A stretch of 64,000 nt of DNA from assembly GCA_959347315.1 (NCBI GenBank), contig OY365810.1:22287815-22351814 (forward strand), in the 5' to 3' direction. Position numbers and translations under genes: made by a program. This DNA is from Bimastos eiseni. Its lineage: Eukaryota > Annelida > Clitellata > Crassiclitellata > Lumbricidae. Positions 1 through 64,000 of the stretch are shown here, one piece after another (positions within the stretch are counted from its first letter, which is position 1; every line of letters begins with the position of its first letter). The notes under the pieces were generated by a model that had not been told where the DNA came from, did no database searches, and was given only the letters and a program-made list of their open reading frames with translations.

Positions 1-2455
1 AACAAAAGTAATCTGAACTGTTAACACAGTGATGCTCGAGGCATCACTAAGTATGCTTTTGCACTTCGGCCATACTAGTATCTAATTCAGGCTTGAATTA
101 ATCCCTCATAGGGGGAAGAGGTCAGCCACACTTCCGCAATACTAGTGACACGTACCAAATGGTACGGTATAGTATATTAACTTACATGGTTTGCAAATCT
201 TTCGAAATTTTCCTTTTAGCCACTACGCTAGTGACATCGTCGTCGGCGATCATGAAGCCGTGATGTCAGGACTCATCTGCTTCGCATCTGACAATTATGT
301 GCTGTCTCCTGTGGCATGATGAAATTCAATTCTGCTATTCTATGGCAATACGAAGGAATATGTTGCGATAATATTGGCTATAGGCCTATAGCCTATGCAC
401 TCAATGCGTAGTGAGACTGATAAGTAACCATCAATCAACAAAATATAATGTCACTGTCATTTTCGTGTTCAACACCGCTAAATTAGTAAAGATTTGCTAT
501 TTTCAGGTAAAAGGCAAAACTTGTGCTGCTCAGTGAATTAACTGCCTTCTATGAATATGCTGATCACTCGTCCTCCCCGTCAACAAATAACTTCCTCAAT
601 AACCGCGTTGGATAATAACACTAGTTTTTATGACTAAAGTCTATAATAAACTTTCTGGTCGAGCAACGTAACACAGGATAAAACCGCCGATACTTTTATG
701 TTTCAAGTTGATGCTAAGCAACAGACTGCTATACAACCTGGTCTATTATAAGCTTATAATCAACCGAAGTTCGAAAAGATTTATGGCGAAGTGGACACAT
801 TGTAATAATTGCTATAGGCTCAAATTGTCCTAGTTTGTACATGTGTTACACCAGTCCATTGATAGCAAGAGGTTTGTTTCTGCCAGCATAAGCAATTCAG
901 TCTAATTATTCAGAGGACACGTGGATCCTATGAAAGTTCTACACAGAAATATTCAATAAAGATTCATATGGGCAGCGTTTTGTCCACAGGTTCTAACCGG
1001 AATTTTTTAATAGTACATTTGTCATTTGCATGACTTGTGTCTTTTCTCTTTAGCGTTTGTTGTTTAAAGTGTACTGCTTTTGATATTAGTAGTATCTGTT
1101 GCTTTGTCACATAGCCTATACAAATCGCAGCGCTGCTTGTATGAATAGCCACCACGACAGCACTTGTTCTTCATCAGAGGTTACATTTCTTCCTACAGAC
1201 AACGACCAGCATTTAGAACTGTCTGTAGAAAACGTAATGTTATGCAAACCAAACCTATTCGTGTATATAGACGAGACCGACAACCGCAATAGCTGCAGCT
1301 GTATAGAATCCTAATTAAATTTTAATTAATTGTGGCTCCGACATCACAGACTCGGTCGGCGCTTTGTGGTCGAAACAATCAAGCAGTCGAAGAACATTAG
1401 TTTTATTGATTGATGTCAATGTAATGTAAATGATCATATGCTGTCTATGCTTCGCGTGTAACATGTTGGCCTACCTGAACTTTACGTAGAGAGCTCTGCT
1501 ACCCTGCTAAATCAACGCAAATGCATAGCACAGTAACCACAATAATAATGTCGATAACTTTGCGCCGCACTAAGAGCAACATTGTTATCGATAACAGGAG
1601 TGCATGACAATTGCAATTAGAAGCCGTTCACATATTACCCCTACAAGGGGTAGGTGGGTGGGTGGGTTTATGTTTTGTTAGCGTTATATTGTGTAGGGTG
1701 GGAGGGTAGGTTGAAGGTTTCACTATATAACAAACTTTTTATCAGCTTATGGTATTTTGTCTGTTTGCCTGCTAATTGGAAATTCCATCCACCACGAACC
1801 TTCATTGTTTACTCGAAGTTCACAATACGTTGTAAACCAAAACTAGCACCATCAGCTGCCACCTGGCGAATTGATTTGACGTTCTTACTCATCATTTATA
1901 AATCCACTTTTAACAATTTGCTGCTTACAATTTCAACAATTTCCTGTGCATAGCTTTAAACGCTCGTAAATTCAATTCTGTGATTTGTTTTCATTCTGGT
2001 TTAAATTAAAATTAATTCGCTTGAAATAATCATTTCGGTAGATATTATCAAGATGTTTGAATTCATTTTCTACAGTATGAGTATTAGTTTATAAGCTTGC
2101 TTAAATACCCAATTGTTGTAGTAGTAAGCACTCTGTATTATACGTTATTAAATAGGTAAAGTTATATAACGTTATTAAGGGTTGGGGTGGGTCAAAAATT
2201 GTGATTTTATGCGTTATATAATATATGAACGGCCCATTAAAATTACACTGACAATAATAATTGAAGACTGACGGTGGTCAGACTAAGAATATAACTGTTG
2301 CAGTCAGTGTGTCGAAAATGTTACTGCTTTTAACTGTTAAATTGTGTTAATGCCTATTCCCTTGTATATTGTCAGTCTGGACGGAAAATGACAAATTTTA
2401 ACTCCATGACAATAATAATAAAACTGATGACCATGCACCAATTGTTCAAAAATTT
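1..2455. other. No recognisable gene
   Basis: I read both strands and found only short open frames with no family resemblance. The stretch has moderate CpG and several TAGGCCTA-type words near 380-410. Pieces could be unrecognised repeats. Nothing here supports a coding call. Confidence 0.5.
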
Positions 2456-2786
2456 CAGGGCTGCACACATGTTGGTTTTTTGGTTATTACAAAAAAACAA
2501 AAGATACAAAAAATGTCAATTTTTGGTTTTTTTATTTTTTTAAATATTTCTTAAAATCTACTAATATTACTAATTGTGTATTATTCAGTCCGAAATCAAG
2601 CTAAATTAATTATAAAAACGAGTTATTGCTCTTTTCATGCTGTGTTAGATGCTTTTTATAACAAAACTGTTGTGACAAAATTCCCCAAAAAACTAAAAAA
2701 CAAAATAAAACAAAATAAAGCAAAAAAAGCAAAAAACAAAAAAGCCAACTTTTGATTTTAAAAAATCTTGGTGTTTTGCACCCCTG
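2456..2786. mobile_element. hAT-like MITE, 331 bp
   Basis: The left end reads CAGGGCTGCA and the right end, reverse complemented, reads CAGGGGTGCA, the terminal style of hAT transposons. The interior is A/T-rich with runs of A and T and has no open frame. The flanking 8-mers, AAAAATTT and CAATATTT, match at six of eight positions, so a decayed 8-bp target duplication is plausible. The terminal match is short, so the superfamily call is moderate. Confidence 0.45.
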
Positions 2787-3586
2787 CAATATTTTCGTCT
2801 TGTCGGCTGCAGTTGGACTGGGAACCTATCGCTGTGAAAAACAATGATCTGCAACGGTCGGTCTAATGTATCATGGTAGCTTTAATTCATACGTCAAATG
2901 CAGCCATTAACATCGGTGGCAATAGAACCGACGTGGTTAGCAGGACTTCATTAATTATTTGGTCGGTGTTGCTCTGTTAGGAGCGTCTCCAAGTAAACAG
3001 TCATAATTTAACCGACAGTATCTCAGTCATTGTCTGAAACATATCCTCGACGCTCATATATAGCAACCAAAATTGATTTTCCTAATGCATACAGTTAGCT
3101 TGGCCTTTAAAACATCTGCTCGTCAATGTTGTCTTATTTTTCTGCGATGTGCGCCTTATTTTAAGGTCAGACGATTGAGCAATTTAATGGACTGAATCGT
3201 TGCCTTTTATTGAACCCAAATCTCTGATGTGTTTGGTAATTAGCTGATATGAAAAATGAGTTAATTCATCACAAAATAAACTGAACATTAAAGGTGTTGG
3301 CCTCATTTGACTGCGTTGTAAACTCGCTAAGTGCCGTCTTGAAAGCAACTTAGCATCGTGACGTTAAACTTGAGCGTGACCTTGATGGGGCCATGGGGGC
3401 ATCAAATGTGTCGCAGTGGAATGTATTTGATTGAAAGCTTTGAAAGGTGAAGACAACATGTTGAACTTCATCGAATTACTTCTATTCTTTTTTTCCACGA
3501 GGAAAATTCCCTCAGGATTCAAAAAGTAGGAGGCCATTGTTCTGGAAAGGCCAGTCTTCGCAGATGTTTTATTAGTTGAAAAAGGG
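2787..3586. other. No recognisable gene
   Basis: Neither strand gives a frame with family resemblance. The right part runs into the LINE tail array that starts near 3587. Confidence 0.45.
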
Positions 3587-3881
3587 CTACAAAAAGCGAC
3601 TGCGTTGAAGCGTTGGACAACCATTGACCAGCTCTGATAGAGGAAGGCGGTCTCTCTCTTGTCGTCTGATACCTGGGCAAGCCGGTGGTCACGAAGGTTG
3701 ATCAGTGCTAGGCCATATGCCGGTTGACAGGACCCAGAGTCTCGAAAGCCAATGGCACAAAGCAGTAAGATGAAAAAATAGCAGTGTATTTTGATGTTTT
3801 TCTGTCTGCTGCAATCTCGGCCGCAACACCCGCATCCTCAGCTGATTTGGTGCGGTATGACTCTGCTAGGGTGTCCATGAT
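3587..3881 (-). mobile_element. RLE-type LINE 3' tail, copy A (decayed)
   Basis: Read on the minus strand this encodes the C-terminal block of a non-LTR retrotransposon polyprotein: a start like MDTLAESYRTKSAEDAG, then FVPLAFETLGPVN, a stop and frame breaks, then an end block with VQRFNAVAF. The same landmarks recur in copies B, C and D. It is 5'-truncated and carries inactivating breaks. It is the most decayed of the four and lies at the 3' end of the array. Confidence 0.6.
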
Positions 3882-3888
3882 TATTGTT

Positions 3889-3936
3889 ATTATTATAATA
3901 ATAATAATAATAATAATTATTATTATTATTATTATA
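3889..3936. repeat. (TAA/ATT)n microsatellite between LINE copies A and B
   Basis: An imperfect run of ATT/AAT triplets that changes strand sense midway. It marks the 3' end of LINE copy B and the truncated 5' end of copy A. Confidence 0.75.
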
Positions 3937-4655
3937 TTATGCTGTTATCACCCATGTGGGTGAGCTAAGTGAGTGGTGGCAATGTCCCGAAGAGGCAGGC
4001 GGCGTTCCCACGCTGAAGAACAACCGAGATACGTTGGAACAGAAATGACGTCTCCATTGGATCGTGGGTTGCAGCACTCGTTCGACTACCCAACTCTGAG
4101 ATGAACTGCAGTCCTTCACTGCTCCAAGCGCCGGCAGATTCCAAGGAGAGGGCTACGAAGTCGTGAGTGTTGGTTATGGTGGAATACTTGGCCCTCTTCG
4201 TCTTAGCTGCGCGTTCGGCTGCTTCGCCAGCTCTGATAGATGTGTCGGCAAGATGTGACTTGGCGTAGGTGTCGGGCACTGTCACATCCCATGCCAGACA
4301 TCGACCACGTGTCCAAGGAATGAACGTGACGCCGTCCGGTCGCTTTCCATCTTCTCTTACCAAGCCGAGAGGTTCCTTTTGCGCTGGAATCTTCGCTCTG
4401 CCAAGAGCTCTCCAGACTACGTCGTTCAACCTGCTATGTCGTTGATGTTTTCCGATGCCTCTTCTACAAATTAGTCCATAGAGCCCTTTTGCATCGACGC
4501 TCTCTTGACATTGGTGACACAATGTGGCTCGCAGAGCGTCGTTCCTAGCCTCAACCCGGCTGCCATTCGTACATCCTCGTTTGAGAGGCGCAGGCCTAGG
4601 GCAGTCACAGGGGCCGCTAGCAGCCAGTCTCCAGAATGAGGTGCTCGTGAAACCA

Positions 4656-4656
<1 letters not shown>
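3937..4656 (-). mobile_element. RLE-type LINE C-terminal fragment, copy B (longest)
   Basis: The minus-strand frame (stop near 3965) holds the best preserved copy. In order it shows a Cys/His cluster (CHQC followed by Cys, then HQRHSRLND), the block RPDGVTFIPWTRGRCLAWDV, a basic AERAAKTKRAKY segment, FVALSLES, and the end block VLQRGNAACLFG. The RPD with a downstream WDV and a preceding Cys/His cluster resembles the PD-(D/E)XK restriction-like endonuclease of R2/R4/Hero-type LINEs. That is a family inference from motif layout. The reverse transcriptase is absent, so the copy is 5'-truncated. The long Asn run at the start of the frame is only the translated microsatellite. Confidence 0.65.
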
Positions 4657-4701
<45 letters not shown>

Positions 4702-4723
4702 CGTTATTATTATTATTATATTT
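4657..4723. repeat. (ATT)n microsatellite between LINE copies B and C
   Basis: About twenty ATT triplets with one ATC interruption. It abuts the truncated 5' end of copy B and the 3' end of copy C, the same position as the other ATT tracts in the array. Confidence 0.85.
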
Positions 4724-4744
4724 CATCCTGGTCTTTAATGTGAA

Positions 4745-5140
4745 TTAATGGTGACGTCGTACGGAGTAGCCCTGCTCGTTGTACTCATGAACAGCGAAAG
4801 TTCCATTGAAAGCAACTGCGTTATAGCGTTGAATAGTCATCGAGATGCGCTGGTAGAAGAAAGTCGCCTCCCTCTGCTCCCCAGTGACGGCGCTCAGTTT
4901 GTGTCGCAGTTCTGCAAGGAAGCTTTGGCCTTCGGAATTGATGGGGCCAAAGGTTTCGCATGCCACCGGTGTGAAAACGTACGAGGAGGTTAGCACGGCG
5001 TATTTCTGAGTTTTGAGGTTCGCCGCACTCTCGGCCGCTGCACCCGCTCTTTTTGATGTTTCTCGAAGATACGACGTTGCCATTGTATCTGACACTATCG
5101 CGGTGTTTGATACGGTGTTTGAAGGGTTAGTCCATCTGAA
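4745..5140 (-). mobile_element. RLE-type LINE 3' tail, copy C
   Basis: The minus-strand frame begins MSDTMATSYLRETSKRAG, continues through FTPVACETFGPINSEG and ends near IQRYNAVAFNGTF. These are the landmarks of copies A, B and D. The frame is intact over about 116 codons, so this looks younger than copy A. Everything 5' of the endonuclease-like block is missing. Confidence 0.65.
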
Positions 5141-5145
5141 CTGTC

Positions 5146-5197
<52 letters not shown>
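5146..5197. repeat. (ATT)n microsatellite between LINE copies C and D
   Basis: An almost pure run of about seventeen ATT triplets, placed exactly between the 5' end of copy C and the 3' end of copy D. Confidence 0.85.
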
Positions 5198-6360
5198 GAC
5201 TATAGCTGCACTGAAGGAAACTGCATTGAAGCGCTGGATGCAGACTGACAATCGTTGGAACAAATAGCTTGTCTCTCTAGGGTCTCTGGTGACATGTGTC
5301 AGGAGGCGACCCAAGTCTTTGATGAAGTCCATTCCGTCGTTGTTGACTGGGCCCATGATCACCAAAGGCCAATGGAACGAAGAGATAGCTAACAGCGAGC
5401 TGGCTGTACCTGATGGTCTTCCTGGCAGTGTTGGGCACAAGACCAAAACCTCGAGCCCAAGACCGAGACAAAGGCCGAGAGGTCCAAGACCAAGACCAAG
5501 ACCGGGTGGTCCCAAACCAAGACTAACACCGATACTCTTTTTTATAAACAATTCAATTTATTAAGACGCTAAAACGGAATAACACGCTTAAAACATTAAT
5601 TTTATTGCTGAAGAATACTAATCTTAATAATGGTCTAGAAAACATTTTTACCGCCTAGTCTGAACTTTTGCGGGTTCAGTCCTAGGCTACGGCCTGAGAA
5701 TATCGCACTATAAATTACTTACAGTATACGATAGGTTATAAATAAGACATCTGAACAAGTATATGAACGTTCCATTTGAATGGTGTAGGACTGTAGGCCT
5801 ACTTGTACTCGGAATTGTAGGTTAACAGTGACTACACGTGGCCGACCACACCATTATTAGATTGTTCCAAAACCTTGAAATTTGCGAAAGCAAATTTTGA
5901 AATTACTGGTTCCGTTACATATGTCTTTTCCCCCATAGTAACTTGTATATATAGATGGTCAGCACGTCATAAATCGATGACACGCGCGCCTGCTCTAAAC
6001 ATCCGGTGTTTCTAATATTCGAAAAAAACCGACAAATATCAAAGAAATTGATCTGATACGGCAAATGACCAAGAACGCCAACCTAAGACAGAGACAAATC
6101 CAAAGACCGTTCCTTTAAGACCAAGACCGACGCAGTCGAGACCAAGACCAAGACCACGACCGATGGTCCGAGACCAAGACCAAGACCGCAGTTTTCCGGT
6201 CTCGAGACCGTCTCGAGATCACATCCCTGCTTCCTGGTGGTTGACACCTCCGCTGCAGCCCCCACCGAAGATGATGTTTCTTGGAGATATGATAGAGCCA
6301 CGGTGTCAATCACTGTCGCATCCCATACCAGGTTCCGTCCTCTTCGCCACGGAATCAGCG
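5198..6360 (-). mobile_element. RLE-type LINE 3' tail, copy D, split by a hAT MITE
   Basis: The C-terminal half (5198-5425, minus) has landmarks MGPVNNDGMDFIKDLG and IQRFNAVSF. The N-terminal half (6230-6360, minus) has IPWRRGRNLVWDAT and VIDTVALSYLQETSSS. An 804-bp hAT MITE lies between them, flanked by the duplicated 8-mer CTTCCTGG. The two halves are continuous in frame once the MITE and one target copy are ignored, so the LINE was already there when the MITE inserted. Confidence 0.65.
5426..6229. mobile_element. 804-bp hAT MITE with GGTCTTGGTCTC arrays (copy 1)
   Basis: The ends are CAGTGTTGGGCAC and, reverse complemented, CAGGGATGTG. Perfect 8-bp duplications CTTCCTGG flank it (5418-5425 and 6230-6237), which is diagnostic of hAT-type insertion. 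Both subterminal zones are arrays of a GACCAAGACC / CTCGAGACC motif, and the middle is A/T-rich. There is no transposase frame. A second copy of exactly the same length lies inverted at 57661-58464, and a truncated end lies at 53675. Open frames here simply translate the arrays. Confidence 0.85.
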
Positions 6361-7285
6361 TCTCAGTATTGTTATAATTATTGTCACGCGCGACACTCTG
6401 GACGATGGCGCTATATAAAAGTCATCGACCGACAGCAGAGGCGTAGGAGGACTACGGGTGAAGTTGTTTACCTGAAACCTGAGATGGGAGACATCAATGG
6501 GTTTCGCCGGAGACAGACGGCCTCAATACAGACGGCGAGAATTATGCGAAGATCATCTGGGTGTCAAACAACGAAACCCGACACCGCGAGGCAGATGTCA
6601 GAGCCGACTGCCCCTTCCATCTCTACGACCCACAGGCAAGAAATTCACGAATCAGTTGAAGATTTGGTCTGGACCGGCTGGTTGACACGGATCATGAATA
6701 GGGGACAATTCCGATACGAATGGCGCAACACACTAGGCAGTATAACGATAATAATGAAATTCGATCGCTGAGACCTGTTGCCCGTCTATGACACTGGCAA
6801 GGCCCAGCCATAACAGCCGCTAGTCAAACATTAACTGCACGCCTCTAGTGATTGAAGTTATGCTAGGGACATCAAGATCCGACCAACCCGGTTTAGGAAT
6901 AGTTTCAGCAGAGGATTTGTCGTCCAAGAGATACGAGTTTTGCGTTTGGGAGGGCGAAGGAAATCGCCCCTAGAAGGGTTCTTATAGTGTAGCAAGGGAG
7001 GGAACAGGGACTTGTTTTGGAACTGGGGGAGACGTTAGGTCGTTCTGACGATAAGGGTAATCAACGTAGTTGGAATCCCGTCTCCAACGTAAACCAGGGA
7101 AACATTTCTAAAAGGACACTAATAACTCCAGTAAGTGTAGATAGGATGAGTGGTGTGTATGTATATCATTAAAATATACATATTAAAACCATCAAGTGTG
7201 TCATGTTGCTGAGCTTGGTGATAGAGGAAAGAACCGGCGGTACTCTCGTCATCTAGAAGAATGAGGTGGCGAGAGAGAAACCCCC
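6361..7285. other. CpG-rich stretch without an assigned gene
   Basis: It starts with GGCGCTATATAAA, the kind of 3' end seen on L2/CR1-type repeats in this window. A plus-strand open frame covers part of it (to 6771), but its product is Arg/Thr-rich and matches no family I know. It is relatively rich in CpG. It may be a decayed retroelement segment, but I cannot assign it. Confidence 0.35.
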
Positions 7286-7289
7286 GACA

Positions 7290-7346
<57 letters not shown>
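7290..7346. repeat. (ATT)n microsatellite
   Basis: About nineteen ATT triplets, continuing into imperfect ATT/ATC. Unlike the tracts at 3.9-5.2 kb it has no recognisable LINE tail beside it. Confidence 0.9.
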
Positions 7347-8367
7347 GATATTATTATCATCCGCATCATCGTTGTAATTTTTATTTTTACTATAACTGAT
7401 TTTATTGAAGATCTCGAAGTGCCTAGTGAGCGCTGCAGATGTCTGTGACGGGCTCTAATTAAAGCACCGTTCCCTCCGCATTTCCAAATGTTTACGAGTC
7501 AAATGAAAAGGACAGTCGCGTGCTCATCTGTAGAGTCACAATCGATTGCATGTTGATCCCAAGCAGCGTTGCCCTTCTAAATAGGCATACACACCGTCCT
7601 AGAATGGCCTGTAGGCCAATACCAATTGCTATCTATGGCAGGCTATTCTCGAATACTTCATAACAGCTATTATATGCTGAAGACGGCTATTCGAAAAACT
7701 CAAGTCGCACACATTGCCACTGCGCATATCTGCTGTCCTGTCACGCATAGAGTCAGAGTGGAATGCGCTTCAGCTGTCATCATCAAAGGGTACAGACCTT
7801 TGGTTTAATATGCGAACAGACGTGACTTTCGTTCTCAACCATGATAGGCCTAATAACGGTCCACCGATGCCAACTCGTCGGTGAGACACGTACGGTAGCG
7901 CTCTGCGACCAAATCGACGATTGCATGCCAGATTTTGCCGAATATATCGGCCTACTCCCCGTAAAAACTCTGCACAAAGTGTTCGATCACAACTGTCTCG
8001 CACCTTCCCTACACTCTGATTTATTTATTATATGTGAGTAATTAGTGCAATGAATAACTAAATTGGCAAACAAGCAAATAAAGATTATGATTTTCGCTTA
8101 GCTTTCTACTTGTAATGCGCCGGCAGAGTTTGCGATGTGAAGCAATATCGCCGAGCGAGGTTAGTAATTGCATGATTGAAAAAATGTCCCGTTGTGCTGA
8201 AATTAAATTGAATGCTAAAACTACAATAATGAGGAAGATGATAATTTATATAATGATTAAACAATAATTCAGTAATAATGGATGCAATATAAAATGCAAT
8301 AAAAACGGTTCTCATACCATAAATACATTGGATTAAATTAAGTAAAGCGAAATTATGTATATCATAC
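7347..8367. other. No confident gene; one weak LDLa-like patch
   Basis: Near 7841-8041 on the plus strand a short frame contains CDQIDDCMPDFAE, which resembles the calcium-binding end of an LDL-receptor class A repeat. The other LDLa cysteines and convincing splice sites are not visible, so I do not call a gene. The rest shows nothing recognisable. Confidence 0.3.
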
Positions 8368-8404
8368 CAACGGATCCACAACTTGATTGTCCGCAAGCTG
8401 TACT
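8368..8404 (-). CDS. Possible second exon of the PAN-domain gene (37 nt)
   Basis: On the minus strand a strong polypyrimidine acceptor, TTCCTGTTTGTTCTTCAG, is followed by a 37-nt stretch and a GTATGA donor. In the phase left by the upstream exon it reads STACGQSSCGSV plus one base, a short Cys-rich segment that could continue the extracellular domain. The evidence is splice-signal quality and phase only, so it could be chance. Confidence 0.3.
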
Positions 8405-8674
8405 CTGAAGAACAAACAGGAAGTTGATTAGGCCTTAACTGAATGATGATATGAAAAGTTCCTCTAGCGTCAGTATTATTGTGTGACAAAACAAGTCTTT
8501 CGATTGCCAAGTATTTTGAAATAGCAAACTTTCAGTGACATCTGTTTCGAAAAAACTAACAACTGATTGAGCAGAAAATGATTTGAAAACCGGAAATAAG
8601 TTAAAGCGGACACCAGAGACATTTGAAAAGCTTTTCTGGTTATAGGAGTATAAGAACTGAAACTGTGTTTCTAC

Positions 8675-9034
8675 CTGAAAGTGAACACAGTTAAGGACAT
8701 ATCCGCACTGCGTAGGAGAGTAGAAATACAACTGACATCGTCTCGTCACTGCATCCCAGTTCAAAGAAACGCATTTTGGTTCTCTCGTGCAATTCAATGC
8801 ACACAACGCTTCCGGTTTGGAGCAGAGGAAATTGCTGTAAAGCGGATCCAACGTGTCGATATCGTATTCGACGGAAGGCTGATCCGTGGCACAAAAGTCC
8901 GTTCCGTTGCTATCGGTCGCTCTCTTGAATGAGTTCAATAACGATGCCTCCGTGACCAGATAGGCGACTATGAGATACACGGGCAGTAGCATTGGTTGTA
9001 ATACTGTCACCATTTCTGTAGTCACGAGGGTCAT
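8675..9034 (-). CDS. Signal peptide plus PAN/apple-like module, first coding exon
   Basis: The minus-strand frame gives 120 codons from ATG at 9034 to a CAG|GTAGAA donor at 8675, phase 0. The open frame continues past the donor but turns into low-complexity Phe/Ser-rich sequence, so I end the exon there. Residues about 14-35 form a hydrophobic signal peptide or anchor (MLLPVYLIVAYLVTEASLL). Residues about 70-118 carry a Cys-rich module with CALNCTREPKCVSLNWD and then RRCQLYF, the C-x3-C-x5-C and later Cys pattern of PAN/apple domains. Such modules bind proteins or glycans outside the cell. Two NxT sequons are present. The rest of the gene was not followed with confidence. The family call rests on cysteine spacing and signal peptide only. 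Confidence 0.55.
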
Positions 9035-9312
9035 TTTCTCTATAGATGTTCGCCAAAGAAGAGCTGCGTAATAATTTCCTATCCGTTTCTATTAGTTGTT
9101 GGCTTGCGTGTGCCTGTGTGCATTTGCATGTATAGGGGGTCAGAATATGCTCGCTGCGTATCGTAACGGATCATTCATCGACAGCGGCGGCTGCATGTTA
9201 GACCTGAAAGAAATTTGAACTTAAAGAAGTCAGGATATGTAGGGTCTAATAGACAACGATCTCGGATGGCATAGACCTAAAACCAAAAGACCTGCCTGCG
9301 GGCAGATAACTC

Positions 9313-9502
9313 ATCATCATCATCATTATCATCGTCGTCGTCGTCATCATCATCATCATCATCGTCATCATTATCATCAGCATCGTCATCATCATCATCG
9401 TGGTCGTCAACATCATCGTCGTCATCATCGTCGTCGTCATCATTTTCATCATTATCATTATCATCATCATCATCGCCGTCGTCGTCGTCATCATCATCAT
9501 CA
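9313..9502. repeat. (CAT/CGT)n imperfect trinucleotide repeat
   Basis: About 190 bp of ATC/GTC triplets with interruptions. The long poly-Asp and Met/Thr frames on the minus strand are translations of this repeat, not genes. Confidence 0.9.
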
Positions 9503-9519
9503 ATGGACAACGGCATTAA

Positions 9520-10812
9520 AAGGCAGCAGGAGAAAGAAAAGAAGATGGAAAGAGGAAAAGGCGGTCTCATAGATGATCTGTTTAATGACTTTACTTGCAT
9601 AACCCCAGAGTAAGAAATAAGAAAGAAACAGGAATCCGTAGGCCTAAAATAGGAGAGATTTGAATATATGGTTCGCAATATGATAAGGACAATGATAACT
9701 ATCAGAGTAAAGGCGGTGTCTAAATACAATTTCTCACCATCCTGTTGTGAAGAAGCGCACGCACCGTCCATAAGAAGCGATGCATCTGCAGGACATGAAG
9801 AGCGAACATTGTGCAGAATTATATGGAACTCAGTACTCTGAGATTTGGTTGAATTCAGGTTGAATCTGTTGCAATTAAAGTTTATTAAGATGTCTTATTG
9901 CCGACTTCTTTCACAATAAGTCCACGTTGTCGCTCAAGTGCGTTCTGAAGAGAGTGGGTTAGGCTTATCGTAGGCCTACATAGGCCTAATTTGTGTGAGC
10001 CTACGTTTCATGATTCCTATCTGTGTGAACTGGATATAAGACAGATTATACGAAGTCCACCAAGTTCTAGTACATTTTAACAACCAAGTAAACACCGATT
10101 CAAATTAGATAGACAACTCGAGAGCAGGTCGCAACGAAGAACAAACAATTTTTAGCCCTTTATACCGTAGGCCTACGTGTCGCCTCCAGAATTCTTGAAA
10201 GCAATGTTCTGCAATAGCACAATTAAGGCCTGTAAAAACTAGTTATACACTAATTTCGTTGAATACAGTGAACAAACTATATAAGTCCTATTTGAATGCC
10301 TTCGCCGTCGACTGACTTCGTGATCATAATTTCGCAGAATGTTTTGCTTCTGCCCACTTAATTGTCTGATGTCGTCTGTTATTTCCACTGAAAGCTGCGC
10401 TGTGTCCTACGAACCCACAGGCAGACTCTCGATCTGTCGATCTGTCCAACTGCCTGTCTGTCTATCTGTCCACATAATTCCATGTATATGGTTTATCACT
10501 ATCGCACGCGTTCTTTAATTGATTTCGCTTCGTCCTATTATAAAACGTTCCGCAATGACACGTACAGCCAGGCATGGGCTGGAGACCGGCAACCGCTGTT
10601 CATAATGAATTTTGAAGAGAACGTATGCAAGAACTGACGGCAGAGCGATCTATAGAGACTACGCGTTATTTAGAGACAATGCACTGAATTTAATATGCTG
10701 TGGTCTAATACTGCTTTCAATATAAGGCATCGCGGTGGTTAAGAAACGTACGTTGTTAGTGTCGCGTCAGATTCATTTCCAAGTGCATTTCACGCATTTT
10801 GTGTTGCATAGT
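9520..10812. other. No recognisable gene
   Basis: CpG-containing single-copy-looking sequence with several TAGGCCTA words (9650, 9970-9990, 10165). No frame or splice pair with family resemblance was seen on either strand. Confidence 0.4.
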
Positions 10813-11200
10813 CTACGGGAGGGATCTGGGCCCTCTGGGCGAACGATTTCGAGGGGTTCTCGGCCTACTCAGAGGCGCTCCCGGTCCGCCTACGGCTAAA
10901 GTAAAGAGAGCAGTTTTCAGTAAATGAGTGAATGCGGATGAGGAGGTTTTTGGCAGAAGGTGAAGCTCTTGTGTAGCCCATTCCATGTGGTTGGACCCGC
11001 CACTGCAAAAGCCCGATTCGGCATCATAGAAGTGCGCACGAAGGGGACAATGGCTGTTCAACAGATCGGAGAGACCGTCGACCGACGTTTTCAGTGACAG
11101 GTCGACGACAGATCTTGAAGTTAAATAGGGGCGGTGCCACAGAGGAAGCGCCAGCCTATGGCAGAAAACCTGTAGGCCTATGTAAAGTAATGTGATCAAA
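10813..11200 (-). mobile_element. L2/CR1-like 3' end or derived SINE
   Basis: The plus strand here has ACTCAGAGGCGCTCCC, the same block as in copies near 18660, 21655 and 51437, next to a tail resembling (GAAT)n on the reverse strand. It lies directly 3' (minus sense) of the RT fossil at 11226-11748 and may be its 3' untranslated end. The open frame here has no family resemblance. Confidence 0.4.
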
Positions 11201-11225
11201 CATTTTTATAGCGCCACTCAAATTA

Positions 11226-11748
11226 TCAGGGTGTTTGTGTGTTGGAAAAGAACAATCTTAAGGCAGGGACTGTGGAAGACAGTTCCAAGCTGAAGGGCCA
11301 ACATAGGCAAAGCTCTGCGACTGGGCCGTGGCAGAGCGCATGCACGGAACAACAAGAAGGCCGCGAGTGGAAGATCGCAAGGAAGCCTTTGCAGGTGGAG
11401 GACACCGAAGTGCAGAAAGATCTTAGGTATGTCGATCGGGGCCACCAAAGTAGGTAGTTGAGCATGAAGGAAATGGTTTTAAACTGTATACGCTGTTGAA
11501 CAGGGAGCCAATGACGTGTGTCCCAAATGACGCATGAAATATTGGCAAATGTTGGAATATCAATCAGACGAGCAGCGGCATTAAGAATAGACTGAAGTTT
11601 GAGAGAATTTGCGGAAGAACGACCTATGTAAACAGCATTTCCGAAGTCCACCCGAGTAATGATTACGTCGTGTGAGAGGTAGCTATATAGTGGCGGGCGT
11701 CGCAAAATATACAGACACGCGGTGAGTCCTAGGGATAGGCCTACCACT
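11226..11748 (-). mobile_element. CR1/L2-like LINE reverse transcriptase C-terminus, decayed
   Basis: The minus-strand translation shows the familiar order of LINE RT thumb landmarks: VDFGNAVYIG (from a SRLDYCNSLLYG-type block), LQSILNAAARLI, then DTRHWLPVQQRIQFK. After that the match continues in degraded form through CHGPVAELCLC. Frame changes and the missing palm domain show a dead, 5'-truncated copy. Confidence 0.7.
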
Positions 11749-11822
11749 TATTAGTCGTGCAGCAGAACAAAGGACTCGCTCCAGCCTCCCAATAGGCCTA
11801 CGTGTCCATTGGATGTCAGCAT

Positions 11823-12914
11823 CAGAGGTGCAACAAACGGAGGGCAGAGAGCACCGGCCCCAGTTTTTAAAATGGGAGCCGGCAAGGGCCCCCAGTTATA
11901 GTGCTAATTGCTCCCCCAGTGCCCCCAAATCTGTTCTATTTTAAATGTTTTTTCCAATGCACTCGCTTTTTATATTTAATGATCGTGGGTGAATAAATCT
12001 TCAACAACTCAAGTTTGTTTATACGATTTGTTCTTACTTATTGCGGGTAGGCCAATAAAATAAACCTGTCATTTACAAAGGAGAATAGGAGCCTAATACA
12101 AGTTTGGCTATTCATTCATCCATAATCAATCACATTGTTCCTACCCAAATACAGAAAATTGCTTGACAGTAGAATATTCATATTGCCTAAAGAAATGGTC
12201 TAGTGGTTGGTCTACAATCATAAAGCCCCAAGAGTGAGTGAGGAATGGAATTCCGCCTTCATATGCAGAGGCCAAGGAAATTATGTTGTACTTCAAATCT
12301 TCATAGCAATCTCAAGGTTAGCTCAGCTCATGTACTGCTCTTCCACCTAAATCTCAACTTTTTTTTCCAATTAAGAATCGACTTATTGAATTTTGACATT
12401 TGTAATCACCAGTCAAATGAACTCGACCATCATATAGCCACATTATAGTTGTTTGTAGTCATTGATCAAACATCAAATTTTCATAAAAACTGTGGCATAT
12501 TAAGTAAGTAATTGTGAAGGCGCATATCAATATTAGACCAAAATAACTTACACGTTGACATGAATCTTGCAGCAAGCTAAAGTCAAAATTAATTTGGCAT
12601 CCAGCCGTTGCCCTGTTGCAAGCTTCATGATGATGGAATAGATTAATTCGCATGCAATTTTACTGTACATTGCACAGAATATTACTACTATAGTGTAGGC
12701 TACACCTTAAAAGTACCCTGCATTTCTTATTTCTATGGAGTAATAATAACAAGATGACTTCTGTTAAGATAATTTGTGCTCCTCCCTATTTTTTTATAGT
12801 TATGGGGGCAAAACTCAAAAAGTGCGAGGCCAACATTTTTTTTGCATTTTGCCCAGTATTTTATAAATTTCTTGTGCCCCCCCCCCCAATTTTCAAAAAT
12901 TTGTTACACCTCTA
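11823..12914. mobile_element. hAT element, 1092 bp, non-autonomous
   Basis: The terminal repeats are CAGAGGTGCAACAAA and, on the reverse strand, TAGAGGTGTAACAAA. Flanking 8-mers GTCAGCAT and GTCAGAAT differ at one base, fitting an old 8-bp target duplication. The interior contains C-rich and T-rich stretches and no transposase frame. A shorter relative with the same ends lies at 30935-31218. Confidence 0.65.
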
Positions 12915-13375
12915 GTCAGAATAAATGTTAAGAGACTAGTGACAAAAGTAGATGCGACATTGCAGGGGAGAGACCAAGAGATGACATGAAATTGACATAG
13001 CTGGTAGCAGCAGTCATGGGAAACAGTGTTGATTTGATGAGCGAAAGTAAGTTCTTCGTCAAGAATGACACATTAGAAGTTAGTACGCCCTAGATCCCGG
13101 AAAGAGCAAGACAATGAGAAATTGGGATAGTGGGTCGAGAGACCATCCAGGTAAAGTTCAGCTAGCACCACATAACCTAAAAATTTGATATTTTTTATTC
13201 ATTTAATCTGGGTGAATCATTTGTTGAGCTGGGAGATGCCGCTTACAACTTAGGTTTGTCCAAAATGGCCAGTGAGAGACAAGGTAGAATTATTCTACCA
13301 TGTCCTTTACTGACCAAGTACACAATATTTGAAAGTCATCATTATGTTCAGTCGCAACAACACCAAATGAAGCAT
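12915..13375. other. No recognisable gene
   Basis: A short anonymous stretch between the 1.1-kb hAT element and an RT fossil. It may belong to an unrecognised repeat. Confidence 0.35.
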
Positions 13376-13480
13376 TATGTGCCCATGTCTGCTAGGACAT
13401 CTCTGGCAAATGAATTTGTTTCAAGTCACCTAAATTATTGCAATTCGCATCTTACTGGCATCAACAGGTCACATTGTGCA
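13376..13480 (+). mobile_element. Small LINE reverse transcriptase fossil
   Basis: The plus-strand reading includes ANEFVSSHLNYCNSHLTGI, the block that in CR1/L2-type RTs reads like VSSRLDYCNSLL. Only about 35 codons are recognisable. The downstream HWLPV block was not found, so this is a fragment. Confidence 0.5.
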
Positions 13481-14050
13481 AGAAATAGTTTTCACAAGAT
13501 AATCAAAAAGCTTCAATTAAAAATTGTTTTACAAACATTGCTAAATATTGAGACTGTTGTGGTAGACAGGTGATGTGACATCACCTGTCATCACTCCTCA
13601 TTTTCAGCTGTGCACGGTTCTTAAAACTTTGCAATGTCTCATATCAACTCTAGATTGATATCTGTTGGTTTAGCTCTACAAGCGCAAAAGCGTGCCACAA
13701 GTGACGTAATTTTATCTAGTTATCTGGGCATTGTCTGCATATCGTTCAACCTTCATGTTGCAGATGAACTTTTAACGTCATTAACATTAGCACAATTCTT
13801 TTTACAAACTACAAACAAAACAGGAAACTTCCTTGCTCACAGCAACAAAGAATAGTGCAAGTGATGACCACGATTCCAAATTAAGAAATTTTGTCAAACT
13901 TGATTTTGAACAATTCTCATACTTAGAGTATTTACAGACATTTGTTTTAATTTCATGGAAGAACTCAGTTAGCAACACACACATAGTAACAGTCAATTAA
14001 TCAGACACAATTACAGTTAGTACATCAAAGCCAAAAGAGAATGACCTTGA

Positions 14051-14816
14051 TTAGCTTTTCCTTTTACTACCCATAGAACTACTTTTTGTAGGCACTTTTG
14101 AATTTTCTTTCGACGTATCTGAATTTTTTGTTGCTGCCGTCTGTTCACTGGTCACAGGGGGGTCATCGCTGGTCACGTCATTGACTCGTAGAACCTCGAT
14201 CAGCGCATTGTCCACATTTTCTAAAGCAATATTTGCAAACACACTCATGTCTGGCAGAATAACCCTTAATAGTTTTGCAACATTACTACGCAAGCTGTTC
14301 AAATGCTGAACTGCATTTCCTGGATCCTCTGGAAGCAGGGTCTGAGTTCTCACGCTCCGTTTGCTCTTGGTAGGCTCAGGTGGGACATCCACGCTTCGTG
14401 TGCTCTTGGTTGGCTCAGGTGGGACATCCATTAAACTTACATTTGTTTCAGAGTCCTTACTAGTGCTACTTTTGCTCTTTACTTTCTTTGAAGCTGACAC
14501 TTTGTCTCGTGACCCTTTTGTGCTCGGGGTATTCTCTGCTGGAGCTTCTCTATTTTCGCAGTTGATTTCTGGTGCTGAAGACAATTCAATTGGCAATTCA
14601 CCATCAGAGTGTTCAGGTTCTGAGTCAATGACAATGACGTCCCCAGTGTCCCTGGACTTCCTTGGTAATTTTACTATCAAATTTGGCTTTACATCGCGTG
14701 TGTCATCATCGTCTTCAACAACTGCTGCTTCTGGAAGTGAGACATTATTTGCAGCACCATTCTGGTTACAACGCTTCTTTGAGGTTTGTGGCGTATCTTC
14801 GTATGCTTTGCGTTTC
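14051..14816 (-). CDS. MORC3-like protein, terminal exon
   Basis: The minus-strand exon begins after an acceptor (TTACAG) at 14817 and stays open for about 254 codons to a stop at 14051. The incoming phase (one base, completing AA|G) matches the donor of the exon at 17069. It begins with a basic nuclear-localisation stretch (KRKAYEDTPQTSKKR). Then comes DVIVIDSE, a textbook SUMO-interacting motif. Next is a Ser/Lys-rich region with two tandem copies of DVPPEPTKS(T/K)RSV. A helical segment follows (LNSLRSNVAKLLRVILPD...NALIEVLRVN), resembling the conserved C-terminal helix of MORC3, and the tail ends SKRKS. MORC3 acts in nuclear bodies and gene silencing. The weak acceptor pyrimidine tract is the main uncertainty. 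Confidence 0.75.
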
Positions 14817-14977
14817 CTGTAACATCAGAATCCAGAGACGAGGTGAACTGTAGGGCATGTATGCAAACAGACTCTGCCATGCTGTCTTATAAGGGACTAT
14901 CTGTTTAATATGTACACAGAAATCAGAATAAATTTGCCGGCTCCATCTCCCTGTAAATACATTAACTTTCTTTACAC

Positions 14978-15724
14978 CAGCGGTTCCCAGATTTATTTTG
15001 TTGTATCTCCAAACTATAAAAAATATTTTTGTGCGTACCCCAGCAGAAAAAAACTTGTCAGAAAGGTTCTTTGGTAATTTATTTAAATACAATAGACTAT
15101 TAGAATATTCGTTATAATACAATTAATTAATTTTGCTAAATTAATTATATTACAATGTACACAATAAAAGTTATTTAATTGAAAATTCTCCTATTCTATT
15201 TCATATCTTTTTGACTACCATGCAGATAGGTGACCTTTAATTAATCAGGTCAACATGGGAGTTTAATAGTTTTAATGCAAGCACGGGGCTTGTCTCAGAT
15301 TGTGCGCAATAATATTTTCCATTTTGCATTATCAGGCTTTATTAATGTCAGTTTTAGATGTGAGTCTGGCTCAAGTTCAAGATTCGATCTGTATATTCTA
15401 TTTTTCAATACAAGCATCGCAGAGAATCCAGTTTCAGAGATATGATGTACTGAAGGGAATCAAAAACTTTAGAACTCTGTCAGAAAGTAATCCATAAATA
15501 ATTCTGCTCTTCTTTTAAGCCAAAAATCACTCAGCAAGTCCTTGTTGAATTCACTCCACAATCGACTATCACATGAAAGCTCTATGAATTGATCTCTTTC
15601 CTCTACAGAATAATTCTGCTGGTAATCAACCACGGAAAATGAATTTCTTATCTTTCCTTGCGTACCCTTTGGCAACAGCTGGCGTACCCCTAGGGGTACG
15701 CATACAACTGGTTGGAAACCGCTG
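14978..15724 (-). mobile_element. hAT transposon remnant with transposase C-terminus
   Basis: The ends are CAGCGGTTCCCAG and, reverse complemented, CAGCGGTTTCCAAC. Perfect 8-bp duplications CTTTACAC flank it (14970-14977 and 15725-15732). The minus strand encodes the C-terminal dimerisation region of a ZBED5/FAM200-type hAT transposase: QFIELSCDSRLWSEF, then in another frame VLKFLIPFSTSYL, then ETGFSAMLVLKNRIYRSNL and HLKLTLIKPD. At least two frameshifts disable it. At 747 bp it lacks most of the transposase. It sits in the last intron of the MORC3-like gene, on the same strand. Confidence 0.85.
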
Positions 15725-15732
15725 CTTTACAC

Positions 15733-17068
15733 CACCCAACACCTGCATAAATGTGTGGGTGGGGGCCATGGAGTAATAGATAACCCACTGGGACGCCGAG
15801 CTGAGGAACCTAGTTCGAGACCCGTATTCTCCGTATTAAGGTTGACTAGCCCTTCCTTAGCGAGGCAGCGGCCTTAGTTACATTTGATGCATAAAATCAT
15901 TAACGGCGCATTGCATGGCTGCCGACAGTTAAATTCGATTCCTGAAATAACTTGTCATCATTCGTTCATACTATGTCTGTAATCATAGAAAGAGTCAGTC
16001 TGATACCGAAACTTGTTTTCTGGACTTCGCAATGCCGAATGATGATGGAGTTTTGAGAGGTGAGCAGCCCAATAGTTTTATTTGTTTTTCTTTTTGTAAT
16101 TTATTGATAGTTGTAACTTAAAACAATTGTGACTACCTTGTTTGAAAGTAATTTCTGGTTATTTACAATCAATTCATTCAGGCAAACATTATATAATGAC
16201 AATTGTTTCATCGAGAAATGGTTGTGGCAATTGATCAGCTGTTGAGAATGAGTGATTCTTTTTCTCATTCAGCCTATCAAACTCAGAATTAACGATTTGT
16301 TCTTTTTTTAGGCATCATCTACATCTGTTGAAGTTACAACCACAGCCGATAGCATCAGAGAGAGAAGCAGTTGGTATCAAGGTTGTGATTATGCCCATAG
16401 TCGAGGTCACAGTCAAGGTCATGTTCACAAAGATCAGCATCCAGGTGATGAATTTTGGCGGAACATCACTAAACCGACCGACAACTTCTGACAATGAGCA
16501 ATGGAACTGGCAAAAAGAGATTTTGTTAAGGAGGATATTCCTTTTGCTGGGATAGCAAGACATTCAGACAGATGATGTGATTGCACAGCATGCAAACCCA
16601 CCAGACGATGCTCTAGTACCAGATTCTGGCAGGCACCCTCCTCCTTTTCCAGGTTGCTTGACTAGCATTTTCCACTCAGTGCACATGTTAGTAGAAGATG
16701 CAGAGTCTGTGCCAAGCATAAATCGATTGATTGGAAATACAAAGACATTAGGATTGTGACCTGTTGCAAAAAAACACATTGTTGATTTCTGCATCGTTGA
16801 ATGCTGCATGTTGGCATTCTAAAGCCACTATATAAATGAAGTTTCATTCACAATAAAATATTAGTTTCACAGCCAGAAGTCTGCCGATTCAAAAAATATA
16901 TGCTTTATTATGCTTAGATATAATCGATGGTGCTCTATTGTTGTTCCACTACATCAGATTACTAATTTTCCGAGAAATCAATTCGGGCGGGAATGGGTTA
17001 AGTAACATGTTAAACAGTGAGCAAGCATATCTATTAAAATGTTGAAATTCAACAAACGTTAAACCTAC
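15733..17068. other. Intron of the MORC3-like gene; possible piggyBac fossil
   Basis: No host exon recognised. The plus-strand text near 16500-16560 reads DFVKEDIPFAG in one frame, similar to a piggyBac transposase block. At 16991-17001 GGGTTAA resembles a piggyBac end. The matching left end was not found, so this is only suggestive. Confidence 0.3.
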
Positions 17069-17155
17069 TTTTGCTTTTTCACTTGCTTTTCATAAGTGGT
17101 TCCTTGCTCAATAAGAGCATCTTTATCTTCTGGTTCTTCCTCAATTTGACACTGA
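17069..17155 (-). CDS. MORC3-like exon: post-CW linker
   Basis: An 87-nt minus-strand exon between a GTAG acceptor and a GTAGGT donor. With the two bases left by the CW exon it begins with Asn, giving the join DPTHN|QC. It then reads QIEEEPEDKDALIEQ and GTTYEKQVKKQ. Vertebrate MORC3 has the same order after its CW finger: a fourth CW cysteine, an EEPED acidic stretch and a TYEK motif. The Cys at its second codon supplies the last zinc ligand. Its outgoing phase (AA|) joins directly to the terminal exon. Confidence 0.8.
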
Positions 17156-17479
17156 CTACACAGTTCAAACATCAAAAGGAGACAAAATATATAGCAATCA
17201 TTTATAAATTGACATTTTTGACTCAGATGTTACTGTACACTATTCCCTCAATGAGCCTAGCAAAGAACTAAAAACAGTAGCTTGGATATGTTGGAATGAT
17301 ACTAGCAGGTACAGTTGAGTTCATGAATGTCAAAGCTGGTCAGTATTCGAATGGATGACCATTGACATCTATGAAATATCACCTCAGATGGTGTCCACTA
17401 CACCCTCCATCTCGTTAAGAAAACTGTTTTGATCATATCATCCAAAAGAATAATAGTTCTTACTGAGATAGGTGCAGGA

Positions 17480-17735
17480 GAAGACATTGGAAGGAAACAA
17501 CACAAGATACTGAACCTTTGTAGATCTAGAAAGCTTTTGATAGAGTGCCAAGTGCCAACACTGAAAAATTCTAGATCAGAGTAGGATTCTGAATTAGCGC
17601 TCTTCTGTTTATCATAGTAATGGATGCTATATCGGAACATGTAAGAAGAGAGGTGAATGGGATATGCTGTATGCGGATGGTCTTATAGTGGCTGACGAGG
17701 AGGAGGCAAGGATACAGATATGTTTTATCATGATT
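17480..17735 (+). mobile_element. LINE reverse transcriptase palm fossil
   Basis: Plus-strand readings contain FVDLEKAFDRVP (RT motif A), then MDAISEHVRREVN, then DMLYADGLIVADEEEA, where the catalytic YADD has become YADG. Stops and a frame change separate the blocks. It lies in the intron between the CW exon and the post-CW exon of the MORC3-like gene, antisense to that gene. Confidence 0.7.
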
Positions 17736-18343
17736 ACCATGTATCTTACAACAACTACAAATAAAAAGAACTCAAAACTGATGACATGGGAATGCTCTTC
17801 CCCATCACTTCAAGGTTGCAACAGATCTCTGGCCAACAAACTGGATGAAAACTATCAACAAACCTTTGAGAAGCAAAACATATTCTTCTATGCTTGATCT
17901 TACTACAATTTTCTTGTCTGTCTCAACATCTGCCACACAGAAACGGGTTATAAGCCATTTATTTAACAACAAAGGGATGGACAGTCGACTAATCGGTACC
18001 CCTCAGTATGGACCTTGACACCTGTACTTAGACAGATGCAATTCCTCTCATGCCATCAGCAAACAAACTTTCACAAACTCAGGTTATAGGTGTGTGGAAT
18101 CACCTACTTTTATTTCTACACCCCTTGCATTTATTTGAATTCATCTGTCAGAAAAGGCTCAATTAGCCAACTCACCATCAACATTTAATTGCATAAATAT
18201 TCCTTGGAATAACACAAAACAAAATCTAGCTACACCTTGTACACACATTTAAATAAGTCTATGTAGCATTTAAAAGAGTCTCATTGGCTAGATTGTCACC
18301 CAGCATTAAACCTTCCCATGAATGGTCCGGCAAGACATCTTAC

Positions 18344-18478
18344 TTGTGTGTTGGATCTAAGTTGATATAACAGAACCATTTGTCTGGAAGGCCTGCTGAT
18401 GTCACTCCTTGGGGCATTCGACGCCACTTTAGACACTTAGGATTGTCACCCTGAGCCCAGATCCATGGAGTTGTTATC
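18344..18478 (-). CDS. MORC3-like exon: CW-type zinc finger
   Basis: A 135-nt minus-strand exon with a good acceptor (TTGTTTCTGTGTACAG) and a GTAAGA donor. It encodes WAQGDNPKCLKWRRMPQG, then LPDKWFCYINLDPTH, the CW signature with its Trp residues and central and third Cys. CW fingers read methylated histone H3K4. The first zinc ligand, Cys in canonical WVQCD, is Gly here (codon GGT, one base from TGT). It follows the exon at 20197 in phase, but a stretch of about 35-45 residues found in human MORC3 just before the CW finger was not located. Confidence 0.85.
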
Positions 18479-18626
18479 CTGTACACACAGAAACAATTGC
18501 CAAGTGTACTTATTTCACTCATCTAGTTATAGCATACACTGCCATGATAAATAGCAAGTCAACCAAAAACCAACCAAAAAACACAGTTTAACTACCAGGG
18601 ATGCTTCAACGGTAAACTTACTCATT

Positions 18627-18800
18627 CATTCATTCATTACGAGAATTTGTGTATAGCGTCTCTTCAAGGTGACTACTCAGAGGCTCCCAACCCCAAAGCG
18701 GCCAAATAAAATAGTCTTCAGATAAGAGAGGAATGCCTGAGAGGGACTTCTAGGAAGGGAGCGGAGAGTCAAAGGGCGGCCATTCCAAATCGAGGGGCTC
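18627..18800 (-). mobile_element. L2/CR1-like tail (SINE-like) with ATTC repeats
   Basis: The plus strand shows (ATTC)4 followed by ACTACTCAGAGGCTCCCAA. On the minus strand this is a unique block ending in a (GAAT)n tail, the usual 3' structure of L2/CR1-type LINEs and derived SINEs. A close relative lies at 51380-51570 in the same orientation. It is in an intron of the MORC3-like gene. Confidence 0.5.
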
Positions 18801-19086
18801 ACCACTTACATCAATTATCTGTCATAAAAAGATTTTCTGAGAATAGTAAGCTGATTTGGAATTGAAAAAATGCCTTTGCTTCACGTCTTCTGAGCAGCCA
18901 ATGCACGAACTAACACGAACACAGTCTAATTAAAATGTAGACTAAGAATATTTCTATCTCCATAGCACAAGCAGGTCCATGAAATCAGACAATCATTCCA
19001 TAAAAGTTCCTTGAGAACAAAACCTTGTAGGAATTTTGCTTCAAACTGTGTCACAATTTAAAACTACAAATAATTGTACAATATTA

Positions 19087-19660
19087 TGTGATGGGCTGGC
19101 ATAAAAGGTGCCATACCTGGAGTTTGACATTATACCATTTTTCAAACCATCAAATGATGAAGATTGCAAAAAGATATCTTGCACCATTCCATGATATACA
19201 CTTTTGAGTGAGACATGGTGAAATGCGTCAAATTCAAGTCAATTGACAATGAAAAGTTGTCATACTTTAGCATGCAATTAATTAAGGACCTTTCAAGTGT
19301 TACAGATGAAACTCTGCAGATCTATCATTATGTATTAATGAATATTATTAGTCAATAACACTATGCTACACTTCTCCAGTTATTTGTTTGACTTCAAGCT
19401 GCCTTGATAAGTACAAAATATTACCTATTTGTGGCATACTCATATATGATGCCCTTAAACAACCAGCTGCATATGTTTTCCCATAACTTTTAGTACACGC
19501 GGGTCGTTAAAGGGTTAACAAACATTAAAATATTTAACTTTTTGCAAAAATAGTAAAAATTATTAAAATCTGATGCCATGATTCTGAAGTTCAATATCGG
19601 TACAGTCCAAAACAGCAACAATAAATTTCTCCATAAAAGTCATTTTTGACGAAAAAACCA
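19087..19660. mobile_element. Dispersed MITE, truncated copy of the 62.7-kb element
   Basis: It aligns along most of its length with 62699-63289 in the same orientation. Shared landmarks are a GGCTGGCATAAAAGGTGCCAT start, AAACTCTGCAGATCTATCAT, CAAGCTGCCTTGATAAGTA and AAAATCTGATGCCATGATT. The right terminal repeat is missing. Near 19487-19518 it contains an extra segment ending GGGTCGTTAAAGGGTTAA, the end of a small piggyBac-like MITE also seen at 60892-60962. Confidence 0.7.
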
Positions 19661-20196
19661 AGATCTGAGGTAAGATGACTTGGCATATGCCTTTACTTCC
19701 TGTTCAGAATCCAATATCATCGAGAATGTGTAGACAGTAACAACCTTGGAAGCAGATAGATGTTTGGTCAACTGAAGAAAACAGCTAAGTTCTGCAGAAA
19801 ACTGGCCCAATGGGTAACATTGCAAATATTCACAAAGTAGATGACTGGCTACAGCACTCAAGACTCTGCTCATACTGTCATTGTGTATGAACCTTGAACA
19901 AGTCCCTCACTCGTCACAGACTCAGTGCCATTGATTGCTGCACTTAATAAATGCATAATAATAATAATAATATTGCAAAATAATAACTGTAGGAATATTG
20001 GTTCCAATACTGTCCAGCAACATTAAACATTGCACAGACATTTGAAAAAGTGTAACTAATGTTTATCTTTAAAATTGCATTCTACTTCAGTTAATTAGTT
20101 CACTAAATGATATGGACAGGTCTATGCTGTACACATTATTATTATTATAAGAAACAATCACACATGTAACAACCACAAAACATGCTCAGTGCATAC

Positions 20197-20294
20197 TTGT
20201 AACGATCTGTCTTGTTGAAGTCCTGTTTATTATGAATCGGTTCCAGAAAGTCTACCTCCACAACACCAACCACTCCCACACCCTGTCCGCTTAT
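20197..20294 (-). CDS. MORC3-like exon: end of ATPase transducer domain
   Basis: A 98-nt minus-strand exon with acceptor TTGATAG and donor GTATGC. It enters in phase 0 and leaves in phase 2. It reads ISGQGVGVVGVVEVDFLEP and then IHNKQDFNKTDRY, closely matching the MORC block [22 protein letters not shown]. The phase joins the preceding exon (ending CQKQ) without loss. Confidence 0.85.
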
Positions 20295-21069
20295 CTATCA
20301 AATCCAGAAAATTAAACACGGTTTATTTGCATGTACTTGCATAACAGAATTTCACATATTTCATAAATTGAAATCACAACAACTCTAATTTCCTATCCAA
20401 GAAAGCACAAATGTATCCATCTCTTAATTAATACACATTAATACAGTTACATGAATTTTTCTACGGCCAAATGTCACACGTCAGACCCATGTACTCAGCA
20501 TTCTAACATAAGTGGAACTTGAATGCAATGTAAATGATTTGTTATTAAAAAGACTACTTCTTAATCAATCAATCGAAATTCATTTTATTCGATTTTCATA
20601 AGATTGACACAACTACAATACAGCAACAACAAACTGTTTACGAGAGCTGACAGATTATTCCAAGGAGTCAGAAAATGTGGGATTAATGCTAATATTTGAG
20701 GCCAAGGCTATACTTAGGATGCACCAAATAGACTTATTAAAGAAGGTTCTCATTAAGGGCTCGAGGAATAAAGTTTATGCGCCAGTCTGAGCAGATCAGG
20801 GGAGAAAACCTTGATGCTTCCTTCACATGGCCCAATTGATCCGAGCCATTTCACTTGAATTGCATCCTAGCAGTCATATGATTCATAGCTGCATGATTTA
20901 ACTCCAATAATCTTGCAAACCCACCATAGCCTGGATTTTGATTTCTGCAATCTACTGTCTTTCCGCTGGATTAAGAGTTTCGATTCCAATTTCACACTCA
21001 GCAACAATCAACTTAGGAATGCACTTTTCGGTCTTTTGACCCCAAGAAGATTATGAGACAGTCTTTGTG

Positions 21070-21310
21070 AGTGTTGACAATTTATATTTCTGCACAGACA
21101 ATGATGGGCGAGCATGACCCAAAAACAGATTCATTACTCCTGAGCAAGATAGTCATCTTGTCACGCAATAGCAATGTACACTTTGTTACACAATGTTACA
21201 CTTTGTTACACAATAGCTATGTTTCACTTTGTTACACAATGTTACACTTTACGCTTTGTTACACAATAGCAAAAACGTCTTGTTACACAATAGCAATGTA
21301 CACTTTTTAG
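21070..21310. repeat. Tandem repeat around TGTTACACAATAGCAATG
   Basis: From about 21175 to 21306 a roughly 20-30 bp unit containing TTGTTACACAATAG / CACTTTGTTACACAATG is repeated about five to six times with length variation. The short frame over it is not coding. It lies in an intron of the MORC3-like gene. Confidence 0.7.
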
Positions 21311-21634
21311 TACTAATTGCATTAGAGCTCTACCTATATCACTTTTTGCATATTATGCCAAAAACATCCATCTGATTATTAGAATGGTACAGAATGAGTC
21401 AAAATGTTCCATTCCAAAATATAGACCTACTATCAAAACATATTTGATGCCTGTACATGCTGTGATACAAATGGTGGGTGGATTTCAAATATAACACAGA
21501 GCAGCATGACATCAGAGGGGGACAATGGACCATCAGGACATGGCATCATTAAGTCATCTGGTGAGTGGTGAGTCGTCAAACAAAGACATACTTTACATGT
21601 CAGCACACGAAACTGGATATGAATTTAATATAGC

Positions 21635-21830
21635 GATCTTTCAAGACGACTACTCAGAGACGCTAACGATCCAGGCCCGAGCAAAAGTCTTGAGATGTCT
21701 ACGAAATGTATCAGAGGGTACCCTAGGAAAGGAGTGGATGACCTTAGATAGATCATTCCTAAGCGCCTTTGTAGCGGTATGGCTGCGTTACGGCGCCATA
21801 TAAATCGTCTTTATTATTATTATTCCACGC
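21635..21830 (-). mobile_element. L2/CR1-like tail copy
   Basis: It shares ACTACTCAGAGACGCTAACG with the copy at 18660 and ends with CGGCGCCATATAAATCG and a short (TTA)n run, the recurrent GGCGCTATATAAA-type end of this window. An open frame of about 92 codons across it reflects the repeat and has no family match. Orientation is uncertain. Confidence 0.4.
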
Positions 21831-22078
21831 TGTAGAGCTAGTTCAGTAGAGCTAATGAAATACCCTGGGCAGCATCATTGTGTAATTAAATCAAATATTC
21901 GTAATTGTGTATATGTCCATCGTAATCACCTTTCAGGAAATACAACTCTTCAGAACTTGTTGTCCAGTGTTAATAAGATTTAGGTGAATCGCACAAAGAG
22001 CAGCAGATCAACATGGACGCTGGATCGACTCCCGCTACCCTTCCAGAGGTCAAATCAGTCTTTCTTTCGCTACCCTGG

Positions 22079-22122
22079 CATTGGTAACATTGGCATTGGT
22101 AACATTGGCATTGGTAAAATAT
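22079..22122. repeat. Three copies of a 15-bp unit GGCATTGGTAACATT
   Basis: Three near-identical 15-mers in tandem, just outside the MORC3-like exon at 22180-22290. In the minus frame they give CQCYQCQCYQCQ, which is not part of the spliced product. Confidence 0.85.
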
Positions 22123-22179
22123 GCAGTAGAACACAATCAAAGAGGCTGTAAAGTGACCATTAACAATCTGCACACAGAC

Positions 22180-22290
22180 CTGTTTCTGACATCCAACTCT
22201 TTCGTATGCCTTGATCAGTCGATTCTTGTTGTATAACATCATAACGAAGTCTTCATTAGATATACTAAAGCCAAGGATGATCTTCACTGG
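22180..22290 (-). CDS. MORC3-like exon: transducer segment with RLIKAYERVGC
   Basis: A 111-nt minus-strand exon (37 codons, phase 0 at both ends). It reads VKIILGFSISNEDF, then MLYNKNRLIKAYERVGCQKQ, matching the MORC GHKL transducer block MMYHRNRLIKAYEKVGCQ. The conserved Lys is the candidate ATP-contacting residue of the S5-like domain. The donor is GTCTGT, weaker than usual. The acceptor could be at 22291 or 4 bp further in. I chose 22290 because only that keeps phase with the exon at 23105. Confidence 0.8.
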
Positions 22291-23104
22291 CTTCAACTAC
22301 TTCTTAATTGAATAACAAACATGAAATCAATGTTGTTGAATGTCATTAGACCAAACCAAACAAATTTTTTACATCACTCATAATATGTGGCACCACACAA
22401 ACTGTTTTCAGTCTTATGTAGTAAATTTCACATATAGGTTTTATATTTAATTGGAAAGAAGATACTTTCAGCTTAAAATGACACCAGAATTATTGCTTTA
22501 GCATGTTCCTAGCCAAAGTAAATGCATAAAAAGTACCATAAAATCATGCAAAACTTAAGCAATACTTTTTTAAAAGCACGAAAATCATATTAAAAGATAC
22601 AAATGTTAGATAATCCACCCATTAAAAAATGTACTAAAGGTATTTTCTAACTGCTTTGTGTGAAAATCACTTATTATTATTAATCTTTTTTGGTGTTTTA
22701 TTCAACAACTCATAATGCCACATATTACGGTTTGTGATGCCACATATGTACAAAAAGCACTCTCATGCACAGAAATGAAATTTCATCATAGTAGTGAAAG
22801 GAAACACAATTTATATGTTCCCTTATTGACTGCAATAAATAATCTTGAAGAAGTGATTTTTGCATGTCCATTCATTTTCCTCAGTAATAAAATGACCCAA
22901 GATAAGCAACACACATAAAAGAATAGGTTCAAGAATACACTCACTGCCTGCTTAAAGAATAAGATTCTCCTGAAGATAGTTTCAACGACAATTATTATTG
23001 TGTGATATATCAAATACTGAAAATAAATTTGGTTTGGCCAAAAGAAATTGTGACTTTGACAATAATAAACAGAAGGCATTCGACACATGCTTACTAATAC
23101 GTAC

Positions 23105-23233
23105 AAGAAAGCGTGGCCTGTAGAGGGCCACTTCCATCTTCTGAAGGCTTTTGCTGATGAGCTTTGTCCGCACTTTCTCTCCTCCGATGATTATTTTCAT
23201 CCGAGGCTTTAGAAACAGAATGCTGCAATATTC
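23105..23233 (-). CDS. MORC3-like exon: [12 protein letters not shown] block
   Basis: A 129-nt minus-strand exon (43 codons, phase 0 in and out), with acceptor TTTTTATCCATCAG and donor GTACGT. It reads [20 protein letters not shown], then [10 protein letters not shown] and YRPRFL. This is one of the most conserved MORC stretches (YCSILYLKPRMQIILRG...KTQLVSKSL...YRPKFL), in the transducer half of the ATPase. Confidence 0.88.
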
Positions 23234-23728
23234 CTGATGGATAAAAAGCAAAAACTGTTACCTTATTTAACAAAGCATTCAATAGTTGAATAGTTTAGCC
23301 CAATGAGCATCAATTCTTATTAGCTCAACAAAAGAAACGAATAAAATAGCTCTGTTGCTAGTGATTATTAATGCTGGAGCAGTGGTGACATTTTGATTGA
23401 CTGTGAAGCCACCCACTGCGACAGTGTTGATCTGTAACAATCTTGCTTGCAGGATGTCAGAGAATAAGTGGCACTAAGCTGAAGGCCAATGGCTCGATAA
23501 CCATTTCCTGCTAAAAGATTAAATCCTGATAAGATGATGACCAAATTTTGCATCAGGTGGCAGAGTACATCATGGACAGTCTGCACTTAACAGTAAACAA
23601 TCACAAAATGCCAGGCTGTTCTGCACCCTGGGATCTGTTACCGCAAAGCAGAATACAGACACATTGCAAGCCAAACAGATGTAAGCAAATATACACAGTG
23701 ACACTGCACGAGGCAGACTACAACAAAC

Positions 23729-23862
23729 GTTACGAGATCTCCGGTATTCAGAGGTGTATTCCTTAACAATGCGTGCGTTGGAATTGTCAAACTCATGGTG
23801 CTCGGAGTTAATGATGTCCCTTGGGTTTGAATCAAAGTCCAATTCCAACATGGCATCTGTTC
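23729..23862 (-). CDS. MORC3-like exon: LELDFDSNPRDI block (5'-most exon found)
   Basis: The minus-strand frame reads TDAMLELDFDSNPRDIINSE, then HHEFDNSNARIVKEYTSEYR. MORC proteins have a comparable ELDFxxDxYDI...EYSLR segment immediately before the YCSILYLKPRM exon. I place the donor at AAC|GTTTGT to stay in phase with 23233. The start is either 23862 (AG|GA) or 23864 (CAG|A), depending on the unseen upstream exon. No GHKL motifs were found upstream, so the gene's beginning is missing or unrecognised. Confidence 0.7.
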
Positions 23863-23864
23863 CT

Positions 23865-24932
23865 CTGCAACATTTGTAGATAATTCATTATCAGAAAATA
23901 TTACACAATCAATGGGAACTAGAATGTTACGTACCAGATTAAACAATGTTCTATAAATTTGTCCCGACAATCTATTGGCTAGTTTCAAACTGAAGATTTC
24001 AGAGACACACTGTGACAGCAGAAATACCATTCATGACAAGAAAACAGTGGTGATTAAAACTCTTTATTTTGCTGTGATGAAATTAGCAAAGTACACCAAT
24101 TCCATATGTGTAATTACAATACAAACAATTAATTAAATCAATCCGTATACACCATGGCAGTTATAATACTAACAAGACAGTACAATAGAAAAACGTTAAC
24201 AAACAAGAAATTTCAAGAAAGTAAATAATACTGACATTGTTGAGAAAATTTATATAGACCAATCTGTTATACAGATTGAAAGTTCGGATCTCCCAAATAA
24301 CTTCCTCCTCATCCTATGCATTTCCCAAGTATTTATAACCATTGCATTTTGAATTTTATCATGAATCATACCTTAGCAAGTAAATATAAAATCTAAATGG
24401 CACCATATTTCACAGCACATTGGGGAAAAGTCTGGGGGCCATTGGGGAGGAGGCGGCACAAGCTCTGTGGAGCCGCCTCCGATTCATTCTCCAGATGGCG
24501 TTTATTATTGCCATCGCATTATTGCATAACTGTTAAGCATTATTCCATAACTGTTAAGCATGCATTGCCTACAACGCATTCTCACCGAGTTGAATTACAC
24601 TGTAAGATATCAAAGACCATTGCTGTCATAATATTAAAGACGTCCTTAACTTGTTCTTTATATACCATTTAATTAGGAGCCTAGAAGCCAAGTTAATGAA
24701 AGGTATATCCATTGGCGAGCTCCGATGAGTCGTGGCCACAACGAGCCCACTAGTGACCTTCCACTAGTGACCTTGTAGACAAAGTTGCAAAGTAGGTTAT
24801 AGGGGCCCAACATCACCCTATAGGTGCTATATATAGGTGCTATATCTATATAGGTCTATTAGCAAATGAAGTGGCTTTATGGGGTGGTCTGGTCAATTAA
24901 GGCATGCCTTTAAGATGCATTAATAATAATAT
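23865..24932. other. Upstream of the MORC3-like exons; nothing confident
   Basis: I searched the minus strand for the ATPase N-terminal blocks (ELIDNA, GNGFKSGSMRL, GTRIIIWNLR). A segment near 23936-24010 gives GQIYRTLFNL before a possible GTACGTAACA donor, a weak echo of GTRIIIWNL, but too short to call. The rest is A/T-rich. 24397-24480 is a G-rich patch with no assignment. Confidence 0.35.
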
Positions 24933-25229
24933 TGTAACGGAACGGGGCCTATTCGACAGTGACCAGGATGACGACTTGCAGCCGCGTCCGATATGGGGAT
25001 AGTTCGAGGTGCAGTCCGCTGAGTAAGGCTTCAGTGGTTTGCTGAAGACTAACCATTTAAGATTTAAATAGCTCCTTTCTGGATGACGCTTGGAATAAGA
25101 TACGCTTGTTCGATAATCCTCTTTTAATGTACAACGGAAAACAATACTTCTGTAGCGCCCATTCAGAAACAGTCCGTATCTCACTCCCTCAATACGCCCT
25201 ACGTCGATAACTAACGAGTAATTGCAACG

Positions 25230-25345
25230 CTACGTCAATGGCTGACGGCGACTACTATGCTACGTCAATGGCTGACGGCGACTATCGCAAATCGACGACG
25301 ACTATATCCACGACGACTATCGCAAGCCACGACGACTATTCGTGC
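25230..25345. repeat. Direct repeats of GCTACGTCAATGGCTGACGG and CGACGACTAT
   Basis: A unit of about 24 bp is directly repeated at 25230 and 25254, followed by several CGACGACTAT units. It lies inside the putative LTR. The frame with repeated MADGDY is a by-product. Confidence 0.75.
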
Positions 25346-25479
25346 TTCCTAGGCGCCGAGACTGCAAGGCCGAAGCCGAATCTACAAGGCTCCCCGATGA
25401 TGATCTCCAGACGACGACGACGATTCCCAGGCGACGACTCCCTACTCGACTGACTATCCTCTCTTCTATACTAACTTGC

Positions 25480-25660
25480 TGTAGATAGTAGATGATACAC
25501 AGTAGATAGGAGACAGTAGACAGTAGAGACTACCCAGTAGATAGGATACAGTAGATAGTAGATATCTACAGTAGATAGTAGATGGATTACAGTAGATAGT
25601 AGATAAGCGTATACAGCAGGTAGATACCACAGTAGAAGGGTGTACACAACAGGCAGACAC
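25480..25660. repeat. GTAGATA(G/C)TAGA minisatellite
   Basis: About 180 bp of short units built on ACAGTAGATAGTAGAT with drift. It is inside the putative LTR and makes Tyr/Cys/Ser-rich frames on the minus strand that are not genes. Confidence 0.75.
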
Positions 25661-25708
25661 TACAGCAGGCCGTCACTAGGTAAGCGTACCCCTAAACCGT
25701 TACAATAT

Positions 25709-27157
25709 TATTGCGAACGAGATGTCGACTGACGACGCTACACAGAGGACATTAATGTTTAACAAGCCAGCATCTTTTTGGAAATATTCCAAGTTCACTC
25801 AGTATAGTGCAGAGTTTGAACAAACCTGCGCTTATTACGCACTAGCAGCTAGTTAGCAGAAACGGACGCTTGAAGAAAAGTAATTTCCACACCATAGGCC
25901 TAAGTTAAGACACCCAATAGTTTATAGTTTCGAACCTCATTTGTGCATGCAGAACTGGAAGTGGGACTGTGGAATTGGCACTACCTGAGTAAGGGCAACG
26001 TAGTGGCTCGCGGTAGTAAAATCGGTTGTGCACTGCATGTTTTATATGACCAGCCCACGAAATGTCTCGCTTACGCAATGTTGGCGGCGCATCTGTCGAT
26101 AGCCGCATCTTTCTGCGGCTAATAACGAGACGCTATATCAATGGTTAAAAAGACGTTCGCTATGGAACGCCAGCAAGGGGACACTAGCAATTATCACTAG
26201 CAGAGAGACGCTAACAATGATTCTTCCGTCCGTCAGCACAGCGCCGTATTTAGCATTTTGGGGCTCTACGCAAAATTATTTCATGTCATGTGGCCCCATT
26301 GTTGCAGCTATCTGGTCAAATGACAATAAGAACATTGATCAAAATAATGACAATAATAAAATTGTCATAGTTATGACAATAACGGTTTGGCCCCTTCCCC
26401 TAAATTTACGGGCCCTGTATACGCGTTCTCATACGCAGCGATGATCATACGCTGCGTCAGTCAGTCCATTGGTTCGTCAGTGTTTAGTATGGGTAGTTCT
26501 ATCTGTCTTTCCGAGGGGCAGCCGTCATCGTCGGTCGAGGATGTTGTGCTTGGATTGAATGCTTTGATCCATGCGCTAGCGCCCTGTCCAGCAGACCGTC
26601 TTAACGTTTGTCCACGCGTCTTCCGGACGGCGTACTGTTCCTCGGAAGTGCGAAGTGCGCCGAGAATTTGTTATGCCCTGAAGCCCGGAACCAATGTGTC
26701 TGTCGGTCCGTGGCTCAAAGCGAGCCACAGAACGAGGTCGATGCGTGACTGTAGCACTCCCGTTGGTGAGTCTGACCTCGCTAGTGCGTGACTGCTTGGA
26801 TACGCGGGCCCAGTTGTGCATATGCGAAGGTGGTAACGGTGGTTGGTGGCTGGGCGGACCAAGCGGCCTGGCGGACGGGCGGGTGAGCGAGCGGATGAGC
26901 GCGTGAACGCTGTTTCGGTTGATGAAGGGATTTACACAGCGGTTCACACCTTGGGTTCACACTTCATGCGTAGTTTCACAGGAGATGAGATGGCGATCGT
27001 TTGAAAAGCATCAACTCACCGGTAGGTTAATGGAATAAAGCGATCAGAATTATTACGGTTTGAAGCTGATCATCACAGTAGGTCTGCTGTTTATTAGTTG
27101 CACAGGCAGAGGAGCGTTCGTCCGATCGTCAAATCTTTACTAGGGATAGGCCTACTT
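25709..27157. other. CpG-rich intergenic zone between MORC3-like and KCNQ1
   Basis: CpG is clearly denser here than in either gene body, especially 26400-26900. TAGGCCTA words reappear (25903, 27148). No frame resembles a protein family. The Arg-rich and Pro-rich frames reflect base composition. A short pair of ends (CAGCGCCGTATTTAG at 26239 and its rough reverse complement ending 26417) could be a decayed MITE. As the space between two divergent genes this is the natural place for promoters, which is an inference. Confidence 0.45.
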
Positions 27158-27436
27158 CGATCCAGCTTCTATTTAAGCAATATCATTTTAATCGATCAAG
27201 CTCCCATTTAGGTATATATCTTTTGATCAATCCAGCTTCCATTTAGGCATATTTCTTTTCATCAATCGAGTTTGTGCGTGTACACGACTTTGTTTACATC
27301 CGTCGCATCGACATTATGGCATCAAACCGGCTCCGCTAAATACACTTTTACCAAAAGAAATAAGCATAAATTGAAGCTGGATTGATGAAAAGGATTTCTA
27401 AGTAGAAGCTGGATTGATGAAATGAATTATAGGCCT
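27158..27436. mobile_element. Foldback-type element with inverted arrays
   Basis: The left arm holds three tandem units of about 34 bp containing TCCAGCTTCCATTTAGG and CTTTTCATCAAT. The right arm holds two units of the reverse complement (GAAGCTGGATTGATGAAA). A spacer of about 75 bp separates them. The same unit occurs inverted at 53545-53674. No coding capacity. Confidence 0.6.
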
Positions 27437-27957
27437 ACTGTTTTGGGACAATTCTGCGTTTTTCTTGAGTACATTTCTTGCATTAAATTTTGGAGAATGT
27501 TTCAGTAGGTTATAATAATTATCAGGAAAGTTACAATTTAACAAACGAGCAGATGAAATGAATTAAATTAAGTTGTCTTCCATACATGCACAGAATCCTA
27601 CAACGAATTGAGCAGTTTTTGAGTATGTTACAAGTTGATCATTGTCAATCTAGTATTAAAATTTATTGAGTAAAAACGTACACACTATTTAATTGATGCA
27701 TACAATGTTTTGTGGTTCATTTAAGCAAGTTTAAAATTAAACAACACATTTAAAGAAATACTGACTATGGTTGCTGCTTTAGCCAGTGTGTAGATCCACA
27801 GAGAGGGGACTAAATGCCAAGTATATTATTTGATATGTTATTAGTTTTGAATATTTATTTCAATTAGCATTTTGCCTTTGCATAAAGCTGAACTCTATTG
27901 AAAGGATGATTAAATCAAATATAAGGGTCTATTTCAATTCCATATTTTGTATTCCAG

Positions 27958-28153
27958 AGTGGAAACAAACCAACCATTGTACATCGATAATGCTGGATAT
28001 GGTTTAGAAAGCGCAGTCTGCAATAAAACATTGTCAAGGGATGATTGAACAGCACCATAAAAACTGTCCTCACAAGTGTCACTGTCTTAAATCAGTGAGT
28101 GCAGGAATGCGTTATTCCGTGGCTCTTAATGCCATCTTCCTGTCGACCAAAGA
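27958..28153 (+). promoter_or_regulatory. Possible 5' untranslated part of KCNQ1
   Basis: An acceptor-like TTTTGTATTCCAG precedes 27958. From there the sequence runs to the ATG at 28154, with an in-frame TAA at 28127-28129 that fixes this ATG as the first possible in-frame start. Whether transcription starts here or a non-coding exon is spliced on cannot be told from sequence. Confidence 0.3.
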
Positions 28154-28500
28154 ATGAGCCTAAGGTCTTCCACAGGGGCTCACCTGTCTCAGAATGTGGA
28201 ACGACCAGCTGTTGGTAGCAGACGAACTGCTGATCTTGACCTTAAAATGGTGGATTATGTACAATCACCCCGACGTGGCTCCTATAACGTTCCAGTGGAA
28301 AAGGAACCGGTTACAAGTGATCCAGAGCAGTCTTCCCCTCAGCCAGACACTGACGCCTGCGGATATCTCGTCGATAAGAAGTTCATCTTCGGCTATCCAT
28401 CCCATCGGAAAGGTCACCTGAAGATGAATGTACAGGGAAAGGTCTACAACTTCTTAGAGCGGCCTACTGGCTGGAAGTGCTTCGTATACCACTTCACAGT
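28154..28500 (+). CDS. KCNQ1-type Kv7 channel, coding exon 1 (cytosolic N-terminus to start of S1)
   Basis: Exon of 115 codons plus two bases, opened by ATG after an in-frame stop and closed by the donor at 28501 (ACAGT|GTGAGT). The end phase equals that of human KCNQ1 exon 1. Residues 93-107, [15 protein letters not shown], followed by KCFVYHF, are nearly identical to KCNQ1 and differ from KCNQ2-5. Residues 40-43 are RRGS, a protein kinase A consensus like the one around Ser27 of human KCNQ1. The channel carries voltage-gated K+ current in the plasma membrane, in vertebrates with KCNE subunits. The N-terminus is somewhat shorter than in human. The junction is embedded in a 50-bp tandem triplication. 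Confidence 0.93.
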
Positions 28501-28628
28501 GTGAGTAGCGCAACCAATAGTCTTTCTTTCTGGCTGTACCATTTCACAGTGTGAGTAGCATAACCAATAGTCTCTCTTTGTGGCTCTACCACTTTACAGT
28601 GTGAGTAGCGTAACCAATAGTCTTTTTT
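28487..28628 (+). repeat. 50-bp tandem triplication covering the exon-1 splice donor
   Basis: Units begin at 28487, 28537 and 28587 (the third partial, about 42 bp). Each contains CACAGTGTGAGTAGC or a one-base variant (TACAG in unit 3), followed by (A/G)TAACCAATAGTCT-like sequence. Unit 1 holds the real end of exon 1. Units 2 and 3 carry equally good GTGAGT donors at 28551 and 28601. Use of either would add 50 or 100 bp and meet an in-frame TGA directly after the YHFTV codons. Confidence 0.95.
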
Positions 28629-28736
28629 ACTATAGGGCTGTGACTGTTTTCCTAATTTGAATGCTATATTATAAACACCCTATAACTTCGAAACGAAGTA
28701 ATTACAGCACAAATCTGAGTCATCATGTTATCCAGG

Positions 28737-29230
28737 CACGGGTGTCCGCAGTGGGGTGCAAGGGGACGCATGTGCGCCCCCCTGGATTTTGCGCATATTT
28801 GCAGAGATTGCAGAGAAATTTGATAATTTGGTTATAATGATTATTTTGACACATTTTTCAACGTGATGATCGGAAAACTTTAAAATCTTTAGGCAATTAT
28901 TTAAAATTAACAATAGAAGCGTAGAATTAATAATTGGTAGGCCCTAAGGTGTACCAACCGTTGAAATATTGTCCTACAGCGTTGGACCTACATGTACATG
29001 TAAATCTTTATGTAGACATTCTTTCTAAAGTTTAACGCATAGACTGGAGTCCTATCTTGGTAATATGGAAATTCATATTGTCAACACCTAGATGACGAAA
29101 TGCTCTCAGTGACTCAGTCATATCGGATATACATGCAATTGGTTTCTTTTACCAGCAACTCTCAAGTTGTTGACAACTTGTTGATTTTAGCAGATGGCTT
29201 CAAGATAGCAGTTGAATCGCTTAGTCAGGA

Positions 29231-29268
<38 letters not shown>

Positions 29269-30327
29269 TATTTATAGGTATTTATGAATTTATATGTATA
29301 TAAACGTACATAACTGGCTGGAGCGACTGTCCCTGATTAATTATCCATATTCTTCCCTAACACTGGTTCTGCCAAACATTTTAGACATAGGCCTACCTCC
29401 CTAGTCCCCACCAGCTTCGGAACCAGTCCATGCATGGACGAGGGAGGAATGCAAATCCGTTGACCTTTGCTGTCAAACGGGTCGTTAAACTGAAACGTAG
29501 GCCTTATAGTGCTAGTCTTTGTGAGTCAGGCGGGTAACATCATAGGAACTGAGAAGACGAGCACTTTTGAGTAGGACAATTTCGTAAGATCTGTGTAGGT
29601 CCACGCAGGCCTACTCTTGAAAGTGAGCGCTCAACAAAGTATACCACGTCGCCATTTTATGTGTCTTATCTTGCTGTTCCTGAATTTAAGAAATCGATTC
29701 CGCCTTCGACTGAGAAGGTACAGGCTTGCTCATGTTAGGCCTACTCTGAGGGATTGAAATAGAGTAGGCCTAGGTTAATATTTGCGCCAAACTCTACTCC
29801 AATTCTGAAGCTGGGTGTAATAGGCCTCAATCTTATCAAATTATGACAGCCGCAGCTCCTTTATATGGAAATGAGCTTGGTGAGTATTAGATCTTTAATA
29901 AAATTGACAGTGTGCCGGTGTTTGGCCTCTACTCTCAGTTTCGTGACAATTAAGCTAAATATAATAAACTAATTATCAACTGACGTTTGTTCCCTTTGTG
30001 TTGGTCTATGTCATAGGCGCCGACTTAACTTTGAATGCAAGGACAAAAATATATAATAAATGTAATACATGTCTATCGCGTCACCGCGAGGTTTATTGTG
30101 TGCGCGACGTAATGCGTGCACACGCAAAATCATTACAACTGCTGAAATGTCAACTGTAGGGCCTATAGTGGCAGCTGGTTGCTTACGATACTTAAATAAG
30201 GGAGCGAGGGAGCAAACATCGAAGGTGGAGTGTTCGTTTACCCTCGACATCCTGTTTAAGCCCAATGAGTCAAGACAACTATTTGAAATTTTGAGCCCCC
30301 CTGGAAAAATTCCTGCAGACGCCCATG
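28737..30327. mobile_element. 1591-bp DNA transposon nested in the hAT MITE
   Basis: The terminal repeats are CACGGGTGTCCGCAG and, reverse complemented, CATGGGCGTCTGCAG. Perfect 8-bp duplications TATCCAGG flank it (28729-28736 and 30328-30335); they combine the last four bases of flanking DNA with the first four of the outer MITE. An 8-bp duplication fits hAT or P-type transposons. No transposase was recognised. The interior is unusually rich in TAGGCCTA words (29390-30165) and holds a (TA)n run. It lies in KCNQ1 intron 1. Confidence 0.75.
29232..29268. repeat. (TA)n microsatellite
   Basis: About eighteen TA dinucleotides within the nested 1.6-kb element. Confidence 0.9.
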
Positions 30328-30934
30328 TATCCAGGGCCTTACCCAGTGGGGGGCAGCGGGGCCAGGGCGCAATTATGGAAAGGACGGAAATTTCAGGATG
30401 GAATTACTTATTCCATAAAATGCATTATTTTCGAAATGTGGGGGCACCAGATTGATGCTAGGCACAGGGCGCAATTATAGCTCGGTGTGGCCCTGATGTT
30501 ATCCTCCAACTTATGTCTGCTATAACTGATCAAATGGATGGAGGGTGCCTGCCTGAGTTGCCAGGTATGCCCAGAATGGTCTCCATCTAGGCACTAACAG
30601 GGGTTGACAATACTTATATTTTCTGCCCCTGCCAGCAATACTTATCATCAGCACTGACCCAATAAGACACCTTGTTAATATCACTGCTGATATTCAGATG
30701 CATGCTGATAATATTTAAAGGCAATCCAAATGGACTGGCAAATATTATTAAATATATTTATTGCATGCACAAAGTTACACTCTGTGTATGTCTACTTAGG
30801 TTGTAGAAATGTTTGAAAGCCATTGATACATTGTGCATTTTCAGGCATGTTGTTAAGAAAGAGGAAGCATTTTAAGATTTGAAATAATTTTTAGGATACA
30901 CTTGACACTAGACTATCTCCTTGCATGTGGGTGC

Positions 30935-31218
30935 CAGAGGTGTAACAAGGTTTTTAAAACTGGGGGGGAACATAATTTTAAAAATATTGGGCAAAGCGCA
31001 AAAAAATTTTTTTGCCTCCCACTTTATGAATTTTGCCCCCCAGAGATTTGAAAAATGGGGACACAAATTATTTTAACAAAAATCATCTTAAAAAACCATT
31101 GGAGAAACATAAAAAAGAACCGATTTGAGGGGCACATGGGGGCACTGAGCACTAAAACTGGGGGCTTTGCCCCCCAGTTGCTGGTGCCACCTCTGCCCGC
31201 CCGCATGTTACGCCCTTG
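30935..31218. mobile_element. hAT MITE, relative of the 11.8-kb element
   Basis: The left end CAGAGGTGTAACAAGG matches the ends of the element at 11823-12914. The right end, reverse complemented, is CAAGGGCGTAACATG. Flanks GTGGGTGC and GTGGGGGT agree at six of eight positions. The interior shares the G/C-homopolymer and TTTTGCCCCC blocks with the larger relative. Confidence 0.55.
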
Positions 31219-32479
31219 GTGGGGGTGCATCATAACGTGTGTATATTATAATAAAATCAATCAATCAGTGTTTATTCAGTAATCCAGTATCAAAATATGG
31301 TACAAATTTATTCAGTAATCCTATATAGTTGCCAATCACCAAGGTATACCCAGTATAAATGTTGGCTTTTAATCTGAATGTTCCATTCAAACTAGAAATA
31401 TTTGAGTTTGCAATGAACTAGATTTTCACAAGTTTGTGAGGAAAAAACTATGATGTGTGTGTGTGTGGGATATTCTTTGGGACCTACCTGCTTCACATGT
31501 TACATGTGTGTCTTTTCGTATTGTACATGTATTGTACATGTATTGTACATGTATTGTACATGTTTGTGTGCTTGTATAGGATGAACACATTGATTCATTC
31601 ATACTCATTCATACCTATACATATATAATTATCTAATCGTCACTGATTGTAAAGTCTACCAAAAGCTTTTAACGACTAGTGTTTGCATGTGTGTGCTATC
31701 TCTGCTGACGGCTTTCCTTCCTCTTCAGAGCCGCTCAGCTCCTCCTCCATCACCTCCTCCGTCTCATTCTCCATCTCATTCTCCATCTCCTCCTCTATCT
31801 CATCCTCCAACTCATCCTCTATCTCCTCCTGCTGCTGAGGTGAGAGAGAGAATTGAAGACAAATGCTTAGGAATGAAGCCTTGAAATGATAACTATGGAG
31901 AGGGCTGTTCCAGGGACCAAAGGCACAAAAATTGGGATACTGATACCATGGCCCTGTACCATCCAATAACTTTGCACCCCCAGCTGTATGTAATTAAACC
32001 TGTCTGCCTGTGGGCTTCAGGGAGACCACTCCACAATAACTGCAGAACAAGAAAAGGCCTTACATTAAGAGGAATCTCTTTAGTGTTAGAACAGTGTGGT
32101 CACTAGGATGACAATTAAACATTAGATCTTAGGGTACAATGAAGTCAACCACATAAAGGGTCACTCTTATCATTGGTCTCATAGGGTCTTATGGACCTAC
32201 TGCTATTCATTGGCTTTGATGGGCATTTGCTCACATTACAGGCTAATGGATAGCAACTTAGTATTTAGAATGGGATGAGACAACCTGCTTTAGGGAAGAA
32301 GTCATCAATAAGCTATGCATTCCTATACTTGGACAGTTCAATTGTAACCATTAGAAGATCAGAACATCTGTCAGTGATGCTATAGCTTTATGGACACATC
32401 CATCAAAAATCTCCTAGATGAGTTAATGCCATCAATGGCTTTAGTAAGTACTGTATCCATGCCCTTTGGAGGTAGGTCA
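31219..32479. other. KCNQ1 intron 1 segment, no gene seen
   Basis: It contains four tandem copies of ATTGTACATGT (31520-31563) and a CTCCTCCATCTCATTCT pyrimidine-rich stretch (31735-31830) that makes a poly-Glu frame on the minus strand. No exon-like conserved block was seen. Confidence 0.5.
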
Positions 32480-32482
32480 TAT

Positions 32483-32850
32483 AAATGGATTCCATGGCAT
32501 ATACATGGATGCAATGGTATATACACGGATGGTATATACATGGATGTTATGGTATATACATGGATGCAATGGCATACACACGGATGCAATGGCATATACA
32601 CGGATGGTATATACATGGATGTTATGGTATATACACGGATGCAATGGCATATACACGGATGGTATATACATGGATGTTATGGTATATACATGGATGCAAT
32701 GGCATATACACGGATGGTATATGCATGGATGTTATGGTATATACATGGATGCAATGGCATATACATGGATGTTATGGTATATGCATAGTTGTCATGGTAT
32801 ATAAATGAATACCATGGCATATACATGGATGCAATGGCATATAACCATGA
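32483..32850. repeat. 20-bp minisatellite (GGTATATACATGGATGCAAT)
   Basis: About eighteen units of 20 bp, alternating GGTATATACATGGATGTTAT, GGCATATACACGGATGCAAT and shortened forms, in a higher-order pattern. A second cluster with GCCATGGTATATACATGGAT units lies at 32965-33065. All three plus frames are open through it and encode YTWMQWHIHG-type repeats. This reflects a unit with no stop codon and is not a gene. Confidence 0.9.
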
Positions 32851-33309
32851 CATTAACCATATGTTTTTATTATTCACCTCAAACAGTTCAATTCAAGAAT
32901 AAGATGTGTCGTATGTATTTGATTGAGAATTGAGGGGTCTTTGTTCTACAAAAGATAGGTCTATCCATGTATATACTATGGTATATCCATGGATACAAGG
33001 CACATACATGGATGCCATGGTATATACATGGATGCCATGGTATATACATGGATGCCATACATGTATATACTGTTGATGTCTTCGTGAGAGTTGTGGCTGA
33101 AATTTATCGATTGAAAGTGCCGGTGATTTAGCTGACCACTGACCAGAGCGTCGTCGTCTGCAGCTTGTTAATGTCCAGTGGTGTGTCCTGCTGCTTGGAA
33201 CTGACGGTGGTCGATGTGCTGCCAGTCCACATCTCGTCTCCCCAATCATTCAATTTGAAGACCATGATGTCCAGTAGTTGCAGATATTTTACTCTTTCCT
33301 TTGCCATTG

Positions 33310-33369
33310 CTATGATGACAATGACTAAACTGATGATGATCATCATCAGTTTAGTCATCGTCATCATAG
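33310..33369. repeat. 60-bp near-perfect palindrome
   Basis: Two 30-bp arms with no spacer, centred at 33339/33340 (GATGATGATCATCATC), with one A-C mismatch (33320/33359). The outer part of each arm contains GACTAAACTGATGATG. It lies in KCNQ1 intron 1. Confidence 0.9.
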
Positions 33370-36300
33370 TCTGCTTTCTAATTTCAGCTGTCAGTCATTG
33401 ATTGACTTCACACCCTGACTTAATTGCTTGCTCTTGTGTTGGAGGCGCAAGTGCCTGGAACCCCTCGGTGGTCCTTGAGTTCGGTCAATTAGCTTCTGGA
33501 CATCTTTTGACCTCTGGGGTTGAGTCATGTCCTTTGGGTCTTCCACATCTGTCACGGAGTGTCTCTTTATGTCTTACCGTGTCATTTTTGATCTCTCCAG
33601 AGCAGACGCCGCAAATGAACTAGTTTGATGGATTGATATGGATTGATATTTTGTTTTGGCTGATTGACAACTACTTATTTATTGTACCTCTGTAATAAGA
33701 CAATAACATTGTATTTGGCAGAACAACGTCAATTAGTAAAAACACTGTAACCTGTTTGATCAATGCCACAATTTAAAAGTGCTGTTAAACCAATTCACTT
33801 ACTAATATCAGAGCAAAAATGTAAAGGTTATTGTCTAATTGATTTCGTTTTATTCAAGATCTTTTGTTGTTTCATGTGTCTTAAATATTTATTGTTGGTG
33901 AAAACTGATGGCAATGTAATTGACCACATTTGTTAAATGTTCTCTGTCATTTTAGTAGTCTTGTTGGAAGTACATTTTTGAACAATACCATGGAAGGCGT
34001 CTGTTACCCCATGTATTCTATCCAAATTTGCAGTTAGACTTTGTTCCATGGTTAAATTGTGGGAGCCCTACTTAATGGCAATGTCAATTGAGATTGTGTT
34101 GAAGATTGGCTTGACTACCTTGGATGAACAGTCACTTTGAGATGCAAGTGACACATCAATTGCAGAACTTTGTTTTATTGTGTTGTTGTTTTCTGATTGT
34201 GTGGGGGTGTAGACTGTAGACTGATTGATTAGACTGTAGACTGTAGACTGATGATTGATGTTTGATAGCAAAGGACCATTTGTTGGTAGTGATTGTGATC
34301 ATTAATTTACCTATGAAACTATAAGTAATATGAAGACAGAAGACAGTTTCTTAGATAATGATTTCTTTTCAGTTTTTAAACAGTTGTCTATTCATTCATT
34401 CATTCATTAAAAAAAATTATATGTTGCCCTTCCAAGGTTTCTGCCTGTGACCGCACATGACCCAAACCCTAAGACCCTACTGAATAGAATGGTCTTACGA
34501 CTACTATAAGATGTTTCTGAGTAAACCATAGCTATTAGGCCTACTGCTAACGGGGGCCCATTCCAGGGGCCCATTCCATGCCATATGGTCAACACAGAGA
34601 AAGCGTGATGCTATCTGATTGTAGTTCATGTGTGGATTTCGACTTCCCTTCGCGTCCAGGGGTAGAGCAACAGGGCTCTTGTGGATATTCAGGGGGGCAC
34701 CTCTGTTTGTATATCTTTGTGTGCTCTGTGAGGCTTCTTATTTGTCTGTAGATGTTGGTATGCTTCTGTGTTTGTAGCCCGTTGTTGTGTGGCCTCGTGT
34801 GATTATTACGGTCAAAGCAGCCATAAAGCTGTTAAGCCACACACTCTTTTGGCAGAACTAATGCCGGTATGGAAGGTGAAAAACCACTGCAGTGTAGCAG
34901 AATATTTTCTTCTACATGGTGTTGGCTTCTGCACAGTGATAAATTCACTGGCACATTCAGCTCCTTGATATATTGGTATTGTGCTTAGAAAACTAAGTTT
35001 TTTGTCATTAAGTTCATTATGGAATTTTTTTTGTCTGAGCCTGTGACTGACAGAGGTAATGAATTCTCCTATTAGCTGTCTATTCTCAGTAATGAGTAAG
35101 TTAGTTGTTCACAGTAAGTCTAGAGTATTGAAGTCTAGTTTTTTTTGTATTAATTAGCATGGTTGACTGCTGTTGACTGGCAGAAGTACTACAACAGTCC
35201 ATTGGTAAATAGGATAATTACATTAGACCCCTCCAGATTATGGTTTCAGAAGTCATCCCAGTACCATCAAAATCATATTTGCTATTTAGCAGATTGGAAC
35301 GTTTCAGATTTACACAAACTGCTAGAAATAAAACATTTTCTGATCAAATAGATACTTTTCATTCACAGTATAGTCATTTGCATGTATATCAGCTTAGTTT
35401 ACTCGATGATAAAATCACTGATATATCTCGCCAGCATAATTTATTTTTACTGATGCATTAAAAAGCCCTGGCAAAGAACCGTTTTCTGCCGGGTGGAGAA
35501 AAGAAATTAATTAGTGTTTGCAGATTAGTAACACGAAATCTCCAGCTGCTGTACAGAATATGGTTGACTTGACTTACAGTTAAAATTGTAGAATTGATTG
35601 GTTTGATCAGTGTGTTGCTAAGATGGCATATCAACCAAAATAGTCAGAATGATGGAGTCATTTTCAAAAGTGTCTGCCTTCATTCATTCTCCAACCATTG
35701 ATGCACAACCTTTTCCAGATTGCTACGATGTCATCTGTCACTTTTCTCCAGTTGTTATATCTTGCCTGCTTGTATCTGTTTTGTGTCTGCCTGTATCTAT
35801 TCCTGTGTTTGCTTGCATGTGTCTTGGCGTCTGCTTTGTATGCATGCCTGTCTTGGCTCTAATCATATTATCTCATCTAGGGTGGAAGCACCTTGTCACA
35901 AAACTGGCAGAGGATTTGTGACTGGCAGAAGATTCGAGTGACTGCTTCTGGTGAATTCTGACGCTGTTAGCACTGAGGGGATCCAGGGATGAGCTGTCAT
36001 TTCTCTGCAACATCTGCTGTTAGCAGGGCATCTGCATCTCTACTTGATTGCAAGCACCTGCTCAAAAGTCACTTTAGAAGCTGAACAGCAGCATATGTGG
36101 TTAAGTAACATTGCTGTTGGTTAAATCATAATTAGCGTAATTGTATTGGATCATACATACTAGTCTTTTAGTCTTGCCAAGCAAGGTACGTTTTAAGATG
36201 TTTCAGTAATTTCACTTTAAAATCAGTTGAATTCAAATGACGGTTAAGTAGTTACGTAGTAAGGAGTTATGCTTCTTAATAACCTGTATTCCCAGTGGTT

Positions 36301-39300
36301 GCCATTGTGTATCACCCAGGATATTGCATTTGACAATTGTTGGTGATTGTTCAGTTCAAGTAACCATCAAGTGGTGCTATCCTAATACTTGATTATGAAT
36401 ACTAGTGACTCTCCGAATATGTTTGCACCATCGCGTGCAAAGCAAGCTAGATGGAGTGCTGGTGAGTAATTTCCGATTCACTGATGACATTGGCCCTCAC
36501 GAGAACAGAACTTATGACATAGAGATAGATGAACCAGCATATTATTTCACCAATTGTTTAAGGCAATAAGCAATGGTTACTGAAACAACCAATGAGACGC
36601 CAATAACTTTAGAAGTCTAGAAGAAGCTGAGTATTTCAATTGGTCTACCTTTTAAGAGTTAGATAGATAACCACTGAGTAAAACAGACAACTGGCATGCA
36701 AAGTATGATGCCCATTTAGCTACATGGATCAGACTTGTAATTCTAATCACATGGCTAAGCCATCATCAGAGTCTAATTAGTTAAATGACTGTCCACACAG
36801 GTTGTTTAATATATTATGGTAACAGTCTTACATGATCATTTCTAATTTTATGCAGGTTCAAAAGTTTCTAACATTTCCCATCTCTCACACAAATTAAACT
36901 TTGTACTTTTCCCATTATGCTTTCTGTATTATATAGAATACTGCAGAAAAAGTTGGTCATTAACTCCTTTCTATCCTGTAAGCATTTACTTTTGACAGGT
37001 ATCACGAGGAGATTGATCATATGCTGGACTGTCTTACAGTGGCAATCAAGTGGTTGACTTTTTTTTATCAGTGTCATGGCAGAAGCATATGATTGAAGAT
37101 TCTGCTCCACTTTTGTCCCCCTCCCTCCTAGAAAACTCATCTATAAAATGAGCACACTCACCATGCATGTCTAATTTACCAGCTTATTCAAAGCGGGATT
37201 CCGTCCCTTCTGAGTTCCATTTGTTTTTGATTGATTGTTGTTTCGTCTAATTATCTGAGCTCCTGTATTGTTATTTTGGCTGATTTTGACTTGTACTTGG
37301 TTAATGAAGAAATCATGTTTTATTGAAAGCAATAAATTGAATTGAATTGAATATCCTGATACACTTTCTGAAGTGGCTTTATCCAAATGCTCACCTTCAT
37401 TGAACAATGACCAAGGAGAACACACTTAGAACTGAGATCGTCCAGAACAATTAGAACAGATCCTGTGATATTTTTTAGAAGTACATGACCAGTAAGTTGA
37501 TGCCCTGATGCAGAAGCAAATTACCGATTTAAACTTGATTAAAGAAAAGAGAAAATCTAATTGACATTGACCTTCAAGTTGGATCAACTCAATGGTGTTT
37601 GATTTTCTTGCCCAAGATGATGTTGCTCAAAGTTGCATTTGTGCATGTTGCCGTGTTATACTAAGGTAGCTGGTTATCTGTCTGCCATTGACAGAACATA
37701 GAAAAGCAATACTTTTACCAAGCCCAGAGCAAACCCAAAGGGCCAAACTAATGTTGTGAAGTGTTAAGTTGATGAAGTAGAACTTGACGAATTGGCTGTT
37801 TAAACAGTATTACCTGCTTATCTAAGAACAAAGAACACACCTGGTGTGAGATGTGAGAACACATCTCTCTCTCTCTGTCTCTTTTGTCTGATATGTAAAT
37901 CGTTCTTAAAACATCTTATCTGAATGCCTTCAAGGACCTGCAGATGTGTATGATATGCTGTTAAGTTGATTCTTTGATGTGGCTTATGCTTGCTAAAGCA
38001 GGTTGTTAGGTAGGTGTTAGTGCCAGATCAGAATTTGGTGGGGTCACACCGAGGAGGCAGCATGGTCCTTCGCTAAAATCATAGGCAATCATTCTTATTT
38101 GTTGCGAGCTTTCGATGCAATCTGATTATAACATAATGCATACTTATTTTTTACCTCCGACCTCTCACTGGTATTACACAATAAAACCCTCAGCAGCTTC
38201 AGTTGCTTCAGAATTCTTTTGAAAGTCAGAGTGTACAGGTTGTCCTTAAAAGCTTGAATCAGTGCTCATTGTTATCACTATTCAACAATGTCTTCTGAGT
38301 GTCTCTCTCAGGTCCTTCATAAACCTAGAACTGTTCTTAGAGAAGGACTTTTTCAGTTGCTGACATTTTATAGATTTCTGTGTCTGTTCAGTCTACTTGC
38401 TTACTTCTTGTGTCAGTTTCTTCCCTTTGCTTAGGATTTCTTCCAAATTGCTTATCTGAGATAGAAAGTTCTTCTCTGTTTTGGAAACTTATTTGCTGAA
38501 TGGTGACCAGTTCCTTCCTTCATTTATTGTGCACGTGTTAGATGTCTTGATTGACAAATACCATTTAATCAGAAAGAGACAGAGACAGACAGACAGACAG
38601 AGTGAGAGACAGAGACAGATAGGACGATGGAGATACAGAGACAGAGAGAGAGAGAGAAGTATTTAAGGATCCTTCTGAGGAAGAGGAACACCTGTCAAAA
38701 TTACATGCTCACAGGATGCAAAGGGAGTCAATGATCAGCTTCTTCTTCAATATTCTACCTTATTGTTCCATGGACTCGCTTGTCTGTCAGGCAAAGGCAG
38801 CCTCGGTTACAGGTCCCTCCAATTGGAATGACCTCAAGTCGTAGCTGCACTCGTTCCCTTTGACCAATCAAACTGGGTTTCATGAATCACTCAGATCCTT
38901 TTTAGCCCTGGTTGGGCTGGGAGGGCTCATGATTAGTTTTCTTGAAGGGGCACCATATAAGTGCCTAGAACCAATGAATGCATGAATGAAAGAATTAGGG
39001 CAGTCTGACCATATCTAGATTTATTCGATGACTGGTCCTTACATGACTCATCTACTCATCTTCTCAAGGCGCAGTTTGTTCAGACTGTCAAAGCACAATC
39101 ATGTAGGAAGCAACATGAAACTGCTTGAAGTGATAATGTTGTTTGTAATAACATAATTTGCTTTGCTAGCCTTTTGAAGATGCAATTTGATGCTGTGCTG
39201 CAATCCTTAGTCAAGGAAGAGGCTGAATGTCATCCTTATTAAGTTTGCCTCTGCCGCAGGCATTTGATAAGATAGCTGAGAATTCTATATAAGGCGCTAT

Positions 39301-40204
39301 ATAAGTGCCTGAAATACAAAATTTCTTATATACACTGCAGACACAGCCAGATTTGAGTTCTCTAAATCATTTGTTCCATTTTGGTTTTATTTTCTAAAGG
39401 ATTGCTTCTACCCTCTATTCTGTAAATGTTACACAGAAATTTCTCAGTGCCATATAATTACCATGTGAGGGAGACCATCTTAGAGAGAGACACTATGTTA
39501 AATCAAGTCTACAAGAACCATGCTGCATTGTTGATTCCGGTGCCAGGTTAGATTCCGGGGAGGTCAAGCCGAGGAGAGGGTAAGGTGCTATGGTGGCAAT
39601 TGGTGTTGATGGTGGTTGTGTGGTGGCACAGGAGTAGAATCGCAATAGGATAACTTGAGGAGTTCAGTTTCAATCGTTAGTATCATGTGTCAGTGCACTC
39701 AATGCTGCCATAACATGTGCTATATAATGTAAATTGTTTTGATAACAAGTTAATTCAATAAGTGAAAATACAATACAATACAATGAGAGTGCAACTGGAG
39801 GAGAATTGGAATTAAAAGGTGAGATGGGAGGATGAGAGACACTGATTTGGCTCTATTGGAATCCTTTCCACAGAGTTGGAGCAGCATAGACCAATGAGCA
39901 GTTTCCTGATTTCAGACTCAGAGAGGAGGAGGAGATTGGAGGAGGCAGAGATAGAGAAAGATTTGGTGATGAGCAAGGAGACCTGGGCAGTTGGATGGCG
40001 AATAGCTGGCAAATGTAAGAGGGTTGGAGGGTTGAAGGGCATTAATTGTAGGTACACATGTCTTTCAGTTTATGTGCATGTAAACTGTCTCTTAAAATTA
40101 TTTGTTGCAGAGTCACTCAATTGGACTAAAATTGATTAGATTACACTATTATTGATTTGATTGAATTCGGATTTGATTAGTTTTGAGTTCTTAGGCTAGA
40201 TAAG
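33370..40204. other. KCNQ1 intron 1 interior, no gene seen
   Basis: About 6.8 kb, CpG-poor. Open frames are short and without family resemblance. Notable simple sequence: a (CAGA)/(GAGA) purine tract at 38575-38660. Two GGCGCTATATAAG/GCACCATATAAG ends with (AATG)n-like tails at 38940-38990 and 39290-39310 look like L2/CR1-type 3' ends on the plus strand. Confidence 0.5.
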
Positions 40205-40306
40205 AATGTTTGATACTGGGTCAGATTAAATGGACAGAATTAGTTCAGATCTGAGCACTGATCTGACCTAATTCTGTCCATTTAATCTGACCAAGTATCA
40301 AATATT
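40205..40306. repeat. About 100-bp hairpin with 47-bp arms
   Basis: The left arm includes GGTCAGATTAAATGGACAG and the right arm its exact complement CTGTCCATTTAATCTGACC. Pairing runs from 40205-40254 to 40257-40306, with about five mismatches and almost no loop (GAGCAC at the centre). No terminal target duplication is apparent. Confidence 0.85.
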
Positions 40307-43104
40307 ATAGTTCAAATGCAATTGTAAATATGGAAGAAACATTGTTTTTAGTACTTCACTACTTCTGACTTATAGAGGAGTGGTTGCTATATGTTTTTTT
40401 TACTACTGCTTGTGTCTTTCAGTTGTGGTTTGCAAGAGACTGATAAGAAGTTGCTGTTATCTTACCTTACTATACATTCAGGGCTTGGCATTGGATTTTT
40501 TCTTTTTTTGCTTTCACCTGATAAACCCTGGAATTTTGCACACCAACCGACTAAGCACAGTAAGCAGCACTCATCAACTGATGCCTCATGGCTACAGTGA
40601 CAATCTTGAAGTAGGAAGATTTCTAGTATTCTCATTAGTTTGGTAATTGCTGCTACAATCGTAATTGCAATAATCAGTGCTTTTTTATGGTGGAACGAGC
40701 CAGACTTTTTTCAATTACTAAAAAATGAAAATTGTAGTTGTGCAAAAACTATGGAATTTGATATGAAACTTTACAATTTCAATTGTTACATTCTAAAATT
40801 TATAAGTAAGTGTATAGATTTAATTGTGTTCTATGAAATTTATATTATTTGGTAGCTAATTTTGGCGTAATTTCTTTCGACAATACAGATGCATTCCAGC
40901 TCTTGTTTTTCTAGAAGAAAAGCACTGGTAAATGTGGTAATAATTATAAATACAATGTTTCATACAACATGTTTGTAAGTAACAGTTAAGCTGCTTAATC
41001 TGAGGCCAGCATGCAACTATGGTTTGTAAGTAGAACATGATACTTTTTAGTATGAGTTTCTCCAACTAAAATAAATTTAATGTGCCCTATCAAATTTGCA
41101 CTTCCTGCAATTGCCTATGAATGAAATAGTGATTGTGACTGTTAAGGGTCATTTCACAGAAAGTGCTGGAATAGGTGATTGGCTCAGTGATTGTTGTTTG
41201 ATAGCTGGAATGCAGGTCGAAGACAAGCAGCTTATGGCATGAAAATGTAATGAATATTTCAGAGAATCAGGACCAAAGTTGGCAGGAATGGAATTCATCG
41301 TTTCATGACTTTCTTGCTCAGTCGCTGGTTCCTTGGTTTTGGAATGACTGCTCCAGATGAAATTATTAATATTTCAGGAGATCTACACGGTGGGCCTATT
41401 CATTGGAGCAGTATAATTGATGGTACTATCACATGCTTAGTTTTATTACAAAATCATCCCTGTACCTTTAGTTCTAATGTTCAGTTGTTAAATTATGACT
41501 GGAATTGTCACAGGTGCTTGAAATTTCCAAGAAATCTCCCCATTATTCCAAGTAAAGCTGGGGATATAGAAGAACTTACTAACTAAAAACTGATTTCAAT
41601 TTTCTCCAATTCTTATAATAATGTTTAAATATCAAATCATAGGTTGATGAATTATTTGATATCGCAGAATCTTTTAGTGTCTTGCAAGCATGGATTTTGC
41701 TCGGGCAATCCAAAATGTATATGGCCTTATTAGAAATGCAAAACCTATTTCTTAGTAGTCATTGTTTTCTACCTGTCAAGGATTTCTGACACTACTGACT
41801 ATCAGATCTTGATTGGCCAACTGGAAAATTGTGGCTTATGTTCAATTTTAATTGGTTTACTGTTTAATTTGCTTCTGGGAAAGTGCTCAATTACTATTTG
41901 TTTTGAAGGCTGGCATAAAAATGACTGGGCAGGTTTACTAGACATTTCAGCACACATAACTTGTCCAAATTAACTGCAGGTTATAAAATCAAATGTATCA
42001 GCTATTTGTGTAAGAGCAGTTTCATTAGAACAAGAAGATAATTCTTTCAGCTTAATGTCTTATCCTACTCCATGTACATATTGTTTTAGGATAGATATTA
42101 GATAAGCTAATAACCTGATTCAAAGATGTATTTTGTGGCTCATTTGCCACATGGCATTTGATTCAAAATTACCACCAAGTTACCACACTGGTGGTAGATA
42201 TTCAGTCACTGGTTACAACTGGCTGTTGAACCACATTTATTAGCTGCCATTGTTTATTAGTTGATGTTGTGAGAAAGTGTTACACTACAAGTAAGTGCAA
42301 ATGTCTCTTAAACATTAAAACTCAACAGGTGGAAAAACTGGCCTCTTGAAGACGTGATGTTCCTGAAAGGCTGATGTCCTTTCCCTCTGCCATGTATATA
42401 CCCAGAGGTTGCTATACAGGACAGTGTTGTATTGATGTTCTCACACCTGATTATGAAGCGATTACCTGATCTTAGACATCGTCAAGGCTAACTTTCTTTC
42501 AACATCATGACGTGCCAGCCTGTGAACTTTCAGTTGGCAAAGGCATAATAAACTCTCTCTTAACATAACAATAAGCTAATCAAAAATCATTTCTACTAAC
42601 TTAGTGAATTTTGTAAATGGAAAAGTTGAGGCAGATGAACTGGAAGTGACTCGTTCCATTGGTTTGGCTAAGCAAATCATTGCGGTTTTTTACAGATCGC
42701 TTTATACATCTGTATTTGTTGTTGAGTATGTATTTTTCGATGACAACAAAACAGTGCAAACAGGCACTGCGATGAATGATATTAGGAAAAGGAGTTGCCA
42801 AAGCAAGCACAAGGTGTTATTGGTGTATATCTTGTAAAGTTGTTTCTTCATTTGTTTTGGTGAAGAAAACTGTTTGCAAACAAATCTTTCTATGGTACAA
42901 TTCTGGGGATGGATCAGTGAAATATTAAAAGACTTTTAAATGAGTGAACAGAAATAGTACCAAAGTGTCTGAGGCTTTCATTTGATGTACTGCAGCACAA
43001 AAGGCTGTTATCATATGTTGCACAGAATTTTTACTAAAATGGGCGCAATTGTAAAATATGTTTTGTGAAGTAAACCCAAAAGAGTTTTACTTAGAAAATT
43101 GGAT
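40307..43104. other. KCNQ1 intron 1 segment, no gene seen
   Basis: A/T-rich, CpG-poor. The frame at 41305-41586 (plus) has no family match and no clear splice pair. Nothing else was recognised. Confidence 0.5.
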
Positions 43105-43112
43105 ATTTAAAA

Positions 43113-43811
43113 TAGGGCATAACCGAGTAGACAATTTCCACCAAGTACCAAATCCGAGTATTTGGATGAACCATTTGCCAGATCCGGGTACGAACCGAAT
43201 AGTAGCGGCAAATCTGGCCAGCGACTGGCAGTGAGTACCATTCGTAAGCAAAGTTTAGTTAACCTGCCACGTGCACAGCTACGGAGAACTATCTATACTC
43301 AATGCAGAGTCTGTAGCAATATCCTTCATATAGCATATCGTCTCAGTCTAGGCTATGACAATAATAAATTTATTATTTAATAACTTTATTTGTGAAAAAA
43401 ATGTAAAGCCTTGTTATAAAATTTGAAATATGAAGTTACCAACGACGTCGTTAATCTCTCACGTTTACCGGCAAGTTGGTGGAGCCAATTCAAGCGGGAA
43501 AATTACTGATTTGATCATTTGGTTGCCATCTGGGAAATGCAACCAAAAGAAATTGAAATATATAAATTAACATCATTATTTTAAAGAAAATTCAATGGAA
43601 TGTTAGGTTCTTGTTTAATTAATCAATAACTTATAAGTCCGTTAGTCCTAAATTTATTTGATGAAAAAATATTATTTTATCCAAAAAAATTATTTTTCAA
43701 AAAAGTTATTTTTAGCTATTTGCAGGTGTAATATTTGCCGAGGCGAATACTACCGAATAGTCCAATATTCGGCTGAAGCGAATGTCTGAGGCGATTTCCG
43801 GTTATGCCCTA
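43113..43811. mobile_element. hAT MITE, 699 bp, perfect target duplications
   Basis: The ends are TAGGGCATAACCGAG and, reverse complemented, TAGGGCATAACCGGA. The 8-mer ATTTAAAA flanks it on both sides (43105-43112 and 43812-43819). Subterminal zones share the motif AATATTCGG / CCGAATAG in inverted sense. The short plus frame inside shows no transposase signature. The exact duplications suggest a comparatively recent insertion. Confidence 0.85.
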
Positions 43812-43819
43812 ATTTAAAA

Positions 43820-44609
43820 TGATAATTTAAAACTCAGAATTACCAATGCATCTCATGGATCAGTGGATTGATGTTTGCTGGGCTCCGAGAAATAATTATG
43901 AATCAAGCAGCAGCATTGTTTATGTTCCTATTGTTCTTGCTATTGTTGTTATTGTCATATCAGTGTGATTTTAATCATGTAAATTCCTCAAGAGCGATAC
44001 TTCAGATGCCCATCATCAATATCACCTGCTAAAAGGTATCAGTACCATTGCAACTAGGAACCTACTTCCTGAGAGGTAGAGCAGTAGTTAAATATTCCAA
44101 GAACTCCTGGAAATTCCTGTCAGTTAATTGACGAATGATAGTTGTTGTTGCAGTGCTGGCCAGCAGCCGTTATGTATGACTATACGTGGACTCGCTTGGC
44201 GTTGGTGCTTTTTTATAGTGGCATGCTTTTAGAATGTAGCCGATGAGTGGCTGTCAGTCTGTTGCTGCTGGCCAAGCCACTCATCTGGCTTTGCGGCTGT
44301 TTTATGTAACGGATGCATTCGGCATCGACTATCATCTATGCGCACTATTCGTTTTCGTTATTACTGCCAGTGCTCACGGTTCATTCTTGTTACACTTCTT
44401 TCTAAAATATGACTCTACGTTTCGGATTCAGTGTGTTAGCAGATTGCTTGTGTGAGTCTGGCTGTTTCCCTTTGTGTGGGTATCTGTATATATACAACAA
44501 ATAAACTTACATAAGGTGTCATATTATTATGCGACTGTGGTAGGTCTACTAACAGCTTACCCAGCCTTTTAGAAGTTCTGAAAATGTGTAGGTAAAGACT
44601 TACATGTAT
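43820..44609. other. KCNQ1 intron 1 segment, no gene seen
   Basis: Anonymous, moderately A/T-rich. No repeat or exon recognised. Confidence 0.45.
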
Positions 44610-44800
44610 ATACATACATGCATACATACATATATATACTCAATTGCACATAAGTACATGCATACATGTATGCATGCATGCATACATGTATGTATGCATG
44701 ACTCTACCATATATACGTGTGTACTTACATATGTACCTACCGGTACCTGCGTTTGCACATGCACACATGCATACGTACATACAACATACATGCTGTGACA
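44610..44800. repeat. (ACATGCAT)-rich simple repeat
   Basis: Imperfect CATACATGTATGCATG-type repeats, partly self-complementary, which open frames on both strands. Not coding. Confidence 0.8.
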
Positions 44801-45276
44801 AATGATTGTCTCCAAAACACATAGGACCTGTGAGGGTTCTGGAAGGCAGGAAGGTATGGTTAAGGATGAGTGCTATAAAAAGAAGACTAAATGAGGTGAT
44901 TAAGTTATTGACAGGGTGATAGTATATGAACAGAAGAGAAAGACAGAAGGGAGTAGTCTCCTATCAGGAGAGAGACCAATGAGATAGTGAAGAGTTGAGT
45001 TGAAGTGAGATGAAAAATGGAGTTATCCCTACAGGTGTTTTTTTCATTGATGAAGTCTGTTGAACTGAAGAACTTGATAACCTGGACAAGATGTGTCACA
45101 TGACCATCTGGACTTAATTATTATTCATGATTATGATAGGAGTAAGAGATGAGGTGATGAGTGTATGATTCTACTGCAATTGCCTGGCTCTATCATAATG
45201 TGTGGTTTTATCGCTGCAACAAATAATCCGTTCCACCTCAAGGACGAGTGCTTTGTTCTAATTCTTCAATCAATGT

Positions 45277-45955
45277 ATGTTTCTATTGTCATGATGAGTG
45301 TATGTTTCTATTGTTTTGTTATGATGAGTATATGCTTCTATTTTCATGATGAGTGTAGGTTTCTATTGTCATGATGAGTGTATGTTTCTATCGTCATGAT
45401 GAGTGTATGGCTCTATTGTCATTATGAGTGTATATTTCTATTGTCATGATGAGTGTATGCTTCTATTGTCATGATGAGTGTATGTTTCTATTGTGATGAT
45501 GAGTGTATGTTTCTATTGTCATGATGAGTGTATATTTCTATTGTGATGATGAGTGTATGCTTCTATTGTCATGATGAGTGTATGTTTCTATTGTTATGAT
45601 GAGTGTATGTTTCTATTGTGATGATGAGTGTATGTTTCTGTTGTCATGATGAGTGTATGTTTCTATTGTCACTATGAGTGTATGCTTCTATTGTTATGAT
45701 GAGTGTATGTTTCTATTGTCATGATGAGTGTATGTTTCTATTGTTTTGTTATGATGAGTATATGCTTCTATTTTCATGATGAGTGTATGTTTCTGTTGTC
45801 ATGATGAGTGTATGCTTCTATTGTCATGATGAGTGTATGGCTCTATTGTCATTATGAGTGTATGCTTCTATTGTCATGATGAGTGTATGCTTCTGTTGCA
45901 ATGATGAGTGTATGCTTCTATTGCAATGATGAGTGTATGCTTCTTATACCATGAT
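45277..45955. repeat. 26-bp minisatellite (GATGAGTGTATG core), about 25 copies
   Basis: Units of 26 bp, typically GTCATGATGAGTGTATGTTT followed by CTATTG, repeated over about 680 bp with single-base variants (GTC/GTG/GTT and TTT/CTT). A longer variant containing TTGTTTTGTTATGATGAG occurs near 45310 and again near 45740, so part of the array was duplicated as a block. Confidence 0.95.
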
Positions 45956-48900
45956 AAATGTATGCCTCTATGCATGTATATTGCCATGATGGGTGTATAC
46001 TTGATGACACGTGTGGGCTTATTTCGCTTCTATTGCTGCAAATTGTGTTTGCTTCAGCCATGAAAGCGTGTTTATGCTTTGATAAGAACTTTCCCTCCTG
46101 GTGGTTCTCGCCGTTTGCGTTCAGGTTTTTAAGACAAATGCTTTCAGCCACTGATTATCTGTTGTTAAACATAATCCATGAGAAGGATTGGTTACAAACT
46201 GAACTACTTTGCTGGAAAAATGAAACTGGGAAGAAGGTTAAGTTGTCTGAGATAGGGATTTTTATGCTAGGTGCAGGCAGAATATACACAGAATAAGGTG
46301 AAACAGTATTACAATTCATTATTTGACTGGATAATTATCTGCTGTAGTGGGCAGAGTTGACAGCAGCTGAGAGAAGCTATGATGGATTGAAGACTCTGGT
46401 CAGTGAAGGGATGAGCATTTTAACAAATGTCCAAAGAAATTGGGATTCTTTGTAATCCATGGAAGAATTAGCAACGCGTGCAGCGCAATGTCTTGATATG
46501 CATAAAGACAATGGTTGTTATGGAAACGAACTAAGGAAGAGCAGTTAATTGACATGGACAGATATCTCAAGTGCACAGACGTCGTTGTCTCTCAATTGAA
46601 AGGTGCAACATAAACCAGATTGGAAGAAAGGAGACCCCAAACACAAGGAATGTTTCGACTGCTGGGTACACACCACTGGGCTTGATGAGACTGTCTTCAT
46701 ATAAGACCAGAGCGATGGATTTGTTCACAGTTGAAGAGTTATAACATGAACTGCAAAAACAATGACTTGTATTCAAGATTAGACAGAATGAAGACAAATG
46801 GTTATAATCTGGCATTTGATCAAAGCAAGGCTGGTCATGCTTGTGCATGTATTAATAGGGATGTTGTTGCTTTGAAGTGCAGTCATTAATTATTACCTGT
46901 GATTGATTAGGTCTACTGTACAATAGAAGGTGAACACAATGGAAGGTGTAGGGATGTGAGTGAAGGAGGGTTGAATGTGTCAAAATGTGTCAGTTGATAT
47001 CATGATACTTCATCTGTGAAGGGAAATGTGAAAACAACCTGCATGAGTGATTCTCAACTGATTGCATAAATGGAATTGCCATGGAGCTGTGAAACAGGAA
47101 TTGTGGGAATTCTTGGAATGAGGTACATCAAGTGTTCATTATGGCTGTGGTTATTTCAGAACTTAAATTGGAACTGAAATAGGAATTATTTTCAGAATGG
47201 AATTAGAATTAGAACTGAAATTGAGATTATTTTCAGAATGCAAATAGAATTAGAACTGAATTAGAATTAAAATTGGGAATTATAAACTTGTAGACCTGAA
47301 ATATCACTGATATTCTGCATTTAGCTTTTAAGAACCGGTAGTGCTTAATAAATTTTGAGTTTAGCATTATTACTGTGATTGTGATTACCAATACCTAGAA
47401 AAGCTCCTTGTGACAAGTAAAGGTCGAATATCATTGGAAGATCAACTGAAAATGAAAAGGCAGGTAGATTAGCTCATAGAAAGAAATCGAAAATGAGGTA
47501 AGCTAAAGTGGCAACGTATTAGACTAATTAGAGGGACTCAAAAAGGGAAACAATAAAGAAGCAAGACAATGAGCATCATGAGGCAGAATGAATTTGAGAG
47601 ATATGCAGACATTACTAGTAGCTAGCTACTTTTATATTGAGAATAGTGTTTAATAAACCATATAAATGGGGGTGTTCTCATGATTAACTTGTCATGGTGG
47701 GTATGATACCTGTATTATATCTTTTTTTGACTTTGATGAGTGTGTGTGAGTTGAGAATTATTTGCTTGGCAGCAAATGTTTAGCTAATCAGGCAAAATGA
47801 GAAGCTCAACAAAATACTTAGAACAGAGATTTTAAAATGGAAATTCAGTGAAAGCCAAGAGGGACAAACTGGAGCAAGTAGAGGAGGGTCTTGTGATGAG
47901 TTGGAGATAGTAAACCAGAAGGGAAAGCGCACATACATCATATCTCAGCAGTCATGACACACAAACTAACAGCCTCATTTGTTCTATTTCCAATCAGTAG
48001 GCATGTCTAGCATAATGACACAGAACGATCATGGTTAGCTAAGTACTGTAGGACATCACGTGACAACAGAGAGGTGAAAGATATTGATGGGAAGTTTACA
48101 CATGGACCAGCTTTACCGAAATGTGATGTGCAACTGTTGAAATAATCAGTGAAAGAGCACCAGTGGAGGTGAGATTCCACACAAATTGTCCAAGTTTGCT
48201 GGAGAGCCGCACTGGACTGGATGCACTGAATATGTGAGGTGCTGTGGGAGACTGGGGCTAGTGTGAAATATCCAGAAGATCAGAAAATTTTATTCTTCAT
48301 TTCTCTACCAGAGAAAGGAAGCAATGTGCTGACTTCCAGATAGTAGCTCTTCTGGTTTCACATGCTTGTAAAATCATCAAGATCATAATATTATTAGAAA
48401 CATAGTCATCAACAGGGATTCCAAACCCCTGGACATTTGTTCCCAACCCCTTCAGGGCAGGCATGATTGGGTGGAATGAGAGCAAAGATAGAATCTAGGT
48501 TGGTGGATGAACTAACCATATTCAGCCATGTCTAAGAGAAGTGAGATCAGTTCACAACACCAGCAAATCACGAAGCAGAAGAATAGATGGCATCAGTGTC
48601 CTCTGAATTGTTTATTTTGTCTCATATTTCCAGGCACTAGTTGGCTTCCTGTCCAGCAGTCCATTGAGTATAGAGTCGTCTCGCTGGTCTGGCTATGCTA
48701 ACTTGGATGGATGGATGGATGGATCCGGGAGTTCAGTGACCGCTTTTGACAAAGGTCGTTGCAGTCCACAGAAATTTGCTTGGCATATTACAGCACTTAC
48801 AGCTCATTATCAACTATTACCAACTTGGCCTTGGTCCATCCTACATGTACCTAATTCTAATAGACCTTTGTTAGCTGACCTTGAAGTCCCAGTTTAGTGG

Positions 48901-49686
48901 CTATCTTCCCTCTGCTGAGAGGGGGTTCTTGGGGTTCCATTTGCACATATGCTGTGCAAAACCCTGCCTGCATTCTCTGTGATAAGCCCTTGGACATCAT
49001 AAGTTTCAAATTGAAATTACAAATGAACATTGTTCCTGAAAACTGATACATTAATATTTTTACAGCCTTTTATATAGGATCACTTGTCTTTTACTGTCTC
49101 GTACTGTCTTGAAGCAGAGGGTCTCGGTCTTGATACCTCACGATCTCAGTCTCAGCACCTCACTGTCTCGGTCTCGTCTTGGTCTTGAAGTTTCAAGTCT
49201 TGCATTCCACTGTATTCCACCAGACGACTAGCCCTGACCAATGTGACCGACCATGACCCTAACCCTTAACTAGCCCTCTTCATTCTAAAACATTACTCCT
49301 GTGGTTTCTTGCACTTGAAGCAGGAACTGCTTTTGTACTTCATTGGTTGATAAGGAATAGTAAAACTCTTGTTTATTAGCTGCTCTTTGTTCTGCCAGAT
49401 TATTAACTACTTTGATCAGTTTGACAATGTCCTTGTGTCCTCTGTAGGCTTTGTGGTGTTCCTGTTGACCAGGATCACACTATATGATTAGACAAGAAAA
49501 TCTCACAGTTGATTTTGTGATAAATCATGTCATTTCTGTTAGTGTTCTGATTCAGGGAAAGGTAGAATGTGTTTTGGGGTTCATCAGACTATCTGAGGAA
49601 CCCCAAAGTTTGTTCAGTGTTCTCAGTGTTTTGGGACAGCGCCAAAGTGAGTACAGATTAAGCAGAACGTCTGGCTGCTTGCTATA
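45956..49686. other. KCNQ1 intron 1 interior, no gene seen
   Basis: Very CpG-poor. It contains GGAATTAGAATTAGAACTGA-type repeats (47160-47270) and a GTCTCGGTCTTG-type patch at 49090-49210 that may be a decayed relative of the 804-bp hAT MITE arrays. No exon recognised. Confidence 0.5.
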
Positions 49687-49986
49687 TCAATGATTTGACT
49701 TGTGAAGGTTTTTTGTAGCCTGTGACAATGTGTGGCTGTGGGAGTGGGACGAAGGACGATGAGCTTAGAATCAGCACATTTGAAATGAAGCATCTGTAGC
49801 AGGTTTTCAGGGTGTCATCGACTGTGAGGAAGACAGATGAGTCAGTGTTTAAAGACTGGGAGTAGAATAGTCTACTTTGAGTAGTCAAGCAGAGGAACCT
49901 TTCAGATTTTGAGAATATGCTGCGGTTGAGTGGATACTGGCTGGAGGAGATTTTCCAGGATGTAGTTCCTGAATCATGAGCTGAAG

Positions 49987-50052
49987 GAAGACTTAAAATG
50001 GCATGGATTGATAGCATTGTCATGTCATCGATCTATGCCATTTTAAGTCTTC
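49987..50052. repeat. Inverted repeat, 18-bp perfect arms
   Basis: Left arm GAAGACTTAAAATGGCAT and right arm ATGCCATTTTAAGTCTTC are exact reverse complements, separated by 30 bp. It lies next to a LINE fossil in KCNQ1 intron 1. Confidence 0.85.
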
Positions 50053-50079
50053 AGTTTTGATTATGATCATTCGACTCGT

Positions 50080-50830
50080 CGTTGAAAGAGAAGGGAATCA
50101 GAAGAGAATGGAGCAGCACACTGAAGTATTTTGGTACTGAAGAACATTAGCAAGTCTGCAAGGACCACGCTGCAGTAGTCCATGTATGTTCCATGATAAG
50201 AGTCAACAAGTGTAGCAGTGGTGTCAAATGATAAAGTTCGCTGCATGACTGATATCTGATGGATATGATAGAGCAGGAGCTGCAGATGGAATTAGCATTC
50301 TCCTCTATGGAGAGGTCCTCATCGAGAAGCAAGCACCGACTTGTACAACTTGCCATCACTTTCCTATCAGTCGTTGCTTATGCCTGTCATGTACCAACAG
50401 GTGTCAATTCTGTCTTCTCCAGATTCAGTCCCCCTCCTTAATGCTAAGACAATCAGACCTGTGCTTTCATCAGGATTGTCTGCATTTTAGATACACAAGC
50501 CAGAATTGGACGGGTGTCACATGAAACACACATTTGGATGTCACCAGCATACTGATTAACATAGTTCCAACAGCAAATAAGGGATTGCCTGAGAACTGAG
50601 CCCCAAAGAACAGCCAATGTGGCTGGTGGCCACTTGAGATCCTTCTATCAGAGGTCACTGTCATGGACTGCCCATTCTGGAAAGCAGGGAACCCCTTTAC
50701 GGTGTCCACTGATGGGCTTTGTGGTGGCAGCAGGATATCAGAATCAAACAATTTGCCTACACCCCCCTCCCCATAGTGCAAACAGAGTGAAGTGTTCATT
50801 ATGAACAGTGTCACAGATATAAAAGATAGG
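50080..50830 (-). mobile_element. CR1/L2-like LINE reverse transcriptase fossil
   Basis: The minus-strand readings contain GSVLRQSLICCWNYVNQYAG (from the GSVLGPLLF...QYADD region, with the catalytic Asp pair broken to GD), DIQMCVSCDT, then GLNLEKTELT. After a frame change come CLLLDEDLSIEENANSICSS and CSELYHLTPL, the connection blocks seen in L2/CR1 RTs. Stops and frameshifts throughout. It lies antisense in KCNQ1 intron 1. Confidence 0.7.
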
Positions 50831-51379
50831 TCTCAGATGAACTGTCTCCATCCAATGTCCTTTCCCTTTGACAGTAGGTTGCAGGATTCTAATTATCTAA
50901 ACAGCTAATGATGACTACCGACTACATTACAGTGTTTCGTAAGTGAGTAGCATATATATCCAGCTCCAAGGGTTTTGAGAGTTATATTCATTCATTTGCA
51001 TTCATTTATTCATTATTCCAATAGCTCTGGTTGATTTTTAAAGATCCTGGTGAGCTTTAGTGGTTTTAGTGGTTACTTTAATGAATTGGGTTTATGTGTT
51101 GGTGTGAAGCTGGGGTGCTTGGAACATAGTTCCTGTAGAATTGTCTAAAGACATTTATTCTTCAGTATAAGTGGCAGCCATATTTGTATCTCCATTTGAT
51201 CATGTGTTCTTTGGACTTTGATTTGTAACTATCTCACTTAACACCCCACCCATGAATAAGCTGGCCTATTCACAGCTTTCAATTGGTGGGTTAGAATAAT
51301 GGAATTTACAATTGCGATTAGTAGCTTTTGAGCTATCATATTTTCTTATATATATATATTATATTTGTGGTGAGAGCAT
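50831..51379. other. KCNQ1 intron 1 segment, no gene seen
   Basis: Nothing recognised except a short (TA)n-like run near 51350. Confidence 0.45.
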
Positions 51380-51570
51380 TCACTCATTTATTCATTCATT
51401 CCAAGTTTATGCAACGCCCTTTAAAGGTAACTTCTCAAAGGCGCTCCCAACTCGGACCGAAAATGCTAAGTTTTCAAATGGCCATAAAATGTGCCACTAC
51501 ACGATTCGGGGAGCAGACGTAACTCCAAAGACAGTTCATTCCAACGTTCCTGAGTGCGTTTATGCTGGCA
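51380..51570 (-). mobile_element. L2/CR1-like tail (SINE-like) with ATTC repeats
   Basis: The plus strand starts with imperfect (ATTC)n followed by GCAACGCCCTTTAAAGGTAA and CTCAAAGGCGCTCCCAACTC, closely related to the copy at 18627-18800. On the minus strand this is a unique region ending in a (GAAT)n tail. Confidence 0.5.
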
Positions 51571-53544
51571 CTTGTATGTTGAAAGTTGGTATTTTATACA
51601 TCACATATCAGTAAGTATTAGAACTGCAGAACTACACATGTGTCAATTTAAAACACTCAAAATCATAATAATTACGTGATATAATCTATGATGATAATCC
51701 AGTGAAATATCCGAAAGTGAGGCAAAGACTTTGCCAAACAGGTTATGGTGAATTTAAAACTAAGCATTCAGACACTGAGTTGGTTGTAAACACGCCAAAG
51801 TGCCACGTAATGTATCGCTGGTCATTTATGATGTTCAATATAAGGAATGGAGTCGTCATCTTGAAGGAGGAAGATATGTGAAAAATGGGTATCTCCAAGT
51901 TACCTATGTATTTGTAAACATGACAACTCTGACAGCGTGCCACATTTCGAACACAATTTCTGGACCTGTATGAGGGTCTCATATGGTAATTTTGGTTCCA
52001 TTTTGACCCCATGTTAATTAATTAGCTTGCTGAGAGGGAGGTGATTGGATAGTTCCAATGAATGGTTAACAGTTGCAATTGCATAACTGGGCAGACTATC
52101 TTGATGGTCAGCCTGTCTTCATACAGATTCTCAGATTCACATTATTTTGACCATGTGGGAGTTTGATTCAAGGTTGATACGCCTTTGTTTTGCAACCTGC
52201 TTAAGTCTGATTGGACTGGGAGCTCCTCCAAGTAGGTTTGCAGATGGGCGCTATATAAATTTTTGAATTGAATCAAGAAACAGCAGATAAATTATCAATG
52301 TTGCCACTGTACTAGATAGTTTTCCAGTGTCGTTCTCTGTCACTGTTTACTTGATTGTTTTTACTATAACTACTTTTCATAATTTGACTGTTTTATCGAT
52401 TTGACTGCTTTTATCGATTTGACTGCTTTTATCGATTTGACTGCTTTTATCGATTTGACTGGTGTCTTGTGCTTACTATTTTTTGCATTCCAGTCGCAAC
52501 GCATGAAGAGAGTACAGTTGTAGCTAAATAGTTTCCATCTCATTTCTTGAATTGATGCAGTTTTATCTTATGAATTTATCAGAAGCTACCGAAGAACATT
52601 GATAGGCATCTAAACGAATTATCTGCTGTTCATTCTTATCGAAAGCTACATGCATATTTAGTGACATTACTTGCACACAAATATTAATACAGTATTATAT
52701 CATTTTGGGCTTTCTTGCAAAAGCAACATAATTCGGTCAGTGGTTCGGACACAGATGGAAGTTTCAGCTTTTGACACTTGTCTACTGTGCCTGTGAATAA
52801 TTTGGTGCCCTGCTCTTTCATTTGGCACTTTAAAAATTCTGAGATTACGATCAAAATTTCCTATGCCCTTTATAACTGCTGTTTGGTGGTCATATTTTCA
52901 GTCCATGTAATTCTGGTTTGCTTATGAAGCCACAGCCTTTTTTTATCGCATGTGATTGCACTGTGTTGAGATTAGTGACTATGTTAGAAAAACCTAATCA
53001 TAATCAGATCTGGCATTGCTTTGTCTTTGATTTGTCTCCAGAGTCTGATGCAAGGAATGATTATTATCACTCTGGTATATCCTTGGTATCTGTTACTATG
53101 AAAATGTGACAGAGCAGACCCACTGGAACAGGCCATCGCCTAAATTTATGAGCGATGAAATGGGGCTTTTATGGGTCTTGCACCCGTTCTCAAGTGTTTC
53201 TCATCCCAGTTAGTTACCCTTTCAATGTCATTTCATCACTTGGGTCACATAATTCCCCCAAAATATTCATTTTTCCAAGAAGTCTTTTAGTGCTTCCGAA
53301 GCCATAATACACTGTCCATCATTATTTAGATACATCATCATTTATATACATTGCCATTGGCACACAGAGTGTCAAGGTTTGGTAAATGGAATTCATATTT
53401 AGCCCACATGTCCTTTTGTTATGTTTTGCCCAAAGTCAATGGGTTCTGTGTCTATAGTCCGAAGGTTCTATAGTCTGAAGATTCGATAGTCCAAAGATTG
53501 CATGGTCTGCGGTCAATAGGTAATAAGATTGTGGTTTTATTGGT
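51571..53544. other. KCNQ1 intron 1 segment, no gene seen
   Basis: It includes a GGCGCTATATAAA end at about 52248 (another L2-like 3' end, plus strand) and four copies of an 18-bp unit TTGACTGCTTTTATCGAT at 52385-52460. No exon recognised. Confidence 0.5.
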
Positions 53545-53674
53545 TGCTGGATTGATGAAACGAATTATGTTTGGTTAGAAGCTGGATTGCACCGTTTTTT
53601 TCATTCATCCAGCTTCCATTTAGTCATGATTCTTTTCATATCATCCAGCTCCCAGTTTTACTCATTCTTTTCAT
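53545..53674. mobile_element. Second copy of the foldback-type element
   Basis: GCTGGATTGATGAAACGAAT and GAAGCTGGATT on the left face two inverted units with ATCCAGCTTCCATTTAG and ATCCAGCTCCCAG on the right. These are the arms of the element at 27158-27436 arranged in the opposite sense. It directly abuts the truncated hAT MITE end at 53675. Confidence 0.55.
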
Positions 53675-53776
53675 CAGTGTTGGGCACGAGACCAAAACCT
53701 CGAGACCAAGACCGAGAGGTCCAAGACCAAGACCGGGTAGTCCGAGACCAAAACCAAGACCAAAACTCTTTATAAA
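53675..53776. mobile_element. Truncated end of the 804-bp hAT MITE family (copy 3)
   Basis: It begins CAGTGTTGGGCACGAGACC and contains the GACCAAGACC array as in copy 1, but homology stops after CTTTATAAA, about 100 bp in. No second end or target duplication was found. Confidence 0.75.
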
Positions 53777-56700
53777 ATCTAGTTATGTATAAATGTGATG
53801 GACAGTATGATATTGTAAATGAATTTGTTTGATGATGTAAGAAAGGCTTAGACAAGCAAGTGTGAAGAATATATGTCGTTGAAGGATTATTTGCAAATAA
53901 AAAACATTTTTAAGGTCCATATTCAACATTGACATACAAACATACAAAGACACATGCATAATTATGCACATGTGCACGCTGTGCATGAACATACATACGT
54001 CCTCGTATGCATACATTCACACATGCATACATCCACATTTGCACACATTATTATTTACATTAATAATTAATAATAATTAGTGATTAATGAATACATGAAT
54101 ACATGCTACATGTAGGAAATTGAGAGGAAATCCAACATGAAAGAGACAGCTGAGATGTAGTCATTTTTGGTCATAGAGAGAAAAAGAAACACCTCCTCTG
54201 CCCTTCCTCCCCAGGTCACAGTCACTACATCACTCTATTTCTCTCCCTCTGTCCTCTGTTGACTATGCTTTCCTTGTCTTTAAGAAGGGCAATGAGACAG
54301 GCAAACCTGCTCAGACAAGCAGCACATTTGTTGTCGTTCTTTAATCAGTTCACTTTCCAGAAAATGAAACCAATTTGTTACTCTTTATATTAACTTACCA
54401 GATATAGTGATGCTGTGCTCCTCATAGATCATGTGCCTGGTTTATTTTCTCACAACTTTTTCAGCCAATATTATTTGTCTTGGATTCATCTGTTGTGATC
54501 ATGTTCGATTTCTCAGGAGACGTGATTTAGACGCAGCAGTGGGATTGTGTTGCTGGTTGTTTGAACAGCTGATCCAAGTTCACTCCAGTCTTTGGTGCCT
54601 TGACGCTTGTATTAAGTTAACTTTGTCCACCTAGAATTGCCTGCACTGAATAAATAAAAGGCTTTGGAATTTCTTCTGCAACATCTTGTGCTGTAGCTAA
54701 GCATTAGCAAAAATGATGATGATGATGATGATTGAAGATGATGATGATGATTGAAGATGATGGTTGATGATGATAACGACAACGATGATGATGGTGATGA
54801 CGACGATGATGGTGATGATGATGATTATGGCTCATGATAATGGTAATGCTGATAAATTGCTGAAACTTGCTTGCAATAGAATGTTATTAAATTTGCAATG
54901 GTTAATTTGGTTGTAATATTTGAATGTTACACATTTTACAATGTTTGTTTTCATGGTGTAACTTTGCAAAATGACAGAATAAAATGCAATATTTAATTGG
55001 GTGTCTCTTCCTTTGAATTTTGTCAGTGTCTGATGTCTGTCTTTGCATTTACTTTCCTTGCTCCAGCTGACAGATGGAAATGCCTTTCAATTGTCATTTC
55101 ATGATCCATGGAATCCATTGATACGTTGCTTCCATATGATGTTCACTCTCGATATCTTTTCTAGACTTGGCCATAAATTTCAATCTCAGAAGTCTTATGC
55201 TACATTACATTACGTTATTACATTACATTATTACGTTGTTACATTACATTGTTACATTGTTACATTACACTATTATGTTTACATTACATTATTATTACAT
55301 TATTACATTGTTATTACATTATTATGTTGTTATGTTATTGCATTACATTATGCTACATTACTTTGCATTATGTTGAAAGATTCTGAGCCTTCTGTTGCAG
55401 TGGGCTTATATATTGCTTTTGATTCAATCTGGCCTAATCTAATTGAATCAAATGAATTCTAATCTAATTTACGGATAAGACAACTCATTTATTTCACCTA
55501 TGGTGACAGTGCCATTGCTTTGCTATCACTGCTGAGTTAGTGAATTCTGTGAAACCAGACTGTAGAATAAAAGCCATCAAGTAGGTTACTGATAATTAAA
55601 ACCCTAGAACAGGAGCTCAAATGAAGAGACTGGTGATGTAATGGTGTGCATTTTAAATAATGGCTGCTCTCTTTGTTTTTGGCAGAGCATGAAATTTTGT
55701 TTCTAAAACTCAAAAAAATTGTATTTTTAATCACCATTAATTATAGTCATACAATCATGTATTTTGATCATAAACTCAGCATTTCTACAGCGCCCACGCA
55801 TTTGAAGCAATGCGAACCGGCTTATTCACAGTCATGAATTTCAGCCTGTATAAGTGTAAGAGTGTTAGATTTAAGTGGAACGTTTAGATAAAGATATGTT
55901 TGACCAAAATATGTTTAAAATATGCATTCAGGACTTCAACCTAAAACACCTTAATTGCAGCACGTATCGGTAAATTTTTTTATTGTAGAATTAAGACAGT
56001 TGTTAGAGTAAGCCTGAATCTCACTCCTGTCTGGGTGACTTCAGTGGGGTGCATGTGATTATGTCTGTTCTCACCTAAGATCGAATTTGCTTATTCCCCA
56101 TATGTGTTATATCAGAATTCAGGTTTTATTGATTTACTTTTCATCAAATTAATTCAGCAGTTTTGGTTAGCACATAGCAGAGCTATTTGGGTCTGGCTGA
56201 CCATTTGGGTCTGGCTGACCATGGTGACTACAAGCATTGCTTGCACACTCAATATCTTAAAGGTAGAGCCTGGTCTCATTCTCTTTTACTCTTCACCACT
56301 TCTTACCAGCACTCACTCTCACATAGCCCGACTATTCTGTTCCGTCTCTAAGGGGTTGGAACAACTCGGACACTGGGATGTAAAGGTGTGCATTTGCATA
56401 ATCTAATTTCTGAATGAACTTGCAGAAATCTCACAGGCATTGCAAGAGGCTCAAAGCTCTAAGCCTTTGTAATCCTGGCGTGTTCTGTTTTGTTTTCCGG
56501 TTGAGTCTGTTCTGTGATTGGCACTGGTTTATGATGTCTGTTGTCCAAGGTCATTGCATTGGCTTTGAAACTGAATCCAGAGCCAAAGCACTGCTTTTGC
56601 AAATACATGTACATCAGCTTGTGAAAAAGAGTCTTTTCAGAGTGGGAACAGAACCTCACCTCTTGTATCTTATGTCACCTTCTTGACATTTATGTCCGTT

Positions 56701-57451
56701 ATGCCCTCATTCATCCCTGTGTCTTTAATCTTTCCATTTATCAGCATGTCCTTGACCTCATAATTTACTTCTATGTCCTTTACCTCCTCATTTTTTCTTC
56801 CTCCGAATTCATCTCTATGTCTTTCTTTTATCTCCTCATTCATTTGCATGTTCTTGACCTCCAGGTTCATCCCTGGGTCTTTAATATCTTTATTCATCTC
56901 TGTCTTAATCTCCTCATTGACCTATAATGTCCTTTATCTCCTCATTTATCTCTGTTTCCTTGACGTCCTATTTTATCTCTGTCTTTGTCTGTCTCACTCA
57001 TTTCTCTGTCCTTTACCTCCTCATTCATTTCTGTCCTTGCACTCCGCGTCCTTGTCCTGCACTGATCCTGAACATTGTCCCTTGTATCCTTGTGAAGTTT
57101 TCTGCTTTTAGACCCAACAATGATATGTGCAATTGTGCACTCATCTCTATGTCATGCATTGATATTGGTTTCAATTTGCTTATCATGAACTGATATTTGC
57201 TTCTCTACGCCATGCATTCATACATTTATCTGTTTGTGTGTCATGAATTGGTAGTTTTTTGTGTACATGTATGTACAATGCATTGTTATTTTATCCTTCT
57301 ATTATGTGATTCATTGATATATTTGTCCATTTATATTTTGTGAACTGATCTTATTATGTATGTCATGCATCATACTATTGTGTGCTTGTCAATTGTTTTC
57401 ATTTAGTCTGTTTGGTTGTCATTGCCTTTTACTGTCTGGTTTCTCTTCTAG
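53777..57451. other. Distal part of KCNQ1 intron 1, no gene seen
   Basis: It contains a (GAT)n tract (54714-54835), a TTACATTACATTATTACATTG-type array (55195-55370), a region of CTCCTCATTCAT / TCTGTCTTTAATC units (56700-57060) and a short direct duplication of TTTGGGTCTGGCTGACCA (56187-56222). The polypyrimidine tract TTTCTCTTCTAG directly precedes exon 2. Confidence 0.55.
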
Positions 57452-57542
57452 GTTTATGATGGTGCTAGTCTGTCTCATATTCAGCGTTTTGTCGACCATC
57501 GAACAGTATGCAACATTTGCCAACAAAACCTTGTTCTGGATG
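57452..57542 (+). CDS. KCNQ1-type channel, exon 2 (S1 and S1-S2 loop)
   Basis: A 91-bp exon between TTCTCTTCTAG and a GTGAGT donor. Human KCNQ1 exon 2 is also 91 bp and has the same phases. With the two bases from exon 1 it starts Val and reads [20 protein letters not shown], then [11 protein letters not shown]1 is nearly identical to human, including the Glu of IEQYA at the outer end of S1. The S1-S2 loop has an NKT glycosylation sequon not present at the equivalent place in human. The open frame extends upstream of the exon, but that part is intronic. Confidence 0.95.
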
Positions 57543-57660
57543 GTGAGTGTTACTGTAGCTTATGAAAACTGATCAGAACATGAAACAGGACCTACATGCT
57601 CCAGTAATTTAATTGTCCTTCCTAAAACAAATATTCTGGTGTTACTGCAATCCATGAAGC

Positions 57661-58464
57661 TAGGGATGTGGTCTCGAGACCTCGGTCTTGGTCTCGAGAC
57701 AGTCTTGAGACCGGAAAACTGCAGTCTTGGTCTTGGTCTCGAATGCATCAGTCTTGGTTTTGGTCTTGGACCATCGATCTCGGTCTTGGTTTTGAATGCG
57801 TCAGTCTTGGTCTTAAAGGAACGGTCTTGGGATTGGTCTCCGTCTCAGATTAGCGTTCTTGGTCATTTGCCGTATCAGAGGAAATTTTTTTATATTTGTC
57901 GGTTATTTTCGATTATTAGATACACCGGATGTTTAGACCCTATGTGATTTTTATAAATTTATGGCATGCTGACCATCTATATATACATGTTACTATGGGC
58001 AAAAAAAGCATTTGCAACAGAGCCAGCCATTTCAAAATTTGCTTTCACAAATTTCAAGGTTTTAGAGCAATCTAATAATTATGTGTTCAGCCATGTGCAG
58101 ACACTGTTAACATGCAATTTCGAGTACTGGTACACCAATCAAATGGAACGTTAATCTACTTGTTTGGATGTCTTAAAGTATTTGCCTATCGAATACTGTA
58201 AGTAATTTATAGTGAGATGTTCTCAGGCCGAAGCCAAGAGCTGATGAACACACAAAAGTTGAAACTGGCTGATAAACTGTTTTCTTGACTGTTATTAGGA
58301 TTAGTATTCTTTGGCAATAAATTTAATGTTTTGAGTGTGTTATTCCATTTTAGCATTTTAATAAATTGAATTGTTTATAAAAAAAGAGTTTCGGTCTTGG
58401 TCTTGGTCTCGGACCACTTGGTCTTGGTCTTGGTCTCGAGGTTTTGGTCTCGTGCCCAACGCTG
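57661..58464. mobile_element. 804-bp hAT MITE with GGTCTTGGTCTC arrays (copy 2, inverted)
   Basis: The ends are TAGGGATGTGG and, reverse complemented, CAGCGTTGGGCAC. Perfect 8-bp duplications CATGAAGC flank it (57653-57660 and 58465-58472). Same length, order and interior as copy 1, in opposite orientation. It begins 118 bp after KCNQ1 exon 2. Both subterminal arrays carry the GGTCTTGGTCTC motif on the same strand, so the arrays are direct rather than inverted with respect to each other. Confidence 0.88.
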
Positions 58465-58544
58465 CATGAAGCTTTGGCAGCACTGGCATCATTCGCCTGT
58501 TAGCAAATGACAGTATATTACATAGCTCTACTTTATAGCTTATT

Positions 58545-58880
58545 GCACTGCATTGCATCATATAATTACTCAATTCATTCATTACATTATGGCTCATTAC
58601 ATTACATTGTGTCATATTATAGATCATTGCGTTGCATCACACTGTGGCTCAATAGATTGCTTACATCATATTATGGCCAATTACATTGCATGACATCACA
58701 TTATGGCTTGCTATGTTGCATAGCAGCATATTACAGCTTATAATATTAGGGCTCTTTATGTTTCATCTGATTAATGTGATTATACTATGGGTCATTGCTT
58801 TGCATCATATTGGGGCTCATTACATCACATCACCTTCTGGCTCATTACATTGCATTGCATCACATTGCAACATCATGGCA
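58545..58880. repeat. Imperfect ATTACATT(G/A)CATCA repeats
   Basis: A degenerate array of units such as GGCTCATTACATTGCATCACA repeats over about 330 bp. It opens a Ser/His/Ile-rich frame that is not a gene. Confidence 0.65.
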
Positions 58881-59136
58881 AAATGGGTTATAACCTTCTT
58901 TTAGGCTAATGAGCAGAGTCTTTTGCTGCTAGTTCTAGCAGTAAAAGGACTCGTGCAAAAGTGATATTCTAAATAAATAAGTCAGTTAGACAGTAAGTAT
59001 ATCCTTTAATCAGACATCTGCAAATGCACAACGTGTAAAAATTAACAAGTACGAACAAAAACATCTATATGCATAATCTGTTGAAAGCATCTAAATAAAA
59101 AAAATGCTGGAAAGCAACTGAAGGCCGGGCGAAAAG

Positions 59137-59640
59137 TCAATGGGGATTAAAGCGATGATGTAGTAATCTTATAATAAAGTCACACCGGGTGAAATCATCA
59201 GCCTGGGGAACAAACCTGTTGTGAGCACGTGGATGCAACTGGTGCTCCACACTCCTAATAGAAGGAAGAAGATTTCTTAGAATCTGGTCAGGATTAGAGA
59301 GGATGGAGTTGAAAAGGGAGACATCAGCTCGTTCGCATAGTTCATCAAAGGATGTTTGTTCAGAGGTGAGCATCCCGTGTCGCATCAGCTTCTGTACAAC
59401 AGCATTGAGGCGAGCGCGGTGGTTCGCATTAGTGAAACCATACCATGCTGGAGAAGCATACAGGAGACGGGCTAAAGTAGTAGTCCGCAGAACATCATAG
59501 AGGGCCACGCCATGAAGCCCATGGGTTCTAAGGACATGCAAGGCACACAAATACTGATTTGCCCTAGTACAGATCCAGTCAATATGTGCATCAGGGCAAA
59601 ACCCTCAGTAATCAAGAAAAAGTAGTTGTAGTGCTGTGTC
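59137..59640 (-). mobile_element. LINE reverse transcriptase C-terminus (thumb region)
   Basis: The minus-strand frame is open for about 160 codons and reads CTRANQYLCALHVLRTHGL, then LARLLYASPAWYGFTNANHR, LNAVVQKLMRHG, SFDELCERADVSLFNSIL and FTRCDFIIRLLH. This is the standard order after the RT palm in jockey/RTE-like LINEs of invertebrates. The palm domain is missing. With no internal stops over this length it is one of the younger LINE fragments here. It lies in KCNQ1 intron 2, antisense to the gene. Confidence 0.75.
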
Positions 59641-60756
59641 CCTGCTTATGAACTGACATATAGTATTAATGTGTGCAATATTTTGCTGTAAAAATGTTGA
59701 TTTTTGAAGTGTATAGTATAGTTTGAAGTAGTTGAATTAGAAGCCGGGCATCAGCTACTAGTCATGTGGTAGCCAGATCCAGTTTAAAGAGTAGAGACTG
59801 CAGACTACTTCATATTCCTCCATAGAAGCATGCTCAATAGTCTAGGACTGAAGGAAGCGAATATATAATTACTCCAGTGCAACGATGGCACACATTTTTA
59901 ACTTCAAAATAACTAGAAGAACTCTATTTTATTGACCCAAGAATACGGATTGGCTGAGGTAACTTCCAAACACTTTCAGTTATTCAATGTTTCCCTTTGC
60001 CTGTGCTGTTTAATATCACTTTAGCTTGCCAGCCTTACATTCAGAGTGCCAAACAATCACCATTAATTAGTACCAGCGCGTGTGGGGAAGGTAAAAATTA
60101 CGTCATGGTGTTGTATTGTTGTCATTGTGCTACTACTAAGCTTAAAGATCTTGTTGTGCAGGGACCTACCACTGTGCTTTTGAGTTTTTATACAGTCATG
60201 TAAATAAGTATGCAAGGGAGAGTTTGATGCATGTGTAAGGGGAAAGCAATTGATATTGTTTATTTGAAAATTAGTTTTTAGACTTTTTTAATAGTTTTCA
60301 TTAGTGGTTGTTGGCAATTATATTAATTTTTTCCAGGGAATGTTGGCCAACAGTTTAAGCCCATTCATGAGATTTGTAGTGTTATTTGCTCATAAACTTA
60401 AACATTAATTGACAAATCGAAAACCTGGATTTAGCTATTTTCTTCTGGGTTTTGAATTGTTTGTAACTCCACTTGATCAGTCATGGTGATGCATGGGGGC
60501 GATATGCCTAAAGAGTCTCTCTTGCACTGCCTGCCGTCTTCCCACGAACAGCTTGAAATAAGTTTACTCATATTACAACTGAGCTATATTGGACATTAAT
60601 AGTGCAGAATTCCTGCAATGTCTTTCTGTCCTAGCGAAGGTTTGAACCACAATACCTGGATTCATGGTTGAGTATGATGACCACTTGACTTCTGTGCAAC
60701 TCATGACCGATACTACATGTACAGTAATATAATGATCTTGGTGTTGTGGGATATAT

Positions 60757-60821
60757 ATAATAATATATATATCATATATATATATATATATTTACACATA
60801 TATATATATATATATATATTA
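60757..60821. repeat. (TA)n microsatellite, compound
   Basis: Two (TA) runs separated by TTTACACA, self-complementary, in KCNQ1 intron 2 about 220 bp before exon 3. Confidence 0.9.
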
Positions 60822-60891
60822 TGCTGGATAAGTAGGGAAGCTGTGCAGAGAGAGTGCAGCCATCTAGTGCTAACTCAGCCCACCTTCTTTT

Positions 60892-60962
60892 TTAACTCTT
60901 TAACGACCAATGTTATTGATTATGCCTTACACTTTAGTACATGCGGGTCGTTAAAGGGTTAA
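60892..60962. mobile_element. 63-bp piggyBac-like MITE between TTAA duplications
   Basis: TTAA at 60892-60895 is followed by CTCTTTAACGACC. The right end is GGGTCGTTAAAGGG followed by TTAA at 60959-60962. The 13-14 bp ends are inverted repeats with one mismatch. TTAA duplication is the hallmark of piggyBac. It ends 76 bp before KCNQ1 exon 3. The same right end occurs at 19487-19518. Confidence 0.75.
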
Positions 60963-61038
60963 ATAGTGTCAGTAGACAAGAGTCAACAGAAGTTGGCAGG
61001 TAAAAAGGTTGTTTTGTTGTTCCATTGCTGGCTTTCAG

Positions 61039-61165
61039 GAGATCGTTTTGGTCGTGTTCTTTGGAGTGGAGTACATAGTTCGGCTGTGGTCAGCTGGATG
61101 TCGGAGCAAGTACATGTCATTACAGGGAAGACTTCGGTTTGCCAGAAAACCCATTTCCATTATTG
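61039..61165 (+). CDS. KCNQ1-type channel, exon 3 (S2 and S2-S3 linker)
   Basis: A 127-bp exon between GGCTTTCAG and a GTAAGC donor. Human KCNQ1 exon 3 is also 127 bp with the same phases. It reads [20 protein letters not shown], then [20 protein letters not shown] and II plus one base. The acidic residues equivalent to human E160 and E170 and the charge-transfer Phe (F167) of S2 are conserved, as are the SAGC motif and the RLRFARKP linker that contacts PIP2 and calmodulin in the human channel. Exon 4 (S3) was not found to the right, so the gene continues beyond the window. Confidence 0.96.
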
Positions 61166-62698
61166 GTAAGCAGCTGGTTGTTTTATAATCTAGATCTGAC
61201 AACTTATGCGCGGCACACAGAGTTAAAAGTGGAGTTGGATTAGTTTCTGTGCCAAGTTTACATTATTGTTATTTGGTCCTTCAATTATGTGATCCATTGA
61301 TATGAATTATTTGTAAGTAAGGTCGAGAAAACCTTCATGCACAAATCCAAGGTTCATTCATATCTTACCATTAGCATCATTGCTATGTGATGTGCGTTGA
61401 TTTGAATTTCAGAAGAATGTTAGGCGAAGTTAGCCATAACAGAACTATTCACTTTTATTTAAATTTTCCATCTGGCCTCATTGTAAATTTTTTTAGCTGA
61501 CTGATCGTTTGGGACTTGCTCCAGTAAAGAATCTTCAGTAGCCTGGGTTGGTTATTGTATTAGTTACTCCATTAGCAGGAAATTGTCTGCTGGCTCAATT
61601 ATCCATCTACCTCATTTTTTCAAGTTTTACATAATTGGCCGGCAATGATTTTCAGTGGAAGTCCATAATAAGATCGATATGACTGATGCTGTGTGACTGA
61701 CAGATAAGAGAACTTTCTGGCATTTCACAATTATCTCTTACAGGATACAATTTATACAAGATGCTAACAAAACATGTTAAATTGTTAATTAAAAATAAAA
61801 GGCAACTCTCTCGATAATGTTAGCTACAGAGAAGAAAAGTGGTATAATTATAATTTGAATATCTTGCAAAGACAAAAAGAGCAAATTTCCCATTTTTAAA
61901 TGTTTAATGCATATGTTGTGTCATGTTTTGCTAGTTTAAGTCCTGAAAATCTTTGGAAAATTCACACTGCATTGGAATTCTTCGCATGAGGTTTTGCAAT
62001 CCAAATTAAATATTGAGCATGAAGTGATTAATCTGGGTTGATCTGTGTAATATCATACTGTTTATGGTACAAGTGAACTTATTTGCACACTCCCTGTATA
62101 TACTCCATTTCTTGACTCAATTTGGTGTTAAGTCCCTCAAGCTAGTAACTTAACATGCCCTAATGTTTAACGCTCCATAAAAAAATTGCACTGTGACATT
62201 AAATATTGACTTTTCCAGCAGTGTCCCTTTTTATTCAGCCTGGTTTATATGCTGCGTCCAGAGACTTCCTTTGCGACTTCACATAAATGAGTCCACACAA
62301 TAACATGAAATTACTGCTCTTGCAAAAAGCTGTGTGTATATTACATTATGTTTAATAGCAGAAAGTCTGCAGATCTCTCAAAACACAGAATGCTTTTGTA
62401 GCTTTGATGATGATTTTGAAGTCCAGAACAAATTGAAAAGTGAGATATTCAGTTAGACAAAGGTATTTCGAAATATGTGAAAGTTTCATGTTGTACAAAC
62501 ATGGAAGATATTTTACCATCATAGAATCCAATTGGTGTTGATCAGTGGAAGTCATATATGGCAATGGTTTAATCACACAATTCAATCATTATTTTTGTGT
62601 ATTATATCAGGCAAGCCTAAGACATAGTAAAGAGTGGAGATGTTTATTAATGAAGATCCTGTGCATTGCAATAATTAGCATTTGGTCAGAGATATAAA
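61166..62698. other. KCNQ1 intron 3, proximal part
   Basis: A/T-rich intronic sequence. I searched the plus strand for the exon-4 block (DLIVVVASM, S3) and did not find it. Nothing else recognised. Confidence 0.55.
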
Positions 62699-63289
62699 TG
62701 TGACTGGCTGGGAGAAAAGGTACCATACCTTTGGTTTTGACATTTTAGCATCTATCTATGTTCGTTTTTAAAGCAACTTCAAATGATGAAAATTTCATAA
62801 AGATATCTTATACCATTCCACAGATATGCACTTTTGAACAAGAATGGTGAAAAGCGTCAATTTCAAGAAAATCGACCATGAAAAGTTGCTATGCTATAAG
62901 ATGCAATTAATTAAAAATCTTTCAAATGTTACATATGAAACTCTGCAGATCTATCATAATGTATTAGTGAATGGTATTAGTCAATAGCGCTATGCTAAGC
63001 TTCTTCAATTGTTCATTTACTTCAAGCTGCCTTGATAAGTAAGAAATATTACCTAGTTGTGGAATGCCCACTTATGAAGCCTTTTATGTAACATTTAATT
63101 ATTTGAATTCTTGCAGCAAAATAGCCAAAAAAATTAAAATCTGATGCCATGATTTTGAAGTTCAACGTCAGTAAGGTCCAAAACAACAATAATAAATTTT
63201 GTCATATAAAGTCATTTTTCCCAAAAAAATTGAAATAGCTCCATAATTAGCAATCCCACAAATGGTACCTTTTCTGCCAGCCAGTCACA
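62699..63289. mobile_element. MITE with 28-bp terminal inverted repeats, 591 bp
   Basis: The left end TGTGACTGGCTGGGAGAAAA continues GGTACCAT. The right end, reverse complemented, is the same except for one base (GGC for GGG). A truncated copy lies at 19087-19660. No target duplication is evident, so the superfamily is undetermined. No coding frame. Confidence 0.8.
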
Positions 63290-64000
63290 AATTATATATA
63301 GCAGCGGGTCCCCTTGATCCAAGCCATCATTTTAAAAGTCAGCACCAGCATAGAGCTCTTATGGGGTGGTGGTAAGACACCCTCCCTAATAGACGGTTAC
63401 ATAGCTCCCTAAGTAATAAATTCGCTTGTGCGGAAGGGGTCGAGTTCATAGGATTTAGAAGGTGAATCAATGATGATGTGCAGTAATTCCCTCTGGTCAC
63501 CTCCTTATTAATGAACAGGATCTTCACTAATCAACCGGTTCATTGCTAAATTAATTATATAAAAATGTTTATAAGATCTGTCAGGTGATAATTAGCTCAA
63601 CTAAAATGGTTGACCATCTTGCATTGTACTCTGGTGAGTTGTAAGCTACATTGTTAAGTTGTCTCAATTACAGTTTGAGGGATGAACCACTGCCATCAGC
63701 ATGGTCACTATTATTAGTTAATGAACAATTTCCAGAGCGTCATAAGGCAGGCTATGCGCTACGAGGGGAGGGCGCTATACAATGTGAAGTCTTACAGTTC
63801 TGTGGCTTCAGAATGCACTTGTAATGTTGACATCTCATGATTGAAGTCCTCAGCTTAGACTAAGACCTCTGATCCTTTGATATGCTGTTTGTATATAAAG
63901 AGTTCCTCTTTTTCTGTAGCATCATAACATGGCCAGTCTTTCGGAAACACTTTGGCAGGTCCATATTTCGAGTTTATTGAGTTTAATATCTTAACTAGGC
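63290..64000. other. KCNQ1 intron 3, end of window
   Basis: It contains a GAGGGCGCTATACAATG block at about 63768, resembling the L2-like GGCGCTATATAAA ends elsewhere. No exon recognised up to the edge. Confidence 0.5.

What the first reader, a model, noticed from the sequence alone, without database searches (positions are those of the whole stretch)
28487..28628. KCNQ1 exon-1 splice donor triplicated in a 50-bp tandem repeat
Three consecutive 50-bp units each carry the CACAGTGTGAGTAGC-type exon/intron junction. The first is the true donor by comparison with human KCNQ1. The other two offer equivalent GTGAGT donors 50 and 100 bp downstream, and either would give a transcript with an immediate in-frame TGA. 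This could be a built-in unproductive splicing switch, or simply a recent slippage event with competing donors.
Basis: partly seen in the sequence, partly recalled or inferred. Interest (0 to 1): 0.75.

Follow-up and report, generated by a model that had tools for sequence, protein, structure and literature searches.

The report
Triplicated splice-donor minisatellite in KCNQ1
A short stretch at the end of the first coding exon of an animal potassium-channel gene is present three times in a row, leaving two spare look-alike splice sites that are most likely bystanders rather than a regulatory switch.

Summary
Three 50-bp units (28487-28625) straddle the 3' end of a KCNQ1-type exon, each with an identical donor, AGT|GTGAGT, at 28501, 28551 and 28601. 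The first is the homologous junction: exon 1 ends in GT, exon 2 (57452) opens with G, and 12 of 13 listed relatives that carry the exon-1 end motif continue V|F. The array is beyond chance (TRF 229; best of 50 simulated windows 66), but the window holds 27 arrays of period 20 or more.

The regulatory reading is weak. Any phase-2 exon before GTRAGT reads TRA, a stop, at once; 100 of 119 listed exon-1 relatives end there. Donor columns are not specially conserved (P 0.21). The one relative with intron read-through that I tested shows no second unit. Copies differ at 3-5 of 42 columns, against assembly stutter and against very recent slippage.

Best explanation: a lineage-variable minisatellite across a splice junction, the upstream donor probably dominant because equal donors beside long introns favour it (PMC9225289). 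Low-level nonsense transcripts are possible; predicted pairing favours donor 3. No RNA evidence was available.

The parts
28154..28500 (+). KCNQ1-type first coding exon from the likely ATG (MSLRSS...) to the split valine codon (GT|G); 347 nt, phase 2
   Evidence: KCNQ1 chains of the PDB match residues 85-115 at E 8.5e-11, KCNQ5 only 0.39; relatives P0001-P0003 86-93% identical over the whole query
28487..28536 (+). Unit 1: 14 nt of exon end plus 36 nt of intron; contains the homologous donor at 28501
28501..28506 (+). Donor 1, AGT|GTGAGT, the homologous exon 1 / intron 1 junction
   Evidence: phase joins exon 2 (GT + G = Val, then Phe); 12 of 13 motif-bearing proteins of P0121-P0235 read V|F
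28503..28505 (+). In-frame stop (tail of the codon pair GTG TGA, TGA at 28502-28504 by codon count from 28154) met as soon as donor 1 is not used; made by the donor consensus itself
28537..28586 (+). Unit 2, with spare donor
   Evidence: 44 of 50 columns equal to unit 1
28551..28556 (+). Spare donor 2, same 9-mer; use adds 50 nt and a stop; the stop lies 46 nt before the new junction
28587..28625 (+). Unit 3, diverged at its 3' end, with spare donor
   Evidence: TRF end 28625; 42 of 50 columns equal to unit 1
28601..28606 (+). Spare donor 3, same 9-mer; use adds 100 nt and the same stop; the stop lies 96 nt before the new junction
57452..57542 (+). KCNQ1 exon 2 (91 nt), acceptor TTCTCTTCTAG|G, donor ATG|GTGAGT
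   Evidence: tblastn with P0107 and P0110; boundaries
61039..61165 (+). KCNQ1 exon 3 (127 nt)
   Evidence: tblastn with P0107; boundaries

Best explanation
A 50-bp segment spanning the exon 1 / intron 1 junction of a KCNQ1 gene was tandemly duplicated to three units in this lineage, as one minisatellite in a minisatellite-rich region. The two extra units sit in intron 1 and carry donors identical in sequence to the real one. The upstream donor is most likely the main one used, because competing donors of equal strength beside a long intron favour the upstream site. Any use of donor 2 or 3 yields a transcript with an immediate stop and so only reduces output. The extra donors are tolerated bystanders, possibly a small source of splicing noise or of length polymorphism. 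Shown: the array, its match to the exon end, the phase, the stop, and no second unit within 96 nt in one relative. Inferred: the direction of change (gain here rather than loss there), donor usage, and lack of function.
For: Array real and beyond chance, in a window with 27 arrays of period 20 or more covering 4.76% of bases. Unit 1 is the homologous junction by protein and phase. The relative P0001 (93% identical over the exon) reads on into its intron: its first 7 codons resemble unit 1, but the remaining 25 codons match no unit copy (scores 14, 15 and 17; random 50-nt pieces 15.5, sd 3.4; the window's own read-through, as positive control, 54, 65 and 46). Its whole tail fits unit 3 plus the true flank better than most random continuations (39.3; 11 of 1000 reach it); the flank alone scores 29.4, which 6 of 400 random pieces reach. 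Donor 9-mer columns are no better conserved than chance (P 0.21; longest invariant run P 0.49). Minigenes with two identical donors under exon definition used the upstream one exclusively, and near-equal human donors next to long introns prefer upstream (PMC9225289, abstract and Results part 1 read).
Against: No RNA data. The three donors are identical from -5 to +9, so strength gives no reason to prefer the first. Predicted pairing leaves donor 3 most open (mean unpaired 0.41, against 0.21-0.24 for donor 1 and 0.16-0.17 for donor 2), which points the other way. The proximity rule was derived on human internal exons; this may be a first exon; and with strength ignored the same paper finds a downstream preference of about 60%, in all four intron classes. 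Only one relative was tested, and it cannot tell gain in the window's lineage from loss in the other; the flank match is modest, and unit 2 plus its continuation scores the same 39.3.
Confidence: 0.8

Rival explanations
1. Unproductive-splicing switch: the spare donors are kept by selection so that a splicing factor can divert KCNQ1 transcripts to donors 2 or 3 and into nonsense-mediated decay, setting channel level.
For: Donors 2 and 3 are intact and identical to donor 1, and both give a stop in exon 1 with further exon junctions downstream. Predicted pairing leaves donor 3 most accessible.
Against: The stop is automatic for phase 2 plus GTRAGT; 100 of 119 listed exon-1 relatives end at that valine. 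The donor columns are not specially conserved. The one relative tested has no second unit within 96 nt. For donor 2 the stop lies only 46 nt before the new junction, although later junctions exist.
Confidence: 0.05
2. Noisy splicing with real competition: the three donors are all used at appreciable levels and the repeat lowers productive KCNQ1 mRNA, without being a regulated switch.
For: Identical donor sequence in all three units, so no strength difference decides the choice; donor 3 is predicted to be the most open.
Against: Proximity evidence favours the upstream donor. A strong loss of output would be expected to be removed by selection, yet the copies differ at 3-5 of 42 columns and so are not fresh (inference).
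Confidence: 0.1
3. Assembly artefact: one unit in the real genome, repeated by the assembler.
For: Short tandem repeats are a known source of assembly error (recalled), and no reads could be examined.
Against: The units differ from each other at 4, 3 and 5 of 42 columns, which a stuttered single unit would not give.
Confidence: 0.04
4. Intron gain or mini-intron: each unit carries a donor and, in the next unit, a pyrimidine tract with CAG, so 49-nt introns could be removed between units.
For: GTGAGT to TTTCACAG of the next unit forms a 49-nt donor-to-acceptor span.
Against: The junction is CAG|T|GTGAGT, not AG|GT, so removal leaves an extra T and does not restore the frame; the unit has no AGGT. 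49 nt is very short for an animal intron (recalled).
Confidence: 0.01

Closest known systems
[quoted passage not shown] potato RdRp case of that paper; abstract and introduction read)
   Same: A tandem duplication crosses an exon/intron boundary and multiplies splice signals.
   Different: Here the donor side, not the acceptor side, is copied; no AGGT is present, and no new intron that restores the frame can form by exact removal of a unit.
Intronic VNTR that alters splicing (ABCA7, PMC5954066, abstract read)
   Same: A tandem repeat in an intron, with a possible effect on splicing that depends on copy number.
   Different: In ABCA7 the repeat is intronic and its length correlates with exon 19 skipping; here the unit contains the junction itself, and no effect has been measured.
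Competing identical 5' splice sites (minigenes of PMC9225289, abstract and Results part 1 read)
   Same: Same-strength donors compete for one acceptor under conditions of exon definition.
   Different: Those were engineered minigenes and human internal exons; this is a natural array of three, perhaps on a first exon.
Alternative splicing coupled to nonsense-mediated decay (poison donors and exons; recalled)
   Same: Use of the downstream donors would give an early stop followed by exon junctions.
   Different: No conservation, regulation or transcript evidence; the stop is a by-product of phase.

Membership tests
KCNQ1 (Kv7.1) gene | KCNQ1-type pre-S1 sequence followed by S1-S3 exons in order and in phase | tested here: met
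   KCNQ1 chains at E 8.5e-11 against 0.39 for KCNQ5; exons 2 and 3 found at 57452 and 61039 in phase
Minisatellite / tandem duplication | Head-to-tail copies of a 10-100 bp unit beyond chance | tested here: met
   score 229 against a maximum of 66 in 50 simulated windows
Minisatellite / VNTR | Copy number varies between individuals or lineages | tested here: inconclusive
   one relative lacks a second unit within 96 nt; no population data
Unproductive-splicing (AS-NMD) switch | Alternative site gives a premature stop | tested here: met
   but (100 of 119) shows that the stop is generic to this junction
Unproductive-splicing (AS-NMD) switch | Alternative site conserved beyond its surroundings | tested here: not met
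   P 0.21 for the donor 9-mer; no second unit in the one relative tested. Low power: 42 columns, one relative
Unproductive-splicing (AS-NMD) switch | Alternative junction used and raised when decay is blocked | not testable with these tools
   No RNA-seq; no near-identical protein crossing the junction among the 120 listed of 375 found
Intron gain by tandem duplication | Duplicated segment supplies GT and AG that remove exactly one unit (AGGT) | tested here: not met
   the unit has AGTGT, no AGGT; the 49-nt span leaves an extra base

The most novel reading that the evidence does not exclude
A copy-number-variable minisatellite whose unit is itself a splice junction acts as a graded attenuator: each added unit adds an equal competing donor and lowers productive KCNQ1 mRNA by a step, so allele length sets channel dose.
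Probability: 0.05. Interest if true: 0.5.

Novelty: new member of a known kind. Interest (0 to 1): 0.22.

Why it matters
It is a natural case of three sequence-identical donors 50 bp apart on one exon, beside a 29-kb intron. If copy number varies between individuals it would allow a clean test of which donor the spliceosome picks when strength is held equal. As a regulatory element it is unsupported. The comparison also shows that an immediate stop behind a spare donor is not by itself evidence for a switch when the exon ends in phase 2.

Tried and rejected
Recursive splicing or ratchet point: rejected because acceptor-like CAG and GTGAGT are separated by one T. Intron gain: rejected for lack of AGGT. 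Selection on spare donors: tested by placement of variable columns, not supported. Own-species transcript across the junction: sought with joined exons 1-3; none among the 120 listed of 375 found. Read-through tails of relatives other than P0001 (16 further proteins that neither stop at the valine nor run into exon 2, list) were not tested for extra units; P0002 and P0003 end at the valine and say nothing about unit number. Pfam on the exon-1 peptide gave no family. Whole-genome look for other copies of the unit: the genome search gave no answer in ten tries. Literature: seven searches, of which I saw listings with titles and starts of abstracts, not every hit (for example 20 of 60, 20 of 34, 10 of 108); none listed was about a multiplied donor in KCNQ1; the library holds open-licence PMC papers only. 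Passages of PMC11718197 (found by terms) held nothing on duplicated donors.

Full report
What is there. The window (64,000 bases, 39.0% G+C) holds, on the + strand, three exons of a KCNQ1-type potassium-channel gene: exon 1 from a likely ATG at 28154 to 28500, exon 2 at 57452-57542 and exon 3 at 61039-61165. The exon 1 peptide matches KCNQ1 chains of the PDB at E 8.5e-11 and KCNQ5 only at 0.39. Exon 1 ends in GT and exon 2 begins with G, so the split valine codon is restored and the reading continues [13 protein letters not shown]. Intron 1 is 28,951 bases by these boundaries.

The repeat. TRF reports 28487-28625, period 50, 2.8 copies, score 229. Each unit begins with the last 14 exon bases (or their copy) and goes on with 36 intron bases. 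The string ACAGTGTGAGTAGC is found at 28496, 28546 and 28596 only. Copy 3 has TACAG for CACAG and drifts at its 3' end. In 50 simulated windows that keep dinucleotide content, the best array of period 20 or more scored 66. The array is therefore real, but it has company: 27 distinct arrays of period 20 or more cover 4.76% of this window.

Is donor 1 the true one? Of the 115 further proteins listed by the search with joined exons 1-3 (P0121-P0235; 120 listed of 375 found), 13 carry the exon-1 end motif as I wrote it and 12 of them continue V|F at the same place; the thirteenth (P0144) lacks the start of exon 2. Together with the phase this fixes 28501 as the homologous donor. The comparison is with relatives in the database, not with transcripts of this species: no near-identical protein was among those listed.

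The stop codon. With donors 2 or 3 the protein stops after 116 residues at the same TGA. This needs no design: an exon that ends in phase 2 before GTRAGT reads xxG and then TRA, always a stop. Of the 120 exon-1 relatives listed (122 found), 119 carry the motif; 100 end exactly at that valine, and 19 go on, two of those (P0107, P0110) into exon 2. Ending there is what an immediate stop would give; the DNA was not seen, and some may end there for other reasons.

Selection on the spare donors. In unit columns 1-42 six columns vary. That the donor 9-mer holds none of them has probability 0.21 under random placement, and an invariant run as long as the longest one seen (14) has probability 0.49. 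The other long invariant stretch, AACCAATAGTCT, is not part of the donor. The copies differ at 4 (1-2), 3 (1-3) and 5 (2-3) of 42 columns, Jukes-Cantor 0.10, 0.08 and 0.13. This speaks against a simple assembly stutter and makes the duplication older than a fresh slippage. With 42 columns the test has little power.

A relative without the second unit. P0001, an unnamed protein 93% identical over the exon, runs on into its own intron: FTV-WVVKPIV-LWLWLEVVLWIFSLFEYIWMNTKIL. WVVKPIV resembles the start of the intron in unit 1, with tryptophan (TGG) where the window has TGA, so that its donor at the same place would read GTGGGT. The remaining 25 codons match no unit copy: scores 14, 15 and 17 against 15.5 (sd 3.4) for random 50-nt pieces, while the window's own read-through scores 54, 65 and 46. 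The whole tail scores 39.3 against unit 3 plus the true flank; 11 of 1000 random continuations reach that. The part beyond the first 7 codons scores 29.4 against the flank alone, which 6 of 400 random pieces reach. The flank match is therefore suggestive, not strong. Unit 2 plus its continuation gives the same 39.3; going from unit 1 straight on through unit 2 gives 29.4. One relative cannot decide between gain here and loss there, and the other read-through tails were not tested.

How it probably works. All three donors have the same sequence from -5 to +9, so they should bind U1 equally (inference). In human data, near-equal donors beside long introns prefer the upstream site, and minigenes with two identical donors under exon definition used the upstream one exclusively (PMC9225289, abstract and Results part 1 read). 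The same paper reports a downstream preference of about 60% when strength is ignored, in all four intron classes, and it studied internal exons. Predicted pairing speaks the other way: donor 3 is the most open (0.41, against 0.21-0.24 for donor 1 and 0.16-0.17 for donor 2). My judgement is that donor 1 dominates and the others are bystanders, with some leak possible.

Other readings. A new mini-intron or a recursive splice point would need AG|GT; the sequence has CAG|T|GTGAGT. The known duplication route to introns (PMC4974935, abstract and introduction read) therefore does not fit. Intronic repeats that alter splicing are known (ABCA7, PMC5954066, abstract read); whether this one does is open. 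The boldest reading left standing is a graded attenuator in which unit number sets the share of productive mRNA; I give it 0.05.

Limits. The whole genome could not be searched, and no RNA data were at hand.

Noticed in passing
3364-5557, - strand: Four neighbouring open frames share a segment (consensus ETSFLYQRISMVIQRFNAVAF); the other three are 27-34% identical to the first. They look like diverged copies of one element tail, perhaps a retroelement (recalled resemblance), with no Pfam match.
   Followed up: partly
59137-59604, - strand: A 155-aa open frame that looks to me like the C-terminal part of a LINE reverse transcriptase (recalled resemblance); no Pfam match.
   Followed up: partly
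45274-45944: A 25-bp minisatellite of 26 copies inside KCNQ1 intron 1.
   Followed up: no
14051-14824, - strand: A 257-aa open frame with a 13-aa repeat coded by a 39-bp tandem repeat (14351-14430); no Pfam match.
   Followed up: partly
28499-28506: Overlapping donors GTGTGAGT: a second GT two bases upstream of the real one, in all three units.
   Followed up: no
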